Shown one piece after another: positions 1-64,000 of a DNA stretch of 64,000 bases. This DNA is from Dictyoglomus turgidum DSM 6724 (lineage in GTDB: Bacteria; Dictyoglomota; Dictyoglomia; Dictyoglomales; Dictyoglomaceae). The stretch spans positions 94,723 through 158,722 of the forward strand of contig NC_011661.1 of assembly GCF_000021645.1 (NCBI RefSeq), read 5' to 3'. The notes under the pieces were generated by a model. It saw nothing but the letters and a program-made list of their open reading frames with translations. It was not told where the DNA came from and made no database searches. Position numbers and translations under genes: made by a program. The first letter of the stretch is position 1; each line of letters begins with the position of its first letter.

Positions 1-617
1 GATATAAAAATTATAGGATTTATGGGAGTTACCGCAAACCTTTTAATAACCTTTCTTTTTCTATAATATCCAAAAAGGGCAATCATGGTAAATATGGCTG
101 ATGAAATAGAAAAACTTAAAACTCCAGGAATGATATAACCCAAGCTAGAAACTTGAGCCTTTCCTGGATCAATAAATTCCTCTTCCATTTTTATAAATCC
201 TTTATCCATGCCAACCTCATGCAAGGAATAAGCCTTGGAAAAACTTTCTCCAAAGGTTCTTAAAAAAGGATTTTGCTGAAAAGTTGAGAAATTGATAATA
301 AAATTAAACTTTTCTCCATCAAAAGTTACCCCACCATCAATATTTCCCTTTAAAATATGATTCCTTAAATCAGCTTCATTTTCAAACTCAAAAATTTTAA
401 CATTCTCCATCTCTCCAAGAACTTTAACAATTTCAACATCACTTCTTATTACTCCAATCTTAACCCCATAACCATTAGAACCCATCTCCCTTTCACCAAA
501 GACAAACCCAAATATGAGAACAAACACAATAGGAAGAATAAGGGAAAAAAGAAAGGTGAAAGTGTCTCTATAAAAACTTTTAATCCTATACAGGGTTACA
601 CTTATAAATGGCTTCAT
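1..617 (-). CDS. ABC-2 type transporter permease, partial (C-terminus outside window)
   Basis: About 205 N-terminal residues are visible, and the gene runs off the left edge. There is one membrane segment near residues 18-40, a soluble extracytoplasmic stretch to about residue 165, then a second hydrophobic segment (YIIPGVLSF...). This is the layout of DrrB/YhfE-type ABC-2 exporter permeases. Its ATG (615-617) overlaps the TGA of the preceding permease gene in an ATGA junction, so the two are translationally coupled. Together with the ATPase at 1777-2709 it would form a heterodimeric exporter. The substrate cannot be read from the sequence. Confidence 0.88.
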   Translation of the reverse strand, partial: MKPFISVTLYRIKSFYRDTFTFLFSLILPIVFVLIFGFVFGEREMGSNGYGVKIGVIRSDVEIVKVLGEMENVKIFEFENEADLRNHILKGNIDGGVTFDGEKFNFIINFSTFQQNPFLRTFGESFSKAYSLHEVGMDKGFIKMEEEFIDPGKAQVSSLGYIIPGVLSFSISSAIFTMIALFGYYRKRKVIKRFAVTPINPIIFI

Positions 618-1780
618 GTTAATTCCACTCTCTTGTATTTTCTTATAGAGATGAACAAAAATAAAGCAGTATATATCAATGGAACTACAATAGTTAAATA
701 TATAGGATAAGGTGATGGCGTAATACCAAGAGTATCCCTTATACCTGCAGCAAGATAAGTAATAGGATTAATAACCACAATCCATTTTATAAACCAAGGA
801 ACATCACTTACAGGGAAGTATATCCCTCCAAGAAATTGCAAGGGGAAATTGAGAATCTGTCCTATCACTCCTGCAGAATTGGTATTTTTAGAAAAAGCAG
901 ATATAAAGAATCCCATTGATGAAAGGGATAACATAGCAAGAAAAACATATAAAAAGAAATAAAAAGATAAGAAGTTCACACTACTTTTATATAAAACTTT
1001 TCCTACAAAAGTAACAATTAAGGCTTGAAGGATAAAAAGATAAAGTCGAGAAAGAAAATAAGAGAAAAAGAAATTTAAAGAAGAAATAGGGGTAATACGA
1101 AATCTTTTTAATATCTTCCCTTCTCTATACCAGGTAAGCTCCTGTCCAATCCCAAAAAGTCCTGTAAAAAATATGGCAAGAATAACAATACCAGGATATA
1201 TGAAGTCCACATAAGAAAACCCTGTTTTACTTCCTACAATCTCAGTTTTTACTTCGTATTCTTTTATTTTTGACATCCTCTTAGCAAACTCTAAGTTCAA
1301 TCTATCCACAATATTTCTCACAACCATACTTGCAGCCTGAGATGAAACATTATGTTTTAAAATATACACTTTAAGAGGGGCAGAATTCTCTCCTAAGCCT
1401 AACATCTTCATACTAATATTAGAAATCACAAGACTATCAAAGCCTTCTGGTATCTCTACAATAAGTTTAGTTCTTCCCCTTTTAAGATCCTCTATAAGTT
1501 TATCTTTAAGAGAATCATCTTTAAAAACCTTCAAATTAAACACTTTATTCTCTCCTTTGCTTAAATCTTCAAATACTTGAAAAATTATATTGGAAAACTC
1601 ACCAGATTCTGATTTTATTAAATAAACCTCAAAATTAACCTTTTCTACTTTATACATGGAAGAAAAAATAGTAATAAGAATAACCATGAGAATAACTGGA
1701 AATACTACACACCAAAAGACATAAGCTCTTTCTCTTAAGGCAGATTTAAAAAAGTAGATAGAATTCTTGAAGATCATCAT
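614..1780 (-). CDS. ABC-2 type transporter permease
   Basis: This 388-aa protein has one N-terminal membrane helix (residues 18-40), a large extracytoplasmic domain to about residue 190, and five or six helices to the end. The region around residues 300-350 (GFFISAFSKN, then FPLQFLGGIYFPVSDVP and NPITYLA) is the conserved core of the ABC2_membrane family. It overlaps the ATPase gene upstream and the second permease downstream by 4 bases each (ATGA), so all three are one operon. It is probably an exporter of a drug, lipid or peptide; the sequence does not decide which. Confidence 0.92.
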   Translation of the reverse strand: MMIFKNSIYFFKSALRERAYVFWCVVFPVILMVILITIFSSMYKVEKVNFEVYLIKSESGEFSNIIFQVFEDLSKGENKVFNLKVFKDDSLKDKLIEDLKRGRTKLIVEIPEGFDSLVISNISMKMLGLGENSAPLKVYILKHNVSSQAASMVVRNIVDRLNLEFAKRMSKIKEYEVKTEIVGSKTGFSYVDFIYPGIVILAIFFTGLFGIGQELTWYREGKILKRFRITPISSLNFFFSYFLSRLYLFILQALIVTFVGKVLYKSSVNFLSFYFFLYVFLAMLSLSSMGFFISAFSKNTNSAGVIGQILNFPLQFLGGIYFPVSDVPWFIKWIVVINPITYLAAGIRDTLGITPSPYPIYLTIVVPLIYTALFLFISIRKYKRVELT

Positions 1781-2709
1781 TCTTCTCTAAGTTGCTTTCC
1801 TGTAAGAGTTAAAAATACATCTTCCAAATTAGGCTGTCTAATAATCTCATTTCTTATGTTGATTCCCCTCTTTTTAGCAGCTCTAAGAAGAATATCTATA
1901 GTCTCAAGAACATTATTGGTTTTTAAGATAAGTCGTCTATGCTTTGCATTAAAGGTATAATTTAGTCCCATATTTTCTAATTCCCTTAAAAATTCTCCAT
2001 CTTCCTCCACATCTACTTCAATCACACTTTCCCCACCAATACTCTTTATCAAATCCTCGGGAGTCCCCTCCCTTATAATCTTTCCGTGATCCATAATACA
2101 AACCCAATCGGAGAGAAATTCTGCCTCTTCCATATAATGAGTAGTCAAAACTATAGTCTTTCCTTGTTTTTTAAGTTGTAAAAGCAGATCCCAAATACTT
2201 CTCCTCGCCTGTGGATCGAGCCCAGTGGTAGGTTCATCAAGAAAAAGAAGAAGAGGATCATTAATAAGAGCAAGACCTATAGCAAGCCTTTGCCTCTGCC
2301 CTCCAGAAAGCTTATCCACATAACTTTTTGCTTTATCTTTTAAGCTTACAAAATCAAGGACATCATCTACCCTTAATCCCTTTTTGTAGAAACTTCTAAA
2401 CATAGAAAATGTTTCTTTTACTGTGAGGTTGCCTATAAGATTTGTTTCTTGTAAAGATACACCTATAAGTTCTTTCTCTTCTCTTCCTATTTTTTCTACT
2501 TGCCTTCCAAATATAGTTATTTTTCCACTATCGGGAGTTCTTAATCCCTCAATAATCTCAAGGGTCGTAGTTTTACCAGCTCCATTGGGTCCTAACAATG
2601 TAAAAATAGATCCTTGCTTTATTTTAAAACTAACCCCATCTACCGCTTTAACATTTCCATAGTACTTTTTTAGATTCTCTACTTCTACGATAAACTTAAA
2701 ATTATTCAT
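1777..2709 (-). CDS. ABC exporter ATP-binding protein (CcmA/DrrA type)
   Basis: This is the energy-coupling subunit of the ABC-2 exporter encoded just downstream. Walker A GPNGAGKT is at residues 40-47, the Q-loop Gln near 87, signature LSGGQ at 134-138, Walker B LLLFLDEP at 153-160 and the switch His at 191 (TTHYMEEAE). The roughly 80-residue C-terminal extension is usual for DrrA-type ATPases. No Shine-Dalgarno sequence precedes the ATG. A near-consensus promoter would start transcription at or within a base of the ATG, so the mRNA is probably leaderless. Confidence 0.95.
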   Translation of the reverse strand: MNNFKFIVEVENLKKYYGNVKAVDGVSFKIKQGSIFTLLGPNGAGKTTTLEIIEGLRTPDSGKITIFGRQVEKIGREEKELIGVSLQETNLIGNLTVKETFSMFRSFYKKGLRVDDVLDFVSLKDKAKSYVDKLSGGQRQRLAIGLALINDPLLLFLDEPTTGLDPQARRSIWDLLLQLKKQGKTIVLTTHYMEEAEFLSDWVCIMDHGKIIREGTPEDLIKSIGGESVIEVDVEEDGEFLRELENMGLNYTFNAKHRRLILKTNNVLETIDILLRAAKKRGINIRNEIIRQPNLEDVFLTLTGKQLREE

Positions 2710-2715
2710 AAAATC

Positions 2716-2744
2716 ATTATAAAGTATGTATCAATCATGGTCAA
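2716..2744 (-). promoter_or_regulatory. Sigma-A-type promoter of the ABC exporter operon, apparently leaderless
   Basis: On the minus strand, TTGACC (2739-2744) and TATAAT (2716-2721) are separated by 17 bases. Only six bases lie between the -10 box and the ATG at 2709, which places the expected transcription start on the start codon. The start site is inferred from spacing, not measured. Confidence 0.75.
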
Positions 2745-2760
2745 CAAAAATCTATAAGTC

Positions 2761-3492
2761 CTACCCCATCTTCACATAGCTTTTGAGAAGAGAAATTTCC
2801 TCCTTTGTAAGTTCCCTATATTCTCCTACCTCTAAGTCTTCGTCAAGAATCAATGGTCCAATCCTTACCCTTTTTAAGTATTTAACCTCATGACCCACTG
2901 CATACATTATCTTTTTTACTATGTGATATTTACCCTCGGTTATAGTAATAAGAAGTTCTGATTCTTCAAAGGAAGTTTTTAAGACTTTTACTTTAAAAGG
3001 CTTAGTCTTGTATTTTTCTTTTTTTAAGTACATTCCTTCTTTTTCGTACTTTGAAAAGTCTATGTCCGAGATATCTCCTTCCACAATCACAAAATATTCC
3101 TTTTCCACATTCCATTTAGGATGAGAAAGCCTATGAGCCAAAACACCATCAGAGGTAATTATAAGAAGCCCCTCGGTATCAACATCCAATCTTCCCACAG
3201 GAAAGAGTTTACTCACTATAGGCTCCGAAGCAAAAAGATCCATCACCGTAGGATAATTTTCATCGTAAGTTGCTGTAATATAACCTTTAGGTTTGTTGAG
3301 CATAAAGTAATAATTTTCTTTGTATTCAATCTCCTGCCCTTCTATCTCTACAACATCCTTCTCAGGGTTTATATGAAAAGAAGGATCCTCAACAGGGAAA
3401 TTATTAACATAAACTATCCCTGCCTTAATAAGTTTTTGTACCTCTTTTCTACTACCAAATCCTTGATTCACAAGAAATTTATCAAGTCTCAT
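2761..3492 (-). CDS. rRNA pseudouridine synthase, RsuA/RluB/RluE/RluF family
   Basis: This 243-aa protein isomerises a specific rRNA uridine. An S4 RNA-binding domain occupies residues 1-48 (MRLDKFLVNQG, SRKEVQKLI). The catalytic domain carries FMLNKPKG at 63-70 and the active-site motif GRLDVDTEGLL at 100-110, with D103 as the predicted nucleophile. Length fits the single-domain small-subunit or RluB-like members. Whether it acts on 16S or 23S rRNA cannot be settled here. A GC-rich hairpin separates it from the GH44 gene upstream, so it probably has its own transcript or sits after an attenuator. Confidence 0.92.
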   Translation of the reverse strand: MRLDKFLVNQGFGSRKEVQKLIKAGIVYVNNFPVEDPSFHINPEKDVVEIEGQEIEYKENYYFMLNKPKGYITATYDENYPTVMDLFASEPIVSKLFPVGRLDVDTEGLLIITSDGVLAHRLSHPKWNVEKEYFVIVEGDISDIDFSKYEKEGMYLKKEKYKTKPFKVKVLKTSFEESELLITITEGKYHIVKKIMYAVGHEVKYLKRVRIGPLILDEDLEVGEYRELTKEEISLLKSYVKMG

Positions 3493-3507
3493 TTTTAATC
3501 AGCCCCT

Positions 3508-3534
3508 AAGGAGGGGAGAAAAATCCCCCTCCTT
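3508..3534. terminator. GC-rich hairpin between the GH44 gene and the pseudouridine synthase gene
   Basis: AAGGAGGGG (3508-3516) pairs with CCCCTCCTT (3526-3534), a 9-bp stem with an A/T-rich loop, just after the GH44 stop codon at 3539. On the minus strand no clear U-tract follows (AGGGGCTG). On the plus strand ATTTTT follows. It is probably the GH44 terminator or an intercistronic stabiliser. Confidence 0.6.
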
Positions 3535-3538
3535 ATTT

Positions 3539-5200
3539 TTAAAATACTATATGATAAACTGTTTGGGGTGGTACTTTTAACTCAAAATAGTTATTTTGAA
3601 TATTGTTTAATTCTCCCATCTTTCTTATCTCAGGAGATTGGTAATCAAATCCATAGATTATACAAGAGGTATAAGTATTATTCCCTTCAATCTTTATTCT
3701 GGCAATACCCTCCTTGTCCCAATTCCTGTTAATTAATATTACATGTAATTTTCCTTGATTATCACTATGAATAGAAGCATATACAGGCATATTCTCCACA
3801 TCAGAAGTCTCTGCTTTAACAGATATATCTCCATATTTAGATCCTTTTCCATCATAATTTAAATAAACATTATAAGCAGAAGAAATATAACTTCCTGTCT
3901 CACCCCACCTGGTAGCAAGATAAACTCCATACTTCCCAAATATGCCAAGCACATCTACTTGAGCAATTCCACCCGATATATGATTTCTACCACCATAATC
4001 ATATTCTGTTATGGCAAGCTTTGTGCCAGGATAATAAGTATCAATAGCCTGCTTTAATTTAGGAATTATAGGTAAAAACTCAGGAAACCATTGATTTATC
4101 CAGCTGTTCTCTCCAGCAGTGATCTGACCCTTTGTAGTTGTTTTATAAGTTAGATCCCAAAGAGTTCTTGGAGCTTGCATTCTTGCAATACTCGTATCCT
4201 TATCAATACTATTTTCCCCATCAAAGCAAATTCTTACACCTGTAGAAGATTTTGCCTCAGGATACCAATGAAGAGAAAGCACATCAAGAAGCCTCTTACC
4301 ATAAGAGTCTGATGCTTCTTTCATCCTTTGTAGGTAATAGCTTATAAACCACTCATGACTTCCTTTTACACTATTCCAATCAGGAGCATCTTGAAGAGAA
4401 TAGTATCCCATAAATCCATAGGATTCATATCCAAAGACTAAAGCACTAGGATCCATCTCTTTTATAACCTTTGCAAGTTCAATAGATTTTGATATAAGTT
4501 CATTACAAGTTACTTTATTGGGATGTATTCTTGGATGAGTACTTGACCAAAGATCCGGCTCATTATCAAGAAGATATCCTTTTATTCCTGTAGAAGTATC
4601 AGCTTTCCCATATTTGCTAATTAGATAATTCAAAAGTTCATCAATATAAACATAATTATCAGAGGTATCAGGATTTAAAGAAAAACCTACTCCCTTTCTA
4701 AATTTTACTTCAGCCCATCTTGAAGATGGAGCAGTTTCATCTTCTGAAACAGCCCCATTAGCATCTTTTGCCACATAGCCTGCCATTTGGAGGGTTACCA
4801 AACTAATAGCACCCATACTGAGAGACTGATCATGAAATTTTGTAAGCACAATTGCAGGAACATTATACTGATCTTGAGGTATTCCCATAACCCAAGGTAA
4901 ATAGTAATCACTGGAATGATCCCAGTCAGATCCTGCATTAGACATATTGGTTTCCCAATTGTATCCTGTAAGTCTATTTCCTCCAATTCTTCTTGCAGTA
5001 TGTTTTACCCCTTCCACATCTTGGTTTGCCCCATAAATATAGGGACTTATGGGAGTTCTATCCTGATCAGGATTCACAGTAATATTTACTGTAAATTCAC
5101 CTGTTGGCGTAATAACACCTCCCTGAGATGATTCTTTCACACACCCCGATGTAAAAAAAACTAGGAATAGAATTAAAAGAAAAAGTTTGAAGCCTTTCAA
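3539..5200 (-). CDS. Glycoside hydrolase family 44 endoglucanase/xyloglucanase, lipoprotein
   Basis: This secreted, probably lipid-anchored glucanase acts on beta-1,4-glucan or xyloglucan. The GH44 hallmarks are GGNRLTGYNWETN near the N-terminus, the acid/base Glu in LDNEPDLW (about residue 214) and the nucleophile Glu in ITEYDYGG (about residue 399). The signal peptide ends in lipobox TSGC (Cys about 20). I place the start at the TTG at 5200 instead of the ATG at 5230. A strong AGGGAGG ribosome site lies between the two, and a TATAAA -10 box sits so close to the ATG that transcription would begin near it. The C-terminal 100 residues form the beta-sandwich usual in this family. It stands alone, with no cellulosomal or CBM module. 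Confidence 0.9.
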   Translation of the reverse strand: MKGFKLFLLILFLVFFTSGCVKESSQGGVITPTGEFTVNITVNPDQDRTPISPYIYGANQDVEGVKHTARRIGGNRLTGYNWETNMSNAGSDWDHSSDYYLPWVMGIPQDQYNVPAIVLTKFHDQSLSMGAISLVTLQMAGYVAKDANGAVSEDETAPSSRWAEVKFRKGVGFSLNPDTSDNYVYIDELLNYLISKYGKADTSTGIKGYLLDNEPDLWSSTHPRIHPNKVTCNELISKSIELAKVIKEMDPSALVFGYESYGFMGYYSLQDAPDWNSVKGSHEWFISYYLQRMKEASDSYGKRLLDVLSLHWYPEAKSSTGVRICFDGENSIDKDTSIARMQAPRTLWDLTYKTTTKGQITAGENSWINQWFPEFLPIIPKLKQAIDTYYPGTKLAITEYDYGGRNHISGGIAQVDVLGIFGKYGVYLATRWGETGSYISSAYNVYLNYDGKGSKYGDISVKAETSDVENMPVYASIHSDNQGKLHVILINRNWDKEGIARIKIEGNNTYTSCIIYGFDYQSPEIRKMGELNNIQNNYFELKVPPQTVYHIVF

Positions 5201-5333
5201 AAAAAGTCCCTCCCTTCTAAAATTCTTCATATATTTTATACCTATTGGCAGGAGTTTTAAAAGAGTTAAAAAGGATTTAAAAATTTTTTCTAGGAAAAGA
5301 GAGGAGCCAAAAGAGTTTTGATTTGAAAATAAA

Positions 5334-5570
5334 GTGCCACAGGCTCAACAGATCCTACTTGGAAACTCCCCTGTACCCTCTCACCTTTCAGCCTCAGGAT
5401 TTTTCAGATTTCGTAGGAGTACCAGGTTTCTCCAACACCCCTACTACTCTCTAAACCCTAAGTACTCAGTAAGGAGTCTTGCTCCTCCACTTTTCCCCAG
5501 CTACCCAAGACTTTACTCAGTGCCAAGGTACATCAGGAGTACCTTTTGGACCCCTTGACGCCTGTGGCAA
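5334..5570 (-). ncRNA. Candidate structured non-coding RNA, unidentified class
   Basis: This is a GC-rich 237-nt island in AT-rich DNA. The ends pair perfectly: TGCCACAGGC (5335-5344) with GCCTGTGGCA (5560-5569). The stem continues for 4 bp past a single bulged G (UCAA with UUGA), then 5 bp (GGUCC with GGAUC). Inside are an AAGGTAC/GTACCTT hairpin (5525-5545), a 12-bp stem with a 2-nt bulge (5468-5481 with 5506-5517), and GTAGGAGT with ACCCCTAC (5413-5420 with 5437-5444). A strong promoter on the minus strand points at the 5' end, and U-rich CUUUAUUUUC follows the closing stem. By eye I see no hallmarks of RNase P, tmRNA, SRP or 6S RNA. Reading frames through it are short and lack ribosome sites. 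It could instead be a leader of the GH44 gene 134 bp downstream. Confidence 0.72.
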
Positions 5571-5575
5571 TTATA

Positions 5576-5603
5576 ATTTTAACATAATTTTAAAAATTGT
5601 CAA
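5576..5603 (-). promoter_or_regulatory. Promoter of the candidate ncRNA
   Basis: On the minus strand a perfect TTGACA (5598-5603) is followed after 16 bases by TAAAAT (5576-5581). The predicted start, about seven bases downstream, falls at 5569-5570, exactly at the first paired base of the ncRNA closing stem. Confidence 0.75.
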
Positions 5604-5618
5604 GGGGTATCTTTTATA

Positions 5619-6017
5619 TTAATTTAAAATTATATAAATTTCAGTTGCCACTAACTCTTTTTTATTATTCTCAAGAATGAATCCATTTATAAAAACCTTA
5701 CTCTTTATTTTAAGAAAACCAAAACCCACACTTTTATGTTTTTTCAATTCCAAACCTTCGTTCGTTTTCACAAAGCTGGCAAAATAAAATTTTGTGCCCG
5801 AAGTTATTTTTATACTTACCACATCATTCCTCACAAATCCCTTTATATTTTTGCTATGGCTTTCAACCTTTACCTTAAGAAGCCCAGAAGGACCAATAAA
5901 CATTATAGATCCTTTAATATTAAAATTTTCTCTTGGTTTTGCCTCAATCAGCTCAGTGTTAATAAGAGAAAATACTAATAACAAAAGAAGAAGAAAAATA
6001 AATTTCTTAAATCTCAT
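5619..6017 (-). CDS. Small secreted protein of unknown function
   Basis: This 132-aa protein has a clear Sec signal peptide (KKFIFLLLLLLVFSLINTELIEA). The mature part of about 105 residues alternates hydrophobic and charged residues, suggesting a small beta-barrel or OB-like fold similar in style to DUF5666 proteins. The start is supported by AAAGGAGG ten bases upstream of the ATG. It has no operon partner: the ncRNA promoter begins right after its stop, and a decayed gene lies upstream. I do not recognise a catalytic motif and assign no function. Confidence 0.7.
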   Translation of the reverse strand: MRFKKFIFLLLLLLVFSLINTELIEAKPRENFNIKGSIMFIGPSGLLKVKVESHSKNIKGFVRNDVVSIKITSGTKFYFASFVKTNEGLELKKHKSVGFGFLKIKSKVFINGFILENNKKELVATEIYIILN

Positions 6018-6076
6018 TCAAAATACCTCCTTTTAAACTTAATTTATCCTAAAAAGCTCATCTGCTCTTTCTTTTA

Positions 6077-6473
6077 TTAGTTTTCTCTTTTCAAGAGTTT
6101 TTCAAAAACTTCATCAAAAATTTTAGGAAGGTAACTCTCTAATACTTTAACTCCTTCTTCAGTTATTCCACCCTTTGTAGCAACCTTTTATATTATATCT
6201 TCAAAAGTCAAGTTCATATTATAGATTAACTTTGCAGTAATATGTATAAATTAGTATATCTTTTACCTCGTGCATGAGTTCATTAAAAATAGAAGCCAAA
6301 AAACCTGGTGCACAACTTTTTATTTCCACCGCAAAAGGAAAATCTTCTTCCCTATTCTCTATGGTTATTGCTCCTGCAAGAGATATAACAGGATAAATTT
6401 CTTTTAATTCTAAAAGTTTACTTTTTGACCTTGTAGAAACAATTATTTCCTCAAATTTATCCTTACTTAACAA
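6077..6473 (-). pseudogene. proC: Remnant of pyrroline-5-carboxylate reductase (proC)
   Basis: Two ProC-like blocks survive. The 6219-6473 part reads EEIIVSTRS (the strand after the Rossmann glycine motif), then jumps directly to VISLAGAITIE, losing roughly 60-100 residues. After a frame break, 6077-6185 reads VATKGGITEEGVKVLE and ends FDEVFEKLL, the typical ProC C-terminus. The N-terminal NAD(P)-binding GxGxxG segment is absent. The gene cannot make an active enzyme. The identification rests on recall of the family's conserved C-terminal GGxTxEG motif. Confidence 0.75.
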
Positions 6474-6524
6474 AATCCCTTAGAAAACTTATGACATTCC
6501 CAAACAAAGTAACAAGATATTGTT

Positions 6525-6771
6525 CTATCTCTTCAGCCAATTTTTAGCCTCCTCTTTATAAGACAGAAAATCTTCCTTTCTATACTCTATAAGCCTTGAA
6601 ATTCCCCCTCATGACTTTTAGGTTCAAATCCTTTCGTAAAAAGAAGAGCTCTTACCATATGTAGAGTATAGTAATATAAGCGCGATATAGCATCCTTTAT
6701 TAGTCCGTTCTCAAATAAAATGTTCGCAGATTTGTGAGCTTCTTCTGCTCTTTCTATTTCAACAACTATAA
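6525..6771 (-). pseudogene. Internally deleted copy of the neighbouring HEPN gene
   Basis: About 149 bases (6609-6757) match 7899-8047 inside the intact HEPN gene with a single difference (C at 6745, T at 8035). A further block of about 33 bases (6545-6577) matches 7735-7767. The roughly 135 bases between these blocks in the intact gene are replaced by a short unrelated stretch, and the reading frame ends in TAG. There is no start codon. The near identity indicates a recent duplication, or gene conversion between the copies. Confidence 0.85.
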
Positions 6772-6821
6772 ATAGTGTATAATAAATAAAAATTCAAAAT
6801 CAAAAGGAGATGGAAATTAGA

Positions 6822-7085
6822 ATGAAATTAGAAACCTTAGAGATAAAGATACCAAAAGAAATATTACTACAAGTGAGAAAAGAAGAACTTATTAAAGAAA
6901 TTAAATTTTTAATTGCTATAGATATGTATGACCGAGGTATTCTCTCTTTGAGTAAGGCAGCTTTATTGGCAGAAATGACCAAAGAAGAGTTTATGGAAAT
7001 CTTATCAGAGTATGGGGTAGATATAATAAAATATCCAAAAGAAGAATTAGAAGAGGAATTAGAAAATCTTAAAGAAGCAAAATAA
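6822..7085 (+). CDS. UPF0175 family antitoxin-like protein
   Basis: This 87-aa protein has the UPF0175 pattern. IKIPKEILLQV is followed by a helix-turn-helix-like region in which LSLSKAALLAEMTKEEFMEIL is the conserved core (a SKAAxLAxMxxxEF type motif). It is predicted to neutralise the PIN toxin that follows and to bind the promoter. An alternative ATG lies at 6810, but it overlaps the AAAGGAGA ribosome site, which is correctly placed for 6822. The stop and the toxin start share TAATG. Confidence 0.85.
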   Translation: MKLETLEIKIPKEILLQVRKEELIKEIKFLIAIDMYDRGILSLSKAALLAEMTKEEFMEILSEYGVDIIKYPKEELEEELENLKEAK

Positions 7086-7564
7086 TGAAGATTGTTGCAA
7101 ACTCCTCTCCTCTAATAGCATTAGCAAAAATCAAAAAGTTAGATCTGCTTACTTATGAAATTTATATACCAAGGGCAGTCTTTGAAGAAATAACTGAGAT
7201 AGGAAAAGAGTATAGGGACGAGTTACTCAAGTGGGCAAAAGAAAAAGTACTAAATGTGGAGAATAAAAAAGCAGTAGAATACTTAGAAATAATATTAGGA
7301 AAAGGAGAAGCAGAGGCAATAGTACTTTCGGAAGAAATAAAAGCAGATGCTATATTGATAGATGACTTAAAAGCAAGGGAAATAGCAACCCTTAGGGGGT
7401 TAAAAGTTGTTGGGACAATAGGCATTCTACTAAATGTCAAAAGACAAGGAACTATTACAGAATTAAAACCTCTTCTTGATGAATTAATAAAAAATGGAAT
7501 AAGAATAAGCAAAGAACTCTATGAGCATGCTTTAAAACTTGCAAATAGATTATTAAGAAGATAG
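7085..7564 (+). CDS. PIN-domain toxin, DUF3368 family
   Basis: This 159-aa predicted Mg-dependent ribonuclease is the toxin partner of the UPF0175 gene. The N-terminus IVANSSPLIALAKI is the DUF3368 form of the first PIN motif, in which Asn replaces the usual first Asp. Acidic residues follow in LGKGEAEAI (Glu) and ADAILIDDLKARE (Asp-Asp), completing the metal site. Its start overlaps the antitoxin stop, the classic coupled order of antitoxin first. Both genes appear intact within a region where most neighbours are broken. Confidence 0.88.
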   Translation: MKIVANSSPLIALAKIKKLDLLTYEIYIPRAVFEEITEIGKEYRDELLKWAKEKVLNVENKKAVEYLEIILGKGEAEAIVLSEEIKADAILIDDLKAREIATLRGLKVVGTIGILLNVKRQGTITELKPLLDELIKNGIRISKELYEHALKLANRLLRR

Positions 7565-7681
7565 ATGGGAGAGAGTTGCTCTACAAAAATAGTTTTTGGT
7601 TTACGCTGCAAAGTAAAGAGATATCCTATAAAAAATAGTGGACGGAACCAGGAACTGAGTTAGAAGAATCCTTAAAAAAAA

Positions 7682-8086
7682 TCATAACAAACCAATTTTC
7701 CTAAGATATCTTTCAATTTCTCCTGCTAATTTTTCAGCCTCCTCTTTATAAGACAGAAAATCTTCCTTGGAAAATACATAGAAAGGATTGTAATCTGCCT
7801 CTTCTCTATACTTCATAAGTCTTGAAAAAATATGAGCAATCTCTGGCTCAAAAATCCCTTCTTTAATAAAATGCAAGCTTAAAAGCCTTAAAGCTCCTTC
7901 ATGACTTTTAGGTTCAAATCCTTTCGTAAAAAGAAGAGCTCTTACCATATGTAGAGTATAGTAATATAAGCGCGATATAGCATCCTTTATTAGTCCGTTC
8001 TCAAATAAAATGTTCGCAGATTTGTGAGCTTCTTTTGCTCTTTCTATCTCCTCTTTTACATTTAACCTTATATTCTCATCTTTCAT
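7682..8086 (-). CDS. HEPN-domain protein, toxin partner of MNT nucleotidyltransferase
   Basis: This 134-aa all-helical HEPN protein carries the Rx6H motif in SRLYYYTLHMVRALL (residues 39-46), the likely RNase site. It ends with a long amphipathic helix. It overlaps the MNT gene upstream by 4 bases (ATGA), the standard HEPN/MNT toxin-antitoxin layout. In the well-studied pairs the MNT protein adds AMP to the HEPN toxin. A near-identical but deleted copy lies about 1.3 kb away (6525-6771). Confidence 0.88.
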   Translation of the reverse strand: MKDENIRLNVKEEIERAKEAHKSANILFENGLIKDAISRLYYYTLHMVRALLFTKGFEPKSHEGALRLLSLHFIKEGIFEPEIAHIFSRLMKYREEADYNPFYVFSKEDFLSYKEEAEKLAGEIERYLRKIGLL

Positions 8087-8442
8087 ATTTCAATTCCTTC
8101 TCTTTCTATATCAAGTGCTATTCTCCGCTCTCTTCTTTTCAAGAGCTCAAATTCTTCCCTTGAGATTACTAATGTCGATAAAGGAATGCCATATTCTGTC
8201 TCTAAATTAGTGACTATGGAAAGAATATTTCTCTTAAGATTTCTATCCAAATAATTCACAATTATTGCTACATCTATATCAGAATCATTATCATAATCGC
8301 CACGTGCTTTTGATCCAAAAAGAATCACAGCTTCAAGATTAGAACCTAAAAGCTCTAAAAGTTTAGTCTTAAGCTCTTTAAGTATTATTCTTTCACTTTC
8401 TTCTAAATGATCAATAGCTTTACTCATGTTACAAAAATCCAT
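8083..8442 (-). CDS. Minimal nucleotidyltransferase (MNT) antitoxin
   Basis: This 119-aa protein has the nucleotidyltransferase signature GSKARGDYDNDSDIDVAI. GSx9DxD provides two metal-binding Asp residues, and a third acidic residue should lie in the later strand. A helical segment of about 25 residues precedes the domain. The start at 8442 is uncertain: no ribosome site is evident and an in-frame ATG lies five codons in. It is coupled to the HEPN toxin gene downstream. Confidence 0.88.
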   Translation of the reverse strand: MDFCNMSKAIDHLEESERIILKELKTKLLELLGSNLEAVILFGSKARGDYDNDSDIDVAIIVNYLDRNLKRNILSIVTNLETEYGIPLSTLVISREEFELLKRRERRIALDIEREGIEI

Positions 8443-8676
8443 TTTTTAATTTTACCACACTCTTCCTTCATATACACAGGGGAAGGGAGTTGAGAATAGA
8501 TTAGTTCCAAAATGTTATATACAGGATCTTAAAGATACGAAGTCATAACCAACATCCTTTTAGAAGCTGTTTTACTTTAAGCCAGACAATATTATTTAAC
8601 CATAGAAGGGGAATGATAAGAAAATCATAGAAGTAGTGCTAGATAAAAATAACATTTTTGTAATATAATAAATCCT

Positions 8677-9069
8677 ATGAAATCAAATTCAGATATGCTT
8701 TCCCTTCCATACGAGAATGAGTTTTTTGACTGTGTCTTATCCTATCATTCAATTTACCATACCAATAAAAAGGGGTTAGAAAAGGCTATCTCAGAGGTAC
8801 ATAGAGTACTTAAAAAAGATGGAGAATTTTATGTGACCTTTAACTCCAAATTTAGTAGAAGCTATAACAACCCTAAAAACACTGTCCTTAAAGACGGTAC
8901 AATAATTAAGCAGGAAGGAATAGAGGCTGGAATTCCTCATTGTTATTTGGACGAAGAAGAGATTTATATCCTAATAAAGGATTTTGAAATTTTAAGCATG
9001 AAATATATAGAAGATATAATTCCAACAAGAAGTAATAAGTATTTTGTCTTAGCTAAAAAGGAAATTTAA
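8677..9069 (+). pseudogene. N-terminally truncated SAM-dependent methyltransferase
   Basis: The 130 residues align with the C-terminal two thirds of Methyltransf_11-type enzymes. LPYENEFFDCVLSYHSIYH is motif II-III and EVHRVLKKDGEFYVTF is the post-III strand. The SAM-binding motif I (D/ExGxGxG) should lie upstream, but the frame is closed by TAA three codons before the ATG and no such motif appears in other frames. No ribosome site is present. It is therefore judged a remnant, though a short transcript product cannot be excluded. Confidence 0.7.
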
Positions 9070-9097
9070 CTTTTTCTGTAAAATTTCTCTCTCCACA

Positions 9098-9211
9098 ATG
9101 TGTTTTAATGAAAAAATAGAGATTATAAAATCTTTTACAACAATCAGTATTATTATCCCCACCCACAATAGAGAAAAGCTCCTTGCTTGCGTGGTCTTTA
9201 CCTCTCATTGA
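9098..9211 (+). pseudogene. N-terminal fragment of a family 2 glycosyltransferase
   Basis: A 37-codon frame contains ISIIIPTHNREKLL, the nucleotide-binding first strand of GT2 enzymes, about 25 residues in. It stops at TGA (9209-9211). The rest of the enzyme, including DxD, is missing, and the sequence passes straight into a HepT remnant. It is a junction scar of a deletion. Confidence 0.65.
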
Positions 9212-9531
9212 GTCCTATAAAATTTTAAAAGAGATATATGAAATAAGAGATATATGAAATATATGATAAAACTTTCAAAGAAAAATTAGAACTCTTTGTT
9301 ACCGGTCTAAGACCTCCAAAAGATTATTCAGATCCTTTTAGAGTTCTTTTTGAAAATGTTTTTTTGGAAAAAGCGTTCTTTGAAAGTTTGGTGAATATGG
9401 TCAAATTTAGGGACAGATTAGTACATATATATTGGGAGATTGATAATGAGTTTTTATACTCAATTTTAAAAAACAATGTTAAAGATTTAAAAGGTTTGAT
9501 CAATAGAATAATTGAAATTTTAGAGCTCTAA
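9201..9531 (+). pseudogene. HepT-like (DUF86) HEPN toxin remnant with a 16-bp frameshifting duplication
   Basis: The C-terminal half reads VNMVKFRDRLVHIYWEID, the RxxxxH ribonuclease motif and following strand of HepT/DUF86 proteins, and ends at TAA (9529-9531). Upstream, AGAGATATATGAAATA occurs twice in tandem near 9229-9260. Removing one copy joins LIESYKILKEIYE in frame with YDKTFKEKL. The 16-bp duplication therefore shifts the frame. The N-terminus and the partner antitoxin are missing. Confidence 0.75.
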
Positions 9532-9534
9532 GGT

Positions 9535-9805
9535 CCTACGTAAAAGGTACAAATGTAGTTTTATAACCCTTTGTTTCATATCCCTCATAATTTGCAAATC
9601 TTTTTAACTAGAGTAAATTTAAACCTTTTTCAAGGGATAATTCATCTTTTAAGAAATTCAATACTTCAAACTCTTCTACTTTTTCACCAAAATAATTTAA
9701 AAGAGTAGCAATAGCACAAGCTCTGCAGGTGTGTTCCGTAGTCTGAATTATTACTTTCTCCCTTTTTATTTCTTGATAACTTTTGGCTTTGTTAATTTGT
9801 TTCAA
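9535..9805 (-). pseudogene. C39-like cysteine peptidase remnant with in-frame amber codon
   Basis: From a TTG at 9805 the frame reads VIIQTTEHTCRACAIATLLNYFG, the active-site region of C39 peptidases (normally QTxxxTCGPAAL; here Gly-Pro is replaced by Arg-Ala). It ends at TAG after GLNLL. Translation past this TAG in the same frame gives LKRFANYEGYETKGYKTTFVPF, the next conserved C39 block, before a second stop. The catalytic His/Asp half is lost. C39 domains cleave double-glycine leaders, so the leader-like peptide gene directly upstream is notable. Confidence 0.72.
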
Positions 9806-9830
9806 TATAATTTATAGTTTATTTTTTCTT

Positions 9831-10016
9831 TCATAAGAAAAGTTGTCCCTCAACTTTTTCAAGTTCTTCGTCAGATAGCTCTTCTCCTTGAGGAAGATTT
9901 ACTTTTACCTGAATTTGAGCTGTTGGAACAGCAGGGGTTTGTGCAAAAACAGGTAGAAAGATAGGTACCAGTATGACGAATATAAGAAGAGCTATGAAAA
10001 GCCAAATACTAAACAT
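9831..10016 (-). CDS. 61-aa membrane/secreted peptide with bacteriocin-leader-like tail
   Basis: The N-terminal 25 residues form a hydrophobic helix ending in VFAQTP, like a signal peptide. The C-terminus reads LPQGEELSDEELEKVEGQ, which resembles the LSxxELxxVxGG leader region of class II bacteriocins and Nif11-type precursors, although nothing follows except LFL. It lies immediately upstream of the C39 peptidase remnant. AAGGAG abuts the ATG with no spacing, so the true start is uncertain. Function is not assigned; this may be a truncated precursor. Confidence 0.55.
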   Translation of the reverse strand: MFSIWLFIALLIFVILVPIFLPVFAQTPAVPTAQIQVKVNLPQGEELSDEELEKVEGQLFL

Positions 10017-10150
10017 CTCCTTGATAAAAACTCTCTCTCAATATAAGTGGAAAACCGTTGGAAGACCTTCATTTCTTAAAAGTAATACTTACGTCTCTAC
10101 CAAGCGCTAAGATAAATTTGAAAGAGAACATAGCAAATTAAAAAATTTTA

Positions 10151-10171
10151 GAGGGGAGACTTTCTCCCCTC
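10151..10171 (-). terminator. Intrinsic terminator after the 67-aa membrane protein gene
   Basis: A perfect 9-bp stem, GAGGGGAGA with TCTCCCCTC, has a 3-base loop and is followed on the minus strand by TAAAATTTTTTAA. It lies 23 bases after the stop at 10195. The stem is identical in sequence to the hairpin at 50464-50485. Confidence 0.85.
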
Positions 10172-10194
10172 TTTATGACTCTTTTAACCTTATG

Positions 10195-10398
10195 TTAGTA
10201 TCCAACTCCTATTAATTTTAGGAGTTTATCCGTCCATGTCCCTAACTTAATAATTATGAAAGAAAAAATATCTACGAAAATTCTAAGTATAGTCGCAGAA
10301 CATATGAATAGAACTAATATTTGAATTAAGAGTCTTATAGGTCTCTTAAGAGTCATTGGACCAAAGATATCTTTTGTAATCTTTAACAATTTTTCCAT
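10195..10398 (-). CDS. Small membrane protein of unknown function
   Basis: This 67-aa protein has two hydrophobic stretches (residues 22-40 and 42-53) flanked by basic residues. It has a good GGGGGT ribosome site eight bases before the ATG and its own terminator. It follows the frameshifted 10428-10840 gene by 29 bases in the same direction, so the two are probably co-transcribed. I do not recognise a family. A bacteriocin immunity or helper role is possible only by position. Confidence 0.6.
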   Translation of the reverse strand: MEKLLKITKDIFGPMTLKRPIRLLIQILVLFICSATILRIFVDIFSFIIIKLGTWTDKLLKLIGVGY

Positions 10399-10427
10399 TA
10401 AAATACCCCCTTTTCTTATAAATTTTC

Positions 10428-10840
10428 TTATAAAGCTACCGAATCTGAGACACTCAAAGAAAATGATCCTACAGTGATACCTACTCCGGATATTCCTATG
10501 TAAACTCTAAAATTTGCTTGTCCCCTTGCCCAAGCAATATTTGTCCCTACAGTTCCATAGGAACAAGAGGTAGTAACTTCAGCAAACATACCAGAGGAAG
10601 CAACAACATTAGCATTAACAGAGACTACTTTTCTTGTATCATAATTATAGTAAAAACTACCAAGAAGTACAACGGCCCCACCAAAAACTAGTGGACCAGC
10701 ATTACTTGTATACTCTGCATAATCATATAAAGTTCCATATCCTATGCGAGAGGAAGAGTTATATATCAATATCTTCCTTTTAGGATCTTTTTTATGAATA
10801 ACTTACCCTTCATTTCTATAACAGATAATTTTTGGAACAT
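10428..10840 (-). CDS. Unknown beta-rich protein, two frames joined at a -1 slippery site
   Basis: Translation from the ATG at 10840, which has a strong AAAGGGGTG ribosome site, gives 24 residues and then stops. A -1 shift at the heptamer A AAA AAG (plus strand 10787-10793, phased as in dnaX) would continue into a 113-residue frame ending at 10428. That frame is rich in Gly, Ser, Val and Tyr with two Cys-containing beta-like segments (residues TTSCSYGTV). The downstream frame has no convincing start of its own: a TTG at 10769 has its ribosome site only three bases away. It may be programmed frameshifting, transcriptional slippage on A6, or a simple mutation. Confidence 0.5.
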
Positions 10841-10878
10841 TATGTAAACACCCCTTTCTACTTAATGTTTTGTTTTTT

Positions 10879-10906
10879 ATTTTACCTTCCCGCATATGAC
10901 TTTCAA
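10879..10906 (-). promoter_or_regulatory. Promoter of the 10840-10195 gene pair
   Basis: On the minus strand TTGAAA (10901-10906) is followed after 16 bases by TAAAAT (10879-10884), giving a leader of about 30 bases before the ATG at 10840. The -35 overlaps the left arm of an 11-bp inverted repeat. Confidence 0.6.
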
Positions 10907-10959
10907 ATTTACCCTATCTGGAAATATTGATGAAATCTTGATTTTGAAAGGGTAAATTT
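10905..10959. repeat. 11-bp inverted repeat in the divergent intergenic region
   Basis: AAATTTACCCT (10905-10915) and AGGGTAAATTT (10949-10959) are perfect inverted copies 33 bases apart. They sit between the divergent promoters for the 10840 gene and for the 11055 gene (a TATAAT at 11020-11025). They could be paired operator half-sites or a hairpin. Confidence 0.65.
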
Positions 10960-11054
10960 TTAGGTTTTTTTAAAATTTTTTAAAGTGAAACATTTTACAA
11001 AAAATAACTTGAAAAGTGGTATAATTAATCAAAAAGTTTTCTCAATTTTGAAAG

Positions 11055-12506
11055 ATGCCAAGTAAAATTCCACATATAAATAGAATCATATCTACCTACG
11101 GTTCCTATGCAAAGCCATTCTTAAACTGGGCTTTAGAAATGGCAAAAATTCCTCCACCTTGGAAGCATTATTTCATTGCTTTGAAGTTCTATTGGAAAAG
11201 AGAGTACTTTTTATCTTTAGCTGAATTAGAAAAAGCACTTGATAAGTGTAATAGTAATAAAACGCTATATTATCTAATCCTTACCGAAAAACTTTCAATA
11301 TTATCAAATATTAACAGTAGAGAAGGAAATGCAATTTATGAAAAATTAAAACGAGAATTTCCTTATATCCCTTCTTATGTAAGAAATATTGCGTCCCCAT
11401 CCCTCCTTCATTATTATGCTACTAACTTCCCATCTAATCTTCGAAAATTCCGTATTTGGAGCAACAAGTATCCTTTGGATCCTTCCTCCAAAACTTTTAT
11501 CCTTTTAGGTAAAGCAAGAGAAGAGATAAAAGGAAAAAATATTAGAAAAGCTATATCTTATTACTCTGAAGCTTTTAGAACTTCCCTCTCTATTCCTCAT
11601 CCCACAGGAATCATCAATAGTTTAAATGATGCCTCTTGGTATCTTAAAGAAAAACATCCCAAATTTTCCCTTTTATTAGCTAAAAAGGCTGTTTATTATT
11701 CTGCTTGGTATAGAGAAGATCTATCATATGGTTTTGCTGTCCTTGATACTCTCTTTGAGGTACAGAGAATTAATAATGACCCTTCCATTTGTGAAACCTC
11801 TATGATCATCCAACATTATTATAAATCTTTACCAAATTCTTCTGGAAAGTACACTAAAGAACACTACAAAAAACTTTTTGAATTCTCTAAAAAATTTTGC
11901 TTTAATTTAGAAGCTTCCTTCTATGAAAATGATGGAAAGAGGATAAATATCTTTGAAAATTTCCAGAAATCAATAGAAATACTAAATAGCATGTCAAAAA
12001 ATAAAAGAGAAATTTTAATCCTTTCAACCTTTATGAGTATTTGCAATAGAAAGATGTTATTCCCCTTTATTTCCAAAAACCTTAAAAATATATTAGCTTA
12101 CTCTGAAAGTATTAAAAAAATCATTAACCTTGCAAATAAAAATTTTGAAATCATAAGATTTCTATCATACATATCTACTGACCACCCATTCCTAAAAGCA
12201 AGAAAAGATTTGGCAACAAAATTTTTGGAGACCTTGCATCCTAATAAGAAAGAATTTTTCATAAGTTTTTACCTCTCTCTAAAAGAAAAAGAAAGAGAAT
12301 TTATAGATACCTTCATAAGAAATTATGTAAGATATGATAGAGATTGGAATATTAAGATTCATACCCCAGAGGAAATAATTCCTTTCATTAAAAAATTTCA
12401 ACTGAAAGAATTACCATCTTCTTTAGCTTATTTCTCCTTTGAAAAAAGAGAAAGAAGAGAGTTTGATAGTTTAATAAACCATATTTATTCCTTATTTATT
12501 GACTAA
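11055..12506 (+). CDS. Unknown 483-aa helical (TPR-like) protein
   Basis: The protein is almost entirely helical, without signal peptide or membrane segment. Several helix pairs resemble tetratricopeptide units, for example WKREYFLSLAELEKAL near residue 50 and KGKNIRKAISYYSEAFRTS near 165. The frame is closed directly upstream, so the ATG at 11055 is the only reasonable start. A TATAAT lies about 30 bases before it, and the ribosome site is weak. No catalytic motif is recognised. It is divergent from the small secreted gene cluster and followed by the phosphorylase-like gene, and its role is unknown. Confidence 0.75.
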   Translation: MPSKIPHINRIISTYGSYAKPFLNWALEMAKIPPPWKHYFIALKFYWKREYFLSLAELEKALDKCNSNKTLYYLILTEKLSILSNINSREGNAIYEKLKREFPYIPSYVRNIASPSLLHYYATNFPSNLRKFRIWSNKYPLDPSSKTFILLGKAREEIKGKNIRKAISYYSEAFRTSLSIPHPTGIINSLNDASWYLKEKHPKFSLLLAKKAVYYSAWYREDLSYGFAVLDTLFEVQRINNDPSICETSMIIQHYYKSLPNSSGKYTKEHYKKLFEFSKKFCFNLEASFYENDGKRINIFENFQKSIEILNSMSKNKREILILSTFMSICNRKMLFPFISKNLKNILAYSESIKKIINLANKNFEIIRFLSYISTDHPFLKARKDLATKFLETLHPNKKEFFISFYLSLKEKEREFIDTFIRNYVRYDRDWNIKIHTPEEIIPFIKKFQLKELPSSLAYFSFEKRERREFDSLINHIYSLFID

Positions 12507-12566
12507 CTTTAGCTTTCATATTAAAATAAGTTTTATAATGAAACAATTTTTATTATGGAGGGTTTT

Positions 12567-15500
12567 ATGAATCCCAAAATTAAATATGAGGTGGATAAAA
12601 AGAAAGATTTGACTTTTAATATTTACAATTACAACTATGCCTTCCCCTTTTCCAGCTTCCTTCCCGGAATATCTGGAATTTTAGGAATCCCTATGTGGTG
12701 TTTTTATGTAAATAGGGGACAATGTATTACAAGTTTTGGATTCGAGAGTAAAGATGGTGCTATACTTGAGTTTCATCCTGCTAACAAAGCCTATAGGCTT
12801 ACTCCTATATATGGTTTTAGAACCTTTATAAAAATTGACAATGTTTTTTATGAGCCTTTTAGAGAGTCCCCTGAAAATGAAACTTTTGAGAGAGAAAATT
12901 ATATGAGTATAACTCCCTATGATCTTACCATATATGAGATAAACAAAACCCTAAATATCTCTTGCAAAGTGAACTACTTTACTCTCCCTAATGAGCCTGT
13001 AGGAGCCTTAATAAGAATTTTTACTATAAAGAATCATGGAGAAAACGAATTGAACCTTGAAATTATTGATGGTATACCTCAATTTCTACCCTATGGACTT
13101 ACCAATGAAGTTATGAAGAATATGTCAAGAACCATTGAAGCCTGGTATAGGGTAGACAATTTAGAGAATAATGCACCCTTTTATAGGCTTTATACAACCT
13201 TTCAGGATATAACCGAAGTAAAGGTAATAAAAGAAGGACATTTTTATTTTGCTCTCTCAGAAGACGAAAAACTTCTTCCTGTAATAATAGATCCTGATCT
13301 CATCTTTTATCCTTCTAATGATTTCTCCTATCCTTATAAATTTGCAAAGGGAAAATTTACCCTTCCTAAGGCAGTATTTTATGGGAATAGAACTCCCTCT
13401 GCTTTCTCCTACACTATAATTACTCTTTCTCCAGATGAGGAAAGATCCATAATATCTTTTGCAGGAAAGGCAGATTCCTTGGAGAGATTAAATAAAATAG
13501 TAAAAGATTATGCTCATAAAGAATTTGTCGAGAAAAAAGCTAAAGAGAATGAGATACTCATAAAGAGCATTATGGATAATGCCTTTGTACATAGTGCTTC
13601 AAAAGAATTTAATTCTTACGTGAGACAAAGCTTTCTTGATAACCTTTTAAGGGGAGGCCTCCCTATTACTTTAAACTATAATTCTAAAAAAGATGTAATT
13701 TATCTCTTTGGAAGAAAACATGGAGATTTAGAAAGAGATTATAACTTCTTTACCCTCGAAGCTAATTATTTCTCTCAAGGAAATGCCAACTACAGAGATA
13801 TAAATCAAAATAGAAGAAATGATATCTATTTTAATCCTGATGTAGAACACTTCAATATATGGTATTTCATAAACCTTATTCAGCTTGATGGATATAATCC
13901 ATTAGTAATAAAGGGAGTTAAATACCTTATAAAAGAAGATGTTTTAGGAGAATTAAAAAATTGGGTTTCCGAATATATAGAAAAGGAGTTAAAAGAAATA
14001 CTTCAAAAACCTTTTATTCCTTTTGACGTAATAAAGGTTCTTGAAAAGTACAACTATGAGCTGAAAAAGGGAAATCTTATTGACTTTATCTCATTCCTAC
14101 TTACAGGTAGTAGAAAAATAGAGTTTGCAGAACATGGAGAAGGATATTGGATAGATCATTGGTTTTACAACTTAGATCTCATAGAGAGCTATGAGTCTAT
14201 ATTTCCAGATAAAATGGAAGATCTCCTTTTAAATCAAGAGATTTTCACCTATTATGATAACTCTGAAATTGTGCTTCCAAGAGAAGAAAGGTATGTTCTT
14301 ACAGAAAATGGAGTACGCCAATATAGATCTTTAAGAAATGATGAAGAAAAAGTAACTCTTATAAGATCAAGGAAGATAGAGCCTAATAAAGTAAGAACCA
14401 AATATGGAAAAGGAGATATTTATTATACCTCTTTACTTTCCAAACTTATTGCCCTTGCTACTGTTAAATATTCAACTCTTGATCCAGAAAATATAGGAAT
14501 AGAGATGGAGGCAGGAAGACCTGGCTGGAATGATGCATTAAACGGTCTTCCTGGACTTTTTGGATCATCAGTAAATGAAACTTTTGAACTCAAAAGACTT
14601 CTCTTGCTTATAAAATCATGGATTGAAAAATACAAACTTTATGAAAGAGAAGTGAGAATTCCAAAAGAATTATCAGAACTTTTAAATTCCCTTGTGGAAA
14701 TAACAAAAGAAAATCTTAAAGGTAAGATATCAAACTTTGAGTTTTGGGATAAAAGTTCAAATCTAAGAGAAGAATATAGAGAAAAAACTAAATTGGGTAT
14801 ATCAGGGGAAGAAATATCCATAAGACTTTCTGAAATTTTAAACATCTTGGATCTATTTTTAGAAAAATTAAATAAAGAGCTTGAAAGAGCCTTTGATAAA
14901 GAAAAGGGACTTTATCATACATATTTTTATTATGATCTTGTGGATTATGACATTATAGAAAAAAATGGAAAAAAGGTAATAAAACCAAAGAAATTTGTAA
15001 GAAAAGATATGCCCCTTTTCCTTGAAGGACAAGTCCACTATCTCAAAACTGAAAGGGACAAAAATAAAAAGAGAGAGATCATGGAGAGAATAAAACAAAG
15101 CGATTTATATGACAAAAAATTGAAAATGTATAAAGTTAATGCTCCTTTGGACTCTGCCCCCCTTGAAATTGGGAGAATCAAAGCTTTTCTTCCTGGATGG
15201 CTTGAAAATGAAAGCATATTCTTACATCTTGAATACAAATATCTCCTTGAAATATTAAAAGCAGAAGAATTTGAAAAATTCTATGAAGAAATGAAAAATT
15301 GTCTTATACCCTTTATGAATCCAGAAACATATAGAAGAAGCATATTTGAAAATGTATCCTTTATTGTGAGTAGTAGAAACCCTGATCCAAATCTTCATGG
15401 AGCAGGATTCTCTGCAAGACTTTCTGGAAGTACTGCAGAATTTTACCATATGCTCCTTGTTATGGCTTTTGGTAAAAATCCATTTTACCTTGATGAAAAC

Positions 15501-15833
15501 AATAATCTTTGCTTTAAACCAACTCCATCAATACCGGATTTCCTTTTCACCATAAAAGACGAATTTGTAAATTATTACGGCTGTGGTAAAGAAGAAAAAA
15601 TATTCATACCTAAAAATTCTTTTGTTATAAACTTCCTTAAAAATACCCTTATCTACTTTATAAATCCTAAAAGGAAAAATACTTTCGGAGAAAATGGAGC
15701 TAAGATAAAAAAATACATATTATACAGCAGTAATGAAGAAAAGGAGGAAATAAATAGAGAAATACTAACATCTCCATACTCTTATAATTTGAGAAGTGGA
15801 GTTTATGAAAAATTAGAAATCGTCTTAGAATAA
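12567..15833 (+). CDS. Large cellobiose-phosphorylase-like glycoside enzyme, function uncertain
   Basis: This 1088-aa cytoplasmic protein has an N-terminal beta-sandwich (about residues 1-330) with aromatic and Gly-rich motifs such as GIPMWCFYVNRGQC. A large alpha-helical region follows, consistent with an (alpha/alpha)6 barrel. Relatives in Thermotogae and Firmicutes are usually labelled cellobiose phosphorylase. I could not confirm the GH94 catalytic Asp. An earlier in-frame ATG (12555) overlaps the GGAGGG ribosome site, which clearly serves the ATG at 12567. The last 55 codons and the following spacer are repeated twice more downstream as exact 215-bp copies. Confidence 0.7.
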   Translation: MNPKIKYEVDKKKDLTFNIYNYNYAFPFSSFLPGISGILGIPMWCFYVNRGQCITSFGFESKDGAILEFHPANKAYRLTPIYGFRTFIKIDNVFYEPFRESPENETFERENYMSITPYDLTIYEINKTLNISCKVNYFTLPNEPVGALIRIFTIKNHGENELNLEIIDGIPQFLPYGLTNEVMKNMSRTIEAWYRVDNLENNAPFYRLYTTFQDITEVKVIKEGHFYFALSEDEKLLPVIIDPDLIFYPSNDFSYPYKFAKGKFTLPKAVFYGNRTPSAFSYTIITLSPDEERSIISFAGKADSLERLNKIVKDYAHKEFVEKKAKENEILIKSIMDNAFVHSASKEFNSYVRQSFLDNLLRGGLPITLNYNSKKDVIYLFGRKHGDLERDYNFFTLEANYFSQGNANYRDINQNRRNDIYFNPDVEHFNIWYFINLIQLDGYNPLVIKGVKYLIKEDVLGELKNWVSEYIEKELKEILQKPFIPFDVIKVLEKYNYELKKGNLIDFISFLLTGSRKIEFAEHGEGYWIDHWFYNLDLIESYESIFPDKMEDLLLNQEIFTYYDNSEIVLPREERYVLTENGVRQYRSLRNDEEKVTLIRSRKIEPNKVRTKYGKGDIYYTSLLSKLIALATVKYSTLDPENIGIEMEAGRPGWNDALNGLPGLFGSSVNETFELKRLLLLIKSWIEKYKLYEREVRIPKELSELLNSLVEITKENLKGKISNFEFWDKSSNLREEYREKTKLGISGEEISIRLSEILNILDLFLEKLNKELERAFDKEKGLYHTYFYYDLVDYDIIEKNGKKVIKPKKFVRKDMPLFLEGQVHYLKTERDKNKKREIMERIKQSDLYDKKLKMYKVNAPLDSAPLEIGRIKAFLPGWLENESIFLHLEYKYLLEILKAEEFEKFYEEMKNCLIPFMNPETYRRSIFENVSFIVSSRNPDPNLHGAGFSARLSGSTAEFYHMLLVMAFGKNPFYLDENNNLCFKPTPSIPDFLFTIKDEFVNYYGCGKEEKIFIPKNSFVINFLKNTLIYFINPKRKNTFGENGAKIKKYILYSSNEEKEEINREILTSPYSYNLRSGVYEKLEIVLE

Positions 15834-16315
15834 GATATAATCTATAACCTAATCAGCCTCCATAAGCCTCCTTCTTTCCTAAAAAAAGGAAAAATACTTT
15901 CGGAGAAAATGGAGCTAAGATAAAAAAATACATATTATACAGCAGTAATGAAGAAAAGGAGGAAATAAATAGAGAAATACTAACATCTCCATACTCTTAT
16001 AATTTGAGAAGTGGAGTTTATGAAAAATTAGAAATCGTCTTAGAATAAGATATAATCTATAACCTAATCAGCCTCCATAAGCCTCCTTCTTTCCTAAAAA
16101 AAGGAAAAATACTTTCGGAGAAAATGGAGCTAAGATAAAAAAATACATATTATACAGCAGTAATGAAGAAAAGGAGGAAATAAATAGAGAAATACTAACA
16201 TCTCCATACTCTTATAATTTGAGAAGTGGAGTTTATGAAAAATTAGAAATCGTCTTAGAATAAGATATAATCTATAACCTAATCAGCCTCCATAAGCCTC
16301 CTTCTTTCCTAAAAA
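15671..16315. repeat. 215-bp tandem triplication of the phosphorylase-like gene's 3' end
   Basis: Three consecutive units begin at 15671, 15886 and 16101. They match essentially base for base, apart from the length of an A-run at the first junction. Each unit contains the last 54 codons and stop of the 12567-15833 gene plus about 50 bases holding the 3' end of the convergent broken gene. Copies 2 and 3 are non-coding because they lack a start. Apart from these repeats, 15834-16271 holds nothing else I can recognise. Such perfect copies imply a very recent event, or an assembly or strain-specific expansion. Confidence 0.95.
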
Positions 16316-17012
16316 TAGGACTTACAATCCCATACTGGGAAAGACCATCAAGAGACCTTGGATAAGCTTTTATTGTAACATTTTCCCCTTCAGCTTTATA
16401 TTCTTTTACTATAAAAATTGTGTTTTCGGAAATCAAATTTTTTAACTTTTCCCTTCAGATAGTAAGCAACACCTTTCTTTCAGGACTCATATAAGAAAAG
16501 ATATCTAAGGAAAATAGGGAGTATTTTTCATTAAGTTTTTTGTAAATCCAGTAATATACATCTATACTCTCATCTTTATCGGAACATACCACATAATAGG
16601 GTAAAATATTTCTTCTTTTTTATCCCCCATAGTCCACACTTTAACATATATCCTTGCTCTCAAATCTCCTTCCCCATCACTTTTTATGAAAAATCCCGCT
16701 GGAATACTCCAAACTTTTGTGCCTAAGCTTACTGAATAACTCATATCCCTTGGATCAAATTCAAACACAAAATCCTTTCCCGCTCCCGTTCTAATATCCA
16801 TCTCCTCATCTTTATGTTGAGAGCCACGCAGTCCAGAATCACTTTCAAACATCCTTATTTGTATTCTCACCCTCCTATCATCCCAAAGAGGCTTTAAAAC
16901 TCCCCATATAGTATAATGATACCCCATTGGAAAAACCAAAAGCTATCTTTATAAGTTGAAGGGAAAGTAAAAGAATGAAAAATAAAGAATAAATAAATAG
17001 TTTATTTTTCAT
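16272..17012 (-). pseudogene. Broken gene for a secreted protein (at least three lesions)
   Basis: An ATG at 17012 with a strong GGGAGGAG site begins a signal peptide (KNKLFIYSLFFILLLSLQLI). The following domain, FPMGYHYTIWGVLKPLWDD through IFYPIMWYV, is in the +1 frame. A second shift at a CCC run moves to a frame reading YYVVCSDKDESIDVYYWIYK. That frame meets an in-frame TGA after KVLLTI, then continues VKEYKAEGENVTIKAYPRS to a TAG at 16272-16274 inside the third repeat unit. The mature protein would be about 220 residues with beta-rich character. I do not recognise a family. Confidence 0.7.
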
Positions 17013-17031
17013 AACTTCTCCTCCCATACAA

Positions 17032-17076
17032 GGGAAAGCAGAGAAGCAATTAAATAAGCTTTATCTCTGCTTTCCC
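17032..17076. terminator. 13-bp perfect hairpin between two broken secreted-protein genes
   Basis: GGGAAAGCAGAGA (17032-17044) pairs with TCTCTGCTTTCCC (17064-17076) around a 19-base A/T-rich loop. It lies right after the restored stop (17081) of the upstream gene and ends 20 bases before the next start codon. It may terminate the first gene or modulate translation of the second. Confidence 0.6.
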
Positions 17077-17080
17077 AGAC

Positions 17081-18034
17081 TTACATTATGTTATCTGCAC
17101 GTGTTCCATCATGTTTAATCAAACTTAAGGTGAAGCCATCTTGGCGATTATCTACTGCACCAGCCATAACTCCAGGTTGTGCCGATAAACATATACAGGT
17201 CCTTTTGAAAAAGAGGGAGTAAACTGTATATTCTGCCCATTACTTCTCATCCTTACTTCACCTTTAAAACCATTTTTTGAGTTTGGAACAACTACCATCC
17301 ATAACACCCATGCACCACTTACTGTCCTTCCACTATCATCTAAAATACATAAATCAAAACCATCAGGTGCATTATTTTGGGCACCACTTATCAATGCTTT
17401 ACCATCTTTTTGAGCATTTGTTACTATAACTGGAGTTGAGGATAGCCTTGGAAAAGATATATGTTGTCCATGGCTTGCTATTAAAACTCCGCCTATTACC
17501 TCTTGGGTTGGAGAGGGAACAAAGGCTATCCATTGAACCCATGCATTGGGCACTGCTCTTCCCTGATCATCGGTTAAATAAAGAAGAAAATTATCTTTTG
17601 CAAGATTAACTGCACAACTTGAAATTGCTTTACCATTAATTTGTGCCGATGTTATGACTATAGGATTATATGCTTGAGATTTGACAGCAACCCATTCATA
17701 AGCTTCAGTCATAGAAATAAAGCCATCACCATTTCTATCGGTTCTATTATCACTTGTTCCTCCTAAAAGAGCATTTCTCCATTCTCCAGCCCAGCCAAAT
17801 CTGTTAGTTTGGTTAGCATTAACCGAAGTAATAACAATTACTCCTTTTCTGCTTATATCATCTACCACTGCACCACTATAACAAGGATTAAAACTTGCAA
17901 TAATTACTTTCGCACCTTCTATTGGAAGCTTGTCCCTATGAGTTATTATCCCTTCTAAGGTAGCATAAGATAGCTGAGGCAAGAGGAAGCAAAAGAATCA
18001 TTAATATCAAGGAAAAACAAACTTTTTTAAGCAT
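17081..18034 (-). pseudogene. Frameshifted secreted caspase-like protein with repeated C-terminal units
   Basis: An ATG at 18034 with an AAAGGAG site starts a signal peptide (MLKKVCFSLILMILLLPLASA). The rest lies one frame over (17152-17982). Its first part has the caspase-like/C13-C14 Cys region, with VIIASFNPCYSGAVVDD followed by GVIVITSVNANQ. An EF-hand-like loop, DRNGDGFISMTEAYEW, comes next. Two tandem units of about 70 residues follow (INGKAISSCAVN..., KDGKALISGAQN...), each ending in GAWV-like plus WxxxVP. A second shift near 17190 would add a third, partial unit (PGVMAGAVDNRQDGF) and a stop at 17081-17083. The catalytic His is not visible. It is broken in this sequence unless recoding occurs. 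Confidence 0.65.
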
Positions 18035-18097
18035 TATTTTCTCCTTTCTAATTTTAAAATGAGGCACTTTTACATTATACAAATATTGAACAGAAAG

Positions 18098-18337
18098 TTA
18101 GATGAAGAAATTATTCTCTTTTATGAACATTTGGTAGAACCGATAAAACTTATTGGAACTATTATAACCCTTGCTGCAAGGAGGTTCTGCAGGAAAAGAG
18201 GGGTCAAGTGCTCAAATTGGAGCAGGGCTTGTCTCATTTTTTCAGACCTTTTTAAGTTTGATTATAGGGATAGGAAAAAACTTGTAAGAAGTTCTACTTC
18301 CATCCTTATTCTGATAAAGCCACCTTATCAACCATAG
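18098..18337 (+). pseudogene. Remnant of a ClC-family chloride channel/antiporter
   Basis: VEPIKLIGTIITLA, then in a second frame GGSAGKEGSSAQIGAGLVSFF, then back in the first frame SDLFKFDYRDRKKLV, together reconstruct the conserved GxxGxEGP...QIGA selectivity-filter region of ClC proteins. At least two compensating frameshifts are present. About 80 residues survive of the usual 400 or more, with no start or C-terminal half. Confidence 0.75.
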
Positions 18338-18350
18338 ATAGGGCAAGCTT

Positions 18351-19232
18351 TTAATTACGCTCTTTCTCACCTCTTACCATCCTAAAAATTAAGTAAACTA
18401 TAGCTACTCCAAAAACTATAAGAGACAAAACTTGGAGATTAAAATACGCAAGCAAAATAGCTAAGGCAAGGATAAATCTATAATAGGAAAAAACTTTTAA
18501 AGAGGCTTTTTTAACATAATTTAAAAGTAGATGAATAGTTAAGATACCTACAATAAAAGCTACAATTGCTCCCCAAAGTATCAAAGAAAGAGATCCCAAA
18601 TCTCCGCTTTTTATCACATGGAACAATTTAAAAAATACTGCACCACCTATTATAGGTAGGGAAAGATAAAAGGAAAATTTGGTAGCCTCATCCCTTTTTA
18701 ACCCTGTAAACATGCCTCCTGATATGGTAGAGCCCGATCTTGATACCCCTGGAAAAAGGGAAAGAACTTGCCAAAAACCTATAATAAGACCCCTTTTTAA
18801 ATTAAGATCTTTTATTTCAAGATTTTTCTTTGAGTATTTCTCAAGAAGTAAAAATATAATGCCAAAAGAAATTACTCCTATAAGGATTATCCAGATAGCA
18901 AAGGAATAAACTTGAGGCTGAGATATTTTTTCCACAAAAGGATCTAGAAAAACTCCTAGGATTCCTGCAGGCAAAGTAGCAAGTACAATAAGTCCCAATA
19001 TTCTTCTTTTTTCTCCTCCTTTAAATATACTTACTAAGAATTCCCACCAATCTTTTAGAAAATAAATGAGAACTGCCCAAAAAGTCCCAAGGTGAAGTCC
19101 CACATCAAAGGAAAGCCCAAAATCAGGAATCTTTACCAGATAAGGGATCAAAATAAGATGAGCAGTACTGCTTATGGGAAGAAACTCCGTAATTCCTTGC
19201 ACTATTCCTAAAATAATAACCCAAATATTCAT
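18351..19232 (-). CDS. uppP: Undecaprenyl-diphosphatase (BacA/UppP family)
   Basis: This polytopic membrane enzyme of 293 aa removes a phosphate from undecaprenyl diphosphate, so recycling the lipid carrier for peptidoglycan and O-antigen synthesis. Both catalytic signatures are present: QGITEFLPISSTAHL (residues 10-24, with the two Glu/Ser of the first motif) and FPGVSRSGSTISGG (about 160-173, the PGxSRSxxT motif with the essential Arg). AGGAGG lies seven bases before the ATG. It follows mnmE by 9 bases in the same operon, an order that puts it at the end of the rpmH block. Confidence 0.96.
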   Translation of the reverse strand: MNIWVIILGIVQGITEFLPISSTAHLILIPYLVKIPDFGLSFDVGLHLGTFWAVLIYFLKDWWEFLVSIFKGGEKRRILGLIVLATLPAGILGVFLDPFVEKISQPQVYSFAIWIILIGVISFGIIFLLLEKYSKKNLEIKDLNLKRGLIIGFWQVLSLFPGVSRSGSTISGGMFTGLKRDEATKFSFYLSLPIIGGAVFFKLFHVIKSGDLGSLSLILWGAIVAFIVGILTIHLLLNYVKKASLKVFSYYRFILALAILLAYFNLQVLSLIVFGVAIVYLIFRMVRGEKERN

Positions 19233-19241
19233 TTCTACCTC

Positions 19242-20609
19242 CTATTTCCCTACACAGAAATTTGCAAAAATTTTATCTGCTATATCCAAGGAAACCTCTT
19301 CCCCAAGAATCTCCCCAAAGGCTTTCTCCATATCGTATAAAATATCTCCGAGAATATCTAAACTCTGAGGAAGATTTATAAGAACACTTATACCTTCTTC
19401 ACAAAATTGATAAATCTCCTTTAATTTTTCCCTATGATATACATTTAAAAATATTCCATCTTCCAATTCTTGAGAGGAAATATGTCTCTCAATAGCTTTT
19501 TCAAGATCTTCTATCCCTATTCCCTCTTTTGCTGACACAAAGATCTTCTCTATATCCTCTGAAAAGACTGAAAGTTCTACCTTTTGAGGAAGATCTACTT
19601 TGTTTATAACAAGGATTATCTCTTTATTCTGATAACTTCTAATCTTCTCAAAAAGATTTATCTCTTCTTCGGAGATTTCACCACTTCCATCTACCACAAA
19701 AAGGATCAAGTTGGACTTTTCAAGAATTTTTTCGGTCTTTTCCATCCCCATTTTATCTAAGATATCCTTAGGTATGCCAAGTCCTGCAGTATCATAAATC
19801 TTAACAAGATGCCCTGAGGAAAGGTAAAGCTCGCCTTCTATATAATCCCTTGTAGTTCCAGGAATAGGAGTTACTATAGCTCTATCTTCCTTCATTAATG
19901 CATTAAAAAGACTTGACTTTCCAACATTTGGTCTTCCTACTAATATAACTCTATATCCTCCTTTAATCCAATCTCCTCTTTCTGCCTTTTCCAAAAGATA
20001 AGAAACCTCTCTTTTTATCTCTTCAAGCCTCCTTAACCAATCTTCCCTTTCTCTTTCTTCTACATCTTCAGGAAAATCCATAGAAGCTTCCAAATATATT
20101 CTCAAATGCTCTACTTTAGATTTCAATTCTCTCAGGCTTTTTGATACTTCACCTTTTAATTTTGATAATGCTCTTTTCAAGGCAGTTTTGCTTTCCGCTC
20201 TTATAATCTCGTTTATACTTTCTGCCTGCAGAAGATCAATTTTTCCATTCAAGAAAGCCCTTTTTGTAAACTCTCCTCTTTCTGCAATCCTTGCTCCTTC
20301 CTCCACAAGAATCTTCAAAATTTCTTCAAGAATAATAGGACTCCCATGGGTAAAAATCTCCACCATGTTTTCACCAGTATAGGAGTTAGGTGCTTTATAA
20401 ATTGCTACAAGCACCTCATCTATAATCTCATCTTTGTAGATTATATTTCCATAATGAAGAGTATGGGATGAAACTTTTTCAAGATCTTTATTTCTCCTTG
20501 GGCTAAAAACTCTTTTAACAATGTTTATTACATTGGGTCCACTTAACCTTATAACACCTATAGCGCTAAAACCAAGAGGGGTTGCTATAGCAACAATATC
20601 ATCCTTCAT
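19242..20609 (-). CDS. mnmE: tRNA modification GTPase MnmE (TrmE)
   Basis: With MnmG it makes 5-carboxymethylaminomethyluridine at tRNA wobble position 34. The 455-aa protein has the N-terminal formyl-THF-binding domain (residues 1-118), a helical domain, and an inserted G domain: GRPNVGKS 225-232, TTRD near 252-255, DTAG 273-276 and NKVD near 345. It ends in FCVGK, the C(I/V)GK tail with the functional Cys. The start overlaps the jag gene by 11 bases. It sits in the widely conserved rpmH-rnpA-yidC-jag-mnmE order. Confidence 0.97.
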   Translation of the reverse strand: MKDDIVAIATPLGFSAIGVIRLSGPNVINIVKRVFSPRRNKDLEKVSSHTLHYGNIIYKDEIIDEVLVAIYKAPNSYTGENMVEIFTHGSPIILEEILKILVEEGARIAERGEFTKRAFLNGKIDLLQAESINEIIRAESKTALKRALSKLKGEVSKSLRELKSKVEHLRIYLEASMDFPEDVEEREREDWLRRLEEIKREVSYLLEKAERGDWIKGGYRVILVGRPNVGKSSLFNALMKEDRAIVTPIPGTTRDYIEGELYLSSGHLVKIYDTAGLGIPKDILDKMGMEKTEKILEKSNLILFVVDGSGEISEEEINLFEKIRSYQNKEIILVINKVDLPQKVELSVFSEDIEKIFVSAKEGIGIEDLEKAIERHISSQELEDGIFLNVYHREKLKEIYQFCEEGISVLINLPQSLDILGDILYDMEKAFGEILGEEVSLDIADKIFANFCVGK

Positions 20610-21222
20610 TTTTCCTAGGAGCTATAACTACCCTTCTTTCTGGTTCTTCCCCAATGCTATAAGTAATCACATCAGGATCATTTTGCAGAGTTATATGAAT
20701 AATCCTTCTTTCCCTTGAACTCATAGGCTTTAAATGAAATTCCTTCTTCTCCTTTTTAACCTTTTCCGCAATCTTTTTAGCAAGATTAGAAAGGTATTTC
20801 TCTTTTCTTTCTCTGTAATGATCCACATCAAGGGTTATGGTTTCCGTAATTTGATTTTTAGCAGCAAAAAGTCTGAGTATAAATTCAAGAGATGATAGGG
20901 TTCTACCTCCAGGTCCAATTAATTCTCCTAAATTTTCTCCCTCTAAACTTATCTTAATATGTCCTTCTTCTTTTATCACTCTAATCCTTGCTCTTAAATT
21001 TAGTCTCCAAAGCAGTTCTTTTAGAAAATTTCTTAATGCATCTTCTGGGTTCTTCCTTATCCATGCTAAAACCCTAAAGGGTCTTGCACCTATCCCCAGA
21101 ATGCCTTCTTTCCCATATTCCAAAACCTTATACTCAATCTTATCAAGAGGAACCTCCAAAACAGCTTTTGCCTTGAGAAGAGCCTCCTCTAAGGTCTTTC
21201 CCTCAGTTTCTATCTCCTTCAT
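20599..21222 (-). CDS. jag: RNA-binding protein Jag/KhpB (SpoIIIJ-associated)
   Basis: This 207-aa protein has three domains in order: Jag-N (residues 1-50, KEIETEGKTLEEALLKA), a KH-like domain (about 65-140, with IGPGGRTLSSLEFIL) and R3H (about 150-205, with the Arg/His core in SSRERRIIHITL). Jag binds RNA and influences cell elongation and division with KhpA in Gram-positive bacteria. The start follows yidC by 5 bases. Only the conserved position and domains are visible here; no partner KhpA gene is in the window. Confidence 0.95.
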   Translation of the reverse strand: MKEIETEGKTLEEALLKAKAVLEVPLDKIEYKVLEYGKEGILGIGARPFRVLAWIRKNPEDALRNFLKELLWRLNLRARIRVIKEEGHIKISLEGENLGELIGPGGRTLSSLEFILRLFAAKNQITETITLDVDHYRERKEKYLSNLAKKIAEKVKKEKKEFHLKPMSSRERRIIHITLQNDPDVITYSIGEEPERRVVIAPRKNEG

Positions 21223-21227
21223 AATTA

Positions 21228-21857
21228 TTAGCCTCCCCTATGGAGTCTAAAAACCACTACTTGCTGCAATAATTGGAATAAACTTGATACTAACCAATAG
21301 AGCATAACTCCTGCTGGTACTTTATAAAGCAAGAACATACCTGTGAAGAGTAAAGTTGTAAATATATTCATGATTCTTTGCTGGTTTTTCTGTTCCGGAG
21401 CTGCGGATAAGGATGAAAGTTCTCCTGAAAAATAAGTGACAATTGCCATAATGATTAGCAGAATATAGTCAGGCTTTGTTAAGTCAGAGATCCACAGGAA
21501 TTGAGGAGTAACTGCATATTTGTAATGGAGTAATAACTGATAAAGGGCAATCAATATAGGGAATTGAATTAGCAAAGGAAGACAGCCCATCATAGGATTA
21601 ATCTTATATTGTTGATATAGAAGCATTATCTGTTTATTCATCTCTTGAGGATCATCTTTAAATTTCTCCTGAATCTTTTTTATCTCTGGCTGAATTTTTT
21701 GTTGCATAAAAAGACTCTTTAATTGGGCATGAGTCAATGGGTAAAGAATGATTCTTACAAGAATAACAAGAAAAATAATTGCAAGTCCATAATTTCCTGT
21801 TAATTTATAAAAAAGTTCTAAAATATATCCAAGTCCGTTAGCAAGGGCATTTATCAT
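21228..21857 (-). CDS. yidC: Membrane protein insertase YidC/Oxa1
   Basis: This 209-aa short-form YidC has five predicted membrane segments and lacks the large periplasmic domain of proteobacterial YidC. Conserved features are the YPLTHAQLKS motif after TM1, the cytoplasmic helical hairpin (KIQPEIKKIQEKFKDDPQEMNKQ), and MMGCLPLLIQFPI in the next helix with the Pro-rich bend. The substrate-groove Arg lies near residue 35 (LVILVRIILYP). No lipobox is visible, unlike Bacillus SpoIIIJ. It abuts yidD with a single-base junction. Confidence 0.96.
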   Translation of the reverse strand: MINALANGLGYILELFYKLTGNYGLAIIFLVILVRIILYPLTHAQLKSLFMQQKIQPEIKKIQEKFKDDPQEMNKQIMLLYQQYKINPMMGCLPLLIQFPILIALYQLLLHYKYAVTPQFLWISDLTKPDYILLIIMAIVTYFSGELSSLSAAPEQKNQQRIMNIFTTLLFTGMFLLYKVPAGVMLYWLVSSLFQLLQQVVVFRLHRGG

Positions 21858-22142
21858 TTATTTTTTCCTCCTTTTTAATTTCAATTTTAAAAATTCTTCT
21901 TTTGTAGGTACAGGATCGTATCCCCCAGGATTAAAGGGATGACATCTTAATATCCTCTTTATAGCAAGAATTCCTCCATCAATAGGACCAAACCTCTCTA
22001 TAGCCTCCATGGCATATGTGGAACAGGTAGGATAGAATCTACAGCTTCTTGGAAGAACAGGGGAAATAAACTTTTTATAAAACTTTATGAGGATAATTAA
22101 CAAATTCTTGATCATTTCTTTAAAATTCCAGCCTTTTCCCAT
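21858..22142 (-). CDS. yidD: Membrane protein insertion efficiency factor YidD
   Basis: This 94-aa protein shows the YidD core: [23 protein letters not shown], with two Cys and the PTCSxYAxEA motif, followed by [17 protein letters not shown]. An amphipathic N-terminal helix attaches it to the membrane. It overlaps rnpA by about 30 bases, so the start may lie slightly downstream; an internal ATG ([16 protein letters not shown]) fits the family N-terminus better. It works with YidC in inserting membrane proteins. Confidence 0.94.
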
Positions 22143-22471
22143 ATCTTAATAAGCATTTCCTTAACTTTATGGAAATCAAGATTCTTTATGTTTTCTCCTG
22201 GTTTCACTATTACAAGCATTTCTATATCTTCTTTCAAATAAGGTCTGTGAAGTCTATATACCTCTCTTATGAGCCTTTTTATTTTGTTCCTTACTACAGC
22301 CTTTCCAACCTTTTTGTTTACACTTATACCAATACGTCTTTTTTCTGCTCCCTTTCTGATATAGACCACAAAATTCTTAGAGAGGGAATAGGGCTTTCCC
22401 TCCCTTAAGATACGTAGAAAATCTTCTTGCTTTTTTAACCTTTCTTCCTTAGGAAAAAAATAAAGTCCCAA
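22112..22471 (-). CDS. rnpA: Ribonuclease P protein component
   Basis: This basic 119-aa protein assists RNase P RNA in tRNA 5' maturation. The RNR motif region reads [19 protein letters not shown] (residues about 56-74), and the N-terminal [13 protein letters not shown] pattern is typical. The only start compatible with the full N-terminus is a TTG at 22469-22471, directly after the rpmH stop codon with no gap, implying translational coupling. It overlaps yidD downstream. Confidence 0.95.
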
Positions 22472-22606
22472 TTATACAGTAAGTCTCTTTCTTCCCTTTG
22501 CTCTTCTTCTTTTGATAACCCTTCTTCCACCTGGTGTCCTCATACGGGCAAGAAATCCATGAACTCTTTTTCTGTGATGCTTTTTAGGCTGATAAGTCCT
22601 TTTCAT
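22472..22606 (-). CDS. rpmH: 50S ribosomal protein L34
   Basis: This 44-aa, highly basic protein reads [20 protein letters not shown] then [19 protein letters not shown], the invariant L34 pattern. The start (22604-22606) heads the rpmH-rnpA-yidD-yidC-jag-mnmE-uppP operon. A plausible promoter lies 40-75 bases upstream (TTGTTA, 18 bases, TAAAAT on the minus strand). dnaA, which adjoins rpmH in many genomes, is not here. Confidence 0.97.
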
Positions 22607-22685
22607 TTCTTACCCTCTCCCTTTCTTCAGCATTTACCAAATTTTAATAAATACAAAGTAATACTAACAAAAAAGTGTTTTATCG

Positions 22686-23870
22686 TCAAGGTAAGAACTC
22701 TGGAATATAGACTTTTCCACCCTTTATAATTTTTAAGTTTTCGGGAAGAGAATTTAAACCATTCAAAACTCTTTTTCTTATGGAGTCAATCTCTTCAAAA
22801 TCTCTAACTATTTGTCCCTCCTTGATAAGAGGCTTTAAAAGTGGTTTTTTTTCAGGAAGTAGTTCTGAGTTAAAAAGCCTTATAGTATCATTAAAACCAT
22901 TACCTCTCTGCACCTGTTTCGCTCCAGGCATATTACCTGCCTTAGCCACAGGATTACCATCCACTTCCACAATTTTCAATGCAAAATCAATAACAGGTGC
23001 ATTAGCAACCCTTGTGCCTACTCCAAAAGCATCGGCATACTCATAAAATTTTTCTACTTCATACTCATCAAGTCCACCGCTTAAAAAAATCTGTATGTTT
23101 GGATAACCTCTTCTCGCAAATTCCCATTTTATATCCTTTATAAGGTATGCATAATCTTTACTATCTATTCTTACACCTGCAAGTTTTTCTTTCAATACCT
23201 CTAAAGCATTTAATGCTCCTACTGTTGGAGAACCATAAGTATCAATTAAAGCAATCCTTGGAATTTTAGGATCCACATACTGATCAAAAGCTAAAAATGC
23301 CTCTTTTTCATCTCCTATTATAAGAATTAAGGCATGAGGCATAGTTCCTACAGGGGTCTTGAAGATATACTTAGCCCCAAGAACATTTGAAACCCCATCA
23401 AAACCAGATACATAGGTACAATATTCAACTACAGGAGATAAGAAGGGATGTTGTCTTCGGGTACCAAAACTGTAAATTTTTTTATCCTTTGCAGCTATTC
23501 TTACCCTTGCAGATTTCGTCGCGATGCCTGACATGAAAGAGAGAAAACCAAGAATAGTGGTCTCATATCTTGCAAAGTCTTTGTATTTCCCCCTTATCTG
23601 TAATACTGGTTCATAGGGGAAAAATATCTCTCCCTCATCCATGGCATAAACATCCACAGGAAGTCCTTCTAAAAGTTTTGCTACCTCATAAATCCCAAGC
23701 AAAACTCCAAATTGGTAGTTCTCATCAGGAAAACTTTTGGTAAAAAGTTCCATTACCACATTGGGGTTTTTTCCTATACCCTCAAGAACTTCTTCTGTCC
23801 TTAAAAAATATGCGTCAGTATTTAATCCGCTTTTTATTTCTTCTGGTTTTGCAATAAGAAATTCTTTCAA
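22686..23870 (-). CDS. pncB: Nicotinate phosphoribosyltransferase
   Basis: This 394-aa enzyme makes nicotinate mononucleotide from nicotinate and PRPP, the first committed step of Preiss-Handler NAD salvage. The conserved blocks are FGTRRQHPF (residues about 136-144, phosphate site), GFDGVSNVLGAKYI, VGTMPHALI (about 175-183) and IFLSGGLDEYEV in the C-terminal barrel. The start is a TTG at 23868-23870 preceded by GGGAGGAG. It begins 4 bases after the amidohydrolase gene, which likely supplies nicotinate. Confidence 0.93.
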   Translation of the reverse strand: MKEFLIAKPEEIKSGLNTDAYFLRTEEVLEGIGKNPNVVMELFTKSFPDENYQFGVLLGIYEVAKLLEGLPVDVYAMDEGEIFFPYEPVLQIRGKYKDFARYETTILGFLSFMSGIATKSARVRIAAKDKKIYSFGTRRQHPFLSPVVEYCTYVSGFDGVSNVLGAKYIFKTPVGTMPHALILIIGDEKEAFLAFDQYVDPKIPRIALIDTYGSPTVGALNALEVLKEKLAGVRIDSKDYAYLIKDIKWEFARRGYPNIQIFLSGGLDEYEVEKFYEYADAFGVGTRVANAPVIDFALKIVEVDGNPVAKAGNMPGAKQVQRGNGFNDTIRLFNSELLPEKKPLLKPLIKEGQIVRDFEEIDSIRKRVLNGLNSLPENLKIIKGGKVYIPEFLP

Positions 23871-23874
23871 TTTT

Positions 23875-24417
23875 CTACTCCTCCCATCTTTCTAATAATT
23901 CATAAGTAGTATATATTTTAGCATTATGGATTTCTTTCATATATTTTAAGGCTCTTTCATGCTCTTCAGGGACAAAAGAAGCAGTAGCATCAGAGATTAC
24001 TATAATGTCAAACCCTCTAAAAAAGGCATCTGCTGAGTTATGAAGTACACAAATATGAGTACTTGTACCTGTTAATATCACTGTATCTACATTTAAACCT
24101 CTGAGGAGATCTTCAAGCTCAGTTTTATAAAATCCACTATATACTTTCTTTTTGATTATATAATCATCCTTTTGAGGGGCAAGCTCTGGAATAATCTCAG
24201 AGCCTTTATCTCCATCCATGGCATGTTTTCCCCAAAGAGAAAGCTCTTTATCTTCCTCTGTATGAGCGTCTCGCAAATATATAACTGGAACTTTTTTTTC
24301 ATGAGCCTTGTCAATAAGAAGTTTTATATTGGGAACAATCTCTTGAACATAAGGATTACCAAACTTACCTGTTACAAAATCAACCACCATATCTACAATT
24401 ATTAATGCGGGACGCAT
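23875..24417 (-). CDS. pncA: Isochorismatase-fold hydrolase, probable nicotinamidase
   Basis: This 180-aa cysteine hydrolase has the catalytic Asp in ALIIVDMVVDF (D9), a Lys near residue 90 (IIKKKVYSGF) and the nucleophile Cys in TGTSTHICVLHNSAD (C123). The pairing with pncB supports nicotinamide deamidation, although isochorismatase-like relatives act on other substrates. The longer frame to 24480 is rejected: GGGAGGTGG lies just before the ATG at 24415-24417, and the family N-terminus begins there. Confidence 0.85.
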   Translation of the reverse strand: MRPALIIVDMVVDFVTGKFGNPYVQEIVPNIKLLIDKAHEKKVPVIYLRDAHTEEDKELSLWGKHAMDGDKGSEIIPELAPQKDDYIIKKKVYSGFYKTELEDLLRGLNVDTVILTGTSTHICVLHNSADAFFRGFDIIVISDATASFVPEEHERALKYMKEIHNAKIYTTYELLERWEE

Positions 24418-24468
24418 CTTACCACCTCCCCAAAATCCCACCATTTCGCTACTATTATAGCAAATAAT

Positions 24469-24493
24469 AAGGGATGGCATAAAGCCATCCCTT
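24469..24493 (-). terminator. Hairpin after the 25-aa membrane peptide gene
   Basis: AAGGGATGGC (24469-24478) pairs with GCCATCCCTT (24484-24493), a 10-bp stem with a 5-base loop, 32 bases after the stop of the small gene at 24526. On the minus strand ATTATTTGC follows, a weak U-tract. It separates the small gene from pncA. Confidence 0.65.
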
Positions 24494-24525
24494 CACTTCA
24501 AATTCCATAGAAAAACTTACTAAAA

Positions 24526-24603
24526 TTACTTCTTGCCTTTTGTGAAATACCAGATTAAGAGAATAATAACGATTACTATTAATATCCACCAATACCATGC
24601 CAT
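24526..24603 (-). CDS. 25-aa single-span membrane peptide
   Basis: This short frame encodes MAWYWWILIVIVIILLIWYF followed by TKGKK. It is one very hydrophobic helix with an aromatic N-terminus and a basic C-terminal tail, giving an inside-out topology signal. AAGGGGGG lies nine bases before the ATG, and a hairpin follows. The strong ribosome site and tight packaging argue that it is expressed. Function is unknown; it may be a small regulator of a membrane complex or a toxin-like peptide. Confidence 0.65.
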   Translation of the reverse strand: MAWYWWILIVIVIILLIWYFTKGKK

Positions 24604-24640
24604 TTTATATCCCCCCTTTCCCAAAAATTATGCTCTAATT

Positions 24641-25045
24641 CTAATCTTTATCCTCTATTATGTCAATCCATAGCTTTCTATATCTTGGTCCATCAAACTC
24701 TGCAAGAAATATTCCCTGCCAAGTACCAAGCTTTAATTTTCCCTCTCTAATAAATACAAAGGTATTAACTCCTACTATAGTGGACTTAATATGGGCTGGA
24801 GAATTTCCTTCCAAATGAGCATATGGCAGATTCTGTGGTACTATTCTTTCATAGGCATTCAATATATCTCTTATAACACTAGGGTCATAATTTTCATTTA
24901 TTAAAATCCCACAAGTGGTATGGGGCACATAAATAAAACAGATTCCATTTCTAACTTTACTCTCTTTAACGGTCTCTTCTATTTTTTCCGTAACATCAAC
25001 AAGAGCAATTTTTTGGGGTGTAGATACAGATATTTCATAAAACAT
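24641..25045 (-). CDS. YjbQ family protein (UPF0047)
   Basis: This 134-aa protein has the family signature: YVPHTTCGILINENYDP (residues about 44-60), YAHLEGNSPAHIKS with two His, and LGTWQGIFLAEFDGPR. The conserved His and Glu residues form a putative metal or phosphate site. YjbQ members have been described as secondary thiamine phosphate synthases, and the physiological role is unsettled. It is divergent from rtcB across an 85-bp gap. Confidence 0.93.
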   Translation of the reverse strand: MFYEISVSTPQKIALVDVTEKIEETVKESKVRNGICFIYVPHTTCGILINENYDPSVIRDILNAYERIVPQNLPYAHLEGNSPAHIKSTIVGVNTFVFIREGKLKLGTWQGIFLAEFDGPRYRKLWIDIIEDKD

Positions 25046-25067
25046 TATTTTTCTTTTCCTCCTTTCC

Positions 25068-25097
25068 TTGTTTTTTAGAAGATATATTCATTATAAT
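25068..25097 (+). promoter_or_regulatory. Promoter of rtcB
   Basis: TTGTTT (25068-25073) and TATAAT (25092-25097) lie 18 bases apart, with a leader of about 27 bases carrying GGAGGTGAG before the ATG at 25131. Confidence 0.65.
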
Positions 25098-25130
25098 AAA
25101 ATTATAGGAAAAAATGGAGGTGAGTATATC

Positions 25131-26591
25131 ATGAGCAATGAGTGGAAGGGAAAAATAATTAAGATAGATGATTATAAATTTATGATTCCAAAGGACTATA
25201 AACCTTTTATGAAGGTGGACGGAATAATTTTTGCTGATGACAAGCTCATGGAAGATATTGTAAAAGACCAATCTCCCGAACAAGTAGCAAACGTAGCCTC
25301 TCTTCCAGGCATAATTAAATATTCCTTGGCAATGCCAGATATCCATTGGGGATATGGCTTTCCTATTGGTGGGGTTGCTGCCATGAAGAAAAAGGGAGGA
25401 GTTATATCTCCAGGAGGAGTAGGATACGATATCAACTGTGGTGTAAGACTCATAAGAACAAACCTTAGTAAAGAAGATGTAATGCCAAGGCTTAAAGAGC
25501 TTGTAGATGCCCTTTTTGATAAAATTCCTGCAGGAGTAGGGTCTGAAGGAGATTTGAGAGTTAAAGGAAAAGAACTTGATGAAGTTTTAGAAAAAGGAGC
25601 CCAGTGGGCTGTAAAACAAGGATATGGATGGAGGGAAGATTTAGAGCATATTGAGGAAAGAGGAAGATTAAGCTACGCTGATCCAGATAAAGTTTCAAAA
25701 AAAGCAAAAGAAAGAGGAGAGTTTCAACTTGGAACCCTTGGATCTGGAAACCACTTCCTTGAGGTTCAAGTAGTAAGTAGAATCTTTGAACCAGATATTG
25801 CAGATAAATTAGGTTTATTCCCTGATCAAGTAGTAGTAATGGTTCATACAGGATCTCGAGGATTAGGGCACCAGGTAGCAGAAGATTATATTAGAATAAT
25901 GAAAAATGCCATGAAGAAATATGGAATTGAGGTGCCAGATATTCAACTTGCCTGCGCCCCTTTTGACTCGCCAGAGGGACAAGACTACTTCTCAGCAATG
26001 TGTGCTGCTGCCAATTTTGCTTGGGCAAATAGGCAAATGATAACCCATTGGGTAAGAGAGGTATTTGAGGAAATATTTAGAGAAAGCGCTGAATCCCTTG
26101 GAATGAAACTAATATACGATGTAGCTCACAATATTGCAAAGCTTGAAGAACATGATATAGATGGAAAACTTGAAGAGGTTATAGTTCATAGAAAAGGAGC
26201 AACAAGAGCTTTTCCAGCTGGACATCCTGATCTTCCAGAAGCCTATAAAGAGATAGGACAACCAGTAATCATTCCAGGAGATATGGGAAGATCTTCCTTC
26301 GTGTTAATAGGTTTACCAAAAGCTATGGAACTTGCTTTTGGATCTACTTGTCATGGGGCAGGAAGAACTCAAAGTAGGAGCAAACTCCTAAAAAGTGGTA
26401 GAAGAGCCTATGAAATCGAGCAAGAACTTTTAGAAAAAGGAATCCTCGTAAGGGCTGCATCTAAGTCTTCATTAGTAGAAGAAGCATCAGAAGCATACAA
26501 AAATGTAGTAGATGTGGTGAACGTAGTACATAATGCAGGACTTTCTAAGAGGGTAGCTCAAATGAAGCCCATAGCTGTGATTAAGGGATAA
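25131..26591 (+). CDS. rtcB: RNA-splicing ligase RtcB
   Basis: This 486-aa Mn- and GTP-dependent ligase joins 2',3'-cyclic phosphate or 3'-phosphate ends to 5'-OH RNA. The active-site Cys is in GYDINCGVRLI, and metal ligands include His in GSGNHFLEVQ and HTGSRGLGHQ. The His that takes GMP is in STCHGAGRTQSR. The longer frame from 25068 is discarded because GGAGGTGAG precedes the ATG at 25131. No intein is present. No archease gene is adjacent. Confidence 0.96.
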   Translation: MSNEWKGKIIKIDDYKFMIPKDYKPFMKVDGIIFADDKLMEDIVKDQSPEQVANVASLPGIIKYSLAMPDIHWGYGFPIGGVAAMKKKGGVISPGGVGYDINCGVRLIRTNLSKEDVMPRLKELVDALFDKIPAGVGSEGDLRVKGKELDEVLEKGAQWAVKQGYGWREDLEHIEERGRLSYADPDKVSKKAKERGEFQLGTLGSGNHFLEVQVVSRIFEPDIADKLGLFPDQVVVMVHTGSRGLGHQVAEDYIRIMKNAMKKYGIEVPDIQLACAPFDSPEGQDYFSAMCAAANFAWANRQMITHWVREVFEEIFRESAESLGMKLIYDVAHNIAKLEEHDIDGKLEEVIVHRKGATRAFPAGHPDLPEAYKEIGQPVIIPGDMGRSSFVLIGLPKAMELAFGSTCHGAGRTQSRSKLLKSGRRAYEIEQELLEKGILVRAASKSSLVEEASEAYKNVVDVVNVVHNAGLSKRVAQMKPIAVIKG

Positions 26592-26604
26592 ATCATATTT
26601 TCCT

Positions 26605-26634
26605 TTGACATAGTCTTTTTCTTTTTGATATAAT
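26605..26634 (+). promoter_or_regulatory. Strong promoter of glpP
   Basis: Consensus TTGACA (26605-26610) and TATAAT (26629-26634) are separated by 18 bases. The leader of about 45 bases ends in AGAGAGGGG, a ribosome site for the ATG at 26686. Confidence 0.8.
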
Positions 26635-26685
26635 GAAAAACAAGAATATATAAGGTTTTAAAATCTCTTTCAGAGAGGGGATAAA

Positions 26686-27273
26686 ATGGAAAAGAAGAGA
26701 CTTTCAAAAGAAGAGTTTCTTGATGTCCTTAAAGGTAACCCCATTATAGCAGCAGTCAGAGAAGAAGAGAGACTTTCACAAGCATTGCAAAGTAAAGCAA
26801 AGGTTCTTTTTCTTCTTAAAACCAACGTGTTAACATTACCAAATGTGGTCCAAGAGATTAAATCTCATGGAAAACTAGTATTTATACACTTAGACCTCTT
26901 AGAAGGTTTAGCACAAGACAAATATGCCCTTAGATATTTAGGGGATGTGGTAGGGATTGATGGAGTAATTACCACAAGAGCCAACTTAATACAACAGGCA
27001 AAAGCAGAAGACTTGATAGCCATTCAGAGATTCTTTGTACTTGACTCTTCGGCCCTTGCTACAGGAGTAAAAATTATGCAATCAGCTGAACCTGACATGG
27101 TAGAGATTCTTCCTGGAATTATATTTATCCATTTAGGAGAAGAACTAAGAACCCAAATTCCTTACCCTCTTATAGCTGGAGGATTAATAAGAACCCCTGA
27201 GGAAGCAAGAGAGATTTTAAAAGCGGGAGCTACAGCAGTATCTACCACTTCAGTTACTTTGTGGAATATGTAG
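26686..27273 (+). CDS. glpP: GlpP-family antiterminator-like protein
   Basis: This 195-aa TIM-barrel-like protein is related to Bacillus GlpP, which binds glp leader RNA with glycerol-3-phosphate. The family marks are NPIIAAVREEE near the N-terminus, FIHLDLLEGLAQDK, VDGVITTRANLIQQAK-like spacing, and PLIAGGLIRTPEEAREIL with AVSTTS at the end (phosphate-binding loops). No glpF, glpK or glpD is in the window, so the target leader must be elsewhere, or the protein has another role. Its 3' end overlaps atpC on the opposite strand by 20 bases. Confidence 0.9.
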   Translation: MEKKRLSKEEFLDVLKGNPIIAAVREEERLSQALQSKAKVLFLLKTNVLTLPNVVQEIKSHGKLVFIHLDLLEGLAQDKYALRYLGDVVGIDGVITTRANLIQQAKAEDLIAIQRFFVLDSSALATGVKIMQSAEPDMVEILPGIIFIHLGEELRTQIPYPLIAGGLIRTPEEAREILKAGATAVSTTSVTLWNM

Positions 27274-27691
27274 TGTAAAGTTTAACAGCCTTTTGCTTTA
27301 AAGAATTTAAGAGAAGAGCTTTATGAAGCTCTTCTCTTTCTTTATAATTTTGAGCCTGATTTAATTTATTTTTAAGTTCAATCTCTTCCTTTTTAAGAAC
27401 ATCCTCATTCAGTCTTTCCCCTAATTCTCCATCCTCAGCAACAATATATATTTTATCCTTTGTAATCTCCATAAAACCTTCAGAAACCACTAAGATAATC
27501 TCTTTATCTCCACTTCTGGCTTTAATAATTCCTGGCATAACCCTTGCCAAAGTATTGACATGACCAGGTAAAATTCCTATCATGCCATCTTCTAAAGGGA
27601 TACTTACTGCATCCACAAATCCTCTAAAGACAGATTTCATTGGAGTATTTACTTCAAGATATAGTCTCTTAGAAGTAGATTCTTTTTTCAT
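27254..27691 (-). CDS. atpC: ATP synthase epsilon subunit
   Basis: This 145-aa F1 subunit has the N-terminal beta-sandwich (LEVNTPMKSVFRG, GMIGILPGHVNTLARV) and the C-terminal helical hairpin (residues about 88-140) that can inhibit hydrolysis. It is the last gene of the atp operon and follows atpD by 2 bases. The 3' end overlaps the convergent glpP gene by 20 bases with no terminator between them. Confidence 0.95.
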   Translation of the reverse strand: MKKESTSKRLYLEVNTPMKSVFRGFVDAVSIPLEDGMIGILPGHVNTLARVMPGIIKARSGDKEIILVVSEGFMEITKDKIYIVAEDGELGERLNEDVLKKEEIELKNKLNQAQNYKEREELHKALLLNSLKQKAVKLYTTYSTK

Positions 27692-27693
27692 AA

Positions 27694-29942
<2,249 letters not shown>

Positions 29943-29965
<23 letters not shown>

Positions 29966-31469
29966 ATACTTCTTTTTCAAACTCCTGAAATATATTATGA
30001 AGCTGATAAATTATCTGATCAGAAAGTTGTAACTCTTCTCTTAAGAAGGTTAGTACCGAAGAGTATTTTAGTTTTAAATATGCAATATACTTAATAACCA
30101 CATCTTTAACCTTTTCCACAGGATAGTTATCAAGAAATCCTCCATTAGCAAGGTAAAAAGAAATAATTTGCTCTTCAATAGGTTGTACTTCATGGGCTCC
30201 TTGTTTTAAAAGCTCCTCTACTCTTCTTCCTCTCTCAATCTTCTTTTTTGTTGCCATATCAAGCTCTGTCCCAAACTCAAGGAACATAGCATATTCCCTA
30301 TATTGAGCAAGATCAAGTCTTAATCTTCCTGCAACCTGTCTCATTCCCTTAGGCTGAGCTGAACCACCGACCCTTGATACTGAAAGTCCTACGTTTATAG
30401 CAGGTCTTATACCTGCATTAAAGAGATTAGTATCTAAATATATTTGTCCATCGGTTATGGAAATTAAGTTTGTAGGAATATAGGTAGAGATTTCACCTGA
30501 AAGAGTCTCTGCTATAGGAAGAGCTGTTAAAGCTCCCCCTCCAAGCCTTTTATTTAACTTTGCCGCTCTTTCTAAAAGATGGGCATGAAGATAAAATATA
30601 TCTCCAGGATAAGCCTCCCTTCCTGGTACCCTTCTTAAAAGAAGTGCCACCTCTCTATAAGTATTGGCATGTTTAGTTAAATCATCGTAGACAATTAGTA
30701 CTCTCTCCCCTTGTCTCATAAAATACTCTCCCATAGCACAACCCGCCATAGGAGCAATATACCTTAATGCAGGTGGTTCATCAGGGAAAGTTGCAATAAC
30801 AATAGTATTAGATAAAGCACCATACTCTCTTAAAGTTTGAACAATCCTCGCAATGTTTGTTCTCTTTTGAGCTATTGCCACATAAATACAGATAGTACCA
30901 TAATTCTTTTGAGAGATTATGGTATCAAGAGCAATAGTAGTTTTGCCTGTTTGTCTATCTCCAAGAATGAGTTCCCTTTGACCATGACCAATTGGAATTA
31001 AGGCATCAATAGTTCTTATGCCTGTATACAATGGCTCCTTCACAGGTTCTCTATCAAAAATACTTGGAGCCTCATTATCTATAGGCACATAAGCCTCAGG
31101 AAATATTAATCCTCCACCATCAATAGGATTTCCAAGGGGATCTATTACTCTTCCAAGGAAACCATTCCCTGTAGGAACTTGTAAAATTTTACTCGTTGAA
31201 TAAACCACATCTCCTTCCTTCACATATTCGTCCTTTCCAAAAAGTATTACTCCTACCGAATCTTCTTTTAAAGAAAGCACCATTCCCTGAATACCTGACT
31301 CAAAAACTACCATCTCTCCTATAAAGGCAGAGTTTAAAAGAGAAACCTCAGCAACTCCATCTCCCACATGCTTTACATAACCAATATTAGATATTCGAGG
31401 AGAGAAATCATATTCTTTTATTTTTTTCTCAATCTTATCTATGGGCAGACCAAGTACTTCTTCTTTCAT
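29943..31469 (-). CDS. atpA: ATP synthase alpha subunit
   Basis: This 508-aa non-catalytic nucleotide-binding subunit has P-loop GDRQTGKTTIALD (about residues 168-180), the arginine-finger region PAINVGLSVSRVGGSAQ (about 365-381) and the PGREAYPGDIFYLHAHLLERA block. It starts inside the last codons of atpF (4-base overlap) and overlaps atpG. The N-terminal 25 residues are less conserved, as usual. Confidence 0.98.
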
Positions 31470-32203
31470 ATATTTTCCACCTCTCTTATGGAGTCATATA
31501 TCTGTGAGAGGTGATAATCAAGGGAATTATCAATCAAAAACTCACCTATAAATAGTTTAAATCCTAATCCAATGCTTGGGTCTAATTCAAAGTTAAGTTT
31601 CCAACTCCCAGGAAGAAGAGATCTTAATTTATCTTCTATCTTCTTTTTTATTTGACCACTCACATTATCAGGAGAAACAAACCTAATTTCTTCAATATTA
31701 TCACCCTTTACATTTACAATCAGTAAATTCAAAGAATCTACAAATTGATTAATAAGGAGTTCTTCAGCCTCAACAGGAAGAAATCTCCTGAAAAATTCCT
31801 TTATTATTAGTCTTGAAAGAGACAATACCTCCTTTTTAGCAGTTTCTAAAACTCTTTTCCTTTCAGCCATGGATATCTCGTGAGCTTTAACTATAATCTT
31901 TTCAGCCTCTTCTTCAGCTTTTGCTGTAATATCTCTCTTCATCTTCTCAGCTGTTACAATTGCCTCATTAACAATTTTTGCAGCCTCATCTCTTGCTTGA
32001 GCAAGTTGAGATTCTCTTTGTTTCCTCAATTCCTCAGCCTCTTGAAGCTTTTTTTCTGCCTCCTTCATTGCTAATTCAATCTTTTCCCTTCTCTCATTCA
32101 TTATTCGGATAATAGCACCAAGAAAGTATCTCTTTATTATCCAAGCAAGAGCGAGAAGATTAACTATGGAAGAAAAAATTGTCAACAAATTGAACGAAAA
32201 CAT
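31466..32203 (-). CDS. atpF: ATP synthase b subunit with delta-like C-terminal domain
   Basis: The 245-aa protein is longer than a normal b subunit of about 160 aa. It starts with one membrane helix (residues 5-25), has a charged coiled coil (about 30-125, MKEAEKKLQEAEELRKQ and similar), and ends with a domain (about 150-245). The sequence LDPSIGLGFKLFIGEFLIDNSLDYHLSQI there resembles the C-terminus of delta/OSCP. No separate atpH lies between atpF and atpA. The protein may therefore serve as both b and delta, as proposed for the longer b subunits of alternative F-type ATPases. Confidence 0.85.
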   Translation of the reverse strand: MFSFNLLTIFSSIVNLLALAWIIKRYFLGAIIRIMNERREKIELAMKEAEKKLQEAEELRKQRESQLAQARDEAAKIVNEAIVTAEKMKRDITAKAEEEAEKIIVKAHEISMAERKRVLETAKKEVLSLSRLIIKEFFRRFLPVEAEELLINQFVDSLNLLIVNVKGDNIEEIRFVSPDNVSGQIKKKIEDKLRSLLPGSWKLNFELDPSIGLGFKLFIGEFLIDNSLDYHLSQIYDSIREVENI

Positions 32204-32228
32204 ATCCTTTCGCCTTCTTTATCATTTC

Positions 32229-32486
32229 TTAAGAGAGTTTTCCAAGAAGTGGATTTGCAAAGAGAAGAATTAAAGCAACAGTTAAGGTAAAAATCATTAT
32301 GGTTTCTATAAAAGCAAGGGCAAAAAGAAGCATTCTATTTATTTGGTCTCCTGCTTCAGGTTGACGAGCCACACTTTCAAAGGCACTTGCCGCTGCATTT
32401 CCCTGAGCTTTAGTGGCATTCATACCCACAAGAGCTACTGAAAATCCCGCAGTAATAATAGAAGCTATAATTACCCATGCAAGCAT
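32229..32486 (-). CDS. atpE: ATP synthase c subunit (rotor ring)
   Basis: This 85-aa hairpin of two membrane helices has the polar loop ESVARQPEA. The ion-binding carboxylate is E61 in LAFIETIMIF, followed by Thr62. Gln28 in helix 1 (KAQGN) matches the Gln used by Na-dependent c rings, and Thr after Glu is compatible with Na binding. The Val, Thr and Tyr ligand-network positions of the Ilyobacter ring are replaced by hydrophobic residues or Phe. Ion specificity is therefore open. The position between atpB and atpF is standard. Confidence 0.96.
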   Translation of the reverse strand: MLAWVIIASIITAGFSVALVGMNATKAQGNAAASAFESVARQPEAGDQINRMLLFALAFIETIMIFTLTVALILLFANPLLGKLS

Positions 32487-32500
32487 ACTTTTACCTCCTT

Positions 32501-33163
32501 CTATTCCTCTAATGCTGCTGCAAGATATGCAGCGCTAAGACTTGTAAAAATAAAAGCCTGTATAAATCCCATAAACATATTAAGAGCCATTATAGGGACA
32601 GGAACGATAAGAGGAGCAAGTAAAGAAATAATGCCAAGTACAATATGTTCACCAGAAATATTGCCAAAAAGCCTTAATGCCAAAGAAACAGGACGAGTAA
32701 TTTGCTCCAAGATATTTATAGGTAGAAATAAGACCGAGGGAGAAACAAAACTCTTAAGATATTCTACTCCTCTCTCTTTAAAAGCCACATACTGAATATA
32801 GAGGATAGTACCAATAGCAAGCCCTGCAGTTACATTAATATCAGAGGTTGGAGAGGTAAAACCAGGAATAAAGCCTGACCAGTTTGAGATAAGAATAAAC
32901 AAAAACAAAGTTGCAAAGAAAGAGAAATATTTCTCCGCTATATGCTCTTCCAGAAAACCAGAAAGATATCTTTTAAACATCTCAACCAAAGTTTCTGCAA
33001 TATTTTGCCTTGTAGTAATGGTTTCCTTGGGTTTATAGCTTAGCCAAAAAGCAAGAAGAATAACAAAGAGAGATACTATCTGTAAAGAGATAAGAGTGTT
33101 TGTTATAGGAATTCCAAATATTTGGCCTACAACCCGTGGTCCTATTTCAGGCCCTCGTTCCAT
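32501..33163 (-). CDS. atpB: ATP synthase a subunit
   Basis: This 220-aa membrane stator subunit has the essential Arg (R164) in PVSLALRLFGNISGEH, and NWSGFIPGFTSPTSD gives the loop with polar residues seen in most a subunits. There are five or six helices. The ATG at 33163 has GGAGGAG seven bases upstream. It overlaps the AtpR-like gene by 17 bases. Confidence 0.96.
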   Translation of the reverse strand: MERGPEIGPRVVGQIFGIPITNTLISLQIVSLFVILLAFWLSYKPKETITTRQNIAETLVEMFKRYLSGFLEEHIAEKYFSFFATLFLFILISNWSGFIPGFTSPTSDINVTAGLAIGTILYIQYVAFKERGVEYLKSFVSPSVLFLPINILEQITRPVSLALRLFGNISGEHIVLGIISLLAPLIVPVPIMALNMFMGFIQAFIFTSLSAAYLAAALEE

Positions 33164-33509
33164 CTTTACTCCTCCACACCTTCCATATCATATACCATTG
33201 TCCTACAACATATCCTATTAAAAAGAGTATGACGCCTATAAATCCTGCTTTAACACTCAACAAAAACAACAATATTAAAACTCCATACCTTTTTATTATA
33301 CTCCTATTATACCCACTTAAGCCATATTTTTTCAAATCTCTTGCCAACCAACAAAAAGAGATTATACTCCCAGATAATCCAAAAATCAAGGAAGAAATAG
33401 GAGAATATATGAAAAAGAAAATAAGTCCTATTAATACTCCGTAAAAGGCAATATCTAAGTATTTACCGTAGAAATCTGAATATATCACGGAATCCCACCC
33501 ATATTCCAA
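33147..33509 (-). CDS. Small four-helix membrane protein, AtpI/AtpR-like
   Basis: This protein of up to 120 aa has four hydrophobic helices and a basic C-terminus (MIWKVWRSKDG), placed between the AtpI-like gene and atpB. It resembles ATP synthase I (PF03899) or AtpR proteins, which help c-ring assembly or contact the c ring. The start is uncertain: the TTG at 33509 lies inside the preceding gene, and a GTG at 33488 is an alternative. The assignment rests mainly on position and topology. Confidence 0.7.
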   Translation of the reverse strand: MEYGWDSVIYSDFYGKYLDIAFYGVLIGLIFFFIYSPISSLIFGLSGSIISFCWLARDLKKYGLSGYNRSIIKRYGVLILLFLLSVKAGFIGVILFLIGYVVGQWYMIWKVWRSKDGTRA

Positions 33510-33669
33510 GGACTGTAAAAGCTAAAAGAAACACAGGAGAAGTATTAAAAAGTTTATCAAGGTAATAACCTATGAAGATACCCACAAGAAGAGATCCAAG
33601 AAGCCCAGTACCAAGAGCAAAAGTAAAATTAAATATCTCCCATATATTTTTGGGCTTTTTTCTCTTCAT
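33463..33669 (-). CDS. atpI: F0F1-ATPase assembly protein, ATPase_gene1 (AtpI/AtpQ-like)
   Basis: This 68-aa, two-helix membrane protein has a basic N-terminus and the pattern GTGLLGSLLVGIFIGYYLDKLF, then an aromatic-rich second helix ending in GFRDIFRF, as in the ATPase_gene1 family (PF09527). The ATG at 33669 is preferred over a GTG at 33681 because GTGAGG then serves as its ribosome site. It opens the atp genes proper, 14 bases before the trmL stop. Confidence 0.8.
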   Translation of the reverse strand: MKRKKPKNIWEIFNFTFALGTGLLGSLLVGIFIGYYLDKLFNTSPVFLLAFTVLGIWVGFRDIFRFLR

Positions 33670-33682
33670 TTTAAACCTCACT

Positions 33683-34144
33683 TTAAAATTTTTTAATTTG
33701 TCTTAATGCCTCATAAACTACTACTGCAACTGAACTTGATAAATTCAAAGATCTCACAGGACCAAACATGGGAATAGTAACAGAATTTTCCCAATATTTT
33801 TCAATTATCTCTGACGGAATTCCGTAATCTTCAGATCCAAAAATTAAATAATCACCCTCCTGATAAGAAACCTCCGTATATAACTTAAAAGCCGGAGACT
33901 CTACAAAGATAAATCTTCCATTTTTGTTCCTCTCTACAAATTCTTCAAAGTTCTTATATACTTCATAATCCAAAAAACTCCAATAATCAAGTCCAGCTCT
34001 TTTCAAGTATTTATCATTAAGAGAAAAACCAATCTTTCCCACAAGATGTAATTTGGAATTTGTTGCTACACAAAGTCTTCCTATATTTCCTGTATTATAC
34101 GGTATCTGTGGTTCTATTAATACCACATGTAAATTGTATCTCAT
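33683..34144 (-). CDS. trmL: tRNA (cytidine/uridine-2'-O)-methyltransferase TrmL
   Basis: This 153-aa SPOUT enzyme methylates the ribose of wobble base 34 in leucine tRNAs. It has motif 1 NTGNIGRLC (residues about 17-25), motif 2 YLIFGSEDYGIPSEI (about 98-112) and motif 3 RSLNLSSSVAVVVYEALRQ (about 131-149), forming the trefoil knot and SAM site. Its start overlaps the yqeY stop by 4 bases. Confidence 0.95.
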   Translation of the reverse strand: MRYNLHVVLIEPQIPYNTGNIGRLCVATNSKLHLVGKIGFSLNDKYLKRAGLDYWSFLDYEVYKNFEEFVERNKNGRFIFVESPAFKLYTEVSYQEGDYLIFGSEDYGIPSEIIEKYWENSVTIPMFGPVRSLNLSSSVAVVVYEALRQIKKF

Positions 34145-34596
34145 TCACCTTTTAATAATTCCTCCACAACCCTTCTTATTTCTTCTCCTTCAGCAAATCC
34201 TCTTAGTTCTGCCATAGCCTCTTTCATAACCTTCCCCATATCCTTCATGGTTCTCGCCCCAACTCTTTCAATAATACTTTTTATTCTTTCTTTGAGTTCT
34301 TCTTCTGATAAACCCTGAGGTACATATTCCTGTAAAATAGCAAGCTCCTTTTCTTCCTTTTCTGCTAAATCTTCCCTTCTACCCTGTTTATACATTTCTA
34401 TAGCCTCTTTTCTCTTTTTTATTTCTTTTTTTATTACATCCAAAACCTCTTGATCATCAAGCTCTTTTCCTTTTTCTCTCAACTCTATTTCTCGGTACTT
34501 TATGGCTGATCTTAAAGTACTTAGAACCTCCGCTCTAAAACTATCCTTGTTCTTCATCGCAGACATATAATCCTTTGTTATCCTTTCATAAAGCAT
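34141..34596 (-). CDS. yqeY: GatB/YqeY domain protein
   Basis: This 151-aa all-helical protein is related to the C-terminal tail of the GatB amidotransferase subunit. It begins YERITKDYMSAMKNKDSFRAEVLSTLRSAI and has LQEYVPQGLSEEEL and KDMGKVMKEAM blocks. Its role is thought to be linked to tRNA-dependent amidation, but is unproven. GGAGGATGAAGG precedes the ATG. The 3' end of a broken GNAT gene overlaps the first codons. Confidence 0.93.
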   Translation of the reverse strand: MLYERITKDYMSAMKNKDSFRAEVLSTLRSAIKYREIELREKGKELDDQEVLDVIKKEIKKRKEAIEMYKQGRREDLAEKEEKELAILQEYVPQGLSEEELKERIKSIIERVGARTMKDMGKVMKEAMAELRGFAEGEEIRRVVEELLKGE

Positions 34597-35064
34597 CCTT
34601 CATCCTCCTTTTTTAAAGACTGATAGAACTCTTCTCTTAATATGGAGTAAAGCTTCATATCCCAAAAGCTTCCTTTAACAAACACCTCTTCCCTCAAAAC
34701 TCCTTCAAATTTCATTCCTACCTTTTGCATAACCCTTTCCAATGCAATATTTTCTACTTTACACTTTGCTTGAATCCTATCTTACTGCTTCCGTCATTAA
34801 ACCTTGATTCCAGTACTTCCTCGACAAAACATAACCTATCTCTGCTTTGTAATTTTTCCTATCCCACCATACAAAACCACAAGTTCCAATTATCTTCTTG
34901 TTCTCTTTATACTCTATTTCCCAATCTCTATATCCCTCTTTTTCATACTTATTTACTTCTAAATCCTTTGCATAATCAAATATATCTTGAGCATCTTCTA
35001 AAGAAAGCTTTCTCAAAACAAGACGAGATGTCTCTAAGACAGGAAAAATTTTAAAACTCTCCAT
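34578..35064 (-). pseudogene. GNAT acetyltransferase (RimJ/RimL type) with internal deletion
   Basis: The first part (34777-35064) reads ETSRLVLRKLSLEDAQDIF and reaches WNQGLMTEAVR, the acetyl-CoA site. It then stops where about 12-15 residues of the next helix should follow. In another frame the gene resumes as RIQAKCKVENIALERVMQKVG and ends in the usual FVKGSFWDMKLYSILREEF. A short out-of-frame deletion thus inactivated it. It overlaps the deacetylase gene by 14 bases and yqeY by 19. Confidence 0.8.
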
Positions 35065-35998
35065 AAATAACCCTCAAAACCCTCATCCAGCCATTTTTAG
35101 TATTTTCAGGATTATATCCACCACCCCCAAGAATAAGAATCTTACCACCACATGTTTGATTTGCCACATCAACCATTCCCTCTACAAATTTACCATAACC
35201 CTCTATGCTATAATTCAAATGAGTTATAGGATCTCCAGAAATACCATCTACTCCTGCCTGAAGTATGATAAATTCAATCTTTACCTCCCACGCAAAATTC
35301 TTTACTTCCTCAAAAGCAAGTAAAAGTTCATCATCACCTGAACCTGGAAGAAGAGGAATATTAAGCTTTGTCCCATAAGCTTGTTTTTCTCCCCTTTCGT
35401 CCCTTCTTCCTGTTCCAGGATAAAGAAATCTTCCATCCTCATGCACATCAGCTATGAATAAGTGGGGATCATCTACATATTCGTAAAAAACTCCATCACC
35501 ATGATGAGCGTCTATATCCACATAGAGAATATTTTTTATTCCATAATTTTTCCTTAAATATTCAATGGCAACCCCAATATCATTAAATATGCAGAATCCA
35601 GAAGCAGAATTTCTTCTTGCATGATGAAGGCCTGCCATAGGCACAAAAACCCTTTTATATTTTCCCTCCACTATTAACCTTATACCTTTCAAGGTAGAGC
35701 CAACCACATAAGAGGCAGCCTCATAACACCCCAAAAAAGCAGGCGTATCCCCATAATCCAAATACCCTTCTCCAGTCTTTGACTTCTCCTTAACAAGATC
35801 CGTATAACTTTTGGTATGAAACAGAGTAATTTCATCATAAGAAGCCATCTCAGGAGATTCCACATTGCTCAAATTTGAAAACTTTTTAAATTCTGAGTCA
35901 AAGCTTTCAAGTCTCCTTCGGTTCATTGGATGGGGCTCAGGGAAAGAATATAAAAAAGATTCTTCTCCCCAAATTATGCTACCTTCAGAGTTTTTCAA
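35051..35998 (-). CDS. Histone deacetylase/AcuC-family deacetylase
   Basis: This 315-aa arginase-fold Zn hydrolase has GLHHARRNSASGFCIFND (catalytic His pair), VDIDAHHGDGVFYEYV (Zn ligands Asp and His), a third Zn Asp in QAGVDGISGDP and the terminal GGGGYNPENT with the catalytic Tyr. It may remove acetyl groups from proteins, polyamines or other amides. The start is TTG or the first Met-coding position after GGGGGTAG. The neighbouring acetyltransferase gene is broken. Confidence 0.93.
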   Translation of the reverse strand: MKNSEGSIIWGEESFLYSFPEPHPMNRRRLESFDSEFKKFSNLSNVESPEMASYDEITLFHTKSYTDLVKEKSKTGEGYLDYGDTPAFLGCYEAASYVVGSTLKGIRLIVEGKYKRVFVPMAGLHHARRNSASGFCIFNDIGVAIEYLRKNYGIKNILYVDIDAHHGDGVFYEYVDDPHLFIADVHEDGRFLYPGTGRRDERGEKQAYGTKLNIPLLPGSGDDELLLAFEEVKNFAWEVKIEFIILQAGVDGISGDPITHLNYSIEGYGKFVEGMVDVANQTCGGKILILGGGGYNPENTKNGWMRVLRVIYGEF

Positions 35999-36575
35999 TT
36001 TCTACCCCCCTTTTGAAAAGGAATTTTTCAAAATCATCTTTCAAAAAAATAGGAACCTTTATTTCCATAATCACATTATCTTCAAATTTTTCTTTCACTT
36101 CGCATTTAAAATGTCTTAAAATTTCACTTTTAAAGGCGTTAAAATCTTTGTAAGAAAGCCTAACAACATAATCACTAGTTATAATTTTTTCTGTAATTTT
36201 AGCCTTTTCTAAAGTTTTTTCCATAGTATAATGATAAGCATCAATTAGTCCTCTTATTCCAAGTTTTATTCCTCCAAAATATCTTATCACAATTCCTATA
36301 ATATCATATAAATCTCGCTCTCTCAGAGCATTTAGAATAGGAATTCCTGCAGTACCTGTAGGCTCTCCCCCGTCAGTAAAATATTCTTCCCCTGTTGCCT
36401 TTCTATAAGCATAGCAATAATGAGTTGCATTTTTGTATCTTTCTTTAACTTCCTTTAATATGTCAGAGGGATGTCTATTATTAATAGGAGAAACTATTCC
36501 TATAAATAAAGACCTTTCAATTTTTATTTCAAAAATCTCTTCCTTCTCTACTGTTAAATACTTTTCCCTTATAAT
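35985..36575 (-). CDS. yigZ: YigZ/IMPACT family protein, apparent ATT start codon
   Basis: The full 196-residue frame has the UPF0029/IMPACT core NATHYCYAYR, GGEPTGTAGIPIL and VIRYFGGIKLGIRGL, and a C-terminal ferredoxin-like DUF1949 domain. The frame is open from directly after the htrA stop, but it contains no ATG, GTG or TTG before the middle of the conserved domain. Homologues start about where ATT (36573-36575) lies, and GGGGAG is placed seven bases upstream. An AUU start, as in infC, is the simplest reading. Confidence 0.85.
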   Translation of the reverse strand: MIREKYLTVEKEEIFEIKIERSLFIGIVSPINNRHPSDILKEVKERYKNATHYCYAYRKATGEEYFTDGGEPTGTAGIPILNALRERDLYDIIGIVIRYFGGIKLGIRGLIDAYHYTMEKTLEKAKITEKIITSDYVVRLSYKDFNAFKSEILRHFKCEVKEKFEDNVIMEIKVPIFLKDDFEKFLFKRGVEIEKL

Positions 36576-37532
36576 CTATTCACTCCCCAAGACTATAGAA
36601 ATTTCCTTTATATTATTATCTCTTATAACCCTAACTGCAACTCTACTTCCTGGAGGTGTATGGCTCAAAAATCTATGTAGATCATCAATATTATTTATAA
36701 TCTCATTCTCTGCTTGTATTATTATATCACCACTATTTATTCCTCCTCTTTGAGCAGGACTTCCTGGAGCAACTCTCAAAATGTATACTCCACCTTCTTG
36801 AGATAAGGATAGATTCTCCCTTAATCTCTTTGGTAATACTACACTCTGACCAATAATCCCAAGATAGCTTCTTCTTACTCTCCCTTCTTTAATAAGAAGA
36901 CCTGCTACCCACTTTGCAGTATTTATAGGAATAGCAAAACATATACCTTGAGCACCTTGTATTATAGCAGTATTAACTCCTATTGCTCTCCCATGTATAT
37001 CCACCAAAGGTCCTCCTGAACTTCCAGGATTTAGTGCAGCATCAGTTTGAATAATATTCTCCATAAGATGTCCACTAAAACTTCTCAAAGATCTTCCCAA
37101 AGCACTTATTACTCCACTAGTCACACTATGGCCAAAACCAAGAGGATTTCCTATAGCAAGAACTATTTGTCCGACCTTTAATTTTTCAGAATCTCCCAGC
37201 TCTAAATAAGGAAGATTATTCTCATGGATCTTTATTACCGCAAGATCTGTTTGAGGATCTTCACCTACAAGTTCTGCCTGATAAGTTCGTCTATCTGCAA
37301 GGGTAATTTGAATTTTAGATGCCTGATGAGTAACATGGCTATTGGTTAATATATATCCATCAGGGGTAAATAGAAATCCAGAAGCAAAACCTTTGATCTC
37401 TTGAGGACCGAAGAAAAAGGGAATAAAAGTACTTTGAGAAAGATCTAAATTCACTACTGCTGGACTTACCTTTTCTACCACTTTAACAAGGGCGTTAGAA
37501 TAATCTTCTAATATTCTTTCATAATCCTCCAT
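36576..37532 (-). CDS. HtrA/DegP-like serine protease without signal peptide
   Basis: This 318-aa trypsin-fold protease has the triad His66 (LTNSHV), Asp96 (QTDLAVI) and Ser172 (NPGSSGGPL), followed by a PDZ domain (about 220-318, YLGIIGQSV, GGVYILRVAPGSPAQRGG, SGDIIIQ). The N-terminus (MEDYERILEDYSNALVKVV) is not hydrophobic, so the protein seems cytoplasmic, unlike most HtrA proteins. Its TAG is followed immediately by the ATT start of yigZ. Confidence 0.94.
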   Translation of the reverse strand: MEDYERILEDYSNALVKVVEKVSPAVVNLDLSQSTFIPFFFGPQEIKGFASGFLFTPDGYILTNSHVTHQASKIQITLADRRTYQAELVGEDPQTDLAVIKIHENNLPYLELGDSEKLKVGQIVLAIGNPLGFGHSVTSGVISALGRSLRSFSGHLMENIIQTDAALNPGSSGGPLVDIHGRAIGVNTAIIQGAQGICFAIPINTAKWVAGLLIKEGRVRRSYLGIIGQSVVLPKRLRENLSLSQEGGVYILRVAPGSPAQRGGINSGDIIIQAENEIINNIDDLHRFLSHTPPGSRVAVRVIRDNNIKEISIVLGSE

Positions 37533-37535
37533 AAA

Positions 37536-38429
37536 TTAACCTCCTAAAATCCATTCTTTTATATATAAGGGACTTTTTATTATGACGTCAATATGATTGC
37601 TATCTTTCAAAAGGATAAATTTTCTTTTAGTTCTTTTATAGACTTCATAAACTTTTAAAACCTCTTCTGAAGGATAAAATTCATCTTTATTGCCTACAAT
37701 AGAGAGAATAGGAAGATCTAACTTTTCCCAAATTTCCTTTATATTTGAAGGAAAAGCAGACCTAAAAAACATATAAGAATAATTATTAACAATAAGGGAG
37801 TCATCTATCTCTTCGGGCAAATCCCATCCAATTATTCTAAAATGAGGGAATATATATGCTATGAAAGAAAACAATTTAGATATAGGTTTAATCCTTAATA
37901 AATCATTGTTTTGATGGATCTTCTCCACTGGTAATCCTCCAGAAATTAAAATCAAACCTTGAGGTTTTAAGTTTTCATGATAAACCAACTTTAATATGAG
38001 ACCTGCTCCCATGCTATGCCCAGCCAAATAAACAGGTATATCCTTATTTTCTTCCTTAACAAAATTATAAAAAAGCAATAAATCTTTAACGAAGGTTTTT
38101 TCCTCTGGCGAATCTCCCCTTCTTCCCTCAGAATTTCCATGTCCTCTAAGATCAAGGAAATATACCTTAATCCCGTAATCTGATAACTCCTTTAAAAAGG
38201 GATAATAGTATCTTCCATATAAAGAAATACCATGGATGAAAATCAATACGTATTTTGTCTCCTTAGGTTCAGCTATCCTATAGGCTAATTTGGTTCCATC
38301 AAAGGAATGTATGTAAAAAACTTCGTCACTTATACTTTTAACTTGTTTATAAAGACTCTGAAAATCATAGGAAAAAAGATTTGAGAGCAATAATAGAAAG
38401 AATAATAAAAAAATTTCTTTAATCCTCAT
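37536..38429 (-). CDS. Secreted alpha/beta hydrolase (monoacylglycerol-lipase-like)
   Basis: This 297-aa protein has a signal peptide (KEIFLLFFLLLLSNLFS). The fold marks are FIHGISLYGRYY (oxyanion region), LDLRGHGNSEGRRG, nucleophile Ser in YLAGHSMGAGL, a late Asp in GNKDEFYPSEEV and the catalytic His in KDSNHIDV. The substrate is probably a lipid ester or lysophospholipid by family. It overlaps the oxidoreductase gene upstream by 11 bases and precedes htrA by 3. Confidence 0.9.
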   Translation of the reverse strand: MRIKEIFLLFFLLLLSNLFSYDFQSLYKQVKSISDEVFYIHSFDGTKLAYRIAEPKETKYVLIFIHGISLYGRYYYPFLKELSDYGIKVYFLDLRGHGNSEGRRGDSPEEKTFVKDLLLFYNFVKEENKDIPVYLAGHSMGAGLILKLVYHENLKPQGLILISGGLPVEKIHQNNDLLRIKPISKLFSFIAYIFPHFRIIGWDLPEEIDDSLIVNNYSYMFFRSAFPSNIKEIWEKLDLPILSIVGNKDEFYPSEEVLKVYEVYKRTKRKFILLKDSNHIDVIIKSPLYIKEWILGG

Positions 38430-39597
38430 TTAGTAATTCTTCTTTATTTAAGACCTCCTCTTTTTTCTTCATCAAGCTCAAAATTTTGTTAACATAACTC
38501 CTTTTGTTCCCAAGCAGAATCGCCCCTAAAATCATGTTATCTCTAAATATTAATTTTCTGTAAAAACCTCTCTCTTCATCCTTTTTAACAAAAACCTCAC
38601 AGTTATCCTTAGGCTCTATTTCACCTATAGAAGTTAGATCTACCCCAGTAACTTTGAGAGAATTAAAAGGCAATGTACCTTTATACTCCACCTTTTCAGA
38701 TGTTACATTTCTCCCTACCACTTCCGATTGTTCCATACATGCAGGAATAATGCCATAAATTCTGCCGTTATGCTCTGCACAATCTCCCACAGCATAAATA
38801 TTCTCAATATTAGTTTCCATAAAATTATTTACAATAATCCCTTTATTTGTCTCTATTCCTGAATTTTTAGCAACCTCTATATGAGGGATTATGCCTGCTG
38901 AAACTATGAGCATATCTCCCATAATTTTCCTTCCATCTTCAAGTTCTATCCCCTCAAACCTCTTACTTCCAATTATTTTTTGAGCCTTTACTCCTAAATA
39001 AAACTCAAAGGAAAATTTTTTCTCAATAATATTTTGAAGAATCTTAGCACCTTCCTCATCAAGTTGTCTTGGAAGAAGCCTTGGGAAAAATTCCAAACCT
39101 ATAATTTTTAATCCCCTTTGAGAAAGAGCCCTTCCTGTCTCTAACCCTAAAAGCCCACAACCAAGAAGAATTACTCTCTCCTTTTCTTTTATATAGGACA
39201 GAATACTAAGGGCGTCATCTATATTTCTTAAAGTAAATACCCCCTCAGCGTTAATATTTTCAATATTTGGTTTAAAGGGAATCGCTCCTGTGGCTAAAAT
39301 AAGTTTATCAAAAGAATATTCATTCTTGTCCGTTATTAATATCTTTCTTTGGGTATCAACCTTTATAGCATTCTCATCATAATGAATCTCAATATTCTGC
39401 TCTTTATACCATTCTTCTGGGTAAAAGGGAAGTTGATCTATAGTTATATTTCCTGCAAGAAATTCTATGAGCTGTGGCCTTGAATAGTATGGATATCTCT
39501 CTCTACTTATTACAACTATTCTGCCTTCTTTGTCCCTTTCTCTAATTACTTCCGCAGTATTTATTCCTGATATTCCATTTCCAACGATTAAGTACAT
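38419..39597 (-). CDS. FAD-dependent NAD(P)H:rubredoxin oxidoreductase
   Basis: This 392-aa flavoprotein has FAD-binding YLIVGNGISGINTAEVI, a second Rossmann motif LLGCGLLGLETGRAL (about 145-159) and the FAD ribityl site NIYAVGDCAEHNG (about 265-277). The family includes nitrite-reductase-type and rubredoxin reductases. The rubredoxin gene ends 3 bases upstream, making electron transfer from NAD(P)H to rubredoxin likely. In anaerobes this pair usually serves oxygen or peroxide reduction. Confidence 0.92.
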   Translation of the reverse strand: MYLIVGNGISGINTAEVIRERDKEGRIVVISRERYPYYSRPQLIEFLAGNITIDQLPFYPEEWYKEQNIEIHYDENAIKVDTQRKILITDKNEYSFDKLILATGAIPFKPNIENINAEGVFTLRNIDDALSILSYIKEKERVILLGCGLLGLETGRALSQRGLKIIGLEFFPRLLPRQLDEEGAKILQNIIEKKFSFEFYLGVKAQKIIGSKRFEGIELEDGRKIMGDMLIVSAGIIPHIEVAKNSGIETNKGIIVNNFMETNIENIYAVGDCAEHNGRIYGIIPACMEQSEVVGRNVTSEKVEYKGTLPFNSLKVTGVDLTSIGEIEPKDNCEVFVKKDEERGFYRKLIFRDNMILGAILLGNKRSYVNKILSLMKKKEEVLNKEELLNED

Positions 39598-39600
39598 AGC

Positions 39601-39759
39601 CTAAACTGGTTTAAACATGCTCTTGTCTGCTCCACAGACAGGACATACCCAGTCCTCAGGGAGTTCTTCAAAGGAAGTGCCGGGTGGAATATTTCCTTCG
39701 GGATCCCCCTCTTCAGGATCATAAACATATCCGCATACCACACATCTATATTTTCCCAT
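39601..39759 (-). CDS. Rubredoxin
   Basis: This 52-aa one-iron protein has two Cys pairs, [15 protein letters not shown] and [13 protein letters not shown], that bind Fe. The usual aromatic core residues are present. It heads a long minus-strand run and probably accepts electrons from the reductase encoded 3 bases downstream. An extended -10 (TGGTATAAT on the minus strand) lies about 40 bases upstream of the ATG. Confidence 0.97.
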
Positions 39760-39796
39760 TTTAAATTCCCCCTATTAAAATTTATTTTTAATTCAA

Positions 39797-39805
39797 ATTA
39801 TACCA
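39797..39805 (-). promoter_or_regulatory. Extended -10 element upstream of rubredoxin
   Basis: TGGTATAAT on the minus strand, with the hexamer at 39797-39802, stands 38 bases before the rubredoxin ATG. The matching -35 is weak, and it falls within the 3' end of lptD. Confidence 0.5.
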
Positions 39806-39811
39806 GATATT

Positions 39812-41938
39812 TTAGAAACTTGGAAGAAGAGTAAAACCTTCTGGTTTTCCTATAAATTCAATTCCCTTTGTAGGAAATGCCTTTAGAGATAAGCTAAATT
39901 GAAAACTCCGAGAAGAGAAGTAATAAATAAGTTTTGCATTAAAGCAGTGAAGATCTTTGTTAAGAGAAAGAGAATAAAGGGTATTTCCTGTAGAGGGAAG
40001 ATAGTAGCCAGTTAGGGTGATATTTCCTGCATAATGCCAATCTCCAGTTATTTTAAAAGTTAGCCTATAATCAAGCCTTTGAAACATTCCTAAGTTGATA
40101 TCATATAAGCTTCCAAATCCTAAGGAAAACCATGGATATTGAATAGTACCTTGAAGAAATATAGGATTTAATTTCAGAGTAGAAAAATTGAAAGAAGTCC
40201 TTAAAGTTAAAACAAAAGTATTTCCTGATCTTATTAAACCAGATATAGAAAGAGGAGAAAGCGTCTTGGTTATAAAGTTATAGGATTCCTGCAAACTTAA
40301 TCCGATATCTGGTGTCCCTAAATTTAAAGTAAGATTTAAGTTGTTTAAATTGGAGAGATAATCAAAATAAAAAGGAGAATTTCCTAATTCTCCTGTAAGA
40401 ATATCTTTTCCTAACCATTGAAAATTATAAGCAATTGTTCCAGACAAAATTGGGGAAAATTTATAGTTTGAAGAAAGATTAGCATATAGAATATATCTTG
40501 CATCTTGGGTCCCATAAAATTCCTGTTTATATCCCATGTTAGTATTTATATTCATGAAAGAAAGATTAAACTTGGGGGAGAAACTTAAGTAATATCCTAA
40601 TTTCCATGTTTTTATAGTAAAGGGATAAGAAGGCTCAATATAATTGCCAAAAAGAAATTCAATTTTAGATGGGGTACCTAAAAGATTGAAATCTCTCCCA
40701 TAATAAATCTCAGGAAGCTTTTTTAAAAGAAAATCCGAGACATTAGTCCAACGATTATTAGCAAATACATAGAGAATTTGTCCTTGGTCATTAAATTCAA
40801 ACTTTACATTTCCCTGTAGATCTTCTCTATTATTCCCCAAAATATTTAAAGAGTTATAAATTATGTTTGTGGAAAGATTAGTCTTACTACCCAGCTTAAT
40901 TGATGAGTTAATGGTAGTATTAAAATTATCTTGAGAAGGGGTTTTATTATAATTTGTCCTTATATTTGATCTAAAAGAACCTTGAGTATATGTTAATTGA
41001 GATGAACTTTGAAGAGAGTAATTTTGAGAATAGGGATAAAGAAGATAATTAGTATTAAAACTAAGAGAAAAATTTGAAGAAGGTTTATATATGCCTGAGA
41101 GAGAGAATTTAAATTGATCCGTATTATAAAGATAGTTGTATAAATAATAAGAATCAATGCTTCCTGATAAATTAGGAAAGTGATATTTTTGATTTAAAGT
41201 AAACTGAACTCCTTGATTTTGAGAGATTAGAAAAGTTAAGACTCCAGGAAGTCCCCATAAAGAATAGGTAAAAGGATAAGAGAAATAGAGTCCTAAGTTA
41301 GGATCATGACCAAATTGAGGGAAAGGTGATGGTTCCTTTGTAAGAGGAAGAACATAATAGGGTACATAAAAGATGGGTATATAAAAATAGGGATAAGGAA
41401 ATCTTAACCAAAATAGCACATTTATAAAAATTATCTTGTCATTAGGGAAATATTCAATCTGCGATGAAGAAATGTAATAGTGAGGTTTTTCATAAGAGCA
41501 AGTAGTAAAATTACCTTTTTTTAGATCCACATTACCCTTTTCCCATTTAACCTCCTCTCCTTTTATGTACATTTTTTCTTCACTTTCTGAAACAGGATAT
41601 GTAACTTTTACACTTTTTATAAATGCTTTTTCTTCTTTATAATAGTACTCCATATATTCTGCACTAAATTCTCCATTTTTATCCTTAAAGGTTACATTTT
41701 TCTTTGCCTCAAAAAATCCTTCTTTCACATTCCCTTTAATATAATCCGCCTTTAACCATATATCTTTTCCTAAAAACTCTACCTTTCCTTCTGCCTCAAA
41801 TTCTTGAGATTCCCAGTTAAAAGAAATCTTTTCTGCCTTTATCTTCCAAGAAGACTCCTGAGAAAAAGCAATTTGAGAAACAAACAAGAATATTAATAAT
41901 ATAAAAAGAAGAAATTTTACCACTTTCTTACCTTCCAT
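39812..41938 (-). CDS. lptD: LPS-assembly outer-membrane protein LptD
   Basis: This 708-aa protein has a signal peptide, an N-terminal OstA/jellyroll region (about 28-150, AEKISFNWESQEFEAEGKV), and a C-terminal beta-barrel rich in alternating aromatic and polar strands. The hinge has YIPIFYVPYYVLPLTKEPSPFP, the Pro-rich linker typical of LptD. It inserts lipopolysaccharide in the outer leaflet. It overlaps the LptF/G gene by 22 bases. The usual disulfide Cys pairs are not obvious. It implies a genuine outer membrane. Confidence 0.88.
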   Translation of the reverse strand: MEGKKVVKFLLFILLIFLFVSQIAFSQESSWKIKAEKISFNWESQEFEAEGKVEFLGKDIWLKADYIKGNVKEGFFEAKKNVTFKDKNGEFSAEYMEYYYKEEKAFIKSVKVTYPVSESEEKMYIKGEEVKWEKGNVDLKKGNFTTCSYEKPHYYISSSQIEYFPNDKIIFINVLFWLRFPYPYFYIPIFYVPYYVLPLTKEPSPFPQFGHDPNLGLYFSYPFTYSLWGLPGVLTFLISQNQGVQFTLNQKYHFPNLSGSIDSYYLYNYLYNTDQFKFSLSGIYKPSSNFSLSFNTNYLLYPYSQNYSLQSSSQLTYTQGSFRSNIRTNYNKTPSQDNFNTTINSSIKLGSKTNLSTNIIYNSLNILGNNREDLQGNVKFEFNDQGQILYVFANNRWTNVSDFLLKKLPEIYYGRDFNLLGTPSKIEFLFGNYIEPSYPFTIKTWKLGYYLSFSPKFNLSFMNINTNMGYKQEFYGTQDARYILYANLSSNYKFSPILSGTIAYNFQWLGKDILTGELGNSPFYFDYLSNLNNLNLTLNLGTPDIGLSLQESYNFITKTLSPLSISGLIRSGNTFVLTLRTSFNFSTLKLNPIFLQGTIQYPWFSLGFGSLYDINLGMFQRLDYRLTFKITGDWHYAGNITLTGYYLPSTGNTLYSLSLNKDLHCFNAKLIYYFSSRSFQFSLSLKAFPTKGIEFIGKPEGFTLLPSF

Positions 41939-43011
41939 ATGAACACCCCCAAACTTAAACTTCCAAGGGTTATATTAGGAAGCCAAGCAGAAAGAAAAGG
42001 TGAAAAAACCGCATATTCCCCAAAGGATCTTGCTATAATATTGAACCCATAATAAAAGAAGGCAATAATTATGCTAAAAGCAGTACCCCACAACCTTCCT
42101 CCTCTCCCTGTAAGGAGGATCACACTAAATCCCATAAGAGCAAAAATAGGCACTGCTATACTTTGGGCAATTCTAAGATAATCTTCCACTAAGTAGGATC
42201 TTGCAGATATTCCTGCCTTTTTATATACGTTAATTCTTTTCTTAAGCTCATTTGTTGGCATTTCCTGAGGAGTTCTATCCCTATAAAAGATATACATAAA
42301 ATCTTGAGGAAGATTTATTTTAAACTCTTCAAACTTTCCTTCCCATACCACAAAGGAATCATCCCCAAGATGGTGAACTACTCCATTTTTCAATATAAGA
42401 GAATCCCTATTCCATATGGCCTCCTCTGCTGTATAGATTATAGGATACTTATTAGAGGATGAGGTGTCAAAAACCAATACATTTTGCATAACATTCCTAT
42501 TTTCTATTATCTTCTTTACATAATAATATCTTCCTTCTTCGTCATGGAAAAATACATTCTCTCCCTTTATAGGTGCAGGATTTAAAAAGAAATATTTCTG
42601 GATCAGTCTATTAGATCTATAATTGGATTCAGGAATAAGAGAATAAGTGAAAAACCAAAGAATAAGAGAAAGAAGGATAGAGAACAAAAGAGGAGTTAAA
42701 GTAAGACTTAAAAAATATATGCCACTTGATCTCATGGCAAAAATCTCGCCATCTCTCATAAGTCGTCCAAAGGAAAAAATGATAGCAAAAAGCAAAGATA
42801 CAGGTATAACGAAAACAAATAGGGATGGAATCTTATAATAAAGAAGTTTTAGAACAACCTCAAAACTTACTCTTCTCATAATAATGAAGTCTGAAAATTC
42901 ATAAAGAATTTGGATCAACATTACCAAGATGAATCCAAAAATTCCTAAAAAAAATGGTCCCAATATTTCACTGAATATATATTTATGATAGGTTTTTATA
43001 TGCATACTCAT
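41917..43011 (-). CDS. LPS export ABC permease, LptF/LptG family
   Basis: This 364-aa YjgP/YjgQ-type permease has three helices near each end (residues 12-115 and 275-360) and a periplasmic domain of about 150 residues between. GRLMRDGEIFAMRSSGIYFLSL is the conserved cytoplasmic coupling helix. Only one such gene is here, while LptBFGC normally needs LptF and LptG, so a second copy elsewhere or a homodimer is implied. It overlaps lptA and lptD by a few bases. Confidence 0.92.
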   Translation of the reverse strand: MSMHIKTYHKYIFSEILGPFFLGIFGFILVMLIQILYEFSDFIIMRRVSFEVVLKLLYYKIPSLFVFVIPVSLLFAIIFSFGRLMRDGEIFAMRSSGIYFLSLTLTPLLFSILLSLILWFFTYSLIPESNYRSNRLIQKYFFLNPAPIKGENVFFHDEEGRYYYVKKIIENRNVMQNVLVFDTSSSNKYPIIYTAEEAIWNRDSLILKNGVVHHLGDDSFVVWEGKFEEFKINLPQDFMYIFYRDRTPQEMPTNELKKRINVYKKAGISARSYLVEDYLRIAQSIAVPIFALMGFSVILLTGRGGRLWGTAFSIIIAFFYYGFNIIARSFGEYAVFSPFLSAWLPNITLGSLSLGVFIWKVRKW

Positions 43012-43655
43012 TCGGTTACATAGAAAGTAGTGTCAATGTTTCCTTCTGCCACAACTACCTTGTCCTTTACATAGACTACAAGCCTTTTACAATTTATCTC
43101 ATTTTTATCTTTATCCATCATTTTCACATTATCTACAAAGGTATAAATTTCCTTATCGGTATCAAAATCAGCACTATTTGCTGAAACCGTTAAATCCTCC
43201 CTCTCAATTCTTACACCACCTATCATATTCCCTGTCTTGTTTTTTAATGAATAAACCACACTCTGGGAAAAAAGTTTAGTAATTTCAACTTTATTATCCA
43301 CTTTCCTCTGAAGCACCATATTTACATTTTTCTTAAGTTCAAGAGTTTCCTTCTTCAAATCTACCTTTAAGTCTTCTCCCACTATACTTAAATCCCTCTG
43401 GGATATATTTACCTTACCTGGAGCCTCAACTACATTAGTATCCTGATTGTAAAATACTAAAGTTGCAGTAATTCTTGTCTCATCATCTTGCCCTGGCTTA
43501 TAAATTACTACCACATTTCCTTCTGCACGAGTAGTCTTCTTTCCATAATCATAAGAAATCTTTTGAGCAGTAATCTTCACAGGATTTTTAGTCTGAGAAA
43601 AAGCAGAGGTCATGATTAAAATTGCTATCATTAAAATACAAATTAACCTTTTCAT
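43008..43655 (-). CDS. lptA: LptA/OstA-like periplasmic LPS-bridge protein
   Basis: This 215-aa protein has a signal peptide (MKRLICILMIAILIMTSAFS) and repeated OstA strands (ITAQKISYDYGKKTTRAEGNV, VSANSADFDTDKEIYTF). These form the stacked beta-jellyroll that carries LPS across the periplasm. It is longer than E. coli LptA (185 aa). It overlaps the permease gene by 4 bases and follows lptC by 11. Confidence 0.86.
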   Translation of the reverse strand: MKRLICILMIAILIMTSAFSQTKNPVKITAQKISYDYGKKTTRAEGNVVVIYKPGQDDETRITATLVFYNQDTNVVEAPGKVNISQRDLSIVGEDLKVDLKKETLELKKNVNMVLQRKVDNKVEITKLFSQSVVYSLKNKTGNMIGGVRIEREDLTVSANSADFDTDKEIYTFVDNVKMMDKDKNEINCKRLVVYVKDKVVVAEGNIDTTFYVTE

Positions 43656-43666
43656 ATTAACCTCCT

Positions 43667-44212
43667 CTAATAATAAGTCTCAATAACCACATTACCTTCA
43701 AACTCAGCCTTTCCTTTATTGGTATCAAAGACAAACATATCAGCTTCTGCCTTAAATTCTCCCACTTTCTCAAATTTTACCCTTCCCTTTGTGCTCATAA
43801 ATATCCCAGTGTCAAAATACCAAATACCCTCTGGAGCAATCCCTTTAAAACCATCTTCTGTTTCAAAATGAAGTTCTGTAGGAATCTTAAGTATATTTTT
43901 ATCCCTATCTATTTCTGCCCTTTTAGTGATTATTAAAAGAGAAAGTTTTTTATCTCTATATACCTTTCCCTTTACATCTCCTTCAAAGACAAAGTGTTTA
44001 TAATTAAGATCAATATTTAAATTATCTGCTGAAACCTCCCAAGAAAGATTTCCCTCACTCCTACCCTTTAAATATACCTTCTCAGCATATATACCTGCTT
44101 TTTCTAAATTAGTATTTGAAACTTCCTTTTCTAAAGGAACAAAATAATAACTTGTCCCCCATGCCACAAGTCCTACTAATATAAATATTCCAAGAAGTAT
44201 TATCCTCTTCAT
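43667..44212 (-). CDS. lptC: LptC-like LPS export protein
   Basis: This 181-aa bitopic protein has one N-terminal membrane anchor (residues 4-22) and a periplasmic jellyroll (GRSEGNLSWEVSADNLNIDL, GDVKGKVYRDKKL, AEIDRDKNILKIPTELHFE) like LptC. It hands LPS from the permease to LptA. It overlaps lnt by 4 bases. Confidence 0.85.
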   Translation of the reverse strand: MKRIILLGIFILVGLVAWGTSYYFVPLEKEVSNTNLEKAGIYAEKVYLKGRSEGNLSWEVSADNLNIDLNYKHFVFEGDVKGKVYRDKKLSLLIITKRAEIDRDKNILKIPTELHFETEDGFKGIAPEGIWYFDTGIFMSTKGRVKFEKVGEFKAEADMFVFDTNKGKAEFEGNVVIETYY

Positions 44213-45636
44213 TCTATTATTAATTTTATCAAAAGAAAGATAATAAATCCTATAAAGATAGGGAGATCTCCCCAGATGGTATAAATAGAAAATATTTTCT
44301 TAGGCAAATTAGCAACATAAACATTTCTTTCTCCCTCTCTACTTTCCTTCAATACCCTTCCAAAAGGATCCACAAAAAAGGTAATTCCAGTATTTGCTAC
44401 CTGAACAAGAGAAATTCTATTTTCTACTGCTCTCAAAAGGGATTGATTCCTGTGCTGATATACTGCAGGAGTTCCCTCAAACCAACCATCATTTGTTATC
44501 ACTACAAGAAAATTACTGCCCTTTTGGGAAAGTTCTCTTGCGAGATCTGAAAATAAGGACTCAAAACATATAAGGACCCCAATAAACTTTTCCTTCAAAG
44601 GGAGAGGAGTAAATCCAGGACCTCTATTATAATTTCCTATTAAGCCCTTAAAATACTCTGGTATGATAAAGTTAAATGGAAATGGTACCTCCTCAACAAA
44701 AGGCACCAATTGAGATTTTTTATGAGTTATATATTTTCCATCCTGGGTGATAAGATAGGCAGAATTATATATTTTATCTTCCCTTTTCTCTAAGGCCCCG
44801 ATTAAAACTGGAGTATTCTTTTTTTCTGAAAGCTCCCTCAAACTTATCAAATATTGAGGATATTCATTGAGATAACAAAAAAGAACACTCTCTGCAAAGA
44901 CCATAAGGTCCAAATTATCAGGGAGCTTTAAAGCCAAATCTCTGTGTACCTTAAATTGATCATAAATATCAGTGTAAAAATACTTAGAAAAACTGTCATA
45001 ATTTCCTTGAACAGCTCCAACTTTATATTTACCTTCAGATTCCCCCATCATTAAAAAGCCAATGAGAAAGATTAAAACCAAAGAAAGAGCAAAAGCTGTT
45101 TTTCTAATAAATTTCAAATTTTTCCATCTTGAAATAAGAGAATTAACAAGCACTACAAAGAAAGAAAGCCCTAATTCTCCTAACACACTTGCCCACTGAA
45201 GAATAGGAAGAATATTTACCATAGGTTCTCCCAAAGATCCCCAATTGAAGGCAAGGGGTCCATGAGATCTTATCCATTGAAGAAGCACCATAAAAAAAGC
45301 TGGAAAAAGTATAGAATTCTCCTTCTTTTTGCACCCCCAAAGAAAAATTCCATAATAGGAAGAAAGATAAGAGATAAGAAGAAGATTAGCAAATATTCCA
45401 ACTCCAAGATTAGCAAATTTGGAAACCAAATCAGGGATCCAATAAAAATTAACTCCATAAAAACCAAAACCATATAAAAACCCATAGATAAAGGCTTCTT
45501 TTGTGGAAAACTTAGGAAGCAAAGAAAAGAGAGGAACAAGAGTAAAGAAGATAAGAAAAGAAATGTTGAAGGGAGGATAAGAAAGGATATATAAAATTAT
45601 GGCAATAAAAAGAAAAAACAACCTTATTCGATCCAT
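44209..45636 (-). CDS. lnt: Apolipoprotein N-acyltransferase
   Basis: This 475-aa protein acylates the N-terminal Cys of lipoproteins. It has six to eight N-terminal membrane helices and a C-terminal nitrilase-like domain. The predicted triad is Glu in LVPFVEEVPFPF, Lys in ALEKREDKIYNSA or the following strand, and Cys in IGVLICFESLFSDL. QWIRSHGPLAFNWGSLG is a family landmark. It sits with lipoprotein and Lpt genes, and several lipobox proteins in the window would be its substrates. Confidence 0.93.
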   Translation of the reverse strand: MDRIRLFFLFIAIILYILSYPPFNISFLIFFTLVPLFSLLPKFSTKEAFIYGFLYGFGFYGVNFYWIPDLVSKFANLGVGIFANLLLISYLSSYYGIFLWGCKKKENSILFPAFFMVLLQWIRSHGPLAFNWGSLGEPMVNILPILQWASVLGELGLSFFVVLVNSLISRWKNLKFIRKTAFALSLVLIFLIGFLMMGESEGKYKVGAVQGNYDSFSKYFYTDIYDQFKVHRDLALKLPDNLDLMVFAESVLFCYLNEYPQYLISLRELSEKKNTPVLIGALEKREDKIYNSAYLITQDGKYITHKKSQLVPFVEEVPFPFNFIIPEYFKGLIGNYNRGPGFTPLPLKEKFIGVLICFESLFSDLARELSQKGSNFLVVITNDGWFEGTPAVYQHRNQSLLRAVENRISLVQVANTGITFFVDPFGRVLKESREGERNVYVANLPKKIFSIYTIWGDLPIFIGFIIFLLIKLIIE

Positions 45637-46184
45637 AGACTTAATCCCGAAATTATATTTATATTCCCTGTAAGGACAGAATTATAGCTATAAGGATAAT
45701 TGGAAAGATCTATTCTAATGCTCTCAGAATCAGAATCAGGATATTGCCAATACAAATCCCTAAATCCTTGCAAAGGATCATACACAAAAGGATCATACAC
45801 AAAATAAAAGATTTTCATATAAAGAGAAGTAGCATTCGAGAACAGATTTAGAGAGATTTTAAAAGAAAAATTTGTTCCATCCTCAGAAAACTTTCCACTA
45901 AGTAATGTCCCATAGGAAGAAAAATCATTTCTTCCCCACATAAACTTTTGATTAAATCCATCATACTCAATATAGTACTGCCAAGTGTTGGGGTCCTCTG
46001 TTATTACATTGTTTTCATTAAAAGCAATAATAAATGCATAATAAGATCCGTCAATTGACAAAATCAATGGCCTATAAAAAGAAATACTAATTCCTAAATA
46101 TCCTTTAGGTCTTTGAGTTACTGTCCGAGCACAACCTGATATAAATATCAATCCTACAATTAGTAGAATTACTATTTTTTTCAT
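45624..46184 (-). CDS. Lipoprotein of unknown function
   Basis: This 186-aa protein has a lipobox signal peptide (IFISGC, Cys 17) and a beta-rich mature part (YLGISISFYRPLILSIDGSYYAFIIAFN). It contains a small in-frame 15-bp tandem duplication giving VYDPFVYDPLQ. It lies between the sensor kinase and lnt with overlapping ends, so it belongs to the envelope operon. It may be part of the kinase's sensing or of lipoprotein/LPS assembly; I recognise no domain. Confidence 0.8.
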   Translation of the reverse strand: MKKIVILLIVGLIFISGCARTVTQRPKGYLGISISFYRPLILSIDGSYYAFIIAFNENNVITEDPNTWQYYIEYDGFNQKFMWGRNDFSSYGTLLSGKFSEDGTNFSFKISLNLFSNATSLYMKIFYFVYDPFVYDPLQGFRDLYWQYPDSDSESIRIDLSNYPYSYNSVLTGNINIISGLSLWIE

Positions 46185-47416
46185 ACTTTGATATAAAATA
46201 TACTCCCCTCTCCTTCCTTACTCTCAACTATAATATCAGATCCAATACTTTCTGCAAGCTTTTTTGCAAGGGAAAGCCCTAAGCCATATCCTTTACTGCT
46301 TCTTGACTTATCCAACTTATAAAATCTTTCAAAAATTTTTGGTATTTCTTCCCCAGGAATTCCTTTTCCAAAATCTCTAACAAAAAACTTGCCCTCTCTA
46401 TAACCTATATAAATCTCTTTTTTATCAAGAGAATTTTTAACTCCATTATCGATAAGAATTCCTAAAATAATTTCAATTACCTTCTTAGAAGTCTTTACCA
46501 TGGGGTCACCCTCTACATATATCCTGAAATCAAAATCAGGATATATATTTTTATACTTTTCTAAAATCTCAGCCAAAAACTCCTTGACATTTATATCCTC
46601 CTTCTCAATTTCTTCAGGAACCCTTGATATCTTAAGGAGAGTATCCACCATATTTATCATATCCAATGTAGCATTCTCTAATATATCTAAGGATTCATCC
46701 AAAACCCTTTTATCTTCTTTACCCCATCTTTTAAGCATTCTTATATATCCAAGAATAGAGGTCAAAGGAGTCTTTAATTCATGGGAAATATCAGAAGAAA
46801 ACTCTTCTTCCCTCTTATACGCCTTCTCTATTCTATCAAATAGAAGATTAAGAGTATTTGCCAACTCCCACAGTTCATCCTTAGCAGAAGGAAGCTCTAC
46901 TCTTTTTCCTGGGTTTTTTATATCAATTAAACGAGCATCCCTTATAATCCTACGAATAGGGAAGAGAATCCTTTGAGATAAGAAATAACCAATAAGAAGG
47001 GATGGAACTACCCCTAATATGGCAATACTAATACAAGTTTCCCTTAAACGATCAAGAGCAGTCATAGTAGAAGTTATATCTTTTCCAATAAAATAATTGT
47101 TTCTTTTTACCACAAGAATATAACTTCCATCAGGAGACTGATATAATCCTTCTTTCTCTACAAGTCCTAAATTAAAAGGATCCTGAATTATATTTTCTTT
47201 CTCTGAAATATAAAAGGAAGAAATTCTTCCCCCCATCATTCTTCCCATCATAAATCCCCTACCCACTCCAAGTCCCATAAAGGTTCTATATAAATCCTTT
47301 TTATTTTCATCCATCAAAACATTTTCCGTCTGAATATAAAAAAGAAAAGAAAGAATACTTATAAGGAAGATGAGAATTCCAGTGTAAATTAGAGTGATTT
47401 TCCATGCAATCTTCAT
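46181..47416 (-). CDS. Sensor histidine kinase with Met-rich extracytoplasmic loop
   Basis: This 411-aa kinase has TM1 (8-28), an extracytoplasmic sensor (about 30-125) and TM2 (129-149), then HAMP (about 150-200). The HisKA phosphorylation site is His212 (SSDISHELKTPL). HATPase boxes follow: IDNGVKNSL (N box), VRDFGKGIP (G1), FERFYKLDKSR (F) and GYGLGLSLAKKL (G2). The sensor contains a Met/Gly-rich run at residues 47-63, unusual and reminiscent of Cu/Ag-binding segments. It pairs with the response regulator 2 bases upstream. Confidence 0.95.
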   Translation of the reverse strand: MKIAWKITLIYTGILIFLISILSFLFYIQTENVLMDENKKDLYRTFMGLGVGRGFMMGRMMGGRISSFYISEKENIIQDPFNLGLVEKEGLYQSPDGSYILVVKRNNYFIGKDITSTMTALDRLRETCISIAILGVVPSLLIGYFLSQRILFPIRRIIRDARLIDIKNPGKRVELPSAKDELWELANTLNLLFDRIEKAYKREEEFSSDISHELKTPLTSILGYIRMLKRWGKEDKRVLDESLDILENATLDMINMVDTLLKISRVPEEIEKEDINVKEFLAEILEKYKNIYPDFDFRIYVEGDPMVKTSKKVIEIILGILIDNGVKNSLDKKEIYIGYREGKFFVRDFGKGIPGEEIPKIFERFYKLDKSRSSKGYGLGLSLAKKLAESIGSDIIVESKEGEGSIFYIKV

Positions 47417-47418
47417 AA

Positions 47419-48081
47419 TTAGTCCTTTCTGAAGGAATATCCTACTCCTCTTATGGTCTTAATATACTTACCTCTTTCTCCCAACTTTTTCCTTAAATAA
47501 TTTATGTATACTTCTACCAGATTTTCCCTCTCATCATCATAATCACCCCATATGGAGGATAAAATCTTCTCCTTAGAAAGAACAATATTCTCGTTTTTGA
47601 GAAGAAGATAAAGAAGAGAAAATTCTGTTTTAGATAGCTCAACTTCTTTACCATCTATAAATACCCTATGTTGATCCACATAAAGTTCAATTCCATGCTT
47701 ACTTATGATTTCTTCCTTTTTCTCTTTTCTTCTTGATACTGCCTGAATTCTTGCAAGGAGCTCTTCTATACTAAAGGGCTTAACCACATAATCATCAGCC
47801 CCTAATTTGAAAGCTTCTACCTTATCCTTCACATCTCCTAAAGCGGTAAGCATTATTATTCCGAGATCAGGATACTTGTCCCTTAACCTCTTTGCTACCT
47901 CTTTTCCTGAAAGCCCTGGAAGCATAATATCAAGAATAACTACGTCAGGCTTAAAATCTTCCACCTCAATTAGGGCATCGTAGCCATCTCCTACAACTTT
48001 TACCTCGTGCCCCTCGTGGGTAAGCTCTAACTCTAAAAGATGAGATATTTTCCTATCATCTTCAACTACAAGAATTTTCAT
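47419..48081 (-). CDS. OmpR/PhoB-family response regulator
   Basis: This 220-aa protein has a receiver domain (1-115; acidic D8/D9, phosphoacceptor D51 in VVILDIMLPG, Lys in DDYVVKPFS) and a winged-helix DNA-binding domain (about 125-220; YINYLRKKLGERGKYIKTIRGVGYSF). The true start is the ATG at 48081 (MKILVVEDD), not the longer upstream frame. The promoter places transcription on the start codon. It heads the kinase-lipoprotein-lnt-lpt operon and is the obvious candidate to bind the dyad in front of it. Confidence 0.96.
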   Translation of the reverse strand: MKILVVEDDRKISHLLELELTHEGHEVKVVGDGYDALIEVEDFKPDVVILDIMLPGLSGKEVAKRLRDKYPDLGIIMLTALGDVKDKVEAFKLGADDYVVKPFSIEELLARIQAVSRRKEKKEEIISKHGIELYVDQHRVFIDGKEVELSKTEFSLLYLLLKNENIVLSKEKILSSIWGDYDDERENLVEVYINYLRKKLGERGKYIKTIRGVGYSFRKD

Positions 48082-48088
48082 AGTTTTT

Positions 48089-48113
48089 AGTATAGCATAA
48101 CCTATGCTATAAT
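48089..48113. promoter_or_regulatory. Divergent overlapping promoters with 9-bp dyad
   Basis: TATAGCATA (48091-48099) and TATGCTATA (48103-48111) form a perfect dyad around ACC. It overlaps the minus-strand -10 TATACT (48089-48094), seven bases before the regulator's ATG. It also overlaps the plus-strand -10 TATAAT (48108-48113), 11 bases before the GT2 ATG. Both transcripts would be leaderless or nearly so. The dyad is a candidate autoregulatory operator. Confidence 0.65.
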
Positions 48114-48124
48114 GGGGTCTATCT

Positions 48125-49021
48125 ATGGATATAAGTGTAGTAATACCAACATATAATAGAAAAAAAATCTTAGAAATAACTCTCCCTAACATATTGAATC
48201 AAGATTTTGAAGGGGAATATGAAATCATTGTTTCAGATGATGGATCAGAAGATGAAACCTCTTCATACATAAAGGAACTTCAAGGAAAATATAAAAATTT
48301 AAAGTACATAAAAAATAATGAAAGAAAAGGACCCGCCTATGCAAGAAATAGAGCCATAGAAATTGCAAAAGGAAAATTAATGGTCTTTATAGATAGCGAC
48401 ATATTTGTGAAAAAAAATTTTCTAAAAAATCATTTTGAAATTCAAAAGAAAAATAACTTCAATATACTCGTACAAGGACCTGTAATTAATACCTATAACT
48501 GGGAAAAACCATGGGAAGAAAAATTTAAATTAAGAGATATCTCCTCTGCCTATTTTGCCACAGGAAATGCCAGTATTCCAAAGGAGATTTTATTAAAAGC
48601 TGGCTTTTTTGATGAAAATTTTACTTTTTATGGCTGGGAGGATTTAGAACTTGGAATAAGAATAAAGAAGTTAAATATTCCCAAAATTACCTCTGAAAAA
48701 GTAACAGTATGGCATATTCAAACTCCCCCAAATCTTAAAAATCTTCCGTATCTTCTTAACAAAGAAAAAGAAAGAGCAAAATCCGCACTATATTTTTATA
48801 AAAAGCACCCCATCTTAGAAGTAAAAATGATGATACAACTTGGAAAAATATATGAAATAGGAAACTTCATACAAAGATTATTTGGATTAATAAATGAAAA
48901 AAATATTGATAAATGGTGGGAGTGGGCTGAAAAAAGAGGATATCATACTTTATCCCAAATATTCCTCTCAGGAGTACTCAATAAAGTTTACTTAGAAGAA
49001 TTAAAGAGAATTTCCTCGTAA
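48125..49021 (+). CDS. Family 2 glycosyltransferase
   Basis: This 298-aa inverting GT-A enzyme has ISVVIPTYNRKKIL at the start, SDDGSEDETSSYI, then KGPAYARNRAIEIAKG and the metal-binding FIDSDIF (DxD). The acceptor part contains the FYGWEDLELGIRI block with the catalytic ED. It probably adds a sugar in O-antigen or glycolipid synthesis, in line with the O-antigen ligase-like gene nearby. There is no ribosome site before the ATG, and the promoter spacing suggests a nearly leaderless mRNA. Confidence 0.93.
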   Translation: MDISVVIPTYNRKKILEITLPNILNQDFEGEYEIIVSDDGSEDETSSYIKELQGKYKNLKYIKNNERKGPAYARNRAIEIAKGKLMVFIDSDIFVKKNFLKNHFEIQKKNNFNILVQGPVINTYNWEKPWEEKFKLRDISSAYFATGNASIPKEILLKAGFFDENFTFYGWEDLELGIRIKKLNIPKITSEKVTVWHIQTPPNLKNLPYLLNKEKERAKSALYFYKKHPILEVKMMIQLGKIYEIGNFIQRLFGLINEKNIDKWWEWAEKRGYHTLSQIFLSGVLNKVYLEELKRISS

Positions 49022-49104
49022 ACTTTAATAGTTTCATCTACCACCTTCTGCAATATTTCTCAAGGAACAAGCATCTCCCAAATATCATCCTAAATTTATC
49101 TCCA

Positions 49105-49229
49105 CTATACCTCTTTTTCATAGGTTTTTAGATTAAAGGGAGTTAAAATAGGAATAATTAGCATAAGGTATTGCCAAAAAAAGTTAAAGTATCCTCTAAT
49201 ACCCTTCAAAAGTTCAACTAAATAAGCCT
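49105..49229 (-). pseudogene. Possible C-terminal remnant of a membrane or glycosyltransferase gene
   Basis: A frame without a start reads VELLKGIRGYFNFFWQYLML then IIPILTPFN and ends at TAG (49105-49107). It looks like the tail of a polysaccharide-related membrane or GT2 protein. The evidence is weak, with no homologous motif strong enough to name. The rest of 49022-49104 shows nothing I recognise. Confidence 0.3.
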
Positions 49230-50402
49230 TTATTTATCCAATACTAAAGTATATTCCTTATTCCTATTCAACAAGCCTATAAGTAAAGGAACATGTATGG
49301 AGAAAAGATCATCAAGAAGAACATGCCCAAAATATACCATTAAAATTGCTAAAATAATATGTTTATCCAAAGAATAATTAAATTTTAATCCTTTATATAT
49401 CTTTTTAAAAAGCCAATAAAAGAAAAAAGAGGAGCCAATAATACCCCAACCCGATAAGAAATAAAAATAAATATTATGAGTAGTAACAGCATGAGAAAGC
49501 TCTCCAAGAATAAATTCTGGGACATATGGAAAGTTCTTTAAAGCATATTTGGGGTATTCATATACAAAACAACCCGGTCCAACCCCAAAAAGTAAATTAT
49601 CCTTTATCATTCTTAATGTGCCAAGGTAGATGTAAATCCTTTCATAAATAGAACCTTGCCTGCCTTTTTGTAAAGAAATAGTTAACTTATTATAGAATTG
49701 GTTAAAAAATATAAAAAAAGCCAAGATAAATAAAAAAACTATTAAAAGTACATACTTCCATTTTCTCTTAAGTTGGTTTAAAAATTCTTTATTTGATATT
49801 AAAACTATGAGCCCTACCAAGATTCCCAAAATTCCCCCTCTGGTCTCCGTTATCATAAATCCCAAAATACAAAAAACAAGCAAAAGTAAGATCTTCAAAA
49901 TATCCCTTATATTCCTTTCAAAATATACCAAAAGTCCAATACCAGAAACAATTCCAAATTCCAAAAGCAAAGAAAGCCCTTGAGATTTTACTCCTAAAAC
50001 TAAACCCCTTGGAGCATTTCCATCTACTATGGGGAACTCTAAAATATAAAGAGAAAAATTAAAAATCCTTGAAACAAAAAGAATAAAGCCAAGAATAGAG
50101 CTTCCTAAAAGAATGTAATAAATAATATTTTTATTGCTTTCCTTTAAACCTTCCTTCCCCAAGATATAAAACCCTACAAAGATGAAGGGTATTAGTGAGA
50201 CAAGAAAAGCTTCTAACTTTTTACTTGAAAGCAAAGAACTTATAACTCCTGATATAAATAAAAGGACAAGAATTATTTTATCTTTATCATCCTCTATAAA
50301 CTTAATTCGTAATTTTTTTACCCTAAGAATTAAATAAAAAATAAAAGGAATTTGAAAAATATAACTAAAAGAAGAAAAAATAAGCCCTAATTTTTCTAAC
50401 AT
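49230..50402 (-). CDS. O-antigen ligase/polymerase-like membrane protein (Wzy_C)
   Basis: This 390-aa polytopic membrane protein has about 10-11 helices. The central ITETRGGILGILVGLIVL, with TRGG before a helix, and the periplasmic loop with GVGPGCFVYEYP and THNIYFYFLSGWG match the Wzy_C/WaaL signature (His in the HNxxL-like motif and Arg residues). It attaches or polymerises O-antigen or related glycans. Its neighbours (GT2, lpt genes) support an envelope-glycan role. Confidence 0.87.
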   Translation of the reverse strand: MLEKLGLIFSSFSYIFQIPFIFYLILRVKKLRIKFIEDDKDKIILVLLFISGVISSLLSSKKLEAFLVSLIPFIFVGFYILGKEGLKESNKNIIYYILLGSSILGFILFVSRIFNFSLYILEFPIVDGNAPRGLVLGVKSQGLSLLLEFGIVSGIGLLVYFERNIRDILKILLLLVFCILGFMITETRGGILGILVGLIVLISNKEFLNQLKRKWKYVLLIVFLFILAFFIFFNQFYNKLTISLQKGRQGSIYERIYIYLGTLRMIKDNLLFGVGPGCFVYEYPKYALKNFPYVPEFILGELSHAVTTHNIYFYFLSGWGIIGSSFFFYWLFKKIYKGLKFNYSLDKHIILAILMVYFGHVLLDDLFSIHVPLLIGLLNRNKEYTLVLDK

Positions 50403-50463
50403 TTTCCCTCCTGTACCTATCTTTTAATCTTTAGAGGATATTATACCCTAAAATAATTAATTT

Positions 50464-50485
50464 GAGGGGAGAAAAATCTCCCCTC
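50464..50485 (-). terminator. Hairpin terminator after the GH4 gene
   Basis: GAGGGGAGA (50464-50472) and TCTCCCCTC (50477-50485) form a 9-bp stem just after the GH4 stop at 50491. AAATTAATTATTTT follows on the minus strand. The stem is identical to that at 10151-10171. Confidence 0.8.
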
Positions 50486-50490
50486 ATTTC

Positions 50491-51849
50491 TCATTTATAA
50501 TGTTTATTCATCTCTTCATTCCAAGGCTGAGATAAAATAGTCTCTACCAAATTCTTGCCTTGTTCAAAACTCTTAGTCCTTGGATCATCCATAACCATAA
50601 GTAGCAAACTGGTTCTATCTCCTTCTTGAAAAGCTTGAAGTATTCTTTCCATTCTTAACCATCTCGGTATGAGTACATAGAGCATCAATCTTGAGGGAAT
50701 TTTTTCTATCCTCTCTCTTTCTATCCCATTTTTATCCACATATACAGGAATCTCTACTATTACATCATCAGGAATCCCTGGAATTGCCCCTTGGTTGGGT
50801 ACATTTAATACAAGCCTTCGCCTATGATTATTAACTATCGCATCCACAAAAGGAATTATGGATTCCATGCTCTCTTCTACAGGAAGTTCCTTTACTATAG
50901 AGACATTAGGATCTCTTGCTAATCTCTCCATTTGAGCAAGCCTCAGTTTTAGACCATAGAGATACATAGTCCAACCTATTTCAGAATCAGGGCCTCCCGC
51001 AGGATACCATTTCTTTTTCTCATTTAAATCAGTATGGAACCACCATGGTGAAACTGCCCTGGGAGTATCCCCTATGGGGAATAGACCATACAGTCTATAC
51101 ATCTCTACACTCGCCGGAGAAAGCTGAGTATATTCCCAAGGAGATATCATATATTCGTAAGAATTCCAAAGCTTTGGGGCTTCCTCTTCTATCCATTTAT
51201 CTATTAAGGGATAAGCATTCTCTCCCTTATATTTAAATTTAGTGAGGAAAATGGAATGATTAAATCCTGCTACTTGTTCCTCTACATCCTTAGGATCAAG
51301 ACCAAGCACCCTTATAAGATGAAATAGCTCTAAATATCCATGGCAGAAACCCACAACTTTTAAACCTGTTTCTCTCAAGGCCAAGTTTGTTCCCTCAAAT
51401 ACTGGGTTTGAAACCTGCATATACCAAGCATTAGGTGCTAACTTTTCTACATCCTTCGCAAGCTCCCTTATAAATTTTAATTGCTCATAAGCTGCAAATC
51501 CGCCATAATAATCGCTTACCCTATCTCCAAACCCTCTATAGTATCCCAGGCTTTCTGCAATCTCTCTTTCCTTTTCCATATTATGATAGCCACCTATTTT
51601 TACCACGTTAATAACGAAATCAGCCCCATCTATTGCCTTTTTTCTATCGGTGGTCTTTTCTAAATTTAATCTTGCCCCTGTTTCCTTCATATATTTTTCT
51701 GCAAGGGTATAAACCAGTTCTAACCTCTCTTCATTTATATCCATAAATACCACGGTACTTCCAGAAAGATCCTTATAGTAATTAAGATCTTGAAGAAGCT
51801 TCATAGAGAAAGAAACACTACCAGCACCTATAATAGCAATCTTTACCAT
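50491..51849 (-). CDS. Glycoside hydrolase family 4, probable alpha-glucuronidase
   Basis: This 452-aa NAD- and Mn-dependent glycosidase uses a redox-elimination mechanism. It has a Rossmann motif GAGSVSFS (8-15), metal ligands Cys169 and His198, and the subfamily motif CHG (169-171). In GH4 the residues after CH separate CHE (alpha-glucosidase), CHS (alpha-galactosidase) and CHG (alpha-glucuronidase), hence the call. The gene ends the importer operon, so the imported sugar would be a glucuronate-bearing oligosaccharide. It is followed by a terminator hairpin. Confidence 0.85.
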   Translation of the reverse strand: MVKIAIIGAGSVSFSMKLLQDLNYYKDLSGSTVVFMDINEERLELVYTLAEKYMKETGARLNLEKTTDRKKAIDGADFVINVVKIGGYHNMEKEREIAESLGYYRGFGDRVSDYYGGFAAYEQLKFIRELAKDVEKLAPNAWYMQVSNPVFEGTNLALRETGLKVVGFCHGYLELFHLIRVLGLDPKDVEEQVAGFNHSIFLTKFKYKGENAYPLIDKWIEEEAPKLWNSYEYMISPWEYTQLSPASVEMYRLYGLFPIGDTPRAVSPWWFHTDLNEKKKWYPAGGPDSEIGWTMYLYGLKLRLAQMERLARDPNVSIVKELPVEESMESIIPFVDAIVNNHRRRLVLNVPNQGAIPGIPDDVIVEIPVYVDKNGIERERIEKIPSRLMLYVLIPRWLRMERILQAFQEGDRTSLLLMVMDDPRTKSFEQGKNLVETILSQPWNEEMNKHYK

Positions 51850-51874
51850 AAACTCTAAACCTCCCTATTTAAGA

Positions 51875-52858
51875 TTAGTTTTTTACAAATTTATGACACA
51901 TAACCCACCTATCATCCACAAAGACTTTTTTAGGTTCCTCATTGATACAAATATCTTCTCTTTCATCGCATCTTTCCGAGAATTTACAACCCAATTTTGT
52001 AAATTCCTTTACTTCTTGGGTAGAAAGTTTAATCTCTCCTGTCCACTTTTTATCAATGTCTGCCTCAGGCACTGATGCAATAAGCAGTTTTGTATAAGGG
52101 TGAAGAGGATTCAACATAACCTTCTCTACTGGTCCCATTTCTACTATATTTCCTCTATACATTATGGCAATCCTATCGCTTATATAATATGCGGTAGCTA
52201 AATCATGGGTTATATATATAACAGAAATTCCTAAGTTTTCTTTTAATTCTTTAAAAAGATTCACTATAGACATTCTTAAAGAAGCATCTACCATAGATAC
52301 AGGTTCATCTGCTACAAGCAGAGAGGGAGTAGTTATTAAGGCTCTTGCTATGGAAACCCTTTGAAGCTGTCCTCCAGAAAGTTCATGAGGATATCTTTTT
52401 TCTATCTCTTTCAAACTTAGCCCTACAACTTCAAGTATCCTATTAACTATTTCTGAAGCATCGTTTTTGTTATTTGCTACTCCAAAATTTACTGCAGTTT
52501 CGTAAAGATAAGAATCTACCCTTTTTAGAGGATTAAAAGCCTCAAAGGGATTTTGAAATATGGGTTGAACTTCCTTCATAAAAGCCTTTCTTTCTTTTTT
52601 TGAGTTTAACTTAGCTATATTTACTCCCTTATACAGGATTTCCCCTGATGTGGGCTCAAGAAGCCCTAATATCATACGTGCAAGAGTAGTCTTACCCGAA
52701 CCTGTTTCCCCCGCAATAGTAAAAATTTCTGGTCTGTCTTTTAAAATACTAAAACTCTCCTTATTGACAGCCACAAGTTTCACTCCTAAGAATCTACCTC
52801 CTATGATAAATACCTTCGTTAAATCTTTCACATAAAGTAAGTATTCTTGTTCATTCAT
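51875..52858 (-). CDS. Oligopeptide/oligosaccharide ABC transporter ATPase (OppF-like)
   Basis: This 327-aa ATPase has GETGSGKTTLARMIL (Walker A), FQNPFEAFNP (Q-loop), LSGGQLQRVSIARAL (signature), LLVADEPVSMVDASLR (Walker B) and THDLATAYYI (His switch). The C-terminal oligo_HPY domain includes NPLHPYTKLLIASVPEAD and a Cys-rich tail (GCKFSERCDEREDICI), which in some family members binds an Fe-S cluster. It overlaps the OppD-like gene by 8 bases. Confidence 0.93.
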   Translation of the reverse strand: MNEQEYLLYVKDLTKVFIIGGRFLGVKLVAVNKESFSILKDRPEIFTIAGETGSGKTTLARMILGLLEPTSGEILYKGVNIAKLNSKKERKAFMKEVQPIFQNPFEAFNPLKRVDSYLYETAVNFGVANNKNDASEIVNRILEVVGLSLKEIEKRYPHELSGGQLQRVSIARALITTPSLLVADEPVSMVDASLRMSIVNLFKELKENLGISVIYITHDLATAYYISDRIAIMYRGNIVEMGPVEKVMLNPLHPYTKLLIASVPEADIDKKWTGEIKLSTQEVKEFTKLGCKFSERCDEREDICINEEPKKVFVDDRWVMCHKFVKN

Positions 52859-53846
52859 GAATTTCAGCCTCCTTACTGTGTAAAAAACAAGCTACTTTAT
52901 GTCCATTTTTCACATCTACAAGAGCAGGAACCTCTTTCTTACATATCTCCATAGCCATGTTGCATCTTGGATGAAATCTACAACCCTTAGGAGGGTTCAA
53001 TAAAGAAGGGGGAGCTCCAGGAACACTTTTTCTTAAACTCTTATCTCCAATTTTAGGGAGAGATTCAATAAGATATTTAGTATAAGGATGAAGGGGATTC
53101 TTAAAAATGTCCCGTGCTGATCCTATCTCTAAAATTTTTCCCGCATACATAATAACGATTCGATCAGCAATATTAGCATGAACCCCCATATCATGAGTAA
53201 CTATCACAATACTGTTTTTAAATTCAGATTGAATCTTCTTTAAAAGCTGAATAACCCCTCTTTGAACTACCACGTCAAGAGCTGTAGTTGCCTCATCAGC
53301 AATAATTACTTTCGGTTTCAAAATAGTACTTAAAGCAATTGTAACCCTTTGTCTCATGCCTCCTGAAAGTTGGTGAGGATATGAATTTAAAACTTCCGAA
53401 GGGAGCCCTAAGGCCTTTAAATGTTCTTCAGAAATTTTCCTTATCTCCCCTTTATCCTCAATTTTAAGATGTACTTTTAATAAATCCTCAAAGGTTTTTA
53501 TAATCTTTCGGGTTGGATTAAGCACACTCATGGATCCTTGAGGTACATAAGAGAACACTTTCCACTTTAAGCTAGTTATTTCATCTTTTTTAGAAATTAT
53601 ATCTATCTCTTCTCCATTAAACTTGTATAAGATTTTGCCATCAAGAACTGTAAGAGGTGGTTTTATAAGACCAATCATAGTCTTAAGGAGAGTACTTTTA
53701 CCACAACCCGATTCTCCAGCAATACCAAGAATCTCGTTCTCTAAAACCTCAAGATTTACATTATCCACTGCCCTTACCCTTCTTTCAACTCCATACAAAG
53801 AAGTTACATAATAAGCCCTTAGATTCTCTATCCTTAAAACCTCCAT
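52851..53846 (-). CDS. Oligopeptide/oligosaccharide ABC transporter ATPase (OppD-like)
   Basis: This 331-aa ATPase has GESGCGKSTLLKTMIG (Walker A), SYVPQGSMSVLNP (Q-loop), LSGGMRQRVTIALS (signature), VIIADEATTALDVVVQ (Walker B) and THDMGVHANIADR. It has a C-terminal extension with PPKGCRFHPRCNMAMEICKK, the Cys motif of the family. It forms a heterodimer with the OppF-like protein. It starts directly before the stop of the permease gene. Confidence 0.93.
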   Translation of the reverse strand: MEVLRIENLRAYYVTSLYGVERRVRAVDNVNLEVLENEILGIAGESGCGKSTLLKTMIGLIKPPLTVLDGKILYKFNGEEIDIISKKDEITSLKWKVFSYVPQGSMSVLNPTRKIIKTFEDLLKVHLKIEDKGEIRKISEEHLKALGLPSEVLNSYPHQLSGGMRQRVTIALSTILKPKVIIADEATTALDVVVQRGVIQLLKKIQSEFKNSIVIVTHDMGVHANIADRIVIMYAGKILEIGSARDIFKNPLHPYTKYLIESLPKIGDKSLRKSVPGAPPSLLNPPKGCRFHPRCNMAMEICKKEVPALVDVKNGHKVACFLHSKEAEIHE

Positions 53847-54725
53847 TTAAGCTTCTAAGCCTCCTTCTTTCATCCTCATTCTTTGAAGCCTAGTTCTTGG
53901 ATCTAAGTAATTACTTATACTCACTGAAAGAAGGTATAAAGCTATAAAGAGTAGAATAGCTATAAGAACAGGAGTAAAAATCCACCACCATATACCCCTC
54001 AAAAGGGCTTGATATTGAAGAGCCCAATATATAGTGGTTCCTATGGTGGGAGTTTCTAAACTGGAAAGTCCATATATGGCAAGGGTAGTTTCCATTCCTA
54101 TAGCCCATAAAATTGTATTTATAAAGTTAGCCATTACCCATGGTATAACAAAAGGCAAATGTTCAGTAAGTACAATCTTTAAGGTATCCATACCAGAAAA
54201 ATTAGCAGTATAGGTAAATTCTCTCTCCCTAAGACCTAAGACTATGGACCTCACTTGCCTTCCTCCCCAGGGCCAAGAGAACAAAGATAAAATCACGGCA
54301 ATTAAAACTATACTTATATGCTGCTTGATTATAGAAGAGATGAGAATTAGTATAGGCAAGCTTGGAATTACAATAAAACTATCATTAATAGACATTAAAA
54401 TTCTATCTGTTCTTCCCCCTAAATATCCAGCAACAAGTCCAACCAAAGTACCAACAAATATGGAAATAACAGCAGTAAGAGAACCTAAGAAAAGAGAGTT
54501 TTTAATAGCATGGGTCAAATTCCAAAATATATCCTGTCCCATAGAATTTGTACCTAATATATACTTAAAAGAAGGAGGAAGATTCTTGGGAGCCACATTC
54601 CAAAGTTTTGGATCATAGGGAGACAAAAAAGAAATTAAAGCTAAGAAAATTAATATCATCAGAACAGTAAATCCAAAGGCAAATTTTTTATCACTTTTAT
54701 AAAGATCTTTTATAACTAAGAACAT
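53847..54725 (-). CDS. ABC transporter permease (OppC/DppC-like)
   Basis: This 292-aa permease has an N-terminal membrane helix and YILGTNSMGQDIFWNL, the OppC N-terminal motif. Five further helices follow, with the EAA loop REREFTYTANFSGMDTLKIVLTEHLP. The ATG at 54725 is chosen because GAGGAGGT lies just upstream; the frame continues to 54764 without support. It forms the channel with the OppB-like gene upstream. Confidence 0.92.
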   Translation of the reverse strand: MFLVIKDLYKSDKKFAFGFTVLMILIFLALISFLSPYDPKLWNVAPKNLPPSFKYILGTNSMGQDIFWNLTHAIKNSLFLGSLTAVISIFVGTLVGLVAGYLGGRTDRILMSINDSFIVIPSLPILILISSIIKQHISIVLIAVILSLFSWPWGGRQVRSIVLGLREREFTYTANFSGMDTLKIVLTEHLPFVIPWVMANFINTILWAIGMETTLAIYGLSSLETPTIGTTIYWALQYQALLRGIWWWIFTPVLIAILLFIALYLLSVSISNYLDPRTRLQRMRMKEGGLEA

Positions 54726-54738
54726 TACTTTTACCTCC

Positions 54739-55749
54739 TCATCTATACCTGACCCGAGGATCAAATAAAGGATATAATAAATCTATCAATAAAGCTGCTG
54801 TAGCAATTCCTACAATAGAAAACACTGCAATTCCCATAATTAAGTTATAATCTCCATTATTGATAGCCATATATAACATTTGACCAAGCCCCGGATAAGA
54901 AAAAACAGTCTCCGTTATCAGTGAGCCACTAAATATACCTCCAATCTGAAGAGCAAGATTAGTTATTTGAGGTAAAAGGGCATTTCTCATTACATACTGA
55001 AAAAGTATTCTTCGGGATGGAATCCCCATAATCTGAGCATAAACCACATAATCGTCGGAAACAATAGTAGAAGTCAAAGACCTCATACTTAAAAACCACC
55101 AACCGATACCTATAAGAATAAGAGAAAGAGCTGGTAAAAAGGCATGTTTCAGTACATTTAATATAAATTCCAAAGAAAAAGAAGGAGTCAAACCAACACT
55201 ATATCCACCTGTCATAGGAAACAGTGGAAATACATAGGCAAAAAGAATAAGAAGTACTAAAGCCATAATATAATATGGAATTGGATATATTGTCATGGCT
55301 AAAAGCCCAAGAATCTTTGCCCAATTTCTATCACCATAATATCCCGCAAGCCCACCAAGGATGTTTCCTATAATCCAAGAAAGCAAAGCTACAGTAATAA
55401 GAAGGCCTGCAGTCCATGGCAAAGAATTCATAATAATTGATATTACAGGAGTTGGAAAGATAGAAAGGGAAGGTCCAAAATCTCCTTTAAAAAGTCTCCC
55501 CCAAAATTTTAAATACTGTTCTAAGACATTACCTTTTAATCCATAAAGTTCCATCATCGTTTCTTTAAGTTTCTCTATAGCTGAAGGGTCAAGATATTGA
55601 GCTCCATAAGCAGTCATTCTATTTAAGACTGTTACTACAGGATCAAGGGGCGTCAATCTTGGAACTAGGAATACTACAGTAATTCCAATGAAAATAACAA
55701 TAAAGTATTGAATCAACCTCGGTATAATATATCTTTTTAAAAAATTCAT
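54739..55749 (-). CDS. ABC transporter permease (OppB/DppB-like)
   Basis: This 336-aa permease has six helices: YIIPRLIQYFIVIFIGI at the start (the OppB N-terminal pattern), the EAA-loop region SDDYVVYAQIMGIPSRRILFQYVMRNALLPQITNLALQIG, and FSYPGLGQMLYMAINNGDY near the end. It forms a dimer with the OppC-like protein. It follows the binding-protein gene after a strong hairpin, which may lower its expression relative to that gene. Confidence 0.93.
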   Translation of the reverse strand: MNFLKRYIIPRLIQYFIVIFIGITVVFLVPRLTPLDPVVTVLNRMTAYGAQYLDPSAIEKLKETMMELYGLKGNVLEQYLKFWGRLFKGDFGPSLSIFPTPVISIIMNSLPWTAGLLITVALLSWIIGNILGGLAGYYGDRNWAKILGLLAMTIYPIPYYIMALVLLILFAYVFPLFPMTGGYSVGLTPSFSLEFILNVLKHAFLPALSLILIGIGWWFLSMRSLTSTIVSDDYVVYAQIMGIPSRRILFQYVMRNALLPQITNLALQIGGIFSGSLITETVFSYPGLGQMLYMAINNGDYNLIMGIAVFSIVGIATAALLIDLLYPLFDPRVRYR

Positions 55750-55780
55750 CTACTAATAATTCCCTCCTTTTCAAAACTAA

Positions 55781-55805
55781 GGGGGCATCCATAATGGATG
55801 CCCCC
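55781..55805 (-). terminator. Hairpin between the binding-protein and permease genes
   Basis: GGGGGCATCCA (55781-55791) pairs with TGGATGCCCCC (55795-55805) through an 11-bp stem and a 3-base loop. It lies 17 bases after the binding-protein stop. On the minus strand TTAGTTTTG follows, so termination would be partial. This is a common way to keep permease levels below binding-protein levels. Confidence 0.75.
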
Positions 55806-55821
55806 TAAAAACTTTCAGAAA

Positions 55822-57684
55822 TTATCTTCTTCCCGTTGGCTGTAGGAATGGTAATATGAACTTAAATTGTCCCCACCACCAAACAGGTGCCATATAGGAA
55901 TTATCCGAAGTTGGGAAGTTGGTCCAATAATAATGATCTTGAGCATTAAACTTAAGGTTAATTATGAACACAGGTGCAGGCATTTCTTCAACATAAAGCT
56001 TCAATATATCCATAACTATAGATTTTGCCTTAGGAGACTCTGGTTGTAGGTTAACTAACTGATCCAATAACGCATCAAGTTTTGGATTCTTCCATCTAAT
56101 TTGATTCCCTGCGGTAGCAACCTGTCCTGTTGGTTTAAGGAATCTGGAGTGATAACCTTGTACAAAGTTATAGAAATCAGTCGCTGGTACTTCCCAATAA
56201 GATCCAACTTCAAAATCTCCAAGATTCCATTTATTCCAGAAAGGACCAGCTTCTACTGTTTCTACATTCACATCTATTCCAAACTTTCTCCATTGATCTG
56301 CTACAGCAAAAGCAAGCCTTGTAGCATGAATCTCAAAATTAGCTGGTGCAGTTATAGTAATCTTCCAAGGTGTCCCATCAGGTAGATACCACTTACCTCC
56401 AACTTTCTTAAATCCATTCTTAGTAAGGAGCTTCTCAGCTTCATCAGGAGCATACTTCCACCAACCAATTCCAAATATCTCCCTCGGATTACCCGAAAAA
56501 GTATATCCTCTCTTTTTAGCATAATCTACAATTCTATCTGGAACTGTAGGATCCCATGGTTTAAATCCATCCTCAAGAGCAAAATTCTTCAACCAATCTT
56601 CTAAAGGCAAGTAATACTCTTTCAACAAAGACTCTGTGGCACAGATCCACAAAGGATTAACCCTTGCAATACCGTCAAATCCAGAAGTTACTACATCCAC
56701 TATATCGGTAGCGAGAGTTAATGCCCATCTTACATCTTTATTATTATATGGTGCCTTTTCTAAGTTCATAGCCATAATTCTTGCTCTAACATCATCCATC
56801 CATGCCCATGGGAAGTCCTTATACCAAACCCTTGAATAGGGGTTACTCTTTCTCAAAATCTCCCAGGCTTCAGGAGTTAGATCAAAAATCAAGTCTAACT
56901 GATGCTGTGCCTGGGACATAACTTTCTTCTCGTCGGGTCCATAATAGATGAACAACACATATCTTGGTTTTGGCATTCCATAAAGCTGACCTACACTGGT
57001 CCTCTTCCAATCAGCTCTCCTTTCAAAAAGCCACCAATATCCTTGAGGATCATATTGTTTTAATAAATAGGGTCCAAGAGAAACTGGAGGATTAAACTCA
57101 AACTTCAAAGGATCTTGAACCTTTTCAAATACATGCTTAGGCATAATATAACAAGTAGCATAAACAATAGATGTAAACAAATAATGGAATGCAGGTACCG
57201 ATTCTTTTAATTCAAAAACCACTGTATAATTATCTTTCTTATATACTTTCGAGACATATCTATTAAAGGCATCACTATAGGACATTCCGGGATGTGCCAT
57301 CAAATATGTTACTGTAAACACTACATCATCAGCAGTAAAAGGTTTACCATCACTCCAGTATATACCTGATCTAAGTTTCACTGTCATCTTTTTGAAGTTG
57401 TTTTCATAAATTGGAGCTGATGAGGCAAGAGCATTTATTGTCTTTCCCGTTTGTGGATCCAAATACCACAATCCATCAAGAAGCATCTGCTGAGTTCCAT
57501 TCCCCACAGAAACTCCAGGCTTCCAAAAATTAAAATCCTTAGGATTTGCAAGTCTTCCATGTAAAGCGTCTACAATTAAGGTTTCGTGTCTTGGTAATTT
57601 GGGAAGAACCTGTGAAAATGTTACAGAAGAACCTAATAGAGAAAGCAAAAGGATAAATAACAATAAAATTGAAATCTTTTTCAT
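55822..57684 (-). CDS. Extracellular solute-binding protein, family 5 (oligosaccharide/oligopeptide)
   Basis: This 620-aa SBP_bac_5 protein has a signal peptide (KKISILLLFILLLSLLGSSVTFS), then the family blocks LRSGIYWSDGKPFTADDVVFT and NKDVRWALTLATDIVDV. The length and Trp-rich ligand region resemble those of Thermotoga beta-oligosaccharide-binding members more than classic OppA. GGGGGAGGAG precedes the ATG. It is the first gene of the importer operon and is under a LacI-type operator. Confidence 0.92.
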   Translation of the reverse strand: MKKISILLLFILLLSLLGSSVTFSQVLPKLPRHETLIVDALHGRLANPKDFNFWKPGVSVGNGTQQMLLDGLWYLDPQTGKTINALASSAPIYENNFKKMTVKLRSGIYWSDGKPFTADDVVFTVTYLMAHPGMSYSDAFNRYVSKVYKKDNYTVVFELKESVPAFHYLFTSIVYATCYIMPKHVFEKVQDPLKFEFNPPVSLGPYLLKQYDPQGYWWLFERRADWKRTSVGQLYGMPKPRYVLFIYYGPDEKKVMSQAQHQLDLIFDLTPEAWEILRKSNPYSRVWYKDFPWAWMDDVRARIMAMNLEKAPYNNKDVRWALTLATDIVDVVTSGFDGIARVNPLWICATESLLKEYYLPLEDWLKNFALEDGFKPWDPTVPDRIVDYAKKRGYTFSGNPREIFGIGWWKYAPDEAEKLLTKNGFKKVGGKWYLPDGTPWKITITAPANFEIHATRLAFAVADQWRKFGIDVNVETVEAGPFWNKWNLGDFEVGSYWEVPATDFYNFVQGYHSRFLKPTGQVATAGNQIRWKNPKLDALLDQLVNLQPESPKAKSIVMDILKLYVEEMPAPVFIINLKFNAQDHYYWTNFPTSDNSYMAPVWWWGQFKFILPFLQPTGRR

Positions 57685-57775
57685 CTAAAATCTCCTCCCC
57701 CTAAAAATTTAGAATAAAAGAAACCCAAAAACTATAAAACAAAAATCCTATCCTTTCCTATTTCACCTCCCTTTG

Positions 57776-57791
57776 TGTAAGCGCTTTTACA
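57776..57791. promoter_or_regulatory. LacI-type operator in the importer promoter
   Basis: TGTAAGCGCTTTTACA is a near-palindrome centred on CG, the usual form for LacI-family operators. It overlaps the expected transcription start, so the bound repressor would block initiation. A related sequence lies before the lacI-like gene. Confidence 0.75.
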
Positions 57792-57796
57792 TTGGA

Positions 57797-58818
<1,022 letters not shown>

Positions 58819-58851
58819 TTATTCATCACCTCTTATTAAGCTTTTAACATT

Positions 58852-58890
58852 ATTTTATCAAAGACAAAAATTTCTGTAAACGTTTTCTTA
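58852..58890 (-). promoter_or_regulatory. Promoter of the LacI-type gene with overlapping operator
   Basis: On the minus strand TTTACA (58875-58880) and TAAAAT (58852-58857) are 17 bases apart. The operator-like TGTAAACGTTTTCTTA (58875-58890) covers the -35, consistent with autoregulation. A divergent TTGACA (58908-58913) and TAGAAT (58933-58938), 19 bases apart, may serve the 58970 gene. Confidence 0.65.
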
Positions 58891-58969
58891 ATGCAAAATA
58901 GCTTCATTTGACAAGAATATTCAATAAAATGTTAGAATTTTAAAAACTTATGCTTTAGATTGGGGAAAT

Positions 58970-60184
58970 ATGAAAAGGATATTATTTATAAGTAATGGAT
59001 ATGGAGAAGACTATGTAGCAGTTAATGTAGCTAAAGAAATTCTAAATATGGAACCTTCTATAAGCATAGAAGGGCTCCCTATAGTTGGGGAGGGGAATTT
59101 ATACATAAACAGCCAAATCCCCATAATAGGTCCCCATAAATTCACCCCATCGGGAGGTTTTTTAAGTAGCATAAGAACCCTCGTTAAAGATGTAAGAGAG
59201 GGATTAATAAAACTTCATTATAAGCAATTAAAAAGCTTGAAAGAATGGTTAAAAGAGGATGGAATAATTATAGCGGTTGGAGATATTGTCCCTCTCGCTT
59301 TGGCAGTTTTTTCTAAAAAACCTTTCTTTTTTATAAGTATTCAAAAATCTGTCTACTATGTAATAAATAATAACTACGAAAACATAGAGAAAAAAGAAGC
59401 AATAAAGATAGCAAAAAAAGCCTACCTCTTGGAGTATTATTTCATGAAAAATAATAGACTTTTAAAAGTATTTCCTCGTGATAAATTGTCCTACGATATA
59501 CTAAAGTTATCCCACATAAACGCTGAATATTTAGGAAATCCCATGATGGATGGGTTAGAGCCTACAGGTAGATTAAATCTTGATAAATTTGAGAATTACC
59601 TTAAAGTCCTTCTTCTTCCAGGTTCAAGAATTCCAGAAGCCTACAATAACTTTAATATAATCCTTAATGGAATTTTTTCTCTTGTTCACTCAGATATTAA
59701 AGAAAGATTTCTCTTTCTTACCGCTTTAGCAAAAAGCATAAATATGTCAGAGGTTAGCAAAATCCTTGATGAGAAAAATTTCACTCATATAGATTCCTCC
59801 GAAGATTATATGCTATATAACTATAAAAATCATTTTCTTCTCCTTACAAATTTATTTAACGACTGCATACATCAAGCCCAAATAGGAATTTGTATGGCAG
59901 GAACTGCTACAGAACAATTTGTAGGGTTAGGAAAACCCGTCATTGTCATACCTGGAAAAGGTCCTCAGTATACTAAAAAATTTGCTTATGCCCAAAAAAG
60001 ACTTTTAGGACCTTCCCTTTTTATTGCAGAAAATCCTAAAACCCTTCCCAATGTCTTTAAAAAAATATATAAAAATGAGAAAATTCTTAAAGAGGTGCAT
60101 GAAAATGGAAAAAGAAGAATGGGAGAAAAAGGAGCTTCCCAAAAGATTGCAGAAAGTATAATTAAAACTATAAAAGGGGGATAA
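58970..60184 (+). CDS. Lipid-A-disaccharide synthase-related glycosyltransferase
   Basis: This 404-aa GT-B-fold protein begins ILFISNGYGEDYVAVNVAKEI, with a Gly-rich N-terminal loop. It has the LGNPMMDGL segment and LLLPGSRIPEAYNNF in the second domain. The C-terminal GTATEQFVGLGKPVIVIPG is the LpxB/MurG-like nucleotide-sugar region with TEQ. It resembles the LpxB-related group (TIGR03492) found in cyanobacteria and Deinococcus, not LpxB itself. The acceptor is unknown. It is followed after one base by a GH106-like gene, an unusual partner. Confidence 0.82.
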   Translation: MKRILFISNGYGEDYVAVNVAKEILNMEPSISIEGLPIVGEGNLYINSQIPIIGPHKFTPSGGFLSSIRTLVKDVREGLIKLHYKQLKSLKEWLKEDGIIIAVGDIVPLALAVFSKKPFFFISIQKSVYYVINNNYENIEKKEAIKIAKKAYLLEYYFMKNNRLLKVFPRDKLSYDILKLSHINAEYLGNPMMDGLEPTGRLNLDKFENYLKVLLLPGSRIPEAYNNFNIILNGIFSLVHSDIKERFLFLTALAKSINMSEVSKILDEKNFTHIDSSEDYMLYNYKNHFLLLTNLFNDCIHQAQIGICMAGTATEQFVGLGKPVIVIPGKGPQYTKKFAYAQKRLLGPSLFIAENPKTLPNVFKKIYKNEKILKEVHENGKRRMGEKGASQKIAESIIKTIKGG

Positions 60185-60185
60185 T

Positions 60186-63100
60186 ATGGAAGAGGTAAAA
60201 AAATGTTTCAAAAATCCTGGAAAAGAGTATCGTGCTATACCATTCTGGTCTTGGAATGATAAATTAATCTCCTCTAAGCTTATCTCTCAAGCAAAAGATT
60301 TTAAAGAAAAGGGAATTGGTGGATTCTTCATGCATTCAAGAGTGGGACTTGAAACCGAATATATGGGGGAGGAATGGTTAAAATGTGTAGAGGATGTGGT
60401 AAAAGCATCAAAGGAAATAGATATTGATCCCTGGCTATATGATGAAGATCGTTGGCCCTCAGGTTTTGCAGGAGGAAAGGTAGCAAAAATAATAGGAGAC
60501 GAAGGAAGAGCAAAAGTTTTAGCAATGAAGATTTTGAAAGGTCCACATGAGTTAAAAGGAGATGAACTCGCCATATATAAATCCCAAATAGATGGAGAAA
60601 AAATAAAATATCTCCAAAGAATAGAAAATAAAGTAGAACTTTTAGAAAAAGAAGTCTTAATTGCCTTATATAGACTTATTGCTCCTAAAACTGAGTGGTA
60701 TAATGGAGATTCCCCACCAGACAATTTAAACCCTAAAAGTGTAAATGCTTTCATAAAATCCACCCATGAGGTATATTATAAGAGATTAAAGGAAGAATTT
60801 GGAAGAACTGTAAAAGGCATATTTACTGATGAACCCAACATTTATCCTTATCTCTGGGGCGGTGAATTTGATGTTGAATACGTTTTACCATATACTGACA
60901 TATTTCCACAATTTTTTAAGGAAAGAAGAGGCTATGACTTTTTTGAAATAGCACCTTATGTATTTCTTAACGGGGAAAAATCAATAAAAGCAAGATATGA
61001 CTTTTGGAGAACCATATCAGAGCTTTTTGTAGAAAGCTATACGAAGCAAATTTCCAATTGGTGTAAAGAGCATAATATCCTTTTTACAGGACACCTCTTA
61101 GAAGAAAACATCTTTCCCCATGCTATACTCTGCTCAGGCTCCATAATGCCTCACTATGAATATTTAGATATTCCAGGAATTGATATATTAACCGAGGTAA
61201 AGTATGAATTCTTAACAGTAAAACAGGCATCAAGTGTAGCAAATCAATTAGGGAAAAACAGAGTAATATCGGAAACCTACGGGTGTACAGGTTGGGAATT
61301 TACCTTTGAAGGGCAAAAACATGTAGGAGATTGGCAATATGCCCTTGGAGTAAATTTAAGATGCCAACATCTATTTTTATATTCATTAAGAGGTTGCAGA
61401 AAAAGAGATTACCCTCCATCCTTTAACCACAATCCATCTTGGGAATACCAGAATCTTATAGAGGACTATTTTGCAAGACTCTCTTATATACTAACCTTAG
61501 GAAAACCTATAAGAGAAATACTTCTTATTCATCCTATTGAAAGTAGTTGGTGTGAATTTAATGGAAGAGATAAAAGCATTCCTCAAGAAAGAGGAGAGGA
61601 GTTCCAAAATATTATCTCAGCTCTTTTAGGAATACATTATGATTTTGATTTAGGAGATGAAACGATTATAGAAAAATATGGGAAAGTGGATAAAGAAAAA
61701 AAGGAATTTGTAATTGGAGAAGCAAGATACAAATTGGTTATTTTGCCTCAAATGCTAACCTTAAGAAAATCAACCCTTTTTCTTCTTTTAGAATTTTTAG
61801 AAAGTGGCGGGAAGGTAATTTTGTTAGAGCCACTGCCTGAATATATAGAAGGAGAAGAAAGTAAAGATTTGGAAAGATTACTAAACCACAAAAATACTGT
61901 AATCTTAAAAGGAAGAAAAGCCCTCACAGAAAATATAGAAAATATTCTACTAAGAAGGATTTCTATAAGAGATGTGGTAGGTCAGGAAGCAGAGCAGTTT
62001 TTGTATATGGAGAGAGTTTTCAATGGCAAAAAGATATTTTTCATTGTAAACAATGATAGAGAGAGAGGATATGAAATAGATCTTTATCTTCACGGGGAGG
62101 GAAGAATTGAAGAATGGGATCTTTTCACAGGAGAAATAAAAAATGTATTCTCTATGCCTACTGAAGGATACCAACACCTAAGAGTAAAATTTGCACCTGC
62201 AGATTCCAAGCTTTATGTAATGTATCCGGGAGAAATAGGAAAATTTGAAAAACCTAAAAGAATTCAAAAAGTCCTTTATATGGAACCTGTATTTGAAATA
62301 GAGAGGTTAGATCCCAATGTTCTTACCTTGGATACTTGTCAATATAAGATAGAAGAAAATTGGTCAAGAGAAGTTCCTATATGGATAGCCCAAAGAGAGA
62401 TAAGAAAGTACTTGGGCATGATAAATATTGATCACAATCATGGAATCCAAAGATGGAAATGGGTAAATACTCCTCATTCAAAGGACAACACAAAGATAGA
62501 GTTAAAATTAAAATTCCAAGTTAAGAAAGTTCCTAAAAAAGAAATACTTCTTCTTACCGAAAACTTTGATGAGATAGAAAAAATCTTTGTAAATGAAATT
62601 GAAATAGATAAAATTGATAGAGGGTGGTATTTAGATGAAAATTTCCGAAAAATACCACTTAAAAATATAAAAGAAGGAGAAAATGTTATACACATTATTC
62701 TCACATACAAAAACAGCACCGAGCTTGAAGACTTTTACTTATTAGGTGATTTTGCTGTAAATCCTAAGAGAGAAATTATTGAGGAGGATAAAAGCTTATC
62801 CTTAGGAGATTGGACACTCCAAGGATATCCACATTATGCTGGAAGAATGCTCTATAGACAAAATATAAATGTAGAAAAGCAAGAAAAAGAAGAAATATTC
62901 TTATCCATAGACGATTTTTCAGCCACATTAATAAAAGTAGTAATAAATAATAAAGAATGTGGTCTTATACCCTGGAAATCTTATAAACTCGAAATAACTG
63001 ATTTTTTAAACAATGGCGAAAACAAAATAGAATTAATTCTTTACGGTAGTTTAAGAAACATGCTTGGCCCATTACACCATAGAGCTCAAAAAATTCCCTT

Positions 63101-63206
63101 TGTAAGTGCTCAGAGCTTTAGAGTTGAAAAAGAAGAGTATACTTCCCAATATGTATTTTATCCTTATGGATTATTCTCACCAGTAAAATTGGAGGTGATG
63201 TATTAA
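60186..63206 (+). CDS. GH106-like alpha-L-rhamnosidase family protein
   Basis: This 1006-aa cytoplasmic protein, with no signal peptide, shows the GH106 N-terminal TIM-barrel pattern: IPFWSWNDKLI, GIGGFFMHSRVGLETEYMGEEW and WLYDEDRWPSGFAGGKV, then KGIFTDEPNIYPYLWGGEF with acidic residues likely in catalysis. Beta-sandwich domains with a carbohydrate-binding-like C-terminus follow (about 720-1000, LYRQNINVEKQEKEE). Substrate specificity is not provable. It is translated directly after the glycosyltransferase and overlaps the convergent gene by 4 bases. Confidence 0.8.
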   Translation: MEEVKKCFKNPGKEYRAIPFWSWNDKLISSKLISQAKDFKEKGIGGFFMHSRVGLETEYMGEEWLKCVEDVVKASKEIDIDPWLYDEDRWPSGFAGGKVAKIIGDEGRAKVLAMKILKGPHELKGDELAIYKSQIDGEKIKYLQRIENKVELLEKEVLIALYRLIAPKTEWYNGDSPPDNLNPKSVNAFIKSTHEVYYKRLKEEFGRTVKGIFTDEPNIYPYLWGGEFDVEYVLPYTDIFPQFFKERRGYDFFEIAPYVFLNGEKSIKARYDFWRTISELFVESYTKQISNWCKEHNILFTGHLLEENIFPHAILCSGSIMPHYEYLDIPGIDILTEVKYEFLTVKQASSVANQLGKNRVISETYGCTGWEFTFEGQKHVGDWQYALGVNLRCQHLFLYSLRGCRKRDYPPSFNHNPSWEYQNLIEDYFARLSYILTLGKPIREILLIHPIESSWCEFNGRDKSIPQERGEEFQNIISALLGIHYDFDLGDETIIEKYGKVDKEKKEFVIGEARYKLVILPQMLTLRKSTLFLLLEFLESGGKVILLEPLPEYIEGEESKDLERLLNHKNTVILKGRKALTENIENILLRRISIRDVVGQEAEQFLYMERVFNGKKIFFIVNNDRERGYEIDLYLHGEGRIEEWDLFTGEIKNVFSMPTEGYQHLRVKFAPADSKLYVMYPGEIGKFEKPKRIQKVLYMEPVFEIERLDPNVLTLDTCQYKIEENWSREVPIWIAQREIRKYLGMINIDHNHGIQRWKWVNTPHSKDNTKIELKLKFQVKKVPKKEILLLTENFDEIEKIFVNEIEIDKIDRGWYLDENFRKIPLKNIKEGENVIHIILTYKNSTELEDFYLLGDFAVNPKREIIEEDKSLSLGDWTLQGYPHYAGRMLYRQNINVEKQEKEEIFLSIDDFSATLIKVVINNKECGLIPWKSYKLEITDFLNNGENKIELILYGSLRNMLGPLHHRAQKIPFVSAQSFRVEKEEYTSQYVFYPYGLFSPVKLEVMY

Positions 63207-63964
63207 AACTCCTTTCTTTCGTCCCAACTTTTATAATAACCACAAAGCCAATTAAGGGTTAAATATCTCTCTATGATTATATTTGAAATATAAATGTAGT
63301 CTTCTTTTTCCAAGTGAGAAAAAGGTCTTCCTTTTATAGGAAAATCATTTTCTAAAATTTCTTTTATTGCCCCTAAGCTTAGAGCCTTCTCAGTCAAAAT
63401 TTTAATAGCTTCATCATAGGACTTCCCTTCTTCTAATTTATAATTTTCCTTCATCATTCTTCCCAATTTCCATCTAAAATACCAAAGTTCTGCAATCTCT
63501 CTTTCTTTCATAAGTTCCTTATAATTTCTTAATTTTGCCCTATTCTCAAATTCTTCTCTACTCTTCAAAACAGGAATTAAATCAATAACATCATTTAATT
63601 TAAAACCTTCCTCGTAAGGAGGTATTTTATCAATAAAAGAAAGAGCCCATAGAAGTATACCCAAATCTTCCAAATAGCTTAAAGAAAGAAAAATCTCCAT
63701 CTCTTCCCATTTCCCAATCTCTTTACCAAGGAGTAATTTTTCTCTTGTGCTTAAAATGTTTATTATATTTTCATCTTCCATCCAATCTTCAACTTCATCA
63801 AAAAAGTTTTTCTCAATTTTCAGGATCTCTTCATCTTTTGAGGAGGAATAAATAGCCTCTGCTTGTGCCCTCAAAAAGAACACAGCCACAGAGATAGCTC
63901 TATTTATTACCGTTTTCTCGTCGGGTGGATTTAATAAAATATCTTCCTCTTCCATTTTTACCAT
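63203..63964 (-). CDS. DUF4272-like protein of unknown function
   Basis: This 253-aa, acidic, mostly helical protein without signal peptide begins NPPDEKTVINRAISVAVFFLRAQAE. It contains LSTREKLLLGKEIGKWEEMEIFLSLSYLEDLGILLWAL, the pattern of DUF4272 (W..E....LLWAL). Function is unknown. A TATAAA lies six bases before the ATG at 63964, so the mRNA may be leaderless. A second ATG three codons in is an alternative start. It overlaps the convergent GH106-like gene by 4 bases. Confidence 0.75.
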   Translation of the reverse strand: MVKMEEEDILLNPPDEKTVINRAISVAVFFLRAQAEAIYSSSKDEEILKIEKNFFDEVEDWMEDENIINILSTREKLLLGKEIGKWEEMEIFLSLSYLEDLGILLWALSFIDKIPPYEEGFKLNDVIDLIPVLKSREEFENRAKLRNYKELMKEREIAELWYFRWKLGRMMKENYKLEEGKSYDEAIKILTEKALSLGAIKEILENDFPIKGRPFSHLEKEDYIYISNIIIERYLTLNWLCGYYKSWDERKEF

Positions 63965-64000
63965 CTATAGTTTATAAAGAAAATTAATGCATATAAGAAT

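Follow-up and report, generated by a model that had tools for sequence, protein, structure and literature searches.

Dictyoglomi-1 (RF01703), for which an earlier report used the name dct-1, appeared in a 2010 paper as a probable RNA for which the questions "cis-regulatory?" and "riboswitch?" were both left ambiguous, and a literature search returned no study of Dictyoglomi-1 or RF01703 after the 2010 report and no expression data. The standard sarcin-ricin module, to which the internal loops of this RNA are compared below, combines a 5x4 internal loop of signature NAGUA/GAAN with a bulged G that is conserved (PMC8450098); RNase A is reported there to cut such constructs at the U of AGUA. In the window, which is the whole 64,000-nucleotide stretch of Dictyoglomus turgidum DSM 6724 DNA that was analysed, an Rfam covariance search matched positions 5569-5335 of the minus strand to RF01703 with a score of 229.2 bits and an E value of 2e-52 over model positions 1-236 of 236, where membership in the family was taken to be a score of at least 150 bits (the gathering score) over the full length. 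The block is a copy of Dictyoglomi-1, an already-known RNA family, and not a new RNA class. The first-pass annotation, made from the letters of the sequence, had proposed a candidate new structured RNA and had itself suggested the Rfam search, naming a match to a known class as the outcome that would remove novelty; the search produced a full-length match, and the word "new" has to be withdrawn. What is added to RF01703 here is the placement of a promoter and a T-rich tract within the conserved unit, more genomes, a 181-nt form in one genome (G004) and a set of AGUA/GAA modules. CRISPR-type RNAs were rejected, in the block because a match to RF01363 scores far under its cut-off, and near G006 because a single RF01315 match stands without a surrounding repeat array. 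The features of the locus, which is copy A of the window genome (G000), are as follows, in window positions.

5335..5569, minus strand: Dictyoglomi-1 RNA (RF01703), full length, about 235 nt (229.2 bits, model positions 1-236)
5548..5569, minus strand: basal helix, 5' strand, nt 1-22, nearly invariant (16 of 19 pairs never vary)
5335..5355, minus strand: basal helix, 3' strand, nt 215-235 (the same 16 of 19 invariant pairs)
5512..5519, minus strand: junction-trunk loop GAGUAA, sarcin-ricin-like, with partner strand GAAA at 5390-5385, drawn as 6x4
5458..5500, minus strand: arm 1 (nt 70-112), which contains the sarcin-ricin-like 4x5 loop GAAA/GAGUA
5403..5455, minus strand: arm 2 (nt 115-167), which contains the sarcin-ricin-like 5x4 loop GAGUA/GAAA; missing in the short G004 form
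5598..5603, minus strand: -35 box TTGACA, kept in non-syntenic copies of the Dictyoglomus genus and TTGATT in G004
5576..5581, minus strand: -10 box TAAAAT with TG just before it (promoter scan and comparison of copies)
5326..5334, minus strand: T-rich tract CTTTATTTT, a presumed weak terminator, directly 3' of the closing helix
5599..5608, minus strand: ACCCCTTGAC, 10 nt at copy A, complementary to RNA nt 11-20 (pairing with 5559-5550) and overlapping the -35 box

Fold, covariation and internal loops

The block stands out by GC content as first described, with 0.45-0.48 versus about 0.20-0.30 in the adjoining intergenic DNA. Its minimum free energy is -104.8 kcal/mol (z = -7.5 versus 200 dinucleotide shuffles, 0/200 as stable), and folding of the opposite strand is much weaker (-66.1 versus -104.1). 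The reported pairing of its ends was recovered as a closing helix of 10 bp, a single bulged base at nt 11, 4 bp, a G.G mismatch and 6 pairs with a central tandem G.U. The interior, described in the first-pass annotation as three strong stems, is indeed strongly paired, but it forms one long interrupted trunk that leads through a three-way junction to two arms (nt 70-112 and nt 115-167) and not a set of separate stems. The comparative analysis that had been recommended found, in eight sequences, 19 pairs with double changes versus 9.0 +/- 1.9 in shuffles; slid controls never exceeded 4, and 97.6% of cells are paired. The two-arm junction and conserved closing helix by which membership in RF01703 can be recognised are both present, with covariation. 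The closing helix itself contains no double change because it hardly varies, and the strict retention of its sequence while the arms vary, one of them being lost in G004, suggests that this helix is recognised. The longest unpaired run is 6 nt, and the unpaired bases (36 A, 24 G, 9 U and 2 C) are almost all purines.

The loops of the window copy are GAGUAA/GAAA in the trunk, GAAA/GAGUA in arm 1 and GAGUA/GAAA in arm 2, and both B copies, as well as copy A of the other finished genome (G002), have a further loop at the trunk base in which GAA faces AGUA. The number of AGUA/GAA internal loops is three or four in G000A, G000B and G001 versus 0.03-0.04 in shuffles, of which 0/300 reach the observed count; it is two in G006 and one in the G004a copy, and the same count finds none in the 6S RNA of the window genome. 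The 5x4 loop of arm 1 is present in 8/8 full-length copies and that of arm 2 in most of them, with small differences of folding or bases in G002A, G002B and G001. The main text of the 2010 paper makes no mention of these AGUA/GAA loops. From their size and signature, we infer that they adopt the three-dimensional sarcin-ricin module.

Copies, promoter and neighbouring genes

The window genome has two full copies, at G000:C1:100057-100291 (copy A) and 520396-520631 (copy B), and the other finished genome also has two. All seven genomes of the Dictyoglomus family have at least one copy, identified by a 17-nt conserved 5' end, and usually two; a G003 copy that is truncated at the end of a contig is included in this count. 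In 379 other genomes, the conserved 5' end was never found together with its 3' partner, and 53 genomes outside the family were negative with a model built here, with which weak matches may be lost. In viral contigs, six exact 17-nt matches (0/6 with the 3' partner strand) were taken as chance, as were four one-mismatch matches in distant genomes, likewise without the 3' partner strand. Synteny between two species holds for copy A and likewise for copy B, and as paralogues they are about 70-77% identical; with ~30% of positions different, they could have diverged in role. The short form of G004 (181 nt; L020:9402-9582 on the minus strand and L021:264-444 on the plus strand) has a simpler interior without the second arm, the same basal helix and the promoter TTGATT-16-TATAAT; it scores 61-62 bits, under the Rfam gathering score, and the two G004 copies are identical at 177/181 positions. 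In G005, identity between the two copies, L018:1-233 and L019:5284-5516, reaches 99.6%, in contrast to the divergence of A from B in G000 and G002, and the assembly breaks there. The near-identity of the pairs in G005 and G004 suggests recent duplication or gene conversion.

The promoter noticed on first reading is present on the minus strand as TTGACA, a 16-nt spacer and TAAAAT (11/12 matches), with the first stem base (5569) located 7 nt past the -10 box. The 12 nt immediately 5' of the RNA are identical across copies, G004 excepted. From the -35 box to the start of the RNA, 34/36 positions are identical between G000A and G000B, and beyond the promoter identity falls to background (4/12, 7/12 and 3/24); the same boundary is found when G000 is compared with G001 and G006. 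Among the arguments for a gene over a leader, this limit of conservation carries the most weight. On the 3' side of the RNA, the T-rich tract is the sole common element among copies (CCTTTTTTATT, TCTTTTTTT and TAAATTTTTT in other copies). The U-rich tract that had been reported after the last stem is there, but it is weak in the window copy (CUUUAUUUU), and a scan of this copy found no canonical short-hairpin terminator because the U tract is preceded by no stem other than the helix that closes the entire RNA. The non-syntenic copies in the Dictyoglomus genus share one unit only, the TTGACA-16-TAAAAT promoter with the RNA and the T-rich tract. Transcription would start exactly where the closing helix begins and would stop after the same helix, aided by the succession of a long helix and U residues. 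The extended promoter pattern occurs in the genome only at the two RNA copies, and the idea of a promoter regulon was rejected. Comparison of the copies shows, at the level of sequence, a self-contained putative transcription unit, consisting of a sigma-70-type promoter, an RNA of ~235 nt and a T-rich end, that is kept at unrelated sites; there is good support for the earlier proposal that the block is a structured RNA, independent and equipped with a promoter of its own.

The neighbours of the copies are GH44 (PF12891), an operon of DsrE/DsrH and pyridine-nucleotide-disulphide oxidoreductase (reductase), GH28, DUF362, MarR, a PUA-methyltransferase and a sigma-70-like protein. In the window, GH44 is one ORF of 563 aa (3539-5230). 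It is two ORFs in G002 (L015:7490-9150) and in G004 (L020:10754-12419), which may reflect a frameshift, a sequencing error or a pseudogene. Upstream of the RNA, an 84-aa ORF (window 6219-6473) matches fragments that are divided between two G002 ORFs (L015:10184-10739), and this division suggests that a gene is decaying beside the 132-aa protein.

The first-pass annotation had also considered that the RNA might be a structured 5' leader of the GH44 gene, that is, a cis-regulator or riboswitch, and cis-regulation was left open by the 2010 paper. Copy A and GH44 share a strand, with the RNA ~104 nt ahead of the GH44 start, the arrangement is the same in G002, and the weak T-tract of copy A could permit read-through into GH44. 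However, most other Dictyoglomi-1 copies adjoin genes unrelated to GH44; no Dictyoglomi-1 precedes the related GH44 genes at L011 and L012, with only 18 nt between the preceding ORF and GH44 in L011; and in G004 the split GH44 ORFs are near the RNA but on its 5' side. The position upstream of GH44 is therefore not conserved, and on grounds of synteny a leader was rejected as very unlikely. The retention of promoter, RNA and T-tract among differing neighbours, together with two GH44 loci that lack the RNA, argues for a trans-acting gene, and by way of its weak T-tract copy A may still influence GH44 in cis to some extent.

Other explanations for the block

Two 6S RNAs occur in some bacteria, and Dictyoglomi-1 could be pictured as a second 6S-like RNA that binds RNA polymerase, with its long hairpin-like shape, its own promoter, its copy number of two and the UCAA/UUGA pairs of its basal helix that resemble -35 DNA. 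This is improbable, given that the genome has its own 6S RNA (RF00013, 48 bits, G000:C1:1039815) and that Dictyoglomi-1 has no large central bubble, the largest internal loops of the window copy being 6x4 nt; no RF00013 match was found in the block even at an E value of 10. Genes for 6S RNA, tmRNA, SRP RNA and RNase P RNA were each found elsewhere in the same genome, so the block is not a missing member of any of these classes. The suggestion of a housekeeping RNA fails in that form, and a lineage-specific housekeeping role of Dictyoglomi-1 is possible.

A small mobile or repeated DNA element, as opposed to a functional RNA, would account for two copies per genome in different neighbourhoods and for the near-identical pairs in G005 and G004, but it is distinctly improbable because copies A and B, each in synteny between two species, have diverged without losing the promoter or the covarying helices; about two copies were the most ever found, and no transposase was recognised among the scanned neighbours. 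The opposite strand contains a 74-aa ORF (5334-5558, plus strand) that is open over a considerable length and 78% identical between the two A copies; a coding stretch is very improbable, as the longest stop-free run is only 41 codons in G006, indels shift the frame between copies and RNA covariation explains the sequence conservation, and this candidate was rejected. A CsrB-like sponge that offers repeated GGA sites to CsrA, to which the recurrence of GGA-containing motifs in a structured RNA might point, is ruled out by the absence of CsrA (PF02599) from the genome, with three control genomes positive, and the GGA in the apical loop of arm 2 is not conserved.

Proposed role and comparison with known RNAs

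The reading that we prefer, with a probability of roughly 0.6, is that the block is one of two Dictyoglomi-1 copies, each expressed from its own transcription unit as a stable trans-acting RNA that acts as a rigid protein-binding platform. One or more proteins would bind to this platform, chiefly by recognising its invariant basal helix, and the arms, which vary, would be stiff extensions of the platform. Antisense pairing is probably not the mode of action because no unpaired run exceeds 6 nt and the unpaired bases are mostly purines, many of them in modules of sarcin-ricin type. The conserved helical sequence and the type of module argue with moderate confidence for a rigid RNA that binds protein and serves a function specific to the lineage; the function might instead be catalytic or purely structural.

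A segment complementary to the RNA overlaps the promoter. At copy B in both finished genomes, the 15-nt segment TTTCGGACCCCTTGA, which overlaps the -35 box, is perfectly complementary to RNA nt 12-26. Inverted repeats flank both promoters, of 15 nt at copy B (L013:9352-9366, plus strand, with L013:9408-9422) and of 10 nt at copy A. When 50 nt of upstream sequence are included, the predicted minimum-energy fold of copy B loses the closing helix to the 15-nt pairing, and that of copy A keeps the closing helix once the RNA is complete. The complement over the promoter is absent from G001, G006 and G004, and the GACCCCTTGA 10-mer occurs elsewhere in the genome at the frequency of its control. The copy B segment may ruin transcripts that run in from the upstream operon, or it may be an operator that shares the sequence of the RNA. 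It is a tentative and rather unlikely extension of the preferred reading that Dictyoglomi-1, through its series of sarcin-ricin modules, forms the scaffold of a lineage-specific RNP with a probable housekeeping task, and that in the two finished genomes the promoter-overlapping complement misfolds read-through RNA so that only transcripts from its own promoter are active.

With the preferred reading of a trans-acting RNA, an orphan family of 2010 for which "cis-regulatory?" was left open can be handled as a trans-acting gene whose promoter, start and end are defined, and this makes a northern blot, pull-down and structural work direct. If a protein is bound through the invariant basal helix, Dictyoglomi-1 would be part of a lineage-specific RNP of a deep-branching thermophile.

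In comparison with Dictyoglomi-1 as described (RF01703), the block belongs to the same family, with the same consensus structure and in the same taxon, and nothing sets it outside the family. 6S RNA (RF00013) is likewise a long hairpin-like RNA with interruptions that is made independently from its own promoter, but is defined by a large central bubble like an open promoter that Dictyoglomi-1 does not have. The sarcin-ricin or bulged-G (loop E) modules of rRNA have the same 5x4 loop size and NAGUA/GAAN signature as the loops of Dictyoglomi-1, which differs in packing three or four of them, with a three-dimensional form predicted from sequence, into 235 nt.
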